Assembly: GCA_963978545.1 (NCBI GenBank)
Contig: OZ021722.1
Coordinates: 108,492,442-108,556,441, forward strand
Source: Linyphia triangularis
Taxonomy: Eukaryota; Arthropoda; Arachnida; Araneae; Linyphiidae
Direction of reading: 5' to 3'
Length of the DNA stretch: 64,000 bases
Positions within the stretch are counted from its first letter, which is position 1; each line of letters opens with the position of its first letter. Below are positions 1 to 64,000 of this stretch, in pieces. Made by a program: the position numbers and the translations under genes. Below the pieces are notes generated by a model. It was given only the letters and a program-made list of their open reading frames with translations, had not been told where the DNA came from and ran no database searches.

Positions 1-587
1 GACCACCAACCAATACCCAATTAAAGTAGGTGCAGCACTGCCACAATTAGCTTGGCTCTTGTGCAATACAAACTCAAACCCACTGAATTAAAAACTTTCC
101 CAACAGTAAAGTTTTTTTTTTATGTTATTTGTACCAAAATAAATGAAAAGCTGCTATTCTAAATTTAATAATTGGTGTTCATATAATTTTAAGTGGTTAA
201 AATTTACTTTTTTTAATTTTGTATAAATGTTAGATATATTATTGAAATTAATTTCCTGTTCAAATGCATTTATAGTAAATACTCGATAATGTTTGCCTCA
301 CTGGCTTCATTCTGTGAATTTTTAATAATAATTGTAAATTTCAAGAAGGAAGGCACATATGTGACGATGCATAATGTGAACCTCAGTACCTTTGGTCAGT
401 GGCAAAACAATGTATGTTTGAGCCCCACCGCCAAAAAATGCCCCCATCCCTCCCTTTTTTTTGAAATTTTTTATGAAGTATAAGAGTTACATTTTTTTTT
501 CAATTGGGTTGTAAGTGAAACAATGTAAAATTGAGTCTGTCAAAATATCAAGCATCCCTTTTTCACTTTACGAGCACACATAAAAAC
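1..587. other. AT-rich non-coding stretch
   Basis: I see no gene, RNA or clear repeat structure here. The only open frame (from 289) has low-complexity composition and no recognisable domain. Confidence 0.5.
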
Positions 588-1196
588 TTATGGTGTGGAA
601 CGTCTCGCAACATTCAATTACACTAGAAAATTCGTCATTGCAATAAAATTTATGGTGTCCATTTTCATATTTTCACTCATTTTAATAAAAATGGCCAGTT
701 TGCCAATACTTTTGGTAATAATTTTTACAAGGGCAAAAAAAAATCAGCCATGGTGGCGAAGTTAGCAATGTTTATTCGATAGACATTACATTGCCCTTAA
801 GCGTGAAACAGAAAAAAAGTCAATCGTTGATGGACGATGCTCAAGAGCAGAGAGCTCTGTATTAAAGGCACTCGTTTTTAACTTTTTATCGCATTTCAAC
901 TGAAATTTCAAAGGTAGAGACGATTAAAACACCTTAACAAGCATTAGCATAAAGATTTTAATCAAAATTGTTAAAACCATTTTTGAGCAATTATGGAAAA
1001 ACATGATATTTTATGATTGCAATCTTATGCGCATGTACGATTTTTGACGAAAACCTTAATGGTAGATCCCATGGCCACCACCAACCTGCACTCCAAATTT
1101 GAACATCGGGAGTTATGCTGACCATGTACACAAAAACAGACATTTTTTTTCACCTAATACCATACTTTCATTACCATATGGATAATTGAAAGTAAA
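588..1196 (-). repeat. Dispersed repeat family A, minus-strand copy
   Basis: Read on the minus strand, this matches the copies at 1984, 19007 and 50931. Shared words include CATTAAGGTTTTCGTCAAAA, the ATGCGCAT core and a head with CTTTCAAT followed by TGGTAATGAAAG. The end near 588 corresponds to the CACACCCCTAG end of other copies but has decayed. No coding capacity is seen. Confidence 0.75.
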
Positions 1197-1983
1197 AACT
1201 AGCAGGATAGCCATCACATACTGAAAACTTTTTTTAAGATATCTGCAGTCGCTTACTCTTCATTGCGAAATTTCTATCCGATAAAACCTCCATTGACTTT
1301 GTTTGCAATTAACTGTTGTCAGAGAATTTAAGGAATTGCAATTTATAAGAAATTTCATTTGCTCATCATATTTCCAAAAGGGATAGCTGGGGAGTTTTTT
1401 TTTTTTTTATTCATCACATTTTAAAGTATTTTTTTACAATTTTTATTGAAATAGCAAATTGTGAAATATAATTTGAACATTTTAGTTATTATCCTTTTTT
1501 TTTTTTAAAAAATCTTATTGTAGTAGTTTTATGCATGGACTCTAAGCTTATTTCCAAGGTGGTGCAGATCACAATTGAAGGATGTGCAAGGCTGCTAGTT
1601 TTTATTCAAACCTTAATTTTAACAATTACTTGAATTTAAATTAACCTCCTTGACAGTTCCTTTAAGTGTTGTGAGCGTATATCACTTTACGTTTGTTATA
1701 ATTCACTGCATTTTTTTAGTTTTTTTCTTTATAGTCCAATTTGTGCAGTCAATAGGAATATAAAATAGTATTTTTGCACTTTTAAGAGAATATAGACTTT
1801 TGTTATAAATATCACATTCTATTTGTTTATGATTAAAATATGCACAATATAATTTTGAAAACAAAATAAATCGAGCCTTAGAACAACACCAATTTAATTT
1901 AAAGATGTGTTCTTTAGATTTTCAATAGATTTGTTAAAAAAAATTTAGATTGTCTATGATTTAAATTATCAAGAGTCTTTTTT

Positions 1984-2697
1984 CTTTCAATTACCCATAA
2001 ATATACATGGGGTAATAAAAGTATAGCATCCGGCAAAAAAAAATTGCAATGTTTTTTTTGCCTTTTTCCAAGTTTTGGAATTTTCTGATTTCAAAAAAGT
2101 GATCGAGAAATATTGTGTCTCTGTGGTCAACAAAACTCCCGAATAAATTGATCAACGATGTTTAAATTTGGTGTACTGATTGGTGGCCGCCATGGGACCT
2201 AACATTAAGGTTTTCGTCAAAATCGCGCATGCGCATAAGGTAGCTGCCATTGAAAGAAACATGTTTTTCAATGATTGCTAAAAATCGGCTCTAACAATTT
2301 TGATCGAAATCGCTGTGGTAATGCCTCTTATGGGGTTCTAAACATCCCCATCTCTGAAATTCTAGTAAAAATACTTTAATGGCGTAAAAAGTTGAAAAAC
2401 GAATGCTTTTAACACAGAGTTCTCTTTGTTTGTTCATAAACGACCGTTTTTTCTCTTCTCCCCAGTTCCACTTACAAGAAAGGATAATTTAAGAATTATC
2501 GAAAAGTAAATAGCCATAATCAACATTTTGGCGGAAGTTTTCCTTTTTAGAGGCGCAGATAAGAATTATTACAAAAAATATCGCCAAACTGACTATTTTT
2601 TCTAAATGAATGCTGAAAATATAAAAACGGTAAATAATATAAATTCACGTCAGTATTATAGTGTAACTGAAAGTTGTGCGATGTTTCACACCCCTAG
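1984..2697 (+). repeat. Dispersed repeat family A, near full-length copy
   Basis: About 714 bp. It opens with a near-palindromic head (CTTTCAATTACCC ... GGGGTAATAAAAG) and ends in GTTTCACACCCCTAG followed by TTT. The terminal CTAG-T resembles a Helitron 3' end, but a clear 5' TC and a strong hairpin are missing, so the class is left open. It lies about 700 bp upstream of the GKAP1 start codon. Confidence 0.75.
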
Positions 2698-2889
2698 TTT
2701 ACTTTGTAATTTGTTGATTTATCCTTTTTGCCAATTTATGGTGGCCTATTTATCTGCTTTACAATAAGATATGACGTCAAATAAGACAATTTAATTATTT
2801 TTACCTTTCCCTTTTTCATATTTCATGTCTTTTGGAACATCTCAACTCCACTAATGGCATTCTTTTGCTTTGCTATTATGGATAGTACT

Positions 2890-3000
2890 ATTCTCTTTTG
2901 TGACGTACTTCTCGTGTACTTCCGTAGTCTTCCGGTTGCTCCTTTTCTTCCTAGAATGTAGCGCGTCCCAAAACATGCTCTTGCTCCAGCTGTTTAAACG
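2890..3000 (+). promoter_or_regulatory. Candidate GKAP1 proximal promoter
   Basis: This island is less AT-rich than its surroundings. It has a CRE-like TGACGTAC at 2901 and an ETS-like CTTCCGG at 2929, about 400-480 bp upstream of the GKAP1 start codon. No TATA box stands out. The placement is inferred from motif content and position only; a 5' UTR exon could lie elsewhere. Confidence 0.25.
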
Positions 3001-3384
3001 ATGACGATGAATTAATATTTTTTATTTTACAGATTTGAGTATTATACTGATTTTCATAAGTTTAAAAAAAAAAAAAGAGATTTTATTTGTGTTTTTATAA
3101 TTTTTTTGGTAATATGTTTTTAAAAAAAAAAAAAAAAAAAGTTGAGTTGACACTGTTGACAGATGCAGCATTTTTACTCCTAAACGTTGCTCTACATAAT
3201 AAAGAACTTTTCTCCCCATTGCTAAAAAAACTGTTTTGCTTTTACGAATCAAATATTTTTTACAATAAAGGATTGAGATTAACAGTTGAGTTAGAGTTTG
3301 TGCAAATACTAATTAAATCTTTTTAAACAACACTAAAAAAGATATTTTCTTGTGGGTTTTGTTTTGGAAGATAACTTGTAAACA

Positions 3385-3585
3385 ATGGCTGTTGCTTGTA
3401 CATCAAGATTTGCTGTTTTGAAATTGGAGGATGACGAGTTTTGCGATTCAGGGAATAATAAATCTAACTCGCCTTCAATCCAAAACGGTAATGCAGCCAA
3501 TAAAAACAAAAATACCAAAGGTGGACCCAATGAACTGAAGGCTAAGGCCAAGAAAAAGAAGAAGAATGCAAATGAAATTGCTGAA
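3385..3585 (+). CDS. GKAP1: GKAP1 coding exon 1
   Basis: Residues 1-67, from the initiator ATG to a GAA|gtatgt donor, phase 0. It holds the conserved SRFAVLKLEDD segment, an Asn-rich stretch and the lysine cluster ending NANEIAE. Intron 1 (3586-8163, about 4.6 kb) follows. Confidence 0.92.
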
Positions 3586-6500
3586 GTATGTTCATTTTCT
3601 TTTCTTTGATTACAATATCCAGCATATAAACCAATGAGCGCAATTGCCTTTTCACGCTATAATTTTGCTCTTTTGTTAATCTCCAAGTGTCGATTTAAAT
3701 TTTAAAGCATTTAAAATGTTCTGATGATATTTCTCACTTATAGGAAAATAAGAAATTACCAGAACAAACATTTAAATTTTTTAAAAAGGTTATTTTGTTT
3801 TATCCTGTTTTAAGTCTTTTAAAAATGTGTAGACCACTAAAGTGTTATTTTTCTATTATACTAATGTTGTTACATTTCGATGGTTCGGTTTGGGACTTCC
3901 GACTGTTTATTTCTGGCACTTAAAAAGTGCTTAGCAAAGCCCAATTTGTCTCGTAATTTTAAACATCTAAAAGATTACGACATCGAACCACATCACACTA
4001 ACAGAAGAACATTGAGGCTACGACAGATTTCATGTGCACCCCGGTAGCAGAAAATGCGAGACGGGAGACGGACGTCGCAGATTTTCCAGCAGCCTGCAAA
4101 TCATTTTACAAATCACCCTTTTAAAAAAAAAAAAAAAAAAATTTAATTTTTCAATTTTTTTTATAGTTGGATTTCTAAGTAGGGTGATTTGAGTCAACGC
4201 AAATGCGCTATACACTTCATTTCATGAAGAGGAATCGGGATGCTCTCCATGCGTCATTTTAAGGAGATTGTATACAAACATAATAAGTTCTATGTGCTTT
4301 CGTGTGCTTGTAGTAGTTAGTTTCGCTAAAAGTTATGCTGCTGTAAGAATCACGTTGCTAAGACGGGAAATATCGCCGATATTTACGTCCTTGCGATGTT
4401 CCTTTTCGGCGAGTGTTACGTCGATATAATAACCCCTATTTCGAAGGTTTGCGTCTCAATAACTGTCACCGTCACTGAGATTTACGTAGTTGTGATAGTC
4501 AACTTCGTAAAGTGTTACGTCGATAGTGTAATCGTCTCTATTGCATAAATTTCCAGATTTCTACCGATATATTAGGCGCTAACGCCGATACTTAAGTTGG
4601 TATAATGGTCGTTTTTGCGGATTGTTACTTTAATGTAACTGCCGAGATTTGCTCCGGTAAGGTGATCGATATTTGCGTTGGAGTGGTGGTAATTTCCACC
4701 TAGATTTAAGCCGTTTTAGTAGCAGCTATTGGCGAGAATTGCTATGCCGTTTTGGTGTCATTCGCATAAGCTTGAACTGATGTGACAGCCGTTATGTCCG
4801 TGATTAGTGTGACGATCGCTTTCGCCGTTTGGTTTGAATTTATAAAGAATGTTTAGAATTTTAATTTGAGATACAATATTTTTAAATATTTCCGTTTTAA
4901 TATCTATATATTTAATAGGCAATACGTTTTTTGGGGTTAGTCCGTCCGCCTAAACTGCTCAACCAATTTCAATGATCAAGGTGTCATTTTAAAGGAAATA
5001 AGCTGTAGATTTGCCAAAACGTGCCAAAATAATTTATTAACACTTTATTAATTACTTAAATTTCAATATTTTTCATCATTAAGCTACTACAAAGCCTCAA
5101 TGATTTTGAATATATGATTGGCAACATCCTTACGTATGTAAACAAACCGGCTGCACAGGGGTTCAACCAACCAACCATCCGTTGCTAATTTTAAAACTAT
5201 CTACGTATGTAAACAAACCCGTTGGTAATTTTAACGCTCTTTTTAAACTCTTCGTTTCAAAGTTGATTTTTTCTGTTTTTCTGAAGCATTTTTGTATTAG
5301 AGTAATTATTATTTTGAAGTATTTCTATCCAGAAAATGCTTCGCGTTGGACGCCGTTCTCTAAAGGGGTGACTTATCAGAATAAATAAAAGATATTGGGA
5401 CTTCAATGTAAGGGCATAGCTAATGAAATTTTAAGTCAGAATGTTGGCGGATAGTATATTTAACTTTCTATTATGAAACTTGCAATTTGTATGTTTTCTC
5501 TATTAGGCCTTACATTAAATTTATAAAATATTGGTTACATTTTTTATGGCTGGCAAACCTATTCGAGAGCAGCAAGATGTTTTAACCACAAATTCGAGCG
5601 GCAAAGCTGCTCAATCCGAGCGCAGCGAGGCGTTTGGGGGTTGGCGAGCGTTAGCGAGCAGGGGGCAAAGCCCCCTTGTTTAATTTATTTAGCCAAATTT
5701 ATATGTTTATGTAAAACAGGAATTTTTGGTAAAATTGACAAATAAGGTGTTTTTGTATTTTATGCAAACTTAAAAAAAATAATAATTACGCTGTAGATTA
5801 TTTTCTAATATTCTAATTAGTGTCGCAGACTGGCAGAAAATTTTCTGCTACTGGGAAGTGCACCAACTCTCATTACGGTCACACCGATATTGGGCGGCTG
5901 TCGAGGATCCGACCTCCAATCCCCGATCATGAGGTTGATACTCTAACCACAAGGTTATCGGAGCCTACATTTTGATGGTTTTTCCTGTTTCCTTAAGAAA
6001 AGAAAATGCCCCAAAACCAGTCAAATCAAAACACTCAACAAAATCTGTGGCGTCAAAGCTCCTTCCGTTTCTATGGTTATCGTGAGGTTTCTGCCAAACA
6101 GTTGGCGTTGATTTGGTAGACCATTGCCATATCCTGTACAGGTTGGCCTGATTTGCGAGAAACTTGCAAAATTGGTTTCCGCTGCTGCATTAAAGTCAAG
6201 ATGTTTGGGATTTCTTGACGTCGCATTCAATTCGAGCCGAATGAATCGTTTTCTCGCCAACGTCCAACAGGGGAACTTTCATTGCCAATCGAGAGAAAAA
6301 AAGCGCTTGGAGCAGAATTTTTTTTGTTTATGGCCTTTTTGAAACATTTATTTAAACCTTTTATTTTTCCCCGAAAAATCCTTTTTAATTACTTGGATGC
6401 ATATTTATAAATAAAATTTTACATTAACTAGAATAATTAATGTTCAAATAACTATAAATATTCCTTCCGAAAATAATTTAAACTAAATAAACAATTGTTG

Positions 6501-9500
6501 CTACTTATGTGGACATTCAAATCATAATTTTAATGTTTTATTGAGAGGTACTATTTTTTAAATTCAATGTATTCAGTATAATACAATGGTAATTGTTTAC
6601 TGCATAATACATGGAATATTGCACTTAGATTCATCAATAATGGTGGTAAATTATTCAAAACAATATTTTTAAGATTTAGAAACAAATTTAAAGTGCAGAC
6701 TATAATTTAAGTTTAATTAATAGCTTTGAATAATTATACAACATTAATATATCTATTACATTAATTAAAAAACTTATTATTCGTCTTTAGTTGCAGGATT
6801 TATTTCAAATAAATTAAAACTTTTATCTATAGTATTCATATCATTTTTCATTTACAAAAACATCACTTAGTCATGTTATAGTACCAAAAACGTAGATATT
6901 TCATTTAGTGAATTATTTTCTTGAAAAATAGAAAGAAAAATTAAATTCTTGTTTTTTTATTCAATTTAGAACCAATTTTGGATTTAACATTTTGAATAAA
7001 AAAAAAAGTTGTGCTGCTTTTTCTAAAACCTGTCTATTATTCATTAATAGACCCCAAAAGAAACCCCAAAAAGAAAGAAAATGTTTTCTAGATTCGCTGT
7101 AGTTGTTTTTGCAATACAAATTATTTAAACTTCATTCAGTACATCAGAATTAAACTTTTTATATCATTTTCTTGCATTCGCCATCATTCTATAACTGTTA
7201 CATTTTCAATAAATTCCTTTTGAAAAAGATATTTTTGGAATGGAAAACTTTTGGTTATAGTAGAAGTTATTTACTACATTAAGTAATTTTAAAAATCCAA
7301 TTATAAATAAATAAATACAATTTTAAATTATTATTTAAATTTTTTTTGTTTTTTTTTTAAGATTCTGTGTGCACCCCTTTTAAAATAAAAATAATCTCAT
7401 TTCATTAATTTCTTATTTTAAACAGTAAGTTGAGTTTCTTTTTCAAATTATTCGAAATATAGAATCCTTCCCCCATTGTTTGGTTTACCTTAATTTAGGT
7501 ACAGAAAAGTAATATGCAATGAAAATGAAATGCTTTTGTTGCTATCCTATTTTTTGGATTGGGAATCGGAATACTTTTCCAGCAGGTGCAAAACACTGAA
7601 GGTGTGAGTGACCCGTTTTTTATTAATATTCATATGCTATTCTCATCTTTAGCATTAAAACATCTGCTACATTGCAGCTGCATCCACATACTTTTAGTCA
7701 TATACTTCAAACAATATAACAGTTTTCATTGCTAACTCATGTTTGTGTCTTTTTACTACATATGCACATTTTCATAAATAAAAGTACATTTGTTTGTACA
7801 TAATCTTTACTGTAGTTTTGGAGAATGTGCTTTTATTTCTGTAGATTAATTAGGTTTTATTTTTATTATTATTTTTTTGTCTCTATTAATTTTATATTAT
7901 ATTTATAACATATCAAGCATCCTTAGAAATATTTTTAAGTTTTATTTCTTCCAAAAATCTTAAAAGTTTAAAAAAAAAAAAAATCCTGGATAATGAAGTA
8001 AAATACAAATTTTAACCAAAATTATCTAAAAGAGAGAAAACACTGACTTAAGCTTATTTGCTAAAGAATTTTTGTTCCCCAATTAAACACTGCCTCATTT
8101 AAAAACTGAATAAATTCTTTTGGATTGATTTCCAAGTTATTATTTAATTGATTGCATTTTCAGCTTCAGAGCCTAGCTTTTGGAAGTGCCAAGCCTAAGA
8201 AATCTTCCCATGGTGGTAAAGCTGTGCAACCCAGTCAAAAACAATGGGAAGAGTGGAAGCAAAAAGATACTGAGGTTTGTATCCCCTTAGGTAAAAAATA
8301 CTTTATGGTATTAAGCTTTATAAACATATTCTTAATAGTATGATTATTCCAGTTTGTGTCAGAAACATATGAACAAGATCTTCAGGAAGCAATACTTCTA
8401 AGCACAATAGATTATGAAGAAAAGAAAGATGTAGGTATTTTCCCCCCCCCTTTTCATTTCACAAAGAATTCTAGTTTGAAATTTAACTACTAATTGCACT
8501 TTAAAATCTTATCTATGTAGAAATTTTAATTATGTAGCCATGGTCAATTGGGATTTGCTTAAGAGGGCCATGTTTATGTCCAGAAACCTAATTGTTCATT
8601 TTTTTTTTTTTCTTCAGCATTTCATACTGAAATATCAACTATTGTTGTTATTTACTGTAGTAGTAGTTTTTTTTTTTTTTTTTTTTTTTTTTTTCCTATT
8701 ATGAAGATATTTTCTGTTCTATTCAATAAATTATTTCATTCCTAAGTTTTAAATTTAAAAATTTAAGTACTACAACTATCAGTTTTCGTAAACCCCATAT
8801 TTTTTGTTATGTTATATATTTTCTTTTAATAGGTTTATGATGCTATTCAAAAAGAGACTGAACATAACAAGCTGGGAATTAACAAGAAAAAGAAGAAAAA
8901 TAGCCAAAAGAAGGACAAAGGAGTCATGAGTTTAGATGAATTCCAAAGTTTAGATGCAGCAGAAATAGATGCTGGAAATTTCCAGAAAACATATGGAGGT
9001 AAATATCACGTTGCAGTCAGGTTCTACCGTTATCTACATGCTCATTTTTTTTTTGTCAATGAAAATTTCTTTATTTTAGTTTATGTTACGGTCATTTTCA
9101 ATTTAAGTAAGAATGATTTAATAACTTAAATTGTGTCTTTGGAAAGTATGGAAAATAGTTTTGTTTTCTCGTTGTTCTACTTCACATACGATGGAGTACA
9201 ATAACAGGTTAAACATTAGTAACATGCATGTTATTCTGATTAAGTCAATTTAATTATTTATTAAAAGAATTTTGGCTACAGGAAAGAACTTCTTCAACGA
9301 TCAGTTAAAAGCTATTTCAGCGCTATTGGATGATGGCAAGTTGATTTATTAGTATTCCGTAAAAGCAACCTTTTAGTGACAGTCGCCAAACTTTGATAGA
9401 ATGCATCAAATCTATTTGTCAAGTTTCAGACTGATTGGATGGCAGCAAGTGGAGTTAAATAGACCTCTGTAGATTCTCCCACCATCGCCAGCCCCCTCCC

Positions 9501-11630
9501 AAAATCGAAGTTAATATAAAGGATATAAAAATAGATTTTTATGTCAATTAACTTTCGAGAAAGAGGTACATGAAATCTCTCAAATGAACATTTCTGGTAT
9601 ACAGGGTACCGAATACCTGTAACAGCCTAAAGTATTATTATGTCTTATAATTACAAGTTACATAAAACTCCAGTGGTGTGGTGTTACAAGTTCAGTTTCT
9701 TGTGGCTGTAGTTTGAGTGTATCTATGCATGCTTGAGATTCATCTTTAGAATCTTCTTTAGTTATCCTTCATAGCAAAACAACTACTAACCACAGTAACA
9801 GGTTCTGGTGGCCACAGAAGCGGAGAGATATCAGGGAGCTTTCTGATTTGGGAAAAAATCAGGGAAATGTCAGGGAATTTTTTTAAATTTCGTGAAAATC
9901 AGGGAAATTCTGTATTGTTTAAGGCATTTTCATCCATATTTTGGCGCTATTTACCCGGAGATTTGTGGTGGTAATCGTTAGAAGTTTAATGTTACGGAAT
10001 AATTTAAACTTTTTATTACCAGTAAAACTATTTAAAAAAAATTTGCATATTATCTCTTTAGCATACGTATGTTCTATTTGATCAGGGTGTCTAGACATCT
10101 GGAAAACCTAAGAAAATTGGGAAAAATTGAAAAAAAAGTTTTCCCGAAAATCAGGGAATTTTTTAGAATTCTGTCAGGGAAATCTGTGTATTATCAGGGA
10201 TTTTTTTTTCCTGAATTTTTTTGTATAATTGATAAATTCATAATCAAAGTGGCCACAAAACCTGGAAATCAGAGAAATGTCAGGAAACTTTTGGATTCTG
10301 AAAAAAATTCGGAAATTTAAAAAAAATTTATGAAAATGAGGGGAATTTTCTATTTTTGTTTTGAAGGTATGCTTCCTTGTTCATCCATTTTTTTTACTCC
10401 TTTCACCCGGAGAATCATGAAGGTAATCGTTAGAAGTGTAACTTGCAGAATAATTTTTACTTTTCATTACTGTCAAAATTATTTTTAGAAAATTGGCATA
10501 TGATCACTTAAGCATGCATGTTCTATTTGATCAGAGTGTCTACTCATCTGAAAAAATTGGGGAAATTTGAAAAAAGTTTGCCATAAAATGGGGAAATTTC
10601 TTAGAAATCTATCAGGAAAATCATGGAATTCAGGGTGGCTACAGAATCTGGAAATCAGAAATTTTCACTCTTCCTGAAAAATCAGGGAAATGTCGGGGAA
10701 TTACGTAAAATTTCTCTTTAATCAGGGAATTTTGAAATTTGCGAATTTCCCTATTTGCATTTCCCAAGCGGGTGCGGACATCTTATCTTATAACTTAGAA
10801 GCCTGGCCGTCGGTGCTTTATTGTTAAAAAAAAATCTTTAAACTTCAATCTGATTTTGCAAACATGATTATTTTTCTTTTTACCTTGCTTTTTTTATCAA
10901 CAGAATATATTAGAACCCTAATTATTTACATATTATTTCTGTTAGATTTTTAGTTATTCTATAACTTAACCCGGTCGTTTGCGCCTTATTGTTAAAAAAA
11001 ATCCTCCAAAATGTGACTGCACCCTTTTCAGACATGATTATTTTTCTTCTTGCCTTGCTTTTCTGATCAACAGAATATATTACAGCCCTAAATTCTTTAG
11101 TATTTCAAATTGATTCCATTAGATTTTTTTTGTTTTTATTAACCCTTTACAGCAATGTGTTATACAGAGTTCATCCTAGAAATAAAAAAGGGCAGGGTGC
11201 TATTTTCCAAAAAAAGGGCAATTCCTGTTTGCTTCATTTAATGTGTACTTTTGCAGTTTAAGATAAAATTTTTACTGTACAAAATTTTATTTCTATACAT
11301 CTGTGAGTATTAAAAAATTTTTAGAAGCTGTTTATTTCGGGTCTTTTCTTTCATACAATATATAGTTTATCTTTTGTCAACTTCAAAATCCAAAAGACAT
11401 AATTTTTTATGAAATATATGCTCATGCATGCACAAGTGTAATAAATATTTAGATTATGTTTTAAATTTATACTATAAGCAGGATGCAGCTTTTGACATAT
11501 ATTAAAGAAAATAACATTTTTATTTGTGTTATTTTTTTAATTAAAAAGAAAAGATTGTATAAGTTTTGCTTTTCCTTGAAGTTAGTAAATATGGATGTAG
11601 TTTGACAAACAATTCACAAACTTTGTGAAC

Positions 11631-11661
<31 letters not shown>

Positions 11662-14600
11662 AATTAATGTTTTCATTCTTTTTTTTTTGCTCTAAAGATG
11701 CTTGTTTTGATTTTTAGGGTAAATTAATATTTGGTGCAATTATACTTTGACTATTTAGAATTGATTACATTTACTTAAATTTATATACTTTTAAATTGGC
11801 CATTATTTTCTTTTTCTTTTTTTAAATGATAACGTCGATAAAGATGCACATCAGGGAATTTCTAAGAAAATTTCCTAGAAATCAGGGAATTTTGTTTCTC
11901 AAATTCTATAGCCACCCTGAAATTCTTAGTAAATTTTTTTTCCTGAATTTTGTGGCCACCCTGTTAATGTTAAAATATGGCTAAATACTATTACTGCATT
12001 GGCTTAAATTTAACAACCATCCATATGATTGCTAAGTTCAATAATTTATACATTTCATTGATTGATGTATTTCATGCTAATTTTTAGTCCATTAATTAAA
12101 ATTTTGTGTACTATTTTGAAAATATAATATTAGTCTTTAATTCAGCGAAGATGCCCAGAAGCAGAATAATATATAATGTTCTGCAACGGGACTTTTGACA
12201 GTTACAAATGTTCTGCAGACATTTTTTCAAAATTTCCATTATGACATAAAAGAAAAAAAACCATAAAATTAATACTACACATTTATTGCAAAATGACAAT
12301 GACGAAAAAATTATTTTTCAAACCAAGGCATACATTCAAAATTTGTAACTTTATCAATGACTTTCAGCAAGAAAAGCGTGAATTTCTTTTTCTCACTCGC
12401 AGGCATTTGTTCCAAACTTAAAATTGTTCTGCAAGGACTCTGATTGTTCTGCGACGTACGTCGCAGTTTTAGGCACTTTCTGCTTTCGGGCGAAGATGTA
12501 TTAAAATTTTCTGTAGCTGTTAAAAATATTCTGTGGTAAATTGAATTAATTTTATAAACATTGTATTGACACAATTTTTTAATATTATGAAAAGAATTTA
12601 ATACTTTTTATGGTACACAATTTTATCAAAGTGTAAAACAAATGTATACAAAAACACCTTCTAGTCCCTAAAATAATTCTTTTTCAGATTCCTCTTTTCC
12701 CAATATCTCAATTTTTATGCATCTATAACACTCAATTGATAAATTCTTCAAAAGTATTTTTTATTTTTAATATATGTAACTTTGATGTTTTCTTAAGTAA
12801 AATAGTAAAACATTTCTTAAACTTTTTCTGAAATTGATCTACTTCTGTCCAAAATAGACCTGGATGATTTTGAAGTACCTCAAAAACCAATTCCTGCTGA
12901 TTGTGCAAATTTCTTTGACAAAATAGAAGAAGATGCTGAAAAGATTATAACAAAAGAACAAAGGCAGGATCGCAATAAAGTAGTAGATGTAAGTCTATTT
13001 TGTTTCTTATATTATTTCAAGTAAAGTTTGAAACTGTTAATTTTGTATCACTCTAAATCTCTATAAAATTTTTACTCTAAACATTTCTTGGTAGTTTAAA
13101 TATAATACTAACTGGTAACTGAAGTTATAGTACATAGTGTGACTTTCATTTTATTAGATAAACTTCGCAAATCTTTTTTTTTCCCTCATTTTTTATTTAC
13201 TTATTATATAAGTCTTGCTTAGTCAATTTAATTTTTATGGTTTTGTAAATTTGTGTTTTATGCTTTAGACACAATTTTTTTCTGTTCTTAAGGGGACTTG
13301 GTACCCTTCCAACTTTTTTTTTTATTTAAGCCTTTAAAATTATAATTTTAGCATATTTGGAAGTATTACTAAGTAAAAATTTAATTTTATTTAAAAAAAA
13401 AGTTCACATAGTGTTTTAAAATTTGTAAGAAAATTCTTCAAATTCCAATTTCTATCTTTTTTATTTTTCCATGTTTTTTTCTGATTTTTATAATTGGAAT
13501 AGAGTTCTGAAATTTTCAACTCATGAAGTTTTGGCCTTCTAATTGTATACATGTCAAACAGATTGTTAAAATTTTAATTAGTTCTTTTTTAATAATTTTT
13601 TTTAATTAATTTTTTTTACAAAGTTTTTTTAAACTGAGATACAACTTTGAAATTTTCAACATAAGTAGTTTTATACTTCTAATTGTAGTTTTGAAAAACA
13701 GAATTTTAAATTTTTGTTTAGTTTTTTTTAATTAACAAATATTTTATAAAATGATTTCTAATAGGGCTACGGTTCTAAAATTTTCAACATAAGTACTTTT
13801 GGCCTTCTAATTGGAATTTTGGGAAACCAAATTTTAAATTTTTATTCAGTTCTTTTTTAATTAATATATATTTTATAAAACAATTTCTAATAGGGCTACA
13901 GCTCTGAAATTTTAAACACATGTAGTTATGGCCTTCTAATTGGATTTTTGACGAGAATAATGTAAAAATTTCAATTTTTTATAATTATTTTTTTTAATTA
14001 ATATTTTTACAAAAAGCAACTTCTAATAGGCCTAAAGCTCTGAAAATTTCAACACGAGTAGTTTTGACATTCTAATTTTACTTTTCACAAACACATGTAA
14101 AAATATTCTCAAAGGGGTGTTGCATTATTGTATCAACGGGGAATTCTTATTTCTCAACTGAGGAGGGGCTTCTAATATTAATTGTTTACTCTGCAATTAG
14201 TTTTTAGTGAGTCAAGCGAGCTTATGTTTACGCAGCAATGAACCTTTAAGCCATGCTTGTATAGAAATAAACCTTTCAGTGAGTGCAGTATGCCTGTGCT
14301 TATTATGAACTTTTCAGCCAGCAAAACGAGCTGGTTCTTGCATAGTAATGAACCTTCCGGAGTTTTCCATTAGAGTTGAAGAATGAATATGTTAATAATA
14401 AATATGCTAAAAATACACTAAGATAGTTTGAAAAATGTTTGCTGTTACATTTTATAAAAGTAAACTAAGAAAACCAACTTTCTATGCAGTTTTAACAAAA
14501 TAAGAGTAATTCTAGACTATTAATTAATTTTACAAGGGCTAAAATAATGTTCAAGTTTAAATTCTTTGTACTAATTTATAAGTTTGTTACTTATTTAAAA

Positions 14601-17600
14601 TTTTATTTAAACCATTTTATAACTAAATTTGATGTAAGTTAAAAGTCATGATTGAATTTGAATACTACATATGACTGATGTAAAATAAATTGCTTCGTAC
14701 TTATTTATTTTCTTTATTTTGTCAAAAATTAATTCGAAGTAAGTTTTTTTTTTTTTTTTAATGTGACCTTTTATCAGTAATCATTGCATATACTTTCTCA
14801 ACCCAATAGCCTGTCAAAGAATCTGCTCGTTTCCTACAATACAAAGAAGATTTACGAAAGAAAGATGAAGAGATAGCCTTGTTGAAGGAAAAAGTAACCA
14901 AGTTAAAGGTAAATGTACCTTGCATTTTAAATGATGACATACAAGCAGAGGCTGAAATAAGCCTATTATAGCATGACGTTTTTAAAAAACCTTGAAAGGG
15001 GCTTGAAAAAAACCCTTTCATTTTCAAGTGCTCGAAAACCTTGAATTTTTTTTTAATGTGTTGGCGCACTGTTTAAAAATGACAGGAAAATGCATTTTCA
15101 ATTCAAGCTGGTTAGAAAAACTGGAACATAATTCAGGATTCCTAAGTGTTGGATCCGCATTTTGCACGATGTACTTTGTGTTGCCAAAAATTGCGGCACA
15201 GTATCAATAGGAAAGAAAGTGCCCTAAAAAGATTAGTTTCTATAAGAAGTTCGATGAGCATTGTTTGAACTATTTTTAATGATAAAAAATACTACGAAAG
15301 CAGATATTGTCCGCAACAATTAAATCGTCATCGATATCATCTCACACAAGCACGATGGAGGTACGTTGTAGTTTAAAACAAAGTTTTTGATGTTGAAATA
15401 CTATGGACATTGAAAATCATAGCTTTTATAAATCAAAAGAAAACACTGATAAATTATTTCGTTGCATGTTCGCTGCTGGCACGATTCGATCGTAATTTTC
15501 ATGTGGAGAAAAAAAAAATATGCTGTATATGGAATCCAGCCTTATCTTCAGAGTGTATTAGAAGACAATTTAATCACTGAGAATTTCGTACTGTTATTTG
15601 ACAAAAGTTTCAGTATGATGAAACCAAAAATAAATAAATCTTCACTTCCGAAATTGGAGTAATATGTAACTAACCGAGTGCTACCTACTTTACTTACGTT
15701 TTTAAGGGATATAGTACTGTAGCCTCTCGATGTATCGTTCTTGTTAGAAGACAAACAAAACTCCTGTTATATCGGGCAAAATGATAAAATGTAAAAATGA
15801 GAAATCAGAAAAATGGGAGACAAAGCAAAAGCGCAATATATTCAAATGCGCGATGTAACGATGCGTTACCGTACTGCTTCTGATAAACTTGGAAGATTTT
15901 TTTTTCTTCTATAGTAACTTAAAAATTTCATTCTGTTAAAACCTAAAAAATATTTTTTTGTATTTACTTGATTTAAACATGCACCGTTAGCTGAAATTTT
16001 TTTTTTTTTTTTTAATGTATATTTGTGTTGATACTGCATCTTTGAAAAGTGCTTGATAAGTCCTTGCATTTTTTTCTTCAAGTGTGCAAACCATGTATAA
16101 ATATTTACCAGAGTTCATCCTAGAAATGAAAACGGGCAGGGTGCTATTTTCCAAAAAAAGGGCACTTCCTGTTTACGAGGGCACTTTAATGGCAAATTGC
16201 AGAAATACGCTTTTTCTGCCACAATTTCAATATTGTTATACTTTTCTACCACGATAAATAATTTTCAATATTCTGAAGAAAAAATATATAATCAAAAACT
16301 CGTTCAGAAACTTAAAAGATATCAAAATACTGATAAAATGCTTCAGTCCTAATTCTGCTGGAATGAGACTGAGAAAATTATTAAAATTAAAGTGCAATAT
16401 ACACAGTAAAATTTTCATCAAATAGTAATTTTTATAAAATTACCAATTTATAATACTGTAAAATTAAGATAAGAATGTTTTAGTATAATGAAAATGTGTT
16501 AAGATAAGAACTTTTCTCTCTTTCAAAATTTTCTAAAGTTTGAATGAATCAACCTTAAACTTCATCTCTTAGTTTTGCTATTGTCAGATAGAGAATAGAG
16601 TTTCTCCAAATTTAACATTATTCATTGTGGGATATCACAAGGAGTATTACGACTAAAGAAATTGGACTATATCCTGAAATTTTTGCATTTTTTTATTTTC
16701 CAAATCGGATCAAATTTAGCGTCAAAACGGCGATTTTTTTGCTGTGCATTCCGCTATTATGTAAGCTATAATAGAAGTTTTATTTTTTTAAAAATCGGAA
16801 ATAATCTGGGATTTTGGTTGCATTCCTGTTATGTTTAATTTTAAATATGAAACGGATGTTTAGAAATTAATTGGTAGCAGGCAAATTACCAAAAACACCC
16901 CCTAAATTTAACAGGACATCGCGATTACGCGTGTCCAAACGGAAATATTCTTTTTAAATTCTTAGTGTAAACATTTGATAATTATAAACCTTTAACTAAG
17001 TTATTCAAGTCTTTCAAATTCCTTTCTTCACTATTTTGAAGGAGACATGGTAAAAATCCAGCGAAATACACTTAATCAAAACACGTACGAAATGGCCATC
17101 GGAGTTTACTAATGTGAACTTGGGAAATTGTAAGACGGCGCCCTACAATCCACCTACTAATGAAACACGTTATATAGACATATACTCAATGGTTTCAGTC
17201 CGATATATACGTTGCGCGTTGGAACATGAATGCGCATGCGCGACAGCCTATTTCAGTAGGGGTGATCCACATATTGCGTACTGTTGGGAGGGAAAAAAAT
17301 TAAAGTTTTTCGAATTCTTTCAAGATGAAATTTTTTCTGAAAAAAGGCAGGAAGGGCGCTATTTTTATAGAAATAGGGCAAGAAGGGCGCTATTTTTATA
17401 GAAAAAGGGCAGGCAGGGCGCGCCGCCCCTCGAAAAATGCTTAGGATGAACTCTGTATTTACATTGCATTTTTATTGCATACAAGAAAACTGTTTTACAG
17501 TTTCAGCAAGTCGTAACTTGAACTGCTTTTATTTTTCTTTATTTTAGCTATCCTTTAAATTTTTGTTTATTTAATTTGTTTGTTTTCTCTTTAATAATTT

Positions 17601-20600
17601 ACTTGTGGCTATTAAATTTTTATTCTGTTAGAGATGAATTGACATCTTAGCTTTCGTTGATAGGTAGAAAAACTAAAATTATTTGTATTAAAGGCCAGAC
17701 TATTTGAATATAACAAATGTAACTAACTCTTTAAGTGGAAGTGTTTATGTAATATTTGGCAACAATAGGATCAGTATTTCAGAACTAACATTACATTTTT
17801 TTTAGTTAGATCCATCTTTAGTCTGAAATTCATTTTTTTTTTTTTTTTTTTAAATTGTGAAACTGTTAATATTAATGAATAATTTTTATTTGCAGGATGA
17901 ATTAAAGAATGTTAAATCTAGAAATAAAAAACTATATGGAATCCTGGAATCGGGAGAAAGTAAGTCTGCCACAAGCGGAAAATGCTTTTTATACCCAATA
18001 TTATAATGACATATTTAAACAAATCAATTTTTGTGTTTTCAGTCCTATATGCTAAATTATTTCTTAAATGTATGTAAAACAGTACATATAAGTGTAAATG
18101 ACTTACATCATCTTAAGGTACAAGTGAGTCCGAGTCAAAAAGTAGTCGATTGTCATGGTAACTGAAGAATTTATTATTCTCAGAGACAAAGAGAGAGAGA
18201 GCAGTAATATAGTGACTGGTGGAAAGATAAAGTGTGATTGTGCCCAGCCAAACTGAAATCTTAGGCTTTTGCAGGTTGTCAGAGTGACGCATGCGCCAAA
18301 GACATGGATGTTACTTCAGAACTTGTTTGAGCCAGTTCAAACTGGCAAGATCCAACCAAATCTATAGAGCATCTCACTAAAAGTGGGACTGAGTCGGGTA
18401 AACTTTTATACACTATAAAAAAAAAGATGACTTGAGGAAAATACATTACATACATCTAAGCATTTTTGTATTTTCAAATTTATTTTTAGTCACCATATCT
18501 CGACACATCATCTTTTAAAATTACATAATCTTTTCCCTTTAATATTATTACAAAAATGAATCATTATTATGCATACATCAATGTTGAATGTTTTTTGTTT
18601 TTTTGTTTTTTTTTAAGTTTCTGTTCTTATGTTATTTGTATATAAAGTTGTATGCTTTACAAATTAACTTAATTATTTTTTATTACAGTGCGAGAAAAAG
18701 CAGAAATACTTGTACAAATTGACCAATTAATATCTGTGAAAGATGAGTTGAATGAACAGGTAACTTATTCTACAACATATTACTCAGTATTTGACTATTT
18801 AAAATTAGTAAGATTATTTGTGTTAATACACAATTTTTCCAAAGACAAATATGAAAACAAGTATTTAAAGTTTTATTCCACTTGGCTAAGAACTTTACAA
18901 AAAAGAGGCATTCTAAATTATGTTAAGAAAATAATAAATTTTATACCTTTTATCTTTTTTTTATTTCAGTAATATACTAAATGAGGTTTCTAAGAATACT
19001 TTTTTACTATCAATTAACCCATATGTATTATACATAGAGTATTGAAAGTATAGCATTCGGTCAAAAAATTCCCCCCCCCCCCCCCCACGTTTTGGAACAC
19101 ACTGATTTCCAAAAAGTGATCTAGAGAAAATATGTGTCTGTGGTCAGCATAACTCCCAAACAAATTGAACTACGATGTTCAAATTTGGTATAGGGGTTGC
19201 TGGTGGCCATGGGACCTACCATTAAGGTTTTCGTCAAAATCGTGCATGCGCATTAAGGTAGCTGAAAAAATCATGTTTTTCATTAATTGCTGAAAAACAG
19301 CTCCTACGATTTTGATAAAAATCGCTGTGCTAATGCCTCTTAAGGTGTTCTAAACATCCCCACCTCCGAAATTCCTGTAAAAATGCCTTAATGGCGTAAA
19401 AAGTTGAAAAACGATTGCCTCCAACACAGTTCTCTTTCCTTGAGCATACCTGCTCAACAATCGTTTTTTCTTCTCCCCTCAGTTTCATATATAATAAAGG
19501 ATAGTATAAGGATTATCGAAAAGTACATCGCCAAAATCACAATTTTGGTAATTTTTTTTATTATTATTATTATTAAGATCCATACAAGAATTATCGCAAA
19601 AAAATATCGCCATACTGGCCATTTTTTTCTAAATAACTGAGGAAAATATAATAACAGTAAACGACGCAAATCAACATCAGTATTATAGTGTAATTGAAAG
19701 TTGTGCGATGTTTCACCCCCCCACCCCCCCAAAGCAGAAATTGCCTAAAACTGCGACGTACATCGCAGAACAATCAGAGTCCTTGCAGAACAATTTTAAG
19801 TTTGGAACAAATGCCCGCGAGTGAGGACCTGGACACAAATCTATAAAACATCTTAAAGCAGCCCTTATTTCTTTGCATGGACCAACTTACCACAAACGTT
19901 TTATACATAGCGGTTCTGTATCAATGTCTAAATATATAACTTCCAAAGTCATTGATAAAGTTACAAATTTTGAATGTATGCCTTGGTTTGAAAAATAGTT
20001 TTTTTCATCATTATCATTTTGTAATAAATGTGTAGTATTAACTTTATGTTTTTTTTTTTCCTTTTATATCATACTAGAAATTTTGAAAAAATGTCTGCAG
20101 AACATTTGTAATTGTCAGAAGTCCCGTTGCAGAACATTATATATTATTCTGCTTCTGGGCACACCCCTAGTTTTTGATAGATTACTACTGTTGGAATTTA
20201 AACTTTCTGATTACTGTTAAAATTTTGGCAACAGATAGTACCAGTCTTAATTGGTTAATAATAACATGTACCTACTGGTCTTTTATTTCTTCTATTCTAA
20301 TAATTTACAGAGTATTAAATGTAGGAATATTTTCAGTTAAGTGAATACCATACAGCTCTGGAACAAGAAAGATCGAAAGTCCATGCTTTGCAGACAGAGT
20401 TGAAGAAATATCAGGTACGTTTAGTGATATCAGGTGTATAAGTGTTTTCAAGAATAATGCCACTGCTTCAGTTCCTAATTTCTACTTCAAAAAATAATTT
20501 CCATACACAGAACCATTCCATTTTAGTATTTCTATCATGAAAGTAAGCACATTTATTAATTAAAAAGTTAAATTTAACTTTATAAGTAAATGCATCTCTT

Positions 20601-23600
20601 TTATTCATTTTGCAAACTTAACACTTTTTCTCTATTCTATTTTTTATTTTGCTTTAGTTACTACTTAATTAAGAGTGATTGTTAGTGTTTTTTCTGCCTT
20701 AATTTTTACTTAATAAAATTTACAAATGGCTTACTGGAATATACATAAAATTTTTTTTGATTTGATTTGAAAGTTTTCGGTGAAATTCAATAATTTTCTC
20801 CAAATTTAGCATTGTCTGTTATGTTTATGTTCAGCATCCACAGGGCGTTTAGCGTTGGTCCCTTAGTCCCTTAAAGTACCTTTTTTTTATTTTGGTCCCT
20901 TTTGTCCCCTTTTTTTAACATTTGGTCCCTTTAGTCCCTTTTTTTAAAAATATATTTGTACCACGTGACCAGCACGCGCCATTTCCCTTTTTTCCCTCTT
21001 TGTCGAACACAAGAGGGAACAAAAGCAGACCAGAAATCCCTGTCACGTTCAATTACGTTGAATTAGCGTTGATTGGTTGAATGCTGTTTACAGAACTGGT
21101 TTGGTTCTATATCGAATCGTTAAAGTCAACGGTCATGTAATCGTTCGGTAGCTCGAAGCTTCGTTTGGGAACTACAGATGCTAATTCCTCTACTGGAACG
21201 TCTGTATCGCCAATTGTGTTACACACATCTTCTCCATTACTTCTCAATTTATGTTCCAATAAAGAAAAGGAACTAAAGGCTGAACTTCTTTGGGCAATGA
21301 AATGTGTGATCTCTAACTATGCTCTTCATACCAATACGGACATTAAAGATTTATTTGGTGCAATGTTTGGCACTTCTAGTGTTCCTGAAGGTTTGTCTGC
21401 AACCAAAACTATGTATTTGATTACATAGGCACTGGGACCCTATTTCTATGAAAATGTAGTAAAAGATATAGCTGGCCCAGCGTATACTCTATGTTTTGAT
21501 GAAATAATGAATGAGTGTGGCAAGAAAGAGTTGCAAATTGCAATTCATTGTTGGTCGGAGACAAAAAACAAAATTGTCCAAAAGCACATTGAAACATTTT
21601 TTTTAGGCCATGCTACTGAAAAAGATATGTGAGCAAAACTGTCCCGAGATTAATTAACAAGAGTCTTTTGGCAGTTCGGGAAAAATCTTTAGTTAATATT
21701 GGGACATGCAGCTTACATAAAGTTCACAATGCCTTTCAAAAAGGTGTAGAAGCGATGGGTGATGAAGTGACGCAGCTAGTAATATCCATTTACTATTATT
21801 TTGATGGCTGGCCAGCAAGATGGGAGGATTATTGCAAGTTGCAAAAAGAATTGAATGTTAAAAGTCATCGATTTATCAAATATTCACCCTCTAGATGCCT
21901 GACTGTAGGGCCAGCTGTTGCAAGAATACTTGAACAGTGGCCAGTAGTCGTTAAATATTTTCTAAAATTTTTTCCTTCTCATGCCACATCAGCTTAACTA
22001 CAATCTAGTCAGTATCAAACAATTGCAAGACTCCTTAAATCTAGCATTAAGGCTGAATTAATTTTTGTTCTTGATACTACCAATTTTTTTTTCCAATTAT
22101 TTAAAAGATTTTTCAAAATGAGGAACCTATGGCTCATAAATTGTATGAGGAAGGAAATGATCTGCTGTTGCAGCTTAAAAGTAAAATATATGTAATTCCT
22201 GAAGATATGAGTGAGAAGGAAGTTGAAAAATTGCCATTAGGTGATATAAATTACAGCTTAGAGTTGAGTAATGAACTGGCAAAAATGAAAGACAAGGATG
22301 AGAAAAAATTCCATTTAGCAACTCAAAAGTTTTATATCGCAGGATATTCTTACCTCAAAGGGCAGTTAAAAATGCATGGTAGTTTACTGTCAGATTTGCT
22401 ATGTTTAGCGAATTAAAGCTTCAAATTGACTACCAGCGAGTCACAAATTATCGCTTTAGGGAAAGCTCTACCCTTCAACGTGGACATTTGCCGCCTGGTA
22501 GACGAATGAAGGGTTTTGAAATTTGAAAATATCGAATCGTTGAAAGAAAGTTCTATCGACCAGTATTGGCCTGCAATTTTTTCCATAAATAATGCATCTA
22601 ATGAAATCAAATTCCCAGTAGTTTCCAAAGTAGTGATGGCCATGTTAGCCTTGTCACATGACAATGCAGCAGTAGAACGTGGGTTTTTGGCATCTGGCAA
22701 TGTTTTGACTTCTGACAAAACTTCAATGACTGAATTGGGTTTAAATGCCGTCTAAATATCCTCTCAGGATTGAAAAAATTTGATAATAAGCCTTTCCTAG
22801 TGCCAACTATGAAGGAATTGCTTTTATTGGGTTCTAATGCACATAAAAGCTACAAAGATCACTTAGAGAATGTCAAGCGAATCAATGAGATGAAAGAAAA
22901 GGATGCAGAAGAAAGAATAAAATTGAAAGTTAGAAGTGAAGCAGCTTCAGAATTGAAAGAACTTAGCTCTAGTCTTATAGTTAAAAAAAAAAAAACGAAG
23001 AAGAGAAAAGGAAGAAAGCAGCTGACAAATTACTTAATGAAGCGACAAAAAGGCTAGAGAGTGCAATTAAATGAAAGAATTTCGAAGAGATGACTCTTGC
23101 CTAAGGAATGCTGCATGGTGTGTAAAGATTAAAATGTTCTGAAGCAGAAACTTCTAAAGAACTAACCTACAATTGTTAAACATTTTGGAAAGAAATTATA
23201 AGATATTTCTTCTTTTTTTTAAGAAACGGCCAAATATTTAAATAAAAAGTTTAAAACTTACAAAAAAAAAGGATAAATGCATCAAGCCTTTTTAAAACCA
23301 CAATGAAATTCTTAAAATAAATATTAGTAACCTAAAAGTACATTTGTACATTTTAATTAACACTACTTTATTATTTTGCAAGTTTTGTAATTATTATAAC
23401 ATCTTTTTTAACCTCAACCTAACTAGTTCAATAAGGAATCAAATGAAATGGATTCTTAAACCTTTTTCAATGATAAGTAACTGTCACTTTAAAATAAATG
23501 TGAAAATTATAATTTTAAGTTTACTAATATAATTTACATGTTTCAGCCTGTACATATTTTTATGTAGCTCTCTTCTTAGTTTGAATGAATAAGCACTTTT

Positions 23601-25468
23601 TGGTGTTAAATATAGGTTTTCTGCCGATCCTAAGAACTCTAGTGTTCAATCATGTGTTAAAATAATCCGATGCAAAGGTGAAATTTGCACCCCCAAAATT
23701 GTTATTTGTGCTCTGTCTGTTTACAATTTTAAAAATGTGGTAATCGTAATTTTCAGTGTTTTTTTAGTAATATACAGTCAATAATTAATTCTTTTCTTTG
23801 TAATGTGCACTCCAGATGAATGTTTGGAGTGCAAAGTTTGCGCTTGGACAAATAATTTTTAATTCAACCCCTTAAATTGTAGGTACTGAATACTAGTCAT
23901 TTTTTTCTATGCCATAAAAACAAATTTTGCTTAAAAGTCCCCTTTTTTTTTACTAGTCCCTTTTTTTAATATTTTTGGTTCCTTAGTCCCTTTTTTTGAA
24001 GTTCCAAGCTCCTAAATACCCCTGCATCCAATCAGACCACTTCATGTATTGCACTTTGTTTCGCTCTAAAACCGCGCATGCGCAGAGCTTGTTGATGGTA
24101 TTGATTGACAGTAAATAAATTGAATTTCAAACAGCTATACAATATATATAACGGCTATACAAAATATATCGGATAGACAATTATAATAATAGAGAAAAAT
24201 AAGGGGGACACATTAAAGTAACTTTTGATTTTATTCTGATGTAATAAAAATTTATCTTTGCCGTTCCGATAACTTTTTTTAATATCATTCAATTTAAATA
24301 AAAGCAACTTTTAATGAAATTTAAAAGTTGTTTTCGGCCGTTTCGATGTATTAAAGTTTTTATGTGCCAAGTTTCGTACCACTAGGTACAGAACTGCGGA
24401 TTTGTATTGGGTTCAGATGGAACTAAGAAAACAGGAACTCAGTCTTGTATATGGATATTTAACTAGACTTCTTAACTCAAGGATGAGAGTTTTCCTCCTT
24501 TTGGAGGATTTCCTCCTTTTTCGTTTTTATGTAACATTTTCCTTCTCTTTGTCCTTGTTTCGTGGATCCACATTTTTTTATCTGAACCAGTTTTTCTTGC
24601 AAAAAGTATACTTTTCCTCATGTCTAAACAAAAGATTTTCCCTCTTAGCTCCTCTTTCCTCCCAGATTACTTCAGAAACTCCTAATATTTGAAATGTAAT
24701 TATTATATAGTATGAGAAATTTCATTGTATCTAAAATTATTGAATCATCCTTCCTGCATATTTTTTTGTTGAATATTTGTGTAGTCCTTTTGCAAACTTT
24801 TTTAATGAATTTTTGGATTTCCTCCTTTTTGCTCTCTGATCACTCTCATCCCTGTATAACTAAACAACTGTTAAATAAGCAGTTTCTTTCATTTACTTAT
24901 TGTTTGTCTTCATATTTTTTTTCCTAACCTGTGAAGGCATTGGTCTTGCAATGATAAAATCCAATCAACCCAACCTGTGATTGATTCCACTTTTTAAACT
25001 ACTGTTTAACTTTTTGTATCAGCTGAACTTAAAGTTGAGATGTAATTTTCCTTCATGAAAAGTTTGTTTAATAATACTTTGTGTTGGATTATTTATTTTC
25101 CTGAATTTTGATTGGTCAACTGATATTTTCTGGGCATGTACTCTTCTTAGTATTATGCAAATATGTTTGCAAAGACATAGCTTGCATTACATTATGCAAA
25201 TATGTTGGTGAGAGAAGAAAAAGTTTCTTGTGAAACGCAGCAGAGGGTATCTGACTACCTTGGAGTTAGGAGTTTTTGATTATGTGTTAACTAAAATTAA
25301 AAAAAAAAATTTCAAGCCCTTGTCCTCAATTATTTTCCACTGCAATTTCTATTTTAGACTAAATAAATTATAGTCTCAATTTTTAATCTCATGAAATTAT
25401 ATTAACAACTAATGAAAATGTATGTATATTTCTAGGGAAATAAAAAACCAAGAACAGAGTCAAAATGA
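3385..25468 (+). CDS. GKAP1: G kinase-anchoring protein 1 (GKAP1), 11 coding exons
   Basis: Joining 3385-3585, 8164-8274, 8353-8430, 8833-8998, 9282-9335, 12858-12988, 14810-14908, 17896-17959, 18689-18759, 20337-20414 and 25436-25468 gives 361 codons plus TGA with every phase compatible. The product matches vertebrate GKAP1 (about 366 residues) in order. It has an N-terminal SRFAVLKLEDD, a lysine cluster (residues 52-60), a LAFG then WEEWKQKD block (68-104), DLQEAILLS with DYEE (105-130), FFDKIEEDAEKI (about 222-234), and a C-terminal coiled coil (about 248-351) with AEILVQID and ALEQERSKV. In mammals GKAP1 (GKAP42) is a Golgi-associated coiled-coil protein that binds cGMP-dependent kinase I alpha. 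The role here is inferred by orthology. The start is fixed by an in-frame TAA two codons upstream and an AAACAATGG context. Introns are 78 bp to about 5 kb and full of transposons. Confidence 0.93.
4030..4365. other. Intron 1 filler, no clear feature
   Basis: The stretch includes a poly-A/T run near 4124-4160. A short GC-richer piece near 4035-4095 resembles part of the SINE at 5822, but the match is too weak to call. Confidence 0.3.
4366..4830. repeat. Degenerate 33-bp CpG-rich tandem array (GKAP1 intron 1)
   Basis: About 14 eroded units recur at roughly 33-bp spacing. Examples start near 4379, 4412, 4445, 4478, 4511, 4546, 4586, 4619, 4669, 4701, 4735 and 4769. The common theme is AGATTTACG followed by GGTAATNGCCG-like text. 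CpG dinucleotides are much denser than in the flanking AT-rich intron. There is no open frame across it. Confidence 0.65.
4903..5678 (+). mobile_element. Helitron-like element with GC-rich terminal hairpin
   Basis: The 5' end reads A then TCTATATATTTAATAGG. The 3' end is very GC-rich, with GAGCG/GCGAG words and a perfect hairpin GGGGGC-AAA-GCCCCC, then TTG and T. This fits a non-autonomous Helitron inserted between A and T, but the last four bases are CTTG, not the usual CTRR, and the hairpin sits right at the end. Inside, the 17-bp word ACGTATGTAAACAAACC occurs twice, about 70 bp apart. No transposase or helicase remnant is seen. Confidence 0.45.
5822..5967 (-). mobile_element. tRNA-derived SINE (second type)
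   Basis: On the minus strand it begins GGCTCCGATAACCTTG, then has a box A-like TGTGGTTAGAG and a degenerate box B (GGTCGGATCC), followed by a tRNA-unrelated body ending near TGCCAGTCTGCGACAC. Box B is mutated and no CCA or full cloverleaf is evident, so this is a retroposon, not a working tRNA gene. Confidence 0.6.
5968..8163. other. Remainder of GKAP1 intron 1
   Basis: Very AT-rich sequence with poly-T/A runs. Apart from the exon 2 acceptor at its end (ttttcag), I see no repeat boundaries, RNA gene or coding segment. Confidence 0.45.
8164..8274 (+). CDS. GKAP1: GKAP1 coding exon 2
   Basis: Residues 68-104, phase 0 at both ends, between ttttcag and GAG|gtttgt. It contains LAFG and QKQWEEWKQKD, matching the LAF and WQEWRQRD blocks of vertebrate GKAP1. 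Confidence 0.93.
8353..8430 (+). CDS. GKAP1: GKAP1 coding exon 3
   Basis: Residues 105-130, between ttccag and GAT|gtaggt, phase 0. The DLQEAILLS and DYEEKKD segments match DLEKALLLS and EYEEHKK of the mammalian protein. The preceding intron is only 78 bp. Confidence 0.93.
8833..8998 (+). CDS. GKAP1: GKAP1 coding exon 4
   Basis: Residues 131-185 plus one base (phase 1 donor, GGAG|gtaaat). It encodes a lysine-rich basic stretch (NKKKKKNSQKKDK) and an acidic MSLDEFQSLDAAEID segment, comparable to the basic middle of vertebrate GKAP1. Confidence 0.9.
9282..9335 (+). CDS. GKAP1: GKAP1 coding exon 5 (candidate cassette, GC donor)
   Basis: 54 bp, phase 1 at both ends, between ggctacag and ATG|gcaagt. 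It adds KNFFNDQLKAISALLDD. The downstream GT (gttgat) would give a phase clash and a stop, so the in-frame solution is the GC donor. Because exon 4 also joins exon 6 in frame, this exon may be skippable, giving 343 residues. It has no obvious counterpart in the vertebrate protein. Confidence 0.7.
9336..9341 (+). promoter_or_regulatory. Non-canonical GC 5' splice site
   Basis: GCAAGT after ATG. Except for the C at +2 it matches the extended donor consensus, as is typical of functional GC-AG introns. The partner acceptor is at 12856-12857 (aaaatag). Confidence 0.65.
9375..9545 (+). repeat. Dispersed repeat family C copy
   Basis: It shares AGTTTCAGA...GATTGGATGGCAGCAAGT and a TTAATATAAAGGAT-type end with the copies at 44870 and, in reverse, 54740. 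The class is unknown; it may be the 3' part of a larger element. Confidence 0.55.
9803..10780 (+). repeat. Family D (CAGGG / TCAGGGAATTTT) copies in head-to-tail array
   Basis: Two roughly 440-bp units follow each other (GGTGGCCACAGAA at 9809 and GTGGCCACAAAACC near 10250), and a third partial unit begins with CAGGGTGGCTACAGAA at 10629. Each unit contains a TTTGATCAGGGTGTCTA-type core and many TCAGGGAATTT words. The related free element is at 26606. This looks like a CAGGG-terminal, hAT-like MITE that has multiplied in tandem inside GKAP1 intron 5. Confidence 0.6.
11165..11260 (+). repeat. Left-end fragment of the 16109 element family
   Basis: Starts CAGAGTTCATCCTAGAAAT and continues with GGGCAGGGTGCTATTTTCC, nearly identical to the left end of the element at 16109. 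No matching right end lies nearby, so it is truncated. Confidence 0.6.
11848..11965 (-). repeat. Family D right ends, two in tandem
   Basis: The text ...TCAGGGAATTTTG...GCCACCCTG and then ...CCTGAATTTTGTGGCCACCCTG gives two consecutive copies of the GTGGCCACCCTG terminus of family D. Strand is assigned by analogy only. Confidence 0.45.
12154..12490 (-). mobile_element. MITE family B with 8-bp target duplication
   Basis: 337 bp, with 13-bp imperfect termini CCCAGAAGCAGAA / CCCGAAAGCAGAA. It is flanked by CGAAGATG on both sides (12146-12153 and 12491-12498). A longer related copy (19728-20159) shows it is a mobile family. The 8-bp duplication suggests hAT or a similar superfamily; the transposase is not visible. 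Confidence 0.75.
12858..12988 (+). CDS. GKAP1: GKAP1 coding exon 6
   Basis: Completes residue 204 and encodes 205-247, from aaaatag to GAT|gtaagt, ending in phase 0. FFDKIEEDAEKI and KEQRQ align with FFNRLEDDVHKI and REKRREQ of vertebrate GKAP1. Confidence 0.92.
13500..14095. repeat. Diverged tandem repeat of about 130 bp (intron 6)
   Basis: A recurring block GAAATTTTCAACA...AGTAGTTTTGGCCTTCTAATTG occurs near 13505, 13646, 13772, 13902 and 14039. Each is followed by a T-rich TTTTTTAATTAAT segment and TTCTAATAGGGCTACAGCTC. Spacing is 126-141 bp and the units are clearly diverged. Confidence 0.7.
14810..14908 (+). CDS. GKAP1: GKAP1 coding exon 7
   Basis: Residues 248-280, phase 0, between acccaatag and AAG|gtaaat. 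It opens the coiled coil. RKKDEEIALLKEKVTKLK matches the ERKDAEIQKLKNVI heptads of the mammalian protein. Confidence 0.92.
14968..16085 (+). mobile_element. Decayed hAT-like element with CCTTGAAA words
   Basis: Both ends carry CTTGAAA / GTGCTTGA / CCTTG words in the same orientation (14985-15055 and 16040-16085). Between them are hAT-like coding remnants (next entry). Exact termini and target duplications could not be resolved. Confidence 0.5.
15070..15760 (+). pseudogene. hAT-like transposase remnant
   Basis: A first segment (about 15076-15210) reads GKCIFNSSWLEK then SAFCTMYF. This resembles the BED-type zinc finger start of hAT transposases (KFNxxWL ... FCTLC), with the second cysteine of the finger lost. 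A second segment in another frame (15462-15662) has NLITENFVLLFDKSFS, resembling the catalytic FDES region. A stop and frameshifts separate them, and the rest of the RNase H core and the C-terminal dimerisation region are missing. Assigned from motif resemblance only. Confidence 0.45.
16109..17455. mobile_element. Non-autonomous hAT-like element, 1.35 kb
   Basis: Termini CAGAGTTCATCCTA at 16109 and its inverse TAGGATGAACTCTG ending at 17455. TATTTAC flanks both sides exactly (16102-16108 and 17456-17462). Words of the type GGGCGCTATTTTTATAG repeat near the right end, and GGGCAGGGTGCTATTTTCC sits near the left end in the same orientation. No transposase segment is recognisable. It lies in GKAP1 intron 7. 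Confidence 0.7.
17896..17959 (+). CDS. GKAP1: GKAP1 coding exon 8
   Basis: Residues 281-301 plus one base (phase 1), between tttgcag and GAAA|gtaagt. The segment VKSRNKKLYGILESGE matches VKARNAQLLKMLQEGE of vertebrate GKAP1. Confidence 0.93.
18689..18759 (+). CDS. GKAP1: GKAP1 coding exon 9
   Basis: Residues 302-325, between attacag and CAG|gtaact, ending in phase 0. The split ATG codon is an internal methionine, not a start. MREKAEILVQID and KDELNEQ align with MKDKAEILLQVD and KNELTIQ. Confidence 0.94.
19007..20170 (+). repeat. Dispersed repeat family A copy interrupted by a family B MITE
   Basis: Family A runs from a CAATTAACCCATATGTA head through the CGTGCATGCGCAT core to GTTTCACCCC. It is interrupted at 19728-20159 by a family B element and resumes as ACACCCCTAG-TTT at 20161. 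This is intronic (GKAP1 intron 9). Confidence 0.75.
19728..20159 (+). mobile_element. Family B MITE nested in family A
   Basis: Starts CCCAAAGCAGAAAT and ends TTCTGCTTCTGGG, matching the 12154 element in reverse. The right flank CACACCCC is the intact family A target; the left flank CCCACCCC differs by one base within an expanded C run. It is about 95 bp longer than the 12154 copy, with extra internal sequence near 19835-19935. Confidence 0.7.
20337..20414 (+). CDS. GKAP1: GKAP1 coding exon 10
   Basis: Residues 326-351, phase 0, between attttcag and CAG|gtacgt. ALEQERSKV is identical to the mammalian block, and LQTELKKYQ matches LQAELAKYQ. This is the end of the coiled coil. Confidence 0.95.
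20842..24023 (+). mobile_element. hAT-like DNA transposon, 3.2 kb, with degenerate transposase
   Basis: Imperfect termini AGGGCGTTTAGCG / AGGGGTATTTAGG are flanked by GCATCCAC (20834-20841) and GCATCCAA (24024-24031), an 8-bp duplication with one mismatch. Both ends carry the words GGTCCCTTT, AGTCCCTTTTTTT and TTAGTCCC in the same orientation. A broken hAT-type transposase lies between. It sits in GKAP1 intron 10, in the same orientation as the gene. Confidence 0.8.
21165..23057 (+). pseudogene. Broken hAT-type transposase
   Basis: Coding fragments run in order through at least three frames: 21165-21428, continuing past an in-frame TAG to a TGA at 21630; then 21629-21997; 22129-22416; 22516-22755; 22770-23057. 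The CFDE motif (about 21495) followed by LQIAIHCW and FFLGHAT fits the catalytic core of hAT transposases. SHDNAAVERGF (about 22655-22690) is the conserved C-terminal hAT dimerisation signature. The tail is lysine-rich. There is no ATG-initiated frame at the start, and I see no clear zinc finger. At least two stops and two frameshifts make it inactive. Confidence 0.75.
24478..24854. mobile_element. MITE with CAAGGATGAGAGT / CAGGGATGAGAGT ends
   Basis: 377 bp with inverted termini of about 13 bp. The word TTTCCTCCTTTTT lies next to both ends in the same orientation (24490-24520 and 24817-24830). No clean 8-bp flank duplication was found. It is hAT-like by its ends. It lies in GKAP1 intron 10. 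Confidence 0.6.
25436..25468 (+). CDS. GKAP1: GKAP1 terminal coding exon 11
   Basis: Residues 352-361 (GNKKPRTESK) and TGA, after acceptor atttctag. The basic tail following KYQ-G parallels the GGRKGKRNSES tail of vertebrate GKAP1. The 3' UTR continues in the same exon. Confidence 0.88.
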   Translation, partial: GNKKPRTESK

Positions 25469-26545
25469 CCATAAAGAAACATGGGCGTTATGTGATACAA
25501 TATGTTTTGTTCTCCTCAGCTGCATCTGTGTAATTCTGCATGGTGGAACTCTTAAACTTTTCATTGCAATGCCTCTTTCGGAAAAGTTCCTTTGTGTATC
25601 ATTGTGGCCATAGCTAAATATTACTTAAAGATTTCATTTCTGGTAAAAAAAAAGATCTTGGCTTATATTTTTTTGTCATGGGAAATTGTTATTTGTTGTA
25701 ATATTGTCTGTAAATGTCCTTTGTGGGTTTTTATTGCGAATTTTTATATTTTTGTTAGTTTGTTATTTAAACTCTTAAGTGTCATGATTATTTTTTCATA
25801 CATGATAATTGTGCTGATAGTACTGTGAGTTAAAAACTCAATGTATTGTTAATGCTAAGTTTGCATACATGTGTAAGTATTCTTTAATAATCATGTTTAT
25901 CTTGGGATATGAAAATTTAAGCGTAATGCAAGATGTTGAAGGGACCCATCTAAATAATATTATAATTTTCTTTTCTTTTTTTTTTGGAAAAAGGTTTTTT
26001 ACCTTAAAAAAGAATGTCAATTTTTGGAAGCCTTGGATTTTTTTTTTTTTTTTTTAGATTTTTTTTTAAATCTCTGTGTGTGAAACTATATCTCGATAAT
26101 TTTTACTTTTTTATCTACTTAAAACCAGTTTCTTTAATTAAAAAGCCACTCAAAAATATTTTTTTACTTATATTTCGATACTTAATCATTAATTCTTGAG
26201 TGCCAAAATTTCCTTATTTCTTAGATTACATTTTATGAATAAAATTTGTGGATTACTTTACAATTTTGGAGATGCCACTCTTATATTTTTAACTTACGCA
26301 ATAAAACAATTGCAGGGAATGAAAATAATATAGGAAACATTATTTTTATCTTGTAATAAGTGATCAGGTGTTTAAAAGGCTATTTCAAATTGTAATTTTG
26401 TTAATTAGAATGAGAAGTATATAAACTCTTTGAGTTTTGGGTTTTGTTTTGCCATTATGCCCAGTTTAATATTGTCAGTGTTTCTGGACTCTTGTAAATT
26501 ATTTTACAGTTTAAGAAAATAAAAGATTTTGTATTTTAACATGTA
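25469..26545 (+). other. Probable GKAP1 3' UTR
   Basis: AT-rich sequence after the stop with no open frame of note. AATAAA occurs at 26238 and at 26518; the latter is followed by a GT-rich stretch (TTTTGTATTTT), so an end near 26540 is preferred. The upstream signal could produce a shorter form. Confidence 0.55.
26518..26523 (+). terminator. Candidate GKAP1 polyadenylation signal
   Basis: AATAAA about 1.05 kb after the stop codon, just ahead of the family D element at 26606. An alternative AATAAA is at 26238-26243. Confidence 0.5.
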
Positions 26546-26605
26546 TTTGCTGATTTTGCATTTTATTATAAAGAATAAGGAATCTTTAGTTCATATCAAA
26601 TGTAA

Positions 26606-26974
26606 CAGAGTGGTCACAGAACCGGGAAAACCTGGAAATGTCAGGAAACTTTTTAAAATTTTATGAAAATCACGGAAATTTTGTTTAAGGCACATTCATC
26701 CATATTTTGGCGTTATTTACATGGAGATTTGTAGCGGTAAGCCATTAGAAGTTTAATGTTATGTAATAATTTTTATTTTTTTTACCATCAAAACTAATTT
26801 TTTAAAAATTGTATATTATCTCTTTAGCATACATGATCTATTTGATCAGGGTGTCTAGACATCTGGAAAACCTAAGAAAATTTGAGAAATTTGAAAAAAA
26901 GTTTATCCTAAAATCAGGGAATTTTTTAGAAATCTGTCAGGGAACTTTTTTTCTTGAATTTTGTGACTACCCTG
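26606..26974 (+). mobile_element. Family D MITE (CAGAGTGGTCACA / CAGGGTAGTCACA ends)
   Basis: 369 bp. It has inverted termini of about 16 bp, a GATCAGGGTGTCTAGACATC core, and repeated AATCAGGGAATTTT / TGTCAGGGAA words. Flanks (AAATGTAA vs CGTAAGAA) show no convincing duplication. Confidence 0.6.
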
Positions 26975-27412
26975 CGTAAGAATAAAAGGAAATAATTAAT
27001 TTCTTAAAAGGCAAGCCCTAATTTGTATCTAACATTCCAACTTAAAAATATTTATTGATAGTTGTGTTACAAGGGGCTAAGCTACATTTTTATACACAGA
27101 TATAGTCATGGATTTAAATTTAACTGGGTATGTTTCTATAGATAATACTGTGCTCAAAATTCTTTATATTTAAGATGGATGTCATTTATGAAACATTTTT
27201 TGCATTTAGTAGATTCACAAATTTAACTAACAATGTTCAATTTGTAGTTAATAGGTTCTATTATTTGGAATAAGCTCTATTTCAGTAACTGTTACCCTAC
27301 TATCATTAAAGTATGTAACTAAATAAACACTGTTCATCCATCCTATCAATAAGTTTTGTTGTAAAATGTTCATTTAAACTTTATGAGCGTGAGAATAGTA
27401 CAGAAAATAAAA

Positions 27413-28055
27413 TGTTGCATCGATGGGTTTGAAAGACTTGAAGCCAAAGCAGATCAAAACTTACAGAAATTTATTCCGATATAAATCCAGAACTTCTCAT
27501 TTTAGTAGACTCAATACAGCTCTTTACACAACAGTAGAGCACAAAACAGCAGTTAAAAACTTGACAACACAACTGCTAAAAATCGCCGCAAAAGACAATG
27601 CAAAACAGTTCACTTTCGGAACTATCTGAATGCTCGCTGAGAGACAGCTAACTCAGTAACTCCAGTTAACTAACCCCACTCACGGCCGGCCTTATATATA
27701 GAAAGTCAATACTTCGTGAATCTTCTAGAGATAGAAATTTGGAGGACTTTCCATATCGTAGTCGAAAAGTCCTATACATGTACATGGGGACCAAAAATGT
27801 CGCCAAGTTTGGCGACAAAAATTAGCCGCCAACTTGGCGAGATTGCCATTACCATAATGTTAAATGACCTGCTCTTTGTAAAACTCGCTTCCCAGCATTA
27901 TCTCTGTAAAACTCGTTTTCAAGCATTAAGGGTCACATTGCAGGAAAGCAAAGAAAGATAAACTATTGCACTGCCTTATGCGAAATGTACATTAATTTAT
28001 CTCTTTACATAATTAATGCTACGAAATATTTACAAATATACAGAAATTCGTAACA
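27413..28055 (-). mobile_element. Solo LTR-like sequence
   Basis: On the minus strand it runs from TGTTACGAATTTCTG to GATGCAACA. It has a TATA box (TATATATAAG, near 27691-27700), a GC-richer start region after it, and an AATAAA signal near the end (about 27475-27485). That order is expected for an LTR promoter and poly-A site, but no target duplication was found, so the low-coordinate boundary is uncertain. A palindromic CGCCAAGTTTGGCG lies inside. No internal retroelement genes are present. Confidence 0.5.
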
Positions 28056-28690
28056 ATATGCATCATGATTATTAAGATTTCGTTTTCAGAAGGAAAGGTG
28101 GCACCGGATTACAAACAACTCTTATTCTTCGGAATTCTATTCTTAAATTAGCAGCAACAAACTCACTCCAGAATTTATACGGTTCCTGTGCATATGGAAA
28201 GTCATGATTTTGAGCAGAAAAATTGTCATAAGTCATTTAAATACAGTGGATTTCTAAACATTGTAAGTAAAATCACGTATCGGTGACGTCATAAACGCCA
28301 TGATCGCTAGTCAGCTCATCAAAAATTCATCAATGTTTTTATTTACGCTTTGACGGAAACAACGGTCACAGTTAAAAACCGCGGCCAATGAAAACATTTC
28401 TGAGTTCCAAATTTGTGACATCACACGAGTGAGGTTTCATAGGTGAAAAAAAATTCATAATATGAGAACTACCATGAAGGGGGGCCACTTTCGGTGCGTC
28501 CAATTTTAAGATAACTTTGGCATGTTGGATGTCATTGGATTAGCCATGAAGAATGAAGAAATTGCAGGACATATACGTATGGCTAGGGATAGTGATGAAA
28601 TTCTCGTGAGTGACCTGGCGTAGAATGTAAAAGGCGTCACGGATAAAGAGAAAAATTATGAAACGGACAAATTAAAAAAATAGAAGTCGG
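28056..28690. other. Intergenic, no recognised feature
   Basis: Mixed-composition unique-looking sequence with no long open frame and no boundaries I can defend. Confidence 0.35.
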
Positions 28691-29546
28691 CAGTGTTTTA
28701 AAAAAAGTTCTGATTTCTCCAAAAGTAAAAACACTTTTGAAAAGTAGAAAAACCACCAACCTCAAAAACACAAAAAACTTTCTTGCAATCAAAAAATTCA
28801 TAAACATGATGAAAATTTTCAGCTACAAACACAGGGATATCAAAAATGATCAACCTCTGATTACAGCTCTCTGTTGTGACTCGCTTAAGAACGTATGCTT
28901 ACTTAGTTTATTTTTAAAGTTTAAGTTCCGCTTCCATAAAAATGTACGCCGCTTGAGGTTGGCCCTCGTCTTAATCACTATATAAACCTCCCCCCGTCCC
29001 CCCCCCCCCAAAAAAAAAAACCTTTCCAAAATGCATGTATCAATCAAACAAAAGCTTACCACAAACACTTAAGTTTACTACTTAAAAAATTCTTTATAAA
29101 AATTCAAATGCGAGCGTTTGAGCATAGTTTCTCTATACTATTTTAAAGATTACATCAACATGAACATGAATATTTACACTACTTTGCATTTCCTACCCAT
29201 CCAAATGAAATCATATCTCCTCCAATATTCGTGCAAACAGCCATAAATTAGTTTAAACGCAAGCAATCTTAATATTCCTATGACGGGCGCCAACCTCAAG
29301 CAGCGTAAATTTGTATGGGAGCGGAACTTAAATTTTAAAAATAAACTAAGTATAAGCATACCTTCCTAAGCGAGTCACAACCGAGAGCTGTAATCAGAAG
29401 TTGGCCATTTTTTATATCACTGTGTAGCTGAAAATTTTCATCATATGTTTATGATTTTTTTTATTGTAAGAAAGTTTGTTGTGTTTTTGAGGTTGGCGGT
29501 TTTTCTACTTTTCAAAAGTGCTTTTTTGGGGGATATATATATACTG
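28691..29546. mobile_element. Foldback element with about 280-bp inverted arms
   Basis: The left arm (about 28725-28985) contains CACTTTTGAAAAGTAG, GATTACAGCTCTC and CCGCTTGAGGTTGG. The right arm (about 29265-29525) carries the reverse complement of each in order. Outer ends are CAGT ... ACTG. The central part is about 280 bp with a C/A-rich run. No transposase is visible. Confidence 0.7.
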
Positions 29547-29732
29547 TGTTGATCGAGCACTAATCTCTCTTAGCCTGAAGTACGAACACACTATGAGTGA
29601 CTGTTCCTCAGTTTAGCACCAAGTGGCTCGATTCCTTTTCGAGTGCGGGTAGCATAGTTGTTTGAGGATGTTTTTTTTTTTTCTTTCTTTTTTGAGCTTT
29701 CTTTTAAGTTATGTAAATAAATTTTAATAGTT

Positions 29733-29960
29733 CAGCGTTCCCACAGTCCTTGGAAAGTCCTTGCACTTAAAAAAAAAAAAAAAAAAAATTATGAAATTTT
29801 ATCCTTGAAAAAAGGATAAGGTCCTTGAAAGTCCTTCAATTTTTAAGTGACCACCGATAATCACCATTTTGTATTTTTATATCTAAAGTATGGTCCTTGA
29901 ATTTTCTAGAAAGGTCCTTGAATTTCCTAAAAATGGTCCTTGAATTTCTTAAAAAGCTTA
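29733..29960 (+). repeat. Truncated element with repeated GGTCCTTGAATTT words
   Basis: Begins CAGCGTTCCCACAGTCC, and AAGTCCTTG / GGTCCTTGAATTT recurs about six times in one orientation. The matching right terminus is absent. It resembles the 14968 element's CCTTGAA words. Confidence 0.5.
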
Positions 29961-30516
29961 AGAAATTAAGCATGATTATTTCGTTGATTTTCTGATAAGT
30001 GTTATCCAGCGTAATGTTGCGTGTATTGATTATGATGTTATGGGATATTATTAAAAAATCTAAGTCTTTTATTGCTTTCAAATGTTTTCCTTCAGTTTCC
30101 TTTATTCTTAACTATGTAAGTAAACGGCGCTGTCAGTTATTTTACCTGGCATGATTTCTTAATTCAAGCGACTTTTCTATTTTCTGATTGTTAAATTTTA
30201 TAAATTTACATTTTATATGTCAATATAAGTGAAAGAAGAATCGGTCAATTCAAATTTATTTTTAGAAAATCATTAATTTAATTATTTAATATTTTATTTA
30301 TCAATAGATAGTACTAGTTGTTGAATAGAAAAAGTATACTCCATTGAGGGTTGCCAATGTCCTGATGTACTTACATAACCTTAAAGTGGTCAGATTACAT
30401 TTACTTAAGTCAAACTACATTTACATGAAAATGAATATAATGTGTTGGATAAAAGCTTAAAAACGAAAGTTAGCACAATGAAAACACACCAAAGACAAAC
30501 AATTACAGTAGGCATC

Positions 30517-30522
30517 TTTAAT
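30517..30522 (-). terminator. Candidate poly-A signal of the Gly-rich gene
   Basis: On the minus strand this reads ATTAAA, about 190 bases after the stop codon. It is a common variant signal. AATAAA variants lie further on at 30293 and 30255. Confidence 0.35.
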
Positions 30523-30711
30523 GGGATTTCAATTTCAGTTCACAATCAATAAACAATCCCTTCAATTTTACAAATAAATTACGGCTTCGGAATAAAGGTA
30601 AATCAATCATACCAGTCAAATTTAACAGTCTATAAAAATTATCAACATATCTATAAATATCAGTCATCTCGATTGTCCAAGGAATGTGGAACATATCTTC
30701 CAGAGCCTTTC

Positions 30712-31473
30712 TTACCAACCTCTATAACCAGGTCCCCATCCTCCAAGACCTTGTCCCCAGCCGCCATATCCAAGACCATGTCCCCATCCTCCAAGACCAT
30801 GTCCCCAGCCACCATATCCAAGACCATGGCCCCAGCCGCCATATCCTCCCAATGCGCCTAGTCCATGCCCCAAGCCAAGACCACCATATCCTCCGAGCCC
30901 TCCATGTACCCAGCCATTATATCCAAGGCCACCATATCCTCCAAGACTACCGTACACGCCTAATCCTCCGAGACTATGTCCCCATCCACCATGGCCAATC
31001 ATTCCAAGGAAGCCGGCAGGATGGACTGGTGATGCCAAGTAACTGCGGTATATTGGATAGTTTGTAACAGCTACTGGTGCGTGGTAGACACTCGGGAATG
31101 CCGCTACCCCATAGCCAACCGGGGATGGCACTGCCCCATAGCCAACCGGGGATGGTACTGCCCCATAGCCAACCGGGTATGGCACTGCCCCATAGCCACC
31201 TGGGTATGATGCTGCCCCATAGCTACCACCATACACGCCTCCGTTGGCTAACTGGATATCGTAATGATGGGCATCGACTCCATGGATCGAGCCCACTCCA
31301 CTATGCATGCCTCCATATCCGCCATGAGCAGCAATTAAAGGGGGATGACCCAATACGCCGCCATACCCACCGAGTCCGCCATAGCCGCCAGGAAATCCGC
31401 CCCAGATTTGCGAGGATGCCAAAGCAAAGTAGAGAGTGAAGAGGATTGCGATGAATGATCTATGGCAGTCCAT
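30712..31473 (-). CDS. Secreted glycine-rich structural or cuticle-like protein
   Basis: A single-exon frame of 253 residues. Residues 1-21 form a typical signal peptide (hydrophobic core FIAILFTLYFALA, cleavage near ASS-Q). The mature part is Gly/Tyr/Trp/His-rich. GGYGG and GGLGGYGG motifs (about 25-55) lead to PVGYGAVPSPVGYGA repeats (about 96-120), then a less repetitive YHAPVAVTNYPIYRSYLASP segment, then GYGGWGHGLGGWGHGL repeats to the C-terminus. There are almost no charged residues, and the only cysteine is in the signal peptide. This composition fits arthropod cuticle or other extracellular matrix proteins; a glycine-rich antimicrobial peptide is less likely at this length. I do not recognise a named family. 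The start has an AGTCATGG context, and a TATA box lies upstream. Codon and GC content are far above the AT-rich surroundings. Confidence 0.85.
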   Translation of the reverse strand: MDCHRSFIAILFTLYFALASSQIWGGFPGGYGGLGGYGGVLGHPPLIAAHGGYGGMHSGVGSIHGVDAHHYDIQLANGGVYGGSYGAASYPGGYGAVPYPVGYGAVPSPVGYGAVPSPVGYGVAAFPSVYHAPVAVTNYPIYRSYLASPVHPAGFLGMIGHGGWGHSLGGLGVYGSLGGYGGLGYNGWVHGGLGGYGGLGLGHGLGALGGYGGWGHGLGYGGWGHGLGGWGHGLGYGGWGQGLGGWGPGYRGW

Positions 31474-31557
31474 GACTGTTTGCTTTCCAATTGCAGGGCA
31501 GGCTGATTAAAACCAGGAGTTTTTGGAGTGTGTGCTCGACTCCAGGATGACTGTGGA

Positions 31558-31565
31558 TTTTTATA
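31558..31565 (-). promoter_or_regulatory. TATA box of the Gly-rich gene
   Basis: TATAAAAA on the minus strand, about 85 bases upstream of the start codon. It implies transcription starting near 31530 and a short 5' UTR of about 55 bases. TATA-driven short-leader structure is common for arthropod cuticle protein genes. Confidence 0.6.
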
Positions 31566-32639
31566 CCGTTTGGGTGATCCATATATTTGGCAATAGAAAT
31601 TTTCATTTGCGATTTAAGTTAATTGAATGGCGTGAAGGAGGAAAGTAGTGACAGTCCACATCTGTTAACGTCGTTTTTCAATCGGGATAATCGTCTTTTT
31701 TTTTTCTTTCTTTTTCTTGTGAGCAGCAATGGAAAATTCATGTTTGTTTTTTTTGCAAGAAAGGGTAAAACAGATGGTCATCAATGAATGCAAATTAAAT
31801 TAGCAGATTTATGGGAGACAGGCTTTGAAATCAATTTCACCTATTTCTGATTGAGCACGCAATATAACTACGTTTTTTTTTATTTCATCAAATCACACCT
31901 TTATTTCTATTCAACAATATCGAAGTCATTTGCGGCTTAATTACTTTTTAAAGTCTAGTAAAAATAAAATATATACCGTACGAGTAAAGGTAAAATAAAA
32001 TCTGAATACATGTAGTTGGGGTTTTGTATAATTAATTGATTTTTAAATAAACGTAATCCCAACATGTGTTTTACTACTAAGTTAATTGAGATGCGTATTT
32101 TAATCACGTGCCTTTAGATGGAAGAGAACGTTTAAGAGTTATCCCTGATATGCAATATAAAATGTATTAGGGCCTTAACTGGTCTGATACGACTGGTCTT
32201 AACTGAATTGGAAAATTCTTTTAATGTATTTCGGGTTAATTTCAGAAAAACAACTATCAAATGTACGGGTCATTCTGCAAAATATTTCTATTTTTGATAT
32301 CACAAATTGAATTTTTTTATTGTTTAAAATATTAAAAATAAATTTATTATGTGTGCCTGTCTTTTAAAACACTCTCCAGGATATATACTTAAAACATCGG
32401 GCAAAATCTAGAAATCTATAGAAAGTAAAAGGGCACAGAAATAATCACATTTTATAATGGAAAGAGTTTTTTTTTTTTTTTTTTTTTAAAAAAGAAGAAG
32501 CTTATTGTAATGTTATGGTGTTAGACAACCTGCTTAAATCGTATCTGAAAGCGGTTCTCTAAACGGTCTGCCTGTCTGATCGTATTTGAAAGCGTTGATC
32601 GTCAGTGTTAAGCTCGGATTTCGAACAGCATCCATCTGC
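31566..32639. other. Intergenic, upstream of the Gly-rich gene
   Basis: AT-rich with poly-T/A runs (31698-31715, 32467-32487). No other gene or bounded repeat seen; regulatory sites of the Gly-rich gene are probably here. Confidence 0.4.
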
Positions 32640-32707
32640 ATAGATACCCGAATTCAGAGCTCGCCGAGATGCATGGATACCCGAATTCAGAGCTCGCCGA
32701 GAAGCAT
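32640..32707. repeat. 34-bp tandem duplication
   Basis: Two adjacent units share GATACCCGAATTCAGAGCTC and GCCGAGA, with a few differences in the GCATAGATACC / GCATGGATACC part. It is locally GC-rich. Confidence 0.65.
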
Positions 32708-33718
32708 GAATTTCTTCTTTTGAGTTAACAACATGGTCTATAGAAGTCCTATTGGATATCTATAGTGACCAAACTGTCAGTTGCTGCTAAAAATGTAAAT
32801 AAAATGTCTGCCATATTTACTAATATCCGCCAATCCATGTACCACCACAGCTCAAAATCTTGTATTGCTGTTGGTGGTCGCCCGTTCAAACGCCTATTTT
32901 ACAGTACCCCCCAAAAAAAATCAGAACGATGGCTATATCTTCGGTTCTAATTATCGTAGAATCTTACGGTTTGCACCAAAATGTTTTGCTTACGATTTTT
33001 TATATATCTGATGCAATTTTTTTTTTCTTGAAGGACCGTTTACTAAGTAAAAGTAACGCTATCTTCGAAAATTTCAATACGAACCCTTATTTTTTATCAC
33101 TTCATTCGATTCAGAATACATCATTTACTCTTTAAATCAAATTTCAATGCATTATGTTGAAAAACCCGTCACTTATGAGCGAAAATGTTTCGACCACTTT
33201 TTGACCGATCTTCAGGGAATTTCCATAAAACAAAAGATATTTTTAAGGTTCTACTTCACAGCCGGAGAAAGTGAACGGTCAGTGCCGCGTTTCACAAAGT
33301 TAAAAAATACAAATATTAGTCTAAAACTGCATAGAAACTACTTGGATTTATAGTGTCATGTTTAAGATGAATACAAAAATAGCAAGTAAACGTAAAAGTA
33401 ACATAATTTATTTACAACATTAAAAGTGTGCATTCTTCACACGAAATAAATAAAATATCGAAAACTGTAATTGCAGAAGTATAACGTATACTACTGATAG
33501 TTAGAAAATTAATAAATATAAAATGTAGGCATTAGTAAACAGTATTCAGCAAAGCGTGATTATTTTACAGAAACATTTCACTGTAAACACAAATGTAACT
33601 TGATCGTTGAAATTATTTATAAAATGAAAAAATCACATGATTCAGTAAAATTTTTAGAGGATAACTTATTGAAATTGCTTAAAAAATTTTGTTTTAAAAA
33701 TCGATGTAATTCAAGGAA

Positions 33719-33749
<31 letters not shown>

Positions 33750-33847
33750 GGACACTGTTGAAAACCACGCAAAACATATGTTCCACGATTCCAAACACGT
33801 TAGACATATTAAAAATATATATACAAAAAATAAAACTGCTTTGTTTG

Positions 33848-33996
<149 letters not shown>

Positions 33997-34052
33997 TGTA
34001 ATTCAAAGAAATTCTGTTCCGATTCACCCCGCTGTTCCTATTCACCCCATTT

Positions 34053-34092
34053 TATGATAATTGAACGTTGTGCGATTTTCCACACCTCTAGT
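34053..34092 (+). repeat. Family A 3' end fragment
   Basis: ATAATTGAACGTTGTGCGAT then TTTCCACACCTCTAGTTT matches the last 40 bases of family A copies (e.g. 2665-2697). Confidence 0.55.
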
Positions 34093-34913
34093 TTACCTTG
34101 AATTAATCTTTGATAGTTTTCAAAAGTCGTCTACTATACGGTCCCTTAAAGTGAGCGTTTTGTACATTTTCGCTAAAAAATCGAGAACTAAAAGTCAAAA
34201 TGAAAAGAAAAAAATTATGGGGGGTTTCAGACCATGGTCAATCTAATGAAAGCAAAAAAATATATGTTTCTATTAAAAAAAAATTTAAAATTGTTTTATT
34301 AATTAATAATTAGTTATTAAAAAAGAAATTGATGCAAAAGTTGATTGGTATTTATGTTTGGTCATTTAAACAAACTATCTTTTGAAAAAAAAAAATTACT
34401 GAAATATATTAATTATTTAAGTATTTATGGCCAAAAAACCAATTTTTTTTATTTAACATTAATTTATCATTTTCTTTTTATCATTTAAATTACAAACCAT
34501 TCATTAGAAAATTACGAATTTTTGTATTTCGACATTTTTTTGGATGTTGAATCCAAATATGGGATAATATTATGATATTGCTATTGAACTTTTAAAACTT
34601 TGGTTCTGTTTTAATATGTAGATGACCCCTCATGACAAAAAAAACGACATGCAATTATTGAAAACCTTCCACGATTTACAACGGTACCTTTTGTTTCTTA
34701 TTTCAAGAATTAGAGCACAAGATATAGCCATAGTTCTGATTTTTTGGGGGGTTTTGCCTACACCTTTTGACTTTAACTGTTGTTCTCGTTAATGAGTTGT
34801 TCATATCTCCCTTACGTGCCAGCATTTAAACACGTCATTTTCGCTCACACATTCCTTTACAAAATGTGCTTATTTTCGGTACCCTCTACCTGCCAGGATC
34901 GTTACTGGCCATA

Positions 34914-35611
34914 TAGACTGAGAGGCGACTGCAATTTTTGGACCCCGTCGAACATCATTCTGAATTTTTTATAGAAATTGGAGAAAAGTGAGTAGATTAG
35001 GAATCCACTGGTCTGCCGTGGCAAAAATGGCCGAAACTGGTCAAAAATCGACTTTTAAAAAGTTGAACTAAATCCAATTACCAAATACATAACGTATTTG
35101 CCAAATATACTACAAATATACTTGCCAAATAATGAGCATTTTTATTTTTTGATTTGGTAACCCTAACCCTCACTCTTTAATTTTAAATGAAGAAGGTTGC
35201 AGACGATTCGAATGTGTGGCTATGGCTACATATGCTTCTTTCACAAATGAGCCAAATTGTCAAGAAACATTACGTCACTGATGACGTAACTGATGTCGCC
35301 AATTTGGCTTACTTTTAAAAGATATAAGTTTTCTGAGCCAGAGATCAGAAATCGTTTGCGCTTTTTCTCATTGAAAATCAAAATGCAGCGGGTTGCCAGG
35401 AGAAAAATGTTGTTCTCTTTTTGGCAAGTTATGACATATTTGGCAATCGGATTTTAGTTCAACTCATTCCAAGTCGATTTTTGATCAGTTTCGGCCATTT
35501 TTGCCACGGCAGACCAGTGGATTCCTAATCTACTCACTTTTCTCCAATTTCTATAAAAATTCAGAATGATGTTCGGTGAGGGCCAAAAATTGCAGTCGCC
35601 TCTCGGACTAA
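34914..35611. mobile_element. Foldback element, 155-bp inverted arms, probable TA target
   Basis: The arm starting TAGACTGAGAGGCGACTGC is mirrored at 35450-35611. Both arms share GAACATCATTCTGAA, AATCCACTGGTCTGCCGTGG and AAATGGCCGAAACTGGTC. TA flanks both ends. A second copy is at 57260. No coding capacity; transposition in trans is inferred. Confidence 0.75.
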
Positions 35612-36164
35612 TACCGTACGTAATACCGACAGTTACGTGGCGAATACCTAATTGCAGTGAACAGGCTGTGTTCCATCTTTACAAGAAGAGTGAGTTTTGA
35701 TTACAAACCAGGTTGAAACGTAAACTCTCATCGAAACGCATAGACACGTAGAATTCGATTATCACGAGTTTGCCATTGAGCAAAAGGCATTTCACCTGAA
35801 GTTTTGTTTGCTAAATCCTTAGGAAATATGCTTGCGAAAATCGTTGAGACAATTTTGTGCAAATGTGTTTGTCCCTGTTTTAATACCTTTAACAGAAAAC
35901 TCTGGTTGAAACCAAATGGATCTTTTTCACACTTTTCTAGATCTTGGCCAATTTTCCCTGAAAATGTATTTGGATTCGTTGTGTTTCCATCAATTTATAG
36001 AAACAAATATCGAAAGGATAATTCGTTCTAATGCAGTAGGCATATAATACACTGTAACGGTTTATCAAACCTTCTTTTAGGTAGGCGTATGACACATCCA
36101 TATTTACCTACATCCAAGTTATTTCTATCTAACTCCCACAAAGGACTATCAAGATATTTTTGAT
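35612..36164. other. Intergenic, no recognised feature
   Basis: A 75-codon frame at 35804 has no recognisable domain or splice context. Nothing else defensible. Confidence 0.35.
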
Positions 36165-36753
36165 TCCACAGATAGTAATTGGTGATTCAGATGTGCTAGA
36201 AGATGTTGTAATATAACATAAGAATAAAGCGTAATGCAGCTTTCGTTGCCTCGATCGCGAGACCATTGGATCTCGAGACAGATACTTTACCGCTCTGCAA
36301 AAGAGTACTCCAGTGCACAGAAGCTTTATCTGTTATTTGAGGTCACCACACAGCCTCCTCCCAGCGACGAAAGAGCGATAGTGTTGTTCTGATCAACGTC
36401 TGATTGGAGTTGGAGGTTTGGTATGCTAGTTGCATCGTTGTGTCCGCTTGTTGCGGTGTTGCACGCGAGTTGCGTATGTAATCGCTTGTTGCGATGTAGT
36501 GTCTCCTTTCAGAAGCGCCGATAGATGGCAGCATGATTTGTTTCAGTCCGGGTCATCAATAAAGCGTAAGCAGCTTTCGTTGCGGGCGACGGATCTCGAT
36601 CGCGAGACCATTGGATCACGAGACAGATATTTTACCGCTGTGCAAAAGAGTACTCCAATGCACAGAAGTTTTATCTGTTATATTTGAGGTCGCCACACAC
36701 AGATAGTATTTGGTGATTCAGATGTGCTAGAAGATGGTATAATATAACATAAG
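36165..36753. repeat. Nested direct repeats H-X-Y-X-H (LTR-like remnant)
   Basis: A 58-bp block H (GGTGATTCAGATGTGCTAGA, 36165-36222 and 36694-36753) brackets two copies of an X block of about 135 bp (36223-36352 and 36557-36700). X contains AATAAAGCGTAA, GATCGCGAGACCATTGGAT and GCAAAAGAGTACTCCA. On the minus strand X begins TGTGTGGCGACCTC, which looks like an LTR start. The layout could be a tandem LTR remnant or a local duplication; the 58-bp H is too long for a target duplication. Confidence 0.5.
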
Positions 36754-37559
36754 AACATCGACTCTGATGGTTCCAATATAAGGAAGTATGCTTTTTAATA
36801 ATAAATGAAATACGCTCTTCAAGAATGCTCTGTAAATACATTTTGCCATCCTTTTCTAATATAATTAAAGTTTTATCGTTTCGTCTGACGAAGTGCAAAG
36901 CTGGTATAGTAGTTCAGGGTAACTTTGATTCCCATTTTGTGTAGCTTCTTTAACCTCTCTTATGTTGTAATAGAATTTTCGGATCTACTGGCATAAAATG
37001 GAATAATAAACCCTAAATTATAACTTAATTTACCTAAATTAGTGAATTATGAGGGTTTAAGGACCAACTAATAGGTAAATAACTTGGTGCAAAGTTATCC
37101 TGTCATTCGTGGTAACTTTGAACCAGTATCACAAATTACATATCAAATGCTTTTTTTTATTCAATCTAAAAGTTAGGATAAATTTGAATTGGTAAAATTA
37201 AGTTTTCAAATATTTGAATCATCATCAGCTGCAGGTCTCAGTCAATATCACAAAGTTTGCATATTTTAAATAACGCCACATAGAATATATTAGGTAGGAG
37301 CAGTGAATGAAGAATAACATGAATTTATTGCAAAGAAATAGTTGTTAATACAACTAGTGGCGAAAATAATACTTTAGAAAACGAGGTAAAACGCTTATTT
37401 GACGAATGCTAATAATTACAGAGTAATAATTTACAGAGTTTGAAAGAGTATTTTTCCACTTGTTGCATACAATATTTTTTTGTAATAACGTGCAAAAAAT
37501 AGTTTTAATACATACATTTATTGATGTTGGAAACTCGAGTCAATGAATTTCTTCTGAAA

Positions 37560-38530
37560 ATGTGTCATTTCAATGCCAAGACATCATACTTCTTCACGCA
37601 TCTCACCAAAAGCCTGTGGTCTTTTGAGCCAATTTGGCCGGGGTACATTTCTCCATCGTATTGAATAATTAGGTAGTTGTCAACTTTGCCGAAATCATAA
37701 CACATACCTATGCATGCCTTACATATGAAATTCTTGCCTCATTCATGTGTTCAACAGCCTCCAATTGAGCAATCGCTAATTCTTAAGAAACATTCTCCTT
37801 ATCAATTTTAGCCATCGATATAGATAAACAACTGGATAGACTGCTTCATTGTCAATGCAAATAGAAAAACGCGCCTGGAATTGCGAAGCTGGTGGGATGA
37901 TTAACCAATCACAATTCACTTTTATAGTTGGGTGGAAATGCGAAAACCCTTGTAAAATGCTAGAGTATATATTTTTTTGCACATTATTACTAATTAAGGT
38001 CTACTATTGACATTTCTGCTGTGTACAACCCAAAATTTTATTCTCAATCCTCGGTAATCCGTATTTTTTATCCCACCAACGGCATCTGGCAACGGCTTCA
38101 TTTTCCCAGCGTTAAGCAGTCTATCCAGTTGTTTATTTATATCGATGATTTTAGCAGTATAAACCCTGTCAGGTTCCCATTGTCTAACATGTTCGGCTTT
38201 CCTCTCCTCCGAAAATGATACACTACACTGCAACCTGCATCATTTAGCTTAGGACTTTAGTTTTTGCTGTCTCCATACATAATTCAGATGGTAAATGATA
38301 TTGGACGATCCTCTCATGTTCTATCTATTCCTTTGTCATTTATTTTATGTGCCTTTAACTTTACATTGTTTTCATAGAAATTTTCCTCTTCCTTCACTGA
38401 ATCACTTTTTCCAGCAACGACAGGTAGGCAGTAATTTTTAGCTCTGAGAATGACTTCATTATTTCTAATGCTTTCTATAATTTTGAATTCAATGTTTTCA
38501 TTGGGAAGATTCCGTAAATAAAGTTGCATT
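37560..38530 (-). pseudogene. Transposon-encoded protein remnant, split by a MITE
   Basis: The minus-strand frame at 38529-38314 (start MQLYLRNLPNENIEFKIIE) is followed by RKAEHVRQWEPDRVYTAK. The MITE at 37813-38147 interrupts the text there. A further segment (about 37560-37715) reads DNYLIIQYDGEMYPGQIGS and VRCVKKYDVLAL. That last piece resembles the C-terminal YxGxV domain of some transposon-derived proteins in animals. Several stops are present. The family is not identified. Confidence 0.35.
37813..38147 (-). mobile_element. MITE family E, copy 1, 8-bp target duplication
   Basis: 335 bp. Inverted ends begin CATCGATATA and continue AAACAACTGGATAGACTGCT (about 33 bp). It is flanked by ATTTTAGC at 37805-37812 and 38148-38155, exact. 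It is the same family as 52870-53206, in opposite orientation, and has landed in the coding remnant of the 36915 element. Confidence 0.88.
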
Positions 38531-39193
38531 TATATGTATATAAATTTATTTAAAAGCAACTACAAATAAATTTGAATGAAATATGGATTATTTGTGCAAT
38601 GTATACAGTTCAGCCTGTGATCAGACTAACTTTGAACCGGCTCAAAGTTATACTGAACATGTGGTGTTTTAAAATGATAGTGCCTTTGTTTTTTGCTCTT
38701 TACCAAATGTTAACGAATAAATAACCATTTGCCACAAACAATTTCATTATTTTCAGAAATTTGCATATCTGATAATGTGGTAAGTTCATGCTTACATGAG
38801 GAAATTAATTGATTTGCATCAACTTCAAATAAGCATTAAAACGGAGCTTGCAAACAATATTTCTGAAGAGCAACTGAACGGACAAATAAATTATGCACAG
38901 TTTGGCCAATTCATTTTCTAAACTACAGGGGAAAAATCAGTTTCACTATCTTACCAGAAATGTGCAGCAGTGGACTAAGAGCAGCTCTGTAAAGCTACGC
39001 TGAAAACTAGAAGGTGGCTCAAAGTTACCCTAATAACTGTATTTATAGAGCTTCGTTTTCTTCCACAACCGATTTTCGCGCTATCTAAGCGTATTTTATT
39101 ACAATAATTTTCGAAATCGATGTGTGAAGAACTGCTGAAGCAATAACTGCCCCAGCACTATCTGATACTTCATATCTATTACTCACATTCTTG

Positions 39194-39351
39194 GTTAGTT
39201 GGTTGTATTCAGATTACCTGGCGCCGTCAGCAACACAAGGGCTATATTGCGCCGAAACATTCGTCATTAGACAAGCCAACATACATTTACAAACACCCAT
39301 GCCTAGCACGGGACTCGAACCCGCAACCTCGCAGTCTAGAAGCCAGCACAC
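39194..39351 (-). mobile_element. tRNA-derived SINE, 5'-truncated copy
   Basis: On the minus strand it retains box B (GGGTTCGAGTCCCG) and the body through CGAATGTTTCGGCGC and the AACCAAC tail, but lacks the box A end present in the 58713 copy. It is flanked by CTCACATTCTTG (39182-39193 and 39352-39363). Truncation at the 5' end plus a 12-bp duplication fits target-primed retroposition. Confidence 0.85.
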
Positions 39352-39754
39352 CTCACATTCTTGAAGAACGTGAATGGAATACATCATCACTGTCCGAATG
39401 ACTAGATTCAGATAAATTTGATACATTTGCTTCGCTGTGTTTTCTTTTTGAAGCTGAGATTTTTACTTTAGCATTTCCCATTCCAAAGTTTTTCTAATTT
39501 TATTCGTTGTAACAATATATACGGCTTCGATCACCATTTTGGTATAATTTGTTGGTTTGCCATTCCAAGTATGATTCCGTATGATCACCATTTTGGTAGT
39601 TATCTTTATTCTATGGCAGGTATATTTTGGTATCTGGGACAAATGCACTCGAAAATTTTATTACACTTGTAGGGTAAAATATCAGACAATACTCTACTGG
39701 TAACGCTAAAGTCTTCTTAATTCTTCCTCGGTATTTTAGGTTGAGATTTAAAAA

Positions 39755-39978
<224 letters not shown>

Positions 39979-40644
39979 TTTTCAGATGATGCCCCGTCAA
40001 CATCGATTTTACTAGTTTGACTGTAGGAATGCTCTTGGATAGTAGCAAATGGAAGCTCTTGACAGTATTTTTTTTTTTTTTTTTCGGTATTGAAATTGCT
40101 GTGTCTCACAAAATGACGAAGCAAGAAGCTGCTTATTCACATTTTCTATTTTTAAAAAAATTGAGATATTGCGTTTGACTTTCAATTTTCATACAGAAGC
40201 CTCACCTAATTGAAAACTGTTCCCAAAATGCGAAAAATTGCTTTACGATCCACCAGTGGGTAACGATTTACAGTCTGGGAAAAGCTGTTTTAAATAAATT
40301 CATTGCTTATATTTGTGAAACAGGCTCTACTCCTTCTATTTTAAAACTACAACGATGGAACACAAGAAAACCTTCGTTGCAAAAGTCGCAAGCCATATTT
40401 GTTTATTACAAGTCAGTAAGTGACAACGCTTACTAATTATTTCTTTCAATAATATATTTTTATTGAACTAATTTCCACATTCACCCAGGAGGTATAGTTC
40501 ATGAACGCATTACCCCTTTAAGGCGGGTTCCCCAGTAGTCATATTTCCTTTTTATTACTTTTATGTTTCATTCACAAAGGCACAAGTCGAGAAATCATAA
40601 TATGAAAAAGTTAAGAGCTCATCGTCTTTAAGTTACAATTTCAG

Positions 40645-40745
40645 TGATACACACGAATTCTTAGTCACACACTTGGAGTCACAGTCGGAAGTAAGAAGTC
40701 GGAAAGTCACAATCAGGAAGTCACAGTTGGGAAGTCATATATCGG
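40645..40745. repeat. Short imperfect repeat of AAGTCACA / CGGAAGT words
   Basis: AGTCACAGTCGGAAGT-like units recur about five times with spacing near 17-20 bp, much degraded. Confidence 0.45.
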
Positions 40746-40774
40746 TAAAGTCACAAATTGTTGGTCATTAGTCC

Positions 40775-40946
40775 GGTTAAAATTTCGAATCCAGAATGGA
40801 TTCTGAGCCAAGAATTGTATACATCAAACCACGCCAAATTATGGTAACCATAGGCAGTTTGCTTGTCCTTAAAAAATGGAGGTGCTTCCATTTTTTGGAG
40901 AAAATCACCTTGGCGCAGAATCCGTACCGCATTCGGAATTTTAACC
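40775..40946. mobile_element. 172-bp MITE with exact 8-bp target duplication
   Basis: Inverted arms of about 38 bp start GGTTAAAATT and contain GGATTCTG and GCCAAG. ATTAGTCC flanks it exactly (40767-40774 and 40947-40954). The 65-codon frame inside is an artefact of the two arms. Confidence 0.85.
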
Positions 40947-41258
40947 ATTAGTCCTTCTTAGCTTGCGAAACAGCAAAGAATGCGCTTCGAAATAAAGCGT
41001 TTCCACTTGCCGGTGTCTTGGCTTTGATGACTGGGTTAGAGGCTGCTTTGTGCTGGTTGGTGGCCAGGTGATGAATAAAGCCATCTCTTCTGGTCCTGCT
41101 TCCAGCATACCAGAGTAAGTGATCCCTCTGGTGACTGCTGCATTCCTCTCTGCAAGAACCTCAAGTTCTGTCTCCTCCTGAATTGTAGTAAATGATGGAT
41201 GGTATTTACACCTAGTTACTCCTTCAATTGGAAACTCCATTTTGTAACTCATTTTCAA
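40941..41258 (-). CDS. Unrecognised 105-codon frame (doubtful gene or exon remnant)
   Basis: A frame with protein-like composition (e.g. EVLAERNAAVTRG, MLEAGPEEMALF) and higher GC than its surroundings. I do not recognise the family. Its last codons run into the MITE at 40775. Before that insertion, the frame would have ended about 17 codons beyond the insertion point, judging from the flanking sequence. It could be an exon, a retrocopy fragment or chance. Confidence 0.25.
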   Translation of the reverse strand: MKMSYKMEFPIEGVTRCKYHPSFTTIQEETELEVLAERNAAVTRGITYSGMLEAGPEEMALFITWPPTSTKQPLTQSSKPRHRQVETLYFEAHSLLFRKLRRTNG

Positions 41259-41660
41259 ATTACAGAGTTTTATACAAGAAAAAGCAGTTATTTCAAGACA
41301 AATCTCAATAAACGTTAAGTTACCAGTTTCTTTTTTGTCTGATCTGAATTAAAGCTCTGTTAAAATTTACTATCGTACCTTTTATTGTTACAGCTTTGTA
41401 TTGCAAATTCATTATTGAAAAGACATATAGAGACTTATAGAAAAGCATTGTTATCAATCATTTTTAAAGCAAAACATTGTTATCCCCAAATACAATACTT
41501 CATCATTCATAAAATATATTATTTTTGGGAAAATCTGCCTTATAGGTAAATCGCAATAGGTTTATATTTCATCAAGGGCGCATTTTATTTCGTGGGCGCA
41601 TATAATCTCTTCGGGTTATTGGGTAAAAACTAAAGCAACATTGATAAAATGGAACAAATA

Positions 41661-43860
41661 TCTCTATATACATAAGGCAAAGCCCTCACTCACTCACTAA
41701 TTCTCCCACTTCCCACATGTTCACAGTACAAATATCAACAATGGTAAACATAGAAAAAGTTAGCTATTCCGATCTCGATTAACCCACTTTAAGGGGTCGA
41801 AAAGGGGTTAAACGTTCCAAATAAGGGATATTCGAATGTCCTACTTCCCATTTCGTCACAACTCTGAAAACTGGTGCAAGTATCAACAAAGACAAACGTA
41901 GAAAAAGTAAGCTATTCCGATCTCTATTAACCCACTTTAAGAGGTGGAAAAGGGGTTAAACGTTCCAAACGAGGAATATTCGAATGTACCACTTTCCATA
42001 TGGTCACAACTCGAAAAATTGGTACAAATGTCAACAATGGTAAACATAGAAAAAGTAATCTATTCTGATCTCGATTAACCCACTTTAAGAGGTCAAAAAG
42101 GGGTTAAACATTCCAAACGAGGGATATTCGAATGTCTTACATCCCCTACTGTAATAACTCTGAAAACTGGTGCGAATATCAATAAAGACAAACGTAGAAA
42201 AAGTAATCTATTCCGATTTCGATTAACCCACTTTAAGGGGTGTAAAAAGGGTTAAACGTTCCAAACGAGGAATATTCGAATGTCCCACTTCCGACATGGT
42301 CACAATTTTGAAAATTGGTACTAATACCAACAATGGTAAAAATAGAAAAAGCATGCTATTCCGATCTCGATTAAACCATTTTAAAGGGTGGAAAGGGGGT
42401 TAAACGTTCCACACGAGGTGTATTTGAATGTCTCATTTCCCACAAGGTCACTTCTCTCAAAATTGGTGCAAATGAAAACAAAGCCAAACATAGAAAAGTA
42501 ATCTATTCCGATCTCGATTAACCCACTTTAAGGGCTGCAAAAGGGGTTAAACGTTCCAAACGAGGAATATTCGAATGTCCCACTTCCGACATGGTCACAA
42601 TTTTGAAAATTGGTACTAATACCAACAATGGTAAAAATAGAAAAAGCATGCTATTCCGATCTCGATTAAACCATTTTAAAGGGTGGAAAGGGGGTTAAAC
42701 GTTCCACACGAGGTGTATTTGAATGTCTCATTTCCCACAAGGTCACTTCTCTCAAAATTGGTGCAAATGAAAACAAAGCCAAACATAGAAAAGTAATCTA
42801 TTCCGATCTCGATTAACCCACTTTAAGGGCTGCAAAAGGGGTTAAACGTTCCAAACGAGGAATATTCGAATGTCCCACTTCCGACATGGTCACAATTTTG
42901 AAAATTGGTACTAATACCAACAATGGTAAACATAGAAAAAGCATGCTATTCCGATATCGATTAACCCACTTTAAGGGGTGGAAAATTGGTTAAACAAAAC
43001 AAAACTTGAATATCCCACTTCCCATATGGTCACAACTACGAAAACTAGTGCGAATATCAATAAAGACAAAAGTAGAAAAAGTAAGCTAATCCGATCTCGA
43101 TAAACCCACTTTATAAGGGGTGGAAAAGGCGTTAAACGTTCCACACGAGGAATATTCGAATGTCCCACTTCCCATATGGTCACAACTCTAAAAATTGGTA
43201 CAAAAGTCAACAAAGACAAACATAGAAAATGTAAGCCATTTCCCATTTGGTCACAACTCTGAAAATTGGTACAAATGTCAAAAAAGATAAACGTAAAAAA
43301 AGTAAGCTGTTCCGTTCTCGATTAACCAACTTTAAGGGGTCGAAAAATGGGTTAAATGTTCCAAACGAGGGATATCCGAATGTTCCTCTTTCAATGTAGT
43401 CATAATTCTGATATTTGGTGCAAATGTTAAAAGGGCAAATGTAAAAAAAATAAGTTATTCCAATATTGATTAACGAATTTTTAAGGGATGAAAAGTCGAC
43501 ACAACATTGAAGCTATACGAGGATTATCTAAATGTCTCAATTCCAATACAGCTACTACTTTGAAATTTAGAAATACGAGCAAACACAATAAACTATTGCA
43601 CTCTCGATTACGTAATTAAAAAAGGTCCGAAGGGAGTTAAACGTTCTAAAGGAGGGATATTCAAATGTCTCTTTCCAATATACTATTCACAATTTTAAAT
43701 TTTGTTAAAAATGTCAACAAATTAAAGTTCCTATTTTGCTAAATCAATTAGTCGGGATCGAAATGGGAGCAAACGTCTGAAGTGTAGAATATATGAATGT
43801 CTTTTGATCGCTAAAATGCTAATGGTAAAATTTCGTAGCGCAGCACGGGTATTCAGCTAG
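41661..43860 (+). mobile_element. Non-autonomous Helitron carrying a 148-bp satellite array
   Basis: The 5' end is A then TCTCTATATACATAAGG, followed by AAAGCCCTCACTCACTCACT. The 3' end is GCGCAGCACGGGTATTCAGC TAG then T. A 5' TC, 3' CTAG and insertion between A and T are the Helitron hallmarks. No Rep/helicase remnant. An inverted relative with matching ends is at 55006. Nearly all of the interior is the tandem array described next. Confidence 0.82.
41740..43480 (+). repeat. 148-bp tandem array inside the Helitron
   Basis: The marker TAGAAAAAG recurs at 41751, 41899, 42047, 42195, 42343 and 42491, exactly 148 bp apart. It then follows a 295-bp dimer period (42343, 42638, 42933). Units contain CCGATCTCGATTAACCCACT, GGGGTTAAACGTTCC and AATATTCGAATGTCCCACTT. 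The blocks 42251-42545 and 42546-42840 are essentially identical, a recent dimer duplication; distal units decay toward 43800. Confidence 0.9.
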
Positions 43861-44510
43861 TGTAGTATATAGGACATTTGGCAATTTTCTTAATTTGGCG
43901 ATTAGAAAATTCACCAAAATTAAGAACACAGTGACTAAAATAAAATTAAAATATATGTAATAAATTAAAGTAGAATGTAACTTAAAACAAAACTCGTTGC
44001 ATAAAACAGCATTTATCCGTGGAAAAAATTGCCAAATAAAATAGCGCCAAAGAATTGTCCTATACTGCATCTGTATTACAATATAAAGCTCATTCAAGAA
44101 CTAAAATGTTTCAAAAGCAAGGAATACTGGACCACTTCTTATATATAAACATGAAAAAAATGAATGCATAATAAGAAATCTTACACACTTATACTTGTTC
44201 GACATTCATTGGATTAATTTAACTTACTATTTAACCAAGTTTCTTGTGACTCTGCATATCAAACAATTGTACATTCATTTCATCAAATGCATAGACAAGC
44301 ATAATGTCTACTATTAGTAAAAAGTCTAGCAAACAGTCACATCATTAGCATTGACAATGTCGCGTTAAAAGGAAACATAGCAACATGTATCCTAATGTGA
44401 TTTTCCTATAAATATGAAATAAATTGCATTTTGGGAAATTATGCCTGTTCTTCCATATCTGATCTCGTAGGGACATTTAAATTGACATACATATTGAAGA
44501 TATTTATGTA
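43861..44510. other. Intergenic, no recognised feature
   Basis: AT-rich. A 92-codon frame on the minus strand (43819-44097) has hydrophobic, low-complexity text and overlaps the Helitron end, so it is not called. Confidence 0.35.
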
Positions 44511-44521
44511 TTAGATCCTAG

Positions 44522-44703
44522 TTGTTGGTTGTTTTCAGATTATCTGGTGCCGTCAGCAACACGAGGGCGCGCCGAAACATTCGTCATTAGACAAGCCAAC
44601 ATACATTTACAAACACCCATGCCTTACACGGGACTCGAACCCGCAACCTCACTGTCTAGAAGCTAGCACGCTAACCACTATACCGTTTGGTCGGCAATAT
44701 ATT
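44522..44703 (-). mobile_element. tRNA-derived SINE, full-length copy
   Basis: On the minus strand it starts GCCGACCAAACGGTATAG and has box A (TAGTGGTTAGC) and box B (GGGTTCGAGTCCCG), then the same body as the copies at 39194 and 58713, ending in AACCAACAAC. TTAGATCCTAG flanks it (44511-44521 and 44704-44714). Confidence 0.85.
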
Positions 44704-44869
44704 TTAGATCCTAGATATATCAAGATTTAACATAAATCCTTATATGCAATACCCACTTTTATGTGCAACTGATGCAACTTATTTAATTGATTTTGAGTTC
44801 AGACCTACTTTTTATATTGTGAGACCACGACTAAGAAAACATTCGATTCCGTGTCATTGTCTAATTTTT

Positions 44870-45185
44870 TCCCCCCCAAAAAACTTAATAGACTCGTTGC
44901 CGATGGCAATGCATTCTATCTGCTGAGTTTCAGATCGATTGGTTTGACGCAAGTAGATTAGAAGCGTAAGTAGAAGCGTATGCGAAAAAAGAGCCCTTTT
45001 TCTGATGTTCCCTAAAACTTGTTAGGTTCATTGTCAATGACAATGCATTCTATCTGCCAAGTTTCAGATCAATGGGATGACAGCAAGTATGTTTATTAGA
45101 CCGCCGCATATTTGCCCACCACAAACAAAAACATATCCACATACACGCGCACTCGAACAAAATCTATATTAATATAAAGGATTTA
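44870..45185 (+). repeat. Family C copy
   Basis: Two TGGCAATGCATTCTATCTGC / TGACAATGCATTCTATCTGC blocks about 150 bp apart, each followed by a GTTTCAGATC word. The end is AATATAAAGGAT, as at 9375. The internal duplication may be part of the element. Confidence 0.55.
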
Positions 45186-46052
45186 AAAACGATAACCGCT
45201 AAAAAAAAAATCTCAGCACTTTTTATTTAGTTTTAATTTCTCTTAAAATTTTGACTTTACCTAGCTTGGAATTCTTGGGTGCCCTATCTTCAGCGACAAT
45301 AGATGAATAAAATCATTCGTTAATTGGAAGATAAATATTCCACAGTTCAAAATTATAACCGATAAAACCAAAAGAGAAATATTTTTAAACAGCAAAAACT
45401 GGTCAAAAAATAATAGCTCTTAATTTCTTCATCTGCGTTTCTCAATTTTAAGTTTTTTTTAACCCTTTTTCCTCTTAAAATGATAAATTACCGGGTTTTT
45501 ATTTTCCATAATGGTAATCTTTAGAAAATTCCTACTTTTATTTAAAACAAATTGTTTCTGATATTATATTTGTACTGCCATAGCAACGAAAATGTTTTTA
45601 ATTTCCGTAATTCGTTCATTAATTTCATACAAATTTTTTATATTTTCTTGCCAACACTAAATTTTTTCTATACTACATAAGAATTCAAAATGTTTTAATA
45701 AAAATACAAAATGCATATTTACATGCTAATTGTTTTCTGTTCTTTGATTCTAGCAAGATTTAAGAGCACTTATATAGAATTTACAATGGTATGTAGTAAA
45801 CTGTACTTTTTCCGCATAGCATCACATTCTGATTGCCCTGAGTGGCGCTGTAGTCGAAGGTTTCTGACTCCGTGTATTAGAATACTTCATTCCTCCCTTC
45901 ACCTGCAAAGATAGAGGTTGTGATGCACGCTAAACAATGCAAATAAAACCCATTTATATTAAACCATTTGGATTGTTTTTGGACCACCACTAAAATGATC
46001 ACTTCTCGATGTGATGTGAACACGTCTTTTTTACGAAAAGTATTTAAAATTT

Positions 46053-46085
<33 letters not shown>

Positions 46086-46576
46086 TTCGTTTCATTACAT
46101 AATTCGAGCAAGAAGAACAAATACCTGCAGTGAAAATACCAAGCCATCAAAATATAACTACTATGCAGGAGGCAGCTTCTACTGTTTGTTGGGAGACGCT
46201 AGATGTCTAGACGTACGATTATTTAATTGTTCTGCTCAGTCGACAATAAGTGATAACTGGCCATGTTCGATGGGTTGGTTGGTTTGTACGCTCTACGACC
46301 TTTTTTTTGCAAAATAACGACTCATCAAGCGGGGATCTACAGCTTACGATGGATACCGAACAACAACGGAAATCCATGCCTACTATCTTCGATGGGAATT
46401 CGCCGCCTTAAGAAAAAAAAAAAAAAAAAACGTTTACTCTTGCTTTGTTGAAATAGCAGTTTTATATGTTTTGTACTGGCTTTTAAACTTTTATATTCTC
46501 ACTCGTTGTGATAGGGCGACACTCGCAGTTTTTAAATGTTTTTAATATTGGGTATTTAGTGTTAATTTAATTGTGT
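45186..46576. other. Intergenic, no recognised feature
   Basis: AT-rich sequence with an A run at 46049-46084 and 46411-46430. No gene, RNA or bounded repeat that I can defend. Confidence 0.35.
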
Positions 46577-46580
46577 TTAA

Positions 46581-47316
46581 GGTATACATATACGTTGGGA
46601 ATCGCAAAAATTGACCCAAACAGGCATTTTTGTTTTTTCATTCTAAAATGTTCTCCAATTCATTATCTTTAAAATTATACCAATAACTTTCTTATAGTTA
46701 AAACACTTTTTTAATTACATGCAATTTCGTAAAGGTCGACGTTTAAAACATATTGGAAAAAAGAAAATGTTGAAAACTTTGAACTCAATTTCTGGAGAAC
46801 TGCTTTTCATTGTTGAGTGAATGTACTCCAACGGTGACATCTTAAGAGTTAATAAACTGATTTTTAAAATTTAAACTGTATAATTTAGATAACATTTCAG
46901 AGCACGGTCTCTACCTGTTTACAAAAATTTGGGTAAAAAATAGATTTTTTTTATGTATTTTAGAATATTTTTATTTTTGGAAATTTTTTATTTTTTCTAG
47001 TATTTTTATGTTAAATGTTAAAATTTAAAAAATATTTAAGTTATGCATTATATTTGGCTTGGGACCCGTGTATCAATACCTTGTCTTTAATTTCCAGTAA
47101 GAAATTTGTTTCAAAATTAATTAGTTATTATTTTATCATCGTTGCAATTAGGCTTTAATTAGTGAATTAAAATTCAATTAATTAAATAAATATTTTATTT
47201 TTTTTACTTTTTGTTACTGCAAATACATTAAATTTTTTGCTCTTGTAATTCTCACCAAAATTTGACACGCTAGCATAAGAAATAAAAAAAAAAATTGTCC
47301 AACGTATATGTATACC
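46581..47316. mobile_element. TTAA-flanked element, GGTATACATATACGTTGG ends
   Basis: Perfect 18-bp inverted ends. TTAA flanks both sides (46577-46580 and 47317-47320). The TTAA target suggests piggyBac or Kolobok; a GG start favours the latter. 736 bp, AT-rich inside, no transposase seen. Confidence 0.75.
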
Positions 47317-47664
47317 TTAAGTTCAATGTTACTTTTTTTATCTTGTGTAATCTAAAAGTAAGTAGTGGATTGGCCATAACTGGTGGTTCGATTTTTTTTT
47401 TTTGGATTACGTTGACGCCTTTTCGAATTATTGGGAATCTCGTTATATTCCTAGTAAAGTAAATGCTTTGTCTACTGCGGTTACATGTCAACAGAATCTC
47501 CTGTTGCCTAAAAAAAAAAGTACTTGGTGAAGGACGACCTGTACCCGATAACCTGCTCACTTCTCAAACTGTCCTACTTAGCCTGACCTGAAGTGCCAAC
47601 AGACAAAAGTCGTTGCGAATTTAACGCTTTGACAAAATATTATTTTCACTTGATATGTTGAGAT

Positions 47665-47961
47665 CATAGACTTATTATTATCAATAGACTGTGCGTTCCC
47701 ACTTCAATTATACAACGTGAATGAAACCAAAATGAATCACATGAGTAGGGACTTTTTGGGAGCAGGGTTTCAGATTTGGCGGGTTTCTCCTCACTCAGGC
47801 GATAAAGGATAATAAGATTATTGGATAAAGGATTAATTTTACGACGTAGCCAAATTAAAAACCACGTGACTGATAGACGAATTTTGTGATTCATTTTGGT
47901 TTCATTCTCGTTGTATGTTTGAAGTTGGAACGAGCAGTCTATTGATAATAATAAGTCTATG
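47665..47961. mobile_element. MITE with 76-bp inverted arms and exact 8-bp duplication
   Basis: The arms start CATAGACTTATTATTATCAA and extend through AATGAAACCAAAATGAATCA with few differences. GTTGAGAT flanks both sides (47657-47664 and 47962-47969). 297 bp. Superfamily unknown; the 8-bp duplication suggests hAT-like. Confidence 0.88.
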
Positions 47962-47969
47962 GTTGAGAT

Positions 47970-48880
47970 ATAAGCTTTATGTTCTGTATAAACTCTCGTG
48001 GACTCGTTAGAGACTCGTGGTGACAGTACAAGACTTGCAGCTTTTGAATTTCTTCAACAATTAATCTTTTATTTTAATTGACTTTATATATATTGAGTTT
48101 AATCCTAGTGTACGTTACACGATGAATTTGGCGACATTGGTGATGATGCATATGCTTTTTTTCATGGTATGTTTTATGTATTTGCCATCTTCAGGTTACG
48201 ATTTTCTATGTTTTTGCCTACGCAAATTCTTAGCGACAATCATAAAAAAGTTACTTCGGCTTTGGCAACAGTTTGGCAGTAAGCATCAAGTCATTTCGCG
48301 ATATTTTTCAAAATCGCGCCAAGCGTGTAACTTATACTAGGATTTTACCTTCCATTTTTGTTATGCTATATTTTTATTGTTATATTTATGCTTTTTTAAG
48401 TAAGTAATGTGATGTTGAATATCACACCTGCACCCCACATCTGTGTGACCTCATTCCGTCAAAGATGCAAAGGAACCAAATGCACAACTCAAAAGAAAGG
48501 TCTTTGAAACATATGTAGTTAAACAAGGATCCAAGAAATGCGAAAACTTCTCGTTGGTGATCAGCTGGTTGATCGGAAACTATGTGAATTTCTTTGAGCC
48601 AATGAAAGACAGACCAAGTGGCATTATATATACGAAACACAGACACTGATCCTGGAATTATGTTTACAATAACTTGTTGCAAATATCAATTATTGCAAAA
48701 ATTAACCTCTCAACACCACATAAAGCAACGGAAGTAGCTGATATAACTTTGGAATTGGGTCTTATCTTATATTAGCTCTGTTACCAATACTTATGACTTG
48801 AGGTTCAGTGTTTAGAACTCTATCTTCTTCAAGAAATCCAACAGCTCTGCAAAGAAGTCGAAATTATGAGACGTGCATTT
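47970..48880. other. Intergenic, possible retroelement leader, nothing firm
   Basis: GTTACACGATGAATTTGGCG followed by ACATTGG (about 48112-48138) resembles the LTR/primer-site junction of some Ty3-type elements, but no LTR pair or gag/pol text follows. Minus-strand frame 48422-48682 is unrecognised. Confidence 0.25.
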
Positions 48881-49352
48881 CTCCATGTTTTGGAACACCC
48901 TGATTTCAAAATAGTGGTATAGAAAAAATGTGTGTCTGTATCTGTGTACGTGGTCAGCATAATTCCCGAAAAAATTGACCTACGATGTTCAAATTTTGTG
49001 TGTGGAAGGGCGTGTCAGCAATGTCAGGTTCATATAAAAAAAAAAATTCAGCAATTTTCAAAAAACAGCCCTACGCTTTTGATCAAAATCTTTGTGGTAG
49101 TCCTTTTTACGATGTTCTCACCCTCAAAATTCCTGTGCAATCTGAACAAAGCCGTTAAAAAATCGAAGAGAAAACATTTTGAACGCAAAGTTCTCTTTTC
49201 TTGAGCCAATCAACGATGTTCCTCCTCCGTTTCACTTATGTGTAAGAAATATTTTAGTAATTATCGACAAAAATATCGTTAAACTTGTTTAGTTGGCGTA
49301 CTTCTTGAATTCATAAAGTATAATTGAAAGTTGTGCGAAGTTCTGCAACACT
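48881..49352 (+). repeat. Family A copy lacking its head
   Basis: From CTCCATGTTTTGGAACACCC through ACGTGGTCAGCATAA and GACCTACGATGTTCAAATTT to AATTGAAAGTTGTGCGAAG. The palindromic head is missing, and the CTAG end is mutated (CACTAATA). Confidence 0.7.
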
Positions 49353-50189
49353 AATATTTCCCTCATTAGTTTAATTTGAAACTATATATACGAAATCATA
49401 CTTTAGTTTATTCCTGTACTAACTCAAGTTGCTAAGGTTAGGTAAAAAATGCTGATATTGATTATGTGAAAACTGTATTTAGTGATATTGTAGTATATGA
49501 CGTTACAAAAATTTCTTGATAATTGAAAAACTCCGCGTTTTAATCCTTTGTAGGGCCATTTTTTTCTAGCAATGTTATCTTAAAAAATTTTTGGGATTGA
49601 GATTGTTTGATAAAAAGAAATTAATTTAGCTTATTACCTAAAGTTTATTTTATTTTTAAAATATTTTTTTTTTTTGGCGGGAAGTATGTTTTCCATCACC
49701 CACTGGGAGCTATTCAAAGGCAGGACATCTTATGTTTTGATTTTCTTTTTATATCGCATTACATGATATTTTACCACATTTGGTCACCAACTTTAGTCAA
49801 TCGTACACCATCTGGAACAGTTTTCTTGCTGCTCAGGAAACTTACAGGGCGTCCTTTGCATTCACGACTTGAAAATCCAAAAATGAGTTGCGCTAGTCGA
49901 AGTCGAAAATTTAATTGGTCTTGAAGTCACGCGAGTCTTTTCTACGTACTTTCCAGAGAATGAAGGCATTGACAATCGCCAGGTGTGAAAATAGCTTCCC
50001 ATTGACATTTTAAAATTAATGACGTTACTTCAACAAAGTATTAAGAAAATTATTAAATATAACGTTGGTCACTACATTGAAACTTTTGAATCTCTAATTT
50101 TTACTTTTTCTTCGTGGACTGGCACATGATAAACTAAAAACTGCCAAAAACCAATTACAGAAATTGCTCAAGGCCACATGCGCCTTTCT
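49353..50189. other. Intergenic, no recognised feature
   Basis: AT-rich with a T run at 49665-49675; no defensible gene or repeat. Confidence 0.35.
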
Positions 50190-50366
50190 AAAGCTTGGCG
50201 TCCACTATCACTAAGCAGAGAGGAGTGGATTAGAGCCAATTACAAGGCTGTCAACGTCCACTGTAGCTCGAGGCTCGTGCTATAGTAGACATTGGCAGCC
50301 TTGTAATTGGCTCTAATCCATTCCGCTCTGATCTGCTCTGCTTAGCTATAGTGGACGCCAAGCTTA
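50190..50366. mobile_element. Foldback MITE, nearly perfect 80-bp palindrome arms
   Basis: AAGCTTGGCGTCCACTAT ... AAGCAGAG ... GATTAGAGCCAATTACAAGG is mirrored after a loop of about a dozen bases (around TCGAGGCTCG). GC-richer than its surroundings; it would form a long hairpin as RNA. Target duplication unclear (TA possible). Confidence 0.8.
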
Positions 50367-50551
50367 AAACTAACTGTGCTTCACTCTTGCACATGGTCGC
50401 AAAATTTAGTAGAGTTGTTTCCATCTATTAGAGACTATCGTGCTTTCACAGCTCGAACGATAAAGAAGTAATACAGTATTTATAGTATAGTTTTCACGCG
50501 TTAATTGTATGGATCCTAAAAATTTTCTCATGTTAGTCTATTCGCTTTTCA

Positions 50552-50887
50552 TTGAATTCATATTGCTTTTTACAACGTTTATCAAACCAATTCGCTGCAA
50601 TTTTTGACCTATTCCATAGTACCAGAATGCAATTTAGTTTGCTCAACGCCCCAAGCACATTTCCAAGATTCATTGACGATGTTACCAGTCTTTGTCAACA
50701 ATTCGCTGCAATTTTTGACCTATTCCATAGTACCAGAATGCAATTTAGTTTGCTCAACGCCCCAAGCACATTTCCAAGATTCATTGACGATGTTACCAGT
50801 CTTTGTCAACAGTTTGTTCAAAATGCCTTTGGAGGGAGACTCTATGTTATGGACATGAGCGGTATTACGGAAGAAAAGGGGGTGTAG
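50552..50887 (+). pseudogene. Ty3-type reverse transcriptase scrap with in-frame duplication
   Basis: The frame contains STRMQFSLLNAPSTFPRFID, which matches the RMPFGLxNAPxTFQRxMD motif of Ty3/gypsy reverse transcriptases. A 111-bp segment (50588-50698) is repeated at once (50699-50809), keeping frame, so the 37-residue block occurs twice. No flanking pol, gag or LTRs. It is a dead retrotransposon fragment. Confidence 0.7.
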
Positions 50888-50930
50888 GGTTCCTTCAGTT
50901 AACAAAAATTCGGATTTTTACTTTCAATTA

Positions 50931-50988
50931 CCCATATGTATACATAGGGTAATGAAAGTAAAGCATTCGGTTGAAAAAAAAAACTCGA

Positions 50989-51059
<71 letters not shown>

Positions 51060-51510
51060 AATTCTTCAGGTTTTGAAACATCCTGATTTAAAAAAAAAAT
51101 GATCTAGAAAAAATTTATGTGTGTTTGTGTGTACGTGGTCCGCATAACTCCCGAACAAATTGACCTACGATGTTCAAATTTGGTGTGCGGGTTGATGATG
51201 ACCCAAGGACCTACCATTAAGGTTTTCATCAAAATCGCGAATGCGCATAAGGAGCTGTCATTGAAAAAATCATGCTTTTTAGTAATTGCTAATAAACGAC
51301 TCGAGCGATTTTGTTAAAAATCGTTGTGGTAATACCTCTTAAGGTGTTCGTAACATGGAAAAAAAATCTTTTGAAAATCGCAAATCTCACCTTCGAAATT
51401 CTCATAAAAATGCGATAAAAGAGTAAAAAGTTGAAAAACGAGTGTCTTTAACACAGATCAATCAGCCCTTGAGCATCGTCCACCAACAATTGATTTCTTG
51501 CTTTTTTTCA
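50931..51510 (+). repeat. Family A copy with (GT)n expansion
   Basis: The head CTTTCAATTACCCATATGTA then TACATAGGGTAATGAAAG is nearly a perfect palindrome. A TG/GT run fills 50991-51056. The rest matches other copies as far as the GAGCATCGTCCACCAACAAT region, then stops before the usual end. Confidence 0.75.
50991..51056. repeat. (TG)n microsatellite
   Basis: About 33 TG units, expanded from the short GTGTGTCTGTGTGT-like text at that place in family A. Confidence 0.95.
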
Positions 51511-51572
51511 ACCACAAGCAAGGACAAAGTAATGTCTATCGAATAAAACCACCTATTTTGCCATTTTGGCGT

Positions 51573-51747
<175 letters not shown>

Positions 51748-51757
51748 GTTTGCATAC

Positions 51758-51910
51758 AATAATTACAGGATCATACATACAATATATTATAGGTACAGGA
51801 TCATACGTATAATATACAATAATTACAGGATTATACAAACAATATACAAAAGTTACAGGATCATACATAGAATATACCATAATTACAGGATTATACAAAA
51901 TAATACAATA
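51758..51910. repeat. 30-bp minisatellite, five units
   Basis: Units of the form ATTACAGGATCATACATA followed by CAATATACA repeat five times with few changes, directly after the (AT)n tract. Confidence 0.8.
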
Positions 51911-52480
51911 CAATACACAAAGTTGACACAGCGTTTGACAATCATACTGGGGAAAATGCAATACATAATGCAAACTGACAAATTTTATAAAATACAACAG
52001 TACGCAAACATAAGTAATCAAATATAGTAACTGAATAATCTAAATAAAATATATACAAGTTTTGTAGCGCAAAATATAAGTTACTTACCTACCCAGTGTA
52101 ATCTAATTATTGCCCATTGACTATCCCCCAGGTAGAATTGCTGAAGTTGATGGTTAATAGTAAAAAACATTTTTTTTTCTTGTTTGCTATCATCACTCTC
52201 CTGAATCTTATTTAGTTATATTAAATTCTATTTAATCTTATTTTGTATATTATATATTCTTTTATTATCTGAGCTTATGTTTCAAATTTTTAATTTAAAA
52301 AAGTTATTATTCTTTATTTTGCTAAAATATGAGAATGCCATTACCATCCTCATTCCTAAATTTTTATTTTTTAATTAATTTATATTTGAATATTTTATAG
52401 ATAGACTATTAAATGTTTATTATAAATATTTTGAGAAATCAATTTTATTTTGAGTGTAGCTTTTGCGTTAAGTATACAAA
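51911..52480. other. Intergenic, no recognised feature
   Basis: AT-rich; no gene, RNA or bounded repeat seen. Confidence 0.35.
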
Positions 52481-52752
52481 TTAATTTTATGAAGAACTTT
52501 CAAAGAATTCATTAAAAAATGTATAATTTAAAAAGTACAAATTTTGTATGATCACTTCATGGAACAAAAATGTTTTTTTTTTTTTTTCCTTATAAAACCT
52601 ACCAATTTCAATTTTTTTAATTTTATGAAGAACTTTCAAAGAATTTATTTTAAAATGTATAATTAAAATAGTACAAATTTTGTAAGACCACATCATGGAA
52701 CCTGAATAATTTCTTAAACATTTTCTCATAAAACAAACCAATTTCAATCGAA
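52481..52752. repeat. 136-bp tandem duplication
   Basis: TTAATTTTATGAAGAACTTT starts both units (52481 and 52617), and both end in ACCAATTTCAAT with intervening GTACAAATTTTGTA and CATGGAAC. The units differ at perhaps 15% of sites. Confidence 0.8.
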
Positions 52753-52869
52753 AATTGTCTTAATTTTTTAACATTCAATCTCGAGCATTGCTCAAGATCT
52801 GAACAATTTACATATGTGTACACAGTTTTTATTTATAAATCAAACTTGAATTTTTAACGATCATAAAAC

Positions 52870-53206
52870 CATCGATATAAATAAACAACTGGATAGACTG
52901 CTTAACGTTGGGAAAATGAAGCCGTTGCCAGATGCCGTTGGTGGGATAAAAAATACGGATTGCCGAGGATTGAAAATAAAATCTTGGGTTGTACACAGCA
53001 TAAATGTCAATAGTAGACCTTAATTAGTAATAATGTGCAAAAAAATATATACTCTAACATTTTACAAGGTTTTTCGCATTTCCATTCAACTATAAAAGTG
53101 AACTGTGATTGGTTAATCTTCCCACCAGCTTCGCAATCCCCGACGCGTTTTTCTCTTTGCATTGACAATGCAGCAGTCTATCCAGTTGTTTATATATATA
53201 TCGATG
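52870..53206 (+). mobile_element. MITE family E, copy 2, exact 8-bp target duplication
   Basis: 337 bp, ends CATCGATATAAATAAAC / CATCGATATATATATAAAC then ACTGGATAGACTGC. CATAAAAC flanks both sides (52862-52869 and 53207-53214). The interior is closely similar to the copy at 37813 in reverse. Confidence 0.88.
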
Positions 53207-53214
53207 CATAAAAC

Positions 53215-54387
53215 TCGGTATAGTTATTTGAATTTTTTTTTATACGGCGTATGGAATTTTCATTGAATTCCAGAGTTTTGTGAACGAAACGCTTAATCAA
53301 AAGTTCGACTAATTTCAATTTAACAATCACAACAATCATTTCATGTTGTTTACATTCCTTCGAGTGCATTGGCGTTTTGTTTTTAAGATGTTTACGTCAG
53401 CGCTGATACACATTAAACCTCATCGTACTGCGCATTGTAATTCACATTTCCATTTACAATAACGCACCATATTACACACCATATTGCAGAATCAGAGTAG
53501 AGCTTATATATTTTTATTCTCATTACTCAGCATTTGTTGACATTCGGGGAAAATTTTGAGTTGCGCACCCAACAAATCATGGGTATATGAGTACTTTTCA
53601 TGAAATTATTATCTTCCAGAAGTAAGATAAGCAGCGAGTCATCTATAAATGATAAGACTCGATTACTTTTTAAAAAAAAAAAACGCACCTTCATTGCATG
53701 CAATAGCACTGTTAGAATCAAACGAAGTATTGTTCCCGCCAATTCATAACGATTGTCTCCTGTTCTCGGAATATTGAACAGCTGACTGTTCTATCGTCTG
53801 CGCTATCTGAAAATTAATTACTTATCAATTATTTTAGTTCCGTTGTTACAAGAAGTGCATAATAGGAGATTTGTAATTTGCGGATTCGATTTGGATACTT
53901 CTTCAAGGTAAGAGTTTAACTTACAGTTTATCGATTAAGAGAGTTTTATCTAGGATCATATCAATTTGGTAAAGACATACAATTCTCAAATATGTTTATT
54001 AAAAAAAAAAATAACAGTTTACCACTTTATTATGAGTTACTGGGTGGAAATTTGCTTTGCAAAAGTTTTTTCGTTTAACTTCCTACACACATACAGAAAA
54101 AAAAAAAAAAAAATCGTGCATGTGCACTACTTTACCATATTCGCGTTTTGAAATCGTTTGGGCTTCTATTACTATTTATTTTGCTTACTTACTCATGAGG
54201 CGTAAGTGCGTTTGAATTAAACTTTTAAAAAGAGAATGTGAAGACGCATTTTTTTAAAAATAATTATTGAAACTAGTTTCTGAAAATTAGTCAATATTTA
54301 AAAAAATATTTACCCAAATTTGAACTGAACGCTTTTAATTTATGAGAGAAAAACACGTTAACTTGCCATTAGTTTCCTTTTCTTCAA

Positions 54388-54424
<37 letters not shown>

Positions 54425-54739
54425 GTTGGTGTATATGGAGAATTAAGTTTGAAATAATCTCATCAAAATATTTCTTTAATATTACTCATCTGAGAAAATG
54501 AATCCATTTGAAAATGGTGATAGAAAATACAATTTGATTGGAATTTTGCGTTCGGTTTAGATATTTATGATTACTGGCTGAGTTTCGTGAGCTTAGAAAA
54601 CTTTATTAACAGTTAAATTCTTATTTATATAACTGACTTGAATTCTAAAAATAATGTATTTATATTGAAAAATAAATTAAACCAGAAAAACAAAGATCTT
54701 AATATAATTCCATTTTAGGCATTACAATCTTTTATGTGC
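53215..54739. other. Intergenic, no recognised feature
   Basis: AT-rich with a T run at 54391-54420. Frames of 60-71 codons have no recognisable domains. Confidence 0.35.
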
Positions 54740-55004
54740 AATTTTAACTAATTTAAGCAATTTTAAGCTCGGATGGATTTTTCATAGTGTTTGACCACTG
54801 CGAAAAAGAACCCATCAATTCCGTGCCATGGACTAATTTGTTGTTGCCAAAATTCGAATACATTGTCATCGACAAAGAATCTATCTGCCATGTTCCAGCA
54901 CGATTGAAGGACGACAAGGAGAATAATTAGCCCTCTATCATATTCTACCCCCCTCCCCCTTCTCCACACACACACACAAAAAGAAACAGAATCGAATATA
55001 AATG
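54740..55004 (-). repeat. Family C copy, reverse orientation
   Basis: The minus strand carries GCAGATAGATTCTTTGTCG-like and CAATGTATTCGAA text in the order of the copy at 44870. It ends next to the Helitron at 55006. Confidence 0.45.
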
Positions 55005-55005
55005 A

Positions 55006-57032
55006 CTAGCTGAATACCCATGCTGCGCTACGAAATTTTACCATTAGCATTTTAGAGATCAAAAGACATTCACGTATTCTACATTTCAGACGTTTGCACC
55101 CATTTCGATCCCGACAAATTGATTTATCAAAATAGAAACTTTCCTTTGTTGACAATTTTAACGAAATTTATAATTGTGAATACTATATTGGAAAGAGGCA
55201 TTTGAATATCCTTCGTTTAGAACGTTTAATTCCCTTCGGACCCTTTTAATTACGTAATCGAGATTGAAAGATTTTATTGTGTTTATGTTTGCTCTTTGTT
55301 CTAAATTTCGAAGTAGTAGCTGTATTGGAATTGAGACATTAAAATAATCCTCGTATAGTTTCAATGTTGCGTCGACTTTTCATCCCTTAAAAATTCATTA
55401 ATCGATATTTGAATAACTTATTTTTTTTTTTAAATTTGTCCTTTTAACATTTGCACCAAATATCAGAATTATGACTACATTGGAAGAGGAACATTCGGAT
55501 ATCCCTCGTTTGGAACATTTAACACCTTTTCGACTCCATAAAGTAGGTTAATCGAGAACGGAATAGCTTACTTTTTCTATGTTTATCTTTTTTGACATTT
55601 GTACAAATTTTCAAAGTTGTGACAAAATGGGAAGTGGGACATTCGAATATCTCTCTTTTGGAACGTTTAACGCCTTTTCCAACCCTTAAGTGGGTTAATC
55701 GAGATCGGAATGGCTTACTTTTCTATGTTTATCTTGATTGGCATTCATACCAATTTTAAGAATTGCGACGAAATGGGAAATAGAATGTTCGAATATCCCT
55801 CGTTTGGAACGTTTAACCCCTTTTCGACCCCTAAGAGTGGATTAACCGAGATCGGAATAGCTTGCTTATTCTATGTTTATTTTTGTTAACATTTGCCCCA
55901 ATTTTCAGAATTGTGACTATATGGGGAGTGGGATATTTGAGTTTGGAACGTTTAACTCCTTTTCCACCCCTTAAAGTGTCAAGCTCGGAATAGCTTAATT
56001 TTTCTATGTCTGTCTTTGTTGACATTTGTGCCTATTTTCAGAGTTGTGACCAAATGGGAAGTGGTACATTCGAATATCCCTCCTTTGGAACGTTTAACCC
56101 CTTTTCCACCCCTTAAAATGGGTTAACCTAGGTCGGAATAGAATGCTCTTTCTATTTTTACCATTGTTGATATTTGTGCTGATTTTCAGAGTTGTGACCA
56201 AACGGCAAGTGGGATATTCGAATGTCCTCCGTTTGGAACGTTTAACCCCTTTTCGACACCTTAAAGTGGGTTAATTGAGATCGGAGTAGCTTACTTTTTC
56301 TATTTTTACCATTGTTGATATTTGTGCCGATTTTCAGAGTTGTGACCAAATGGGAAGTGGGATATTCGAATGTACCCCGTTTGGAACGTTTAACCCTTTT
56401 TCGACCCCTTAAAATGGGTTAATCGAGATCGGAGTAGCTTACTTTTTCTATTTTTTCCATTGTTGATATTTGTGCCGATTTTCAGAGTTGTGACCAAATG
56501 GGAAGTGGAATATTCGAATGTCCCTCGTTTGGAACGTTTAACCCCTTTTCGACCCCTTAAAGTGGGTTAATCGAGATCGGAGTAGTTTACTTTTTCTATT
56601 TTTACCATTGTTGATATTTGTGCCGATTTTCAGAGTTGTGACCAAATGGGAAGTGGGATATTCGAATGTCCCCCGTTTGGAACGTTTAACCCTTTTTCGA
56701 CCCCTTAAAATGGGTTAATCGAGATCGGAGTAGTTTACTTTTTCTATTTCTACCATTGTTGATATTTGTGCCGATTTTCAGAGTTGTGACCAAATGGGAA
56801 ATGGAATATTCGAATGTCCCTCGTTTGGAACGTTTAACCCCTTTTCGACCCCTTAAAGTGGGTTAATCGAGATCGGAATAGCTTACTTTTTCTATTTTTA
56901 CCATTGTTGATATTTGTGCCGATTTTCAGAATTTTGACTAAGTGGGAAGTGGGAGAATTAGTGATGAGTGAGTGAGTGAGTGAGTGAATGAGGGAGTGAG
57001 TGAGTGAGGGCTTTGCCTTATATATAGAGAGA
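55006..57032 (-). mobile_element. Second satellite-carrying Helitron, opposite orientation
   Basis: On the minus strand it starts A then TCTCTCTATATATAAGGC, AAAGCCCTCACTCACTCACT. It ends GTAGCGCAGCATGGGTATTC then AGCTAG and T. Ends and interior match the 41661 element. The array is 148 bp in period (for example TTACTTTTTC at 56291 and 56439). Proximal units are more uniform than the decayed units toward 55020. Confidence 0.82.
55460..56940 (-). repeat. 148-bp tandem array of the second Helitron
   Basis: Units contain GGAACGTTTAACCCCTTTTC, GGGTTAATCGAGATCGG and CAGAGTTGTGACCAAATGGG on the plus strand. The five units at 56150-56900 are nearly identical; those at 55460-56000 diverge and two are deleted in part. 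Confidence 0.88.
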
Positions 57033-57259
57033 TTTTAAATATAAAAGTTTTTTATCACAGCACACACATAGGCGTCGACCAGATCAGTGCACAGAGGTGC
57101 ACTTGCACAGTGCACTCCCCCCCCCCCCCACCACCTGGCTTTGGGAAATTACAGACAAATAAGTAGATAGAGTTACCCAATTTACAAAGTGTAATACATG
57201 CTTTAAATTATTCAGTTGAACAGAAAATTAATGCATGGCTTTTAATTATAATTTCATTA

Positions 57260-57924
57260 TAGACTGAGAGTCAACTGCAATTTTTCGACCCCATCGAACA
57301 TCATTCTGAATTTTTTATTGAAATTAGAGAAAAGTTAGTAGATTACGAATCCACTGGTCTGCCGTTGCAAAAATGGCCGAAACTGGTCAAAAATCGACTT
57401 TTAATAAGTTGAACTAAATCCATTTTCTAAATGCGCCATAACTTGCCAAATAATGAGCATTTTTTTATTATTTGGTAACCGTCACTCTTTACTTTTCAAT
57501 TAAGAAGGTTGCAGACTGTTCAGATATCTGGCGACGGTCTACTTGCATCTATTAAAAGGAAGCCAAGTTGGCAAAAAATATTACGTCACTGATGCCGTAA
57601 CTGATGTCGCCAATTTGGCTTACTTTTAAAAGATATAAGTTTTTCGAGCCAAAGATCAGAAATCGCTAGCGCTTTTTCTCATTGAAAATCAAAATGAAGT
57701 GGGTTGCCAGACGAATAAGTTTGTTCTATTTTTGACAAATTATGACATATTTGGCAATCGGATTTTAGTTCAACTCATCCCAAGTCTATTATTGATCAGT
57801 TTCGGCCATTTTTGCCACGGGCAGACCAGTGGATTCCTAATTTACTAACTTTTCTCCAATTTCTATAAAAAATTCAGAATGATGTTCGATGGGGTCCAAA
57901 AATTGCAGTCGCCTCTCGGATTAT
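57260..57924. mobile_element. Foldback element, second copy of the 34914 family
   Basis: Arms begin TAGACTGAGAGTCAACTGC and are mirrored at 57770-57924. They share AATCCACTGGTCTGCCGT and AAATGGCCGAAACTGGTC with the first copy. TA lies at both edges. Confidence 0.72.
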
Positions 57925-58610
57925 TAGGAAATAGAAATTATAATTTTGAAAAATCAAGGTTTGAACATAAAGTTTCGCCTCATTCCACCACTTTGCATGC
58001 TCTCTGCTCCTCCCTGTAAGTAATCTAACCGGAGCTCATGAGCAGGTATGGTAATAAATATTGTTGGCAATAAATATTACCTCACTGAGGAAGTAACTTA
58101 TGACGTCAAATTGCCTTGCTTATAAAATATGCAAATTTTCGCAGCCAGAAATCCGAAATCGTCTGAGGAAAGAATATGTGAGATAGACAGAAAGAGAGAG
58201 AGAGAGAAAGTAAAGTGTCATTTCCTAAAAAAATATCACCTGAATTACAAAGCAAATAGTATACAAAATGCAAAAAAAAAAAAAAGGCAAAAAGATTACT
58301 ACACGATAATATTATATTGTGACATGGTCTATATTAAAGATAAAAAAGTTTATTACAACATGTAAGATTTTGAAACCTTGTTTACCCTTTTCCTGTAAGT
58401 GTTTACCGTTTGTCATTAGTATCTTATCTGTTCTAGAAGACATTATGCTTAAGTGGATTAAAGAAATTTCGACTTTTCAATCGTCTTTCGAAACTCCATC
58501 TTAAAAATTGATCTTTCATATTTTTCTTTCAAAAACTTTCCACATGGAATAGAGTTATACAACATACTGTTATGTTGTGAAATAAACGTTCAAAGTTTTC
58601 TAGATAATTT
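57925..58610. other. Intergenic, no recognised feature
   Basis: Contains an AG run (58193-58207) and an A run near 58270-58284; no gene or bounded element. Confidence 0.35.
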
Positions 58611-58613
58611 TTA

Positions 58614-58990
58614 CTTTCAATTTCCCATATGTTAACACAAGCTAAAGGAAGTATTAGATTCGATAAAAAATAATCGATTTCTTTGCATTTTTACGAGTTT
58701 TGGAACGTACTGGTTGGTTGTGTTCAGATTATCTGGCGCCGTCAGCAACACGAGGGCTATAATGCGCCGAAACATTCGTCATTAGACAAGCCAACATACA
58801 TTTACAAACACCCATGCCTAACACGGGACTCGGAACCCGCAACCTCGCGGTCTAGAAGCTAGCACGCTAACCACTATACCATTTGGTCGGCTTGGAACGT
58901 ACTGAGTTCAAGAAAGTGTTCTAGAAAAGGTGCGAGTGTCCGTGGTCAATATAAAGCCAGAGCGGATTCATTTTATTGAAAATTTCATGG
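58614..58990 (+). repeat. Family A copy split by a SINE
   Basis: The head CTTTCAATTTCCCATATG leads to TTTTGGAACGTACTG, where the SINE (58713-58891) intervenes. It resumes as TTGGAACGTACTGAGTTCAA and fades after TCCGTGGTCAATATAA. Confidence 0.7.
58713..58891 (-). mobile_element. tRNA-derived SINE with exact 13-bp target duplication
   Basis: 179 bp. On the minus strand it reads GCCGACCAAATGGTATAG, box A TAGTGGTTAGC, box B GGTTCCGAGTCCCG (one base inserted), body, and tail AACCAAC. TTGGAACGTACTG flanks it at 58700-58712 and 58892-58904. The host sequence is family A, so this insertion is younger than that copy. Confidence 0.92.
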
Positions 58991-59010
58991 TACATTGTAT
59001 CTGTGTTTAA

Positions 59011-59877
59011 GGTAGTAGTCTGGTAACTTGGGTTCAAAAAATCGAAATTTTTTTTTTTTGCTTAATTTGAAAGTACAATGTCTTGAGAATATACTGTGAA
59101 AATTTCAGACAGAAATTCGAAGTTACAACGAGTTTCCTAGAGCGCCTCGGAGTCCAACCTTTAAGGTCGACCGGCAGCTGCAACCGCTTGGACCCTTCTA
59201 TTGTTTGCGCTTTTAGTATATTTAAGTTAAAATTCACAGTACTCTGTTAGTATTTGATCGTACGTTGACACGTAAGCATCTAAGATGGATAGGAAAGGAA
59301 AAAAACGTGGTACGAAAAGTCCTGGAGATCCAGGCATTAAACGCGTTTTTCTCAAAACATTGTTTTTCTGGTCGGCCCGGGTCCTTTTTTTCTACTGAAC
59401 CGATTGCTTTCAAATTTTAACAGGCTGTTCTACACTCTTATAGTTCTCATCGGTACTAACGAGAATTTTTTTCACCCCTAACTTTTTATTTTACAACCCT
59501 TTCTTTGCTAAAATAAAATGACTTTTTTTTTTCAAAGTCCGCCATTTTGTTATTTACCCTTGAAATTTAACTTCAGTAGTTCCGATCAGAATGACATGTC
59601 TATAGATTAAGAATAATCAAGAATATTTGATTTCAGATAACATCAAGAGCCAAAATCACCCGGGCCACCCACGTGCATTTTTTTTTGAGGTTCCAACTTC
59701 GAGTGACAATAATAATAGTAATAAACTATTAAATTTTTTCAAATAATTTTTTTTTTATATTTTCAATATGTAAATAAAAACACTCTAAATAATCAAGATA
59801 ATTCATTTTTATTTTCCTATAAAAAACCACGCTCCAAAGAAGTCATGAAAATAGGCATAAGTTACCAGACTACTACC
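59011..59877. mobile_element. TTAA-flanked element, GGTAGTAGTCTGGTAACTT ends
   Basis: Perfect 19-bp inverted ends, TTAA on both sides (59007-59010 and 59878-59881), 867 bp. A start MDRKGKKRGTKSPGDPG at 59285 could be a lysine-rich transposase beginning, but it stops after about 37 codons. Kolobok or piggyBac by target; non-autonomous. Confidence 0.78.
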
Positions 59878-59881
59878 TTAA

Positions 59882-60251
59882 CATTTTTAGTACCTAAACT
59901 GCTTTGAATTTACGATTTAAATCCTATTTACTGCGAAAAGCTTTAATTCGTACACGACTAAACTACTCCAGTAGCACAGATCAGCAATATGAGCTCGACA
60001 CTGTCCTATCTCTATGTGGGGTCGTTGTAGACTGGCCGTTTCTACAGATCTTGGTCAATCTCGCCCAGTGCTGGGTAAAATATACAGAAAGTTTTGAACT
60101 GCAGATGCAGAGTTTTAAAAATTTAGTATACTGTTACAAGAAAAGAGGAAGAGGTAAAAATATGTTTTGTGATGGCTTAGACATGGTTATTTAATAAAAA
60201 AAAAAAATCGCGTGTTTTGTAACGATGCTTGAAATTTTGCATGGTCTGGCC
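59882..60251. other. Intergenic, unrecognised 96-codon frame
   Basis: The frame at 59904-60194 has protein-like but unrecognised text and no supporting context. Confidence 0.25.
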
Positions 60252-60689
60252 CAGAACCAAGGCCTGATTTCCGCAAAAAGCTAACAAAGCCCGGGTTTGG
60301 GGCCCCAAAATGTTCTAAGTTGTTGTAAATAAATTAAACCCTATGTCCTTTTTTTTTTAATATTTTCAATTACGTTTTGAACTTAAAATAAATTACAACC
60401 TTAAACTGATTTAAAAGCAGCAGTCGCCAAGCAATTAAATCTCCAAGAAACATGAGCAAAATATTCAAGTGAATTCTATTTTGGTTGATTTTCTGTTGTG
60501 AGATTTTGGACTTCAGAAAAATGGATATCAATAAACTTGCCGACTAAAGACGGAAATTCTTCTAGCAAACACTATCAATAAATATTAGGGAGCCACCTTT
60601 ACGATTTTTTTATTTTTTTTTTATAAGAAGGACTCTGAAAACAAGAAGTGTTTTGGGCCCTAAGTAATGTAAGTCAGGTCTTGCCCCTG
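60252..60689. mobile_element. hAT-like MITE candidate, CAG..GCAAGRCCTGA ends
   Basis: CAGAACCAAGGCCTGATTT at the left and, inverted, CAGGGGCAAGACCTGACTT at the right. GGGGCCCC / GGGCCC words lie near both ends. No clear target duplication. Confidence 0.5.
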
Positions 60690-61021
60690 TTTCCGACACT
60701 TGGCAATTCCGCTGTGCTACCTGTGTAGTTCCATTGATTTGAGTAGTATCCGTAACAATTGAGGCTCCTTATCGATTTAATACTTTTGCACTATCACCAA
60801 CGTCAGCATGAGAAAGATTACAAATGGCTAGAGGAAATACCTCCAATGACAGAGTAATACTTAACTCAGCTATTTTAAGATCCCTTTGTTTTATCTGAGT
60901 CCTGAGTTAGCATACAATAAAAGTGATAAATGTATTTTATGATAACTAGGGGTTTTCGTCTACTGATCATTAATACTTTCTACCCCCTACCCCCCCCCCC
61001 CAGAAAAAAAAAATATACATA

Positions 61022-62109
61022 CATGGTGGTTAAGATTAAACTAATGGTACTTAGAGGATCATAACTCCTGTTCTACTGAAGGGATCTGAATGCAATTTTA
61101 AATACATGTTATGTACATCATGCAGCCAACGTTCCGTAAAAAAAATTAGTTTGACATGTTGCCAATAGATGGGCGCTGTACTGCTAAAACCATGTGCAAA
61201 TGAGTAATTTCACTTTAAAAGCGATACGTGTGGTTCGAACCTGCACTGGGAAGAGGACAAAGTGTAACTGAGCCCTAAAATGTGATGAGAAGTTGCAATT
61301 GCAATAGCATTTGCAAGCTCTTCAAATGCTACGGTAAAGTGACCAATCAATAGCCCTAGCATTGGACATTCCGTGGGCAACCGTGAGCATGATTTTACCC
61401 AAAATTATGAAGTTGTACCCTAATGGTACCAGTACAAGATGCATTTTGGGTAACATTTGAAATTTTATTCTGTACGTCTTGATTTTACTTTATATTTTCT
61501 GGTGAGAATGCAAGTGGATGAGTTCTTGCCATTGCCTATCTTGTGAATAAAAAATGGCTTATTTTCATTTCGATAGTGCTGTGAACACACAGAGTTGCCA
61601 CATATGGGATTCCACCAATCTTTATGCCGTGCAACAACAACCGCTATATTCCCCATACATCACGACTTGGTCTGGTCAGCATGATAATCGGATCTGAACT
61701 CTGGCTGTAGAGTTTTCTCAAAAATCGCGTTGCTAAAGGAGGTGTAAATAATGAATGGGACTCGAAAACCAGCATCGTCCGTCATGTCTATATTATTTCT
61801 ATCGTTGCGTGTGGCCGTTGTTAACGCGGTGGTACGCTTTCAGAATATTGTTGACCAGCAAGGTGTGCACATAAAGTACACAAGTGTGTAAATATATAAA
61901 ATATTCAGCTGTTCCTTGATTTTTGAACAGTTATCTTGCTTTTTACATCGTTGCAGCGCCCCCTATTGGCAACATTTCGAACTATTTTTCCAACGGAAGC
62001 CTCCGCCGCATGATCTACATAGCATATATTTCAAGTTTCATTCGGGTCCGTTCAGTAGAACCTGAGCTACGAGCTTCTGAATACCGTCAGTTTAATTTTA
62101 ACCATCCTG
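61022..62109. mobile_element. Transposon with 150-bp diverged inverted ends, TA target
   Basis: The left CATGGTGGTTAAGATTAAAC and the inverted right CAGGATGGTTAAAATTAAAC continue in parallel through CTGTTCTACTGAA / GGTTCTACTGAAC, ATGTACATCATGC / ATGTAGATCATGC and TGTTGCCAATAG. TA flanks both ends. Tc1/mariner-like by ends and target; no transposase core is visible. Confidence 0.65.
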
Positions 62110-62707
62110 TATATTGATGAGTTAATTCTGGACTTTCCTTAGAGGATAGTTATCAAACAAAGTGACCTAATATCCATAATCTACATAAAATTTTCCATAA
62201 GTTATAATTATGTCTGAAAAGCGAATTTCTATCGTCAGAAAGTCTGGTTGATGGTTTAAAAATGGTCGCTGGGAATAAGTGTCGTCGATTTAGAATAGGG
62301 ATGTGCATGCAGGAAATTGACTTCCAAATCCTATCAAGAGTAGATGATTTTGTTTTAAAAATGGGACTAGTCTTGTTTCCAAGGCAATAGACAACTCTAG
62401 ACACGTTGGCTCGTGATAGACAGACTTAATCAGATTGTTCCCGAGAGACAAAATAAAAGTTTAATAACGAAAAATATTTAAGCACTTGTAAAAAGAATTG
62501 TTGATTCGGACCGTTAAGTGGGTTCAACGAATTACTGGACACTATTCCGCAAAGTTCTCGAAAGGTTTAATTTTTAATGAGTTGAAGAGTTGGAAATATA
62601 AAGTACAGTGCTCAGTCTTGAAATTGAGGAACGTTTGAGGTTTTAAACAATGAATCAGTGTTGTGATTTATCTTAGACTGGTTTTAAGGAACAATAATCA
62701 ACTAGCA
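62110..62707. other. Intergenic, no recognised feature
   Basis: No gene or repeat boundaries seen. The 83-codon minus-strand frame (62153-62404) is unrecognised. Confidence 0.35.
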
Positions 62708-63083
62708 CATTTCAGAATCACTCTAGAACCTTGTATAACCTTGTACATTTCAGAATCACTCTAGAACCTTGTATAAGCTTGTACATTTCAGAATCACTCT
62801 AGAACCTTGTACATTTCAGAATCACTCTAGAACCTTGTATAAGCTTGTACATTTCAGAATCACTCTAGAACCTTGTATAAGCTTGTACATTTCAGAATCA
62901 CTCTAGAACCTTGTATAAGCTTGTACATTTCAGAATCACTCTAGAACCTTGTATAAGCTTGTACATTTCAGAATCACTCTAGAACCTTGTATAACCTTGT
63001 ACATTTCAGAATCACTCTAGGACCTTGTATAACCTTGTACATTTCAGAATCACTCTAGGACCTTGTATAACCTTGTACATTTC
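62708..63083. repeat. 38-bp minisatellite, ten units
   Basis: TTTCAGAATCACTCTAGAAC then CTTGTATAAGCTTGTACA repeats ten times with one short 28-bp unit. Variants (TATAACC vs TATAAGC, TAGAACC vs TAGGACC) are ordered: the GGACC type sits only at the right end. Confidence 0.92.
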
Positions 63084-63385
63084 TACCTGATGTATACACA
63101 TGCAAATATTCGTGCTTAAGAAGTTACAATGGCCTTGTTAGCCATGTATTTTGATTGTGGCTTTGTCTGTCCTCGTTGGTCTCTGTTAAGGGGCTCGTTT
63201 AATAGGCCATGAATGAGCTCCAACAAAATGTCAAATGTCTAGAATAATGGTGCCCACTACGCATCAAATCCGCCGAGTTCCCAATGCACTCACTTGATAT
63301 GGATATGAAGAGTGAGCGACCAGTGGCTTAGGTCTAACCAAATTTACAATTAGAAAACATATTTGTATGTATTTAGCATTGAATT
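63084..63385. other. Intergenic, no recognised feature
   Basis: Unique-looking sequence, no gene or repeat. Confidence 0.35.
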
Positions 63386-63916
63386 TAGAGATCGGAAATA
63401 TCGATTCAAATAAATATCGAGATTATATCGTTACATAGAAAAAAATATCGATAAAATATCGATACATGATTTTTTTATAATTTGATTGTCAATTTTGACA
63501 GAAACGAAGTTCTTCGGGGCAAATTCCTATTTTTCATGATTGCTTTTTGAAAGGTGACTACTTTTCCAACTGAAATGGATCTATTACAAAAAAGAATAAG
63601 TTTTATTTTCGCTTAATTAGTGCAGTGATTTTAAGAAAAATTTAGATAATTTTCAATAGCTTTTAAGTGTATGGCAAAATATTGAATATTGGTGCCATTT
63701 TAACTGTCTCTCAGCAAAGTCCAAACTTTACTTTTGAAGTCTTTGAAAAAGGAATAAAAAAAATCGAAAAATCCCCATGGACATATCGTCAAAAAACTAA
63801 AAATGTTTGAAAATATCGATATATCGGTGACTTTTATCAATATTTTTAATATAATTTTTTATATTTTTTTTAATATCGATAAAAATATCGTCACATCGAT
63901 ATATCGCCGACCTCTA
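63386..63916. mobile_element. hAT-like MITE rich in TATCGATA words
   Basis: Ends TAGAGATCGGAAATATCG / TAGAGGTCGGCGATATATCG. Flanks ATTGAATT (63378-63385) and ACTGAATT (63917-63924) form an 8-bp duplication with one mismatch. About a dozen ATATCGAT / TATCGATA words cluster at both ends. Confidence 0.78.
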
Positions 63917-64000
63917 ACTGAATTGGCAGAAATAAGCAACCGGAAGTTTATGTAAAAGAGTGAATGTAGTAAAATATAAGTTTACCTAATTTATATTTGG

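What the first reader, a model, noticed from the sequence alone, without database searches (positions are those of the whole stretch)
20842..24023. Several hAT-like families share end words repeated in direct, not inverted, orientation
At 20842 (GGTCCCTTT, TTAGTCCC), 16109 (GGGCGCTATTTT), 24478 (TTTCCTCCTTTTT), 26606 (TCAGGGAATTTT), 14968 and 29733 (GTCCTTGAA), the subterminal words at left and right ends read the same way on one strand, although the terminal few bases are inverted. Two of these carry hAT-like transposase remnants. If the words bind transposase, the two ends would be bound in non-symmetric fashion. An RNA-level or strand-specific role is also possible. The recurrence across different word sequences suggests a shared design, not chance.
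Basis: partly seen in the sequence, partly recalled or inferred. Interest (0 to 1): 0.75.

Follow-up and report, generated by a model that had tools for sequence, protein, structure and literature searches.

The report
One-way binding words in hAT transposons
Several unrelated "jumping gene" families in this genome carry short words near both ends that point the same way instead of mirroring each other; this is real and shared across copies, and a well-studied housefly relative appears to have a similar layout, so it is a tidy new case of a known design more than a new one.

Summary
In family C (20841-24024) the core word GTCCC is on the + strand 166:0 in 29 other genomic left ends and 101:0 in 29 right ends. 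Family E (26606-26976): TCAGGGAA 30:0 left, 27:1 right in 14 other copies. Family D (24478-24856): TTTCCTCC 30:0 left, 14:0 right in 15 copies, though its 6-bp core TCCTCC is 30:10 at the left end. Families G2, H and B also lean direct. The 14968 element does not support the pattern, and 29733 has no identifiable right end in the window. The ends are genuine: inverted tips and target duplications of 6 (C, D), 5 (E, G2), 7 (B) and 8 bp (H). C encodes a broken hAT transposase whose closest full-length relative folds like Hermes. Best explanation: the words are subterminal repeats bound by the transposase zinc finger, laid out in one polarity so that the two ends differ. Hermes is described with a comparable layout (PMC10368747); recalled Tol2 agrees, recalled Ac does not. 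Binding is inferred. Chance is excluded for C and E, copy-specific slippage for C, D and E; nothing points to an RNA role. New variant of a known kind, moderate interest.

The parts
20841..24024 (+). Family C element (hAT, 6-bp target duplication CATCCA): tips CAGGGCGTTTAG.. / ..CTAAATACCCCTG (genomic consensus CAGGGCGTTTAGC../..GCTAAACACCCTG)
   Evidence: 39 other scored places of each end, 91-96% identity (only the best 40 of 294 and 386 first-look candidates were scored)
20857..20945 (+). Left-end word array of C: six GTCCC words, all + strand
   Evidence: 166 +/0 - in 29 other copies
23936..23996 (+). Right-end word array of C: three GTCCC words, all + strand (a fourth reads GTTCC in this copy)
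   Evidence: 101 +/0 - in 29 other copies
21141..23054 (+). Broken transposase remnant of C in several frames; 22510-22752 matches Dimer_Tnp_hAT
   Evidence: PF05699, E 2.9e-4, 21.0 bits against cut-off 21.4; read-through query finds P0001, 44% identity over 99%
24478..24856 (+). Family D non-autonomous element (about 380 bp, 6-bp target duplication in other copies); words TTTCCTCC at 24491, 24509 (left), 24818 (right), one more inside at 24655; reversed core GGAGGA at 24503
26606..26976 (+). Family E non-autonomous element (about 375 bp, 5-bp target duplication in other copies); words TCAGGRAA at 26641 (left), 26914, 26937 (right)
9790..10800 (+). Further E-family copies, partly rearranged; TCAGGGAA seven times, none reversed
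16109..17455 (+). Family B element, perfect 13-bp inverted tips CAGAGTTCATCCT, 7-bp target duplication TATTTAC; GGGYGCTATTTT at 16139, 17354, 17385
11165..11230 (+). Second left-end fragment of family B with GGGTGCTATTTT in the same orientation
29733..29960 (+). Family G left end (CAGCGTTCCCAC...) with GTNCTTG words all one way; right tip not found in window
14972..16095 (+). Degenerate CTTGAA-word element; words in both orientations, tips unclear (does not support the pattern)

Best explanation
These are cut-and-paste transposons of the hAT superfamily, partly of the groups that make 5- and 6-bp target duplications. The words are subterminal repeats, recognised by the N-terminal zinc finger of the family's own transposase (inferred), while the short inverted tips are held and cut by the catalytic domain. 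Because the words keep one polarity along the element, each points inward at the left end and outward at the right end. The two ends therefore present the sites in opposite polarity relative to their tips, which would let a multimeric transposase assemble a left-plus-right complex instead of left-left or right-right. Shown here: word identity, strand, conservation, tips, target duplications, a hAT-type transposase in C with a Hermes-like fold in its closest relative. Inferred: that the words are bound, and that polarity sets end identity.
For: Strand counts in genomic copies: C 166:0 and 101:0 in 29+29 ends, E 30:0 and 27:1 in 14 copies, D 30:0 and 14:0 for TTTCCTCC in 15 copies, G2 type 8:0 in 4 left and 21:6 in 6 right ends. 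The longest stretch shared between ends, last 15 bases left out, is direct in all six families: 17, 17, 16, 10, 8, 10 bp against 7, 9, 8, 9, 7, 8 inverted for C, D, E, G2, H, B (the margin is one base for G2 and H). Inverted tips with exact target duplications: 28 hits in 326,833 held bases, most of them in loci fetched as C, D or E copies, and 0 in a reversed-sequence control. A 214-bp deleted E copy with its own duplication still holds word arrays of both ends, and the C derivative L061 keeps only about 300 bp left and 470 bp right of C around unrelated filler, so the arrays lie inside what suffices to move. Transposase: PF05699; relatives carry an N-terminal CxxC..H..H motif in 5 of the 7 aligned, the other 2 lacking that region (by eye); the 12 fold matches with E up to 0.001 are all Hermes. 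Hermes paper (passages): left STR2-STR7 all antisense, right STR1-STR5 all sense, numbered from each tip; LE/LE retains little and RE/RE shows no activity.
Against: No binding was measured. D's left end also holds a reversed core: TCCTCC 30:10 at the left, 14:0 at the right in 15 copies, and its inverted sharing is above shuffles too. G2-type right ends have 6 reversed of 27. H has AAGT 3:2 at its right end although AAGTGG is 2:0. The 14968 element is mixed. H and B rest on one full copy each. Recalled Ac ends lean the opposite way (ACGG 7:5 at 5', 1:6 at 3'), and the Kat1 paper says the polarity of its repeats differs between its two ends, so it is not a universal hAT rule. In Hermes the right-end repeats were not seen bound by zinc fingers in the right-right structure, and changing the first three repeats of one end did not rescue an LE/LE element. 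The frame of 'sense' in the Hermes text is inferred from its statement that LE-STR1 and RE-STR1 align, not read from sequence. The model of the relative is weak at the N-terminus (pLDDT under 50 for 1-11, 13-30, 46-49 and 68-149), Pfam gave no BED hit, and TM-scores to Hermes are moderate (0.40-0.44 by query length).
Confidence: 0.7

Rival explanations
1. The words are transposase sites, but their polarity is an accident of how the ends arose: one array was copied from one end to the other in the same orientation by repair or template switching, and polarity has no function.
For: Each of C, D and E has a 16-17 bp stretch identical in direct orientation between its ends, as a copying event would leave; word number varies between E copies.
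Against: Six families with different words lean the same way, and Hermes is described with a comparable layout, so a single accident is unlikely, although a common mutational route could repeat.
Confidence: 0.25
2. Chance or strand composition: T-rich sequence at both ends produces apparent direct words.
For: C and D are T-rich on the + strand at both ends (skew 0.29 to 0.46).
Against: Shuffles that keep dinucleotides do not reach the observed direct sharing for C and E (0 of 500 each); E, G2, H and B have skews between -0.14 and 0.11.
Confidence: 0.03
3. Recent slippage products private to the window copies.
For: Some words are adjacent pairs (8-9 bp apart in C) and E copies vary in word number.
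Against: Words recur in 29+29 C ends, 14 E copies and 15 D copies, window copies left out.
Confidence: 0.02
4. Strand-coherent sensing of replication: one-way words mean that any mark on one strand acts on both ends together, so only one daughter copy is competent, like the chromatid selectivity known for Ac/Ds.
For: [quoted passage not shown] one-way words would extend such a signal to both ends.
Against: The word arrays of C, D and E contain no CpG, so CpG methylation cannot be the mark; no other mark was tested.
Confidence: 0.05

Closest known systems
Hermes (housefly hAT) and its subterminal repeats
   Same: Short repeats near both ends; left STR2-STR7 antisense and right STR1-STR5 sense when each is read from its tip, i.e. 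one polarity on the element if my reading of the frame is right (PMC10368747, passages); the closest full-length relative of C's transposase folds like Hermes.
   Different: The paper speaks of an 8-bp target site; C, D and E make 6- and 5-bp duplications. The Hermes repeat is AAG(T/C) with a quasi-palindrome near the left tip; the words here are other sequences, and of C, D and E I noticed such a quasi-palindrome only in D.
hAT5 and hAT6 groups (Repbase)
   Same: Named for 5- and 6-bp target duplications (PMC12730594, passages); E and G2 show 5, C and D show 6.
Tol2 / Tgf2
   Same: Recalled Tol2 ends lean one way (ACTT 8:2 left, 7:3 right); mutating the repeats reduced Tol2 excision (stated in PMC10368747).
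   Different: Less strict; the Tgf2 left 50 bp printed in PMC4890040 is 3:3 for ACTT.
Activator (Ac)
   Same: Multiple AAACGG words in the terminal 200 bp that bind transposase (PMC3260210, passages).
   Different: Recalled Ac sequence has mixed words at 5' and mostly reversed ones at 3' (ACGG), not one-way.
Herves
   Same: One motif (CG/AATTCAT) near both ends, critical and sufficient for transposase binding; unequal binding of the two tips (PMC3143072, passages).
   Different: Orientation of its motifs is in a figure that is not held, so it could not be compared.

Membership tests
hAT superfamily (C) | hAT transposase with C-terminal dimerisation region | tested here: met
   PF05699 on 22510-22752, E 2.9e-4, 21.0 bits, just under the curated 21.4; relatives P0004 and P0007 above cut-off, P0001 and P0003 just under, P0002 none; fold of P0001 matches Hermes, E 1.1e-10
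hAT superfamily (C, D, E, B) | Short terminal inverted repeats, CAGRG..CYCTG type (form recalled) | tested here: met
   Inverted matches in the last 15 bases: C 13, D 12, E 13 (consensus), B 14 (window copy)
hAT superfamily (C, D, E) | 8-bp target site duplication | tested here: not met
   C 6 bp in 5 of 5 loci with both ends (window, L061-L064; L061-L063 share one flank); D exact 6 bp in 11 of 15, 8 bp in 1, none in 1, 2 not parsed, and 6 bp in L039; E 5 bp in 7 of 14, 6 bp in 1, 4 bp in 1, none in 5. Published hAT5/hAT6 groups have these lengths
hAT6 | 6-bp target duplication | tested here: met
   C and D as above
hAT5 | 5-bp target duplication | tested here: met
   E: includes L069, where the copy sits inside another E copy and AATTT of that sequence is duplicated; G2: TAACA in L069
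hAT5 / hAT6 | Transposase phylogeny inside the hAT5/hAT6 lineages | not testable with these tools
   No Repbase sequences available; D and E elements of about 380 bp are too short to encode a transposase
hAT superfamily | Subterminal repeats bound by the N-terminal zinc finger | tested here: inconclusive
   Repeats present; zinc-finger-like CxxC..H..H in 5 of 7 relatives (by eye; no Pfam BED hit); binding not tested

The most novel reading that the evidence does not exclude
One-way subterminal repeats are a recurring, selected layout in a large part of the hAT superfamily (the 5- and 6-bp groups together with Hermes and Tol2): polarity relative to the tip is the code by which a multimeric transposase tells the left end from the right end, and Ac-type elements use a different code.
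Probability: 0.3. Interest if true: 0.65.

Novelty: new variant of a known kind. Interest (0 to 1): 0.42.

Why it matters
Why hAT transposons need two different ends is an open mechanical question; Hermes elements with two identical ends keep little or no activity. Families with one-way words, short ends and (for D and E) thousands of first-look candidate places give a natural comparison: if polarity marks end identity, inverting one array should break synapsis in a predictable way. It would also give a simple rule for orienting and pairing the ends of short hAT elements during annotation.

Tried and rejected
Chance and T-richness: rejected for C and E by dinucleotide shuffles and by mismatched end pairs; for D, B and the 14968 element alone the shuffles are weaker. 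Copy-specific slippage: rejected for C, D, E. A first alignment without orienting minus-strand loci was discarded and redone. The E count (33:0 and 27:1) took in words of neighbouring E copies; recounted strictly between the tips it is 30:0 and 27:1. The D count covered 11 of 15 copies; one search covers all 15 and also counts the core, which shows the reversed cores at the left end. One G2-type copy (L079) was cut short; one search uses its full length. A first TIR+TSD scan of the window with 8-bp duplications found only B convincingly; one search allowed 5-9 bp. A homology search with one 125-aa piece found nothing; the read-through query of 603 aa found 7 relatives. No solved structure was found by sequence. 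Chromatid sensing by CpG methylation is not supported, as the arrays of C, D and E lack CpG. Literature: no paper stating one-way repeats as a general hAT rule was found in searches (listings and passages; open-licence papers only). The Tol2 dissection paper is not held; the Tag1 papers were only searched for.

Not done: genomic copy counts for B, G and the 14968 element, because the genome search did not answer for them (G and 14968 were each asked once; B left once; B right 21 times); they rest on held DNA only. In E, copies without an exact duplication at the tips were L066, L067, L072, L075, L079, and L071 had 4 bp; in D, L084 had none and L086 and L091 were not parsed. Of 39 other scored places for each C end, 29 were fetched; of 39 for E, 14; of 39 for D, 15.

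Full report
What was claimed.

Check in the window. For the element at 20841-24024 (family C) GTCCC occurs six times at the left end and three times at the right end, always on the + strand, with no reverse copy in either end. The 24478 (D) and 26606 (E) elements agree, with one reversed core in D. The 16109 element (B) agrees with a one-base variant at its left end. The 14968 element does not: its CTTGAA words are mixed and GTCCTTGAA is absent there. The 29733 array is one-way but its right tip was not found in the window.

Check in the genome. The window lies in a 1.35-Gb genome of 369 contigs. For each C end the best 40 first-look candidates were scored, 39 besides the window; 29 of each were fetched. 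In these, GTCCC counts are 166:0 at the left and 101:0 at the right. E has 3856 first-look candidates; in 14 fetched copies, window left out, TCAGGGAA counted strictly between the tips is 30:0 left and 27:1 right. D has 2855 first-look candidates; in 15 fetched copies TTTCCTCC is 30:0 left and 14:0 right, but the shorter core TCCTCC is 30:10 at the left and 14:0 at the right, because the left end carries TCCTCCTTTTGGAGGA. Consensus support is 90% or more along most of the C and D arrays and somewhat lower (about 60-90%) at the outermost E words, so these are not private slippage products.

Families not chosen by query. A scan for inverted tips with exact 5-9 bp duplications over 326,833 held bases gave 28 hits, most of them in loci fetched as C, D or E copies, and none in the reversed sequence. 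Two families were not among the queries: one related to the 29733 array, G2 (L069 630-1033, duplication TAACA), and H (L019 281-1056, duplication GATAAGCA). G2-type ends give AAGNAC 8:0 in 4 left ends and 21:6 in 6 right ends; H, one copy, has AAGTGG 2:0 and 2:0 but AAGT 3:0 and 3:2. Over C, D, E, G2, H and B the ends of one family share 84 direct and 8 inverted 8-mers with the last 15 bases left out; 30 mismatched pairs share 32 and 12. Shuffles exclude composition for C and E (0 of 500 reach the direct value) and are less clear for B (2), D (15) and the 14968 element (35); in D the inverted sharing also exceeds shuffles (5 of 500 reach it). The 29733 array was tested only as one array cut in two (0 of 500). 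G2 and H were not shuffled.

What the elements are. Tips are of CAGRG..CYCTG type. Target duplications are 6 bp in C and D, 5 bp in E, 7 bp in the one B copy, 5 bp in G2 and 8 bp in H. In L069 an E copy sits inside another E copy and duplicates AATTT of a sequence seen uninterrupted in other copies. hAT groups with 5- and 6-bp duplications are in print as hAT5 and hAT6 (PMC12730594, passages). C carries a broken transposase: 22510-22752 matches Dimer_Tnp_hAT at 21.0 bits, cut-off 21.4. Read through with X at stops it finds seven relatives, the best 44% identical over 99%. An AlphaFold2 model of that relative (mean pLDDT 70.4, pTM 0.59, weak at the N-terminus) has Hermes transposase chains as the only matches with E up to 0.001, 12 of them, E down to 1.1e-10, TM-score 0.40-0.44 by query length. 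Five of the seven relatives have an N-terminal CxxC..H..H motif; the other two lack that region (by eye; Pfam gave no BED hit).

How it most likely works. hAT transposases bind subterminal repeats with an N-terminal zinc finger and cut at the tips; in Herves four copies of a motif found at both ends were enough for binding (PMC3143072, passages). In Hermes the repeats are arranged asymmetrically: left STR2-STR7 antisense, right STR1-STR5 sense, numbered from each tip, and elements with two left or two right ends keep little or no activity (PMC10368747, passages). Read in one frame this is close to the layout seen here; I infer the frame from the paper's statement that LE-STR1 and RE-STR1 align. 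I propose that polarity of the words marks left from right. Deleted and filler-bearing copies that still moved keep the arrays. Binding and the role of polarity are inferred.

Limits and results against. Right-end repeats of Hermes were not seen bound in the right-right structure, and altering the first three repeats of one end did not rescue an LE/LE element. Recalled Ac ends lean the other way and recalled Tol2 ends lean the same way; the Kat1 paper says its repeats differ in polarity between ends. So the layout is recurrent, not universal. B and H rest on single full copies. The genome search did not answer for B, G and the 14968 element.

Verdict. No general statement of it was found in the open-licence library with the searches.

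Noticed in passing
window 24478-24856 and L080-L094: D's left end carries a quasi-palindrome TCCTCCTTTTGGAGGA just inside the tip, recalling the STR1-STR2 quasi-palindrome described for the Hermes left end.
   Followed up: partly
L061-L063: A 1.87-kb C derivative; L061 keeps about 300 bp left and 470 bp right of C around unrelated filler. The three copies share the same flank, so they were probably duplicated inside a larger repeat.
   Followed up: partly
L045, L048, L055, L036 (also L039): Four of the 29 other right-end loci of C have the right end of a D element about 1.4-1.5 kb upstream of the matched 300 bp, and L039 has a whole D copy closer by; whether the D copies lie inside C was not checked.
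   Followed up: no
L068 1262-1475: A 214-bp internally deleted E copy with its own 5-bp duplication TATTC: close to a minimal mobile unit.
   Followed up: partly
window 41728-42497 and 56000-56769: Tandem arrays with a 148-bp period in two places, in inverted orientation to each other (83% complementary arms).
   Followed up: no
window 30715-31506, minus strand: A 264-codon open frame over a stretch with internal repeats, without Pfam match.
   Followed up: no
window 62658-63121: Tandem repeat with a 38-bp period.
   Followed up: no
L009 2850-2960: A fragment with AAGTCCCTTTTTT and AAGTCCCTAAAAGTC next to E sequence: possibly another family with GTCCC words.
   Followed up: no
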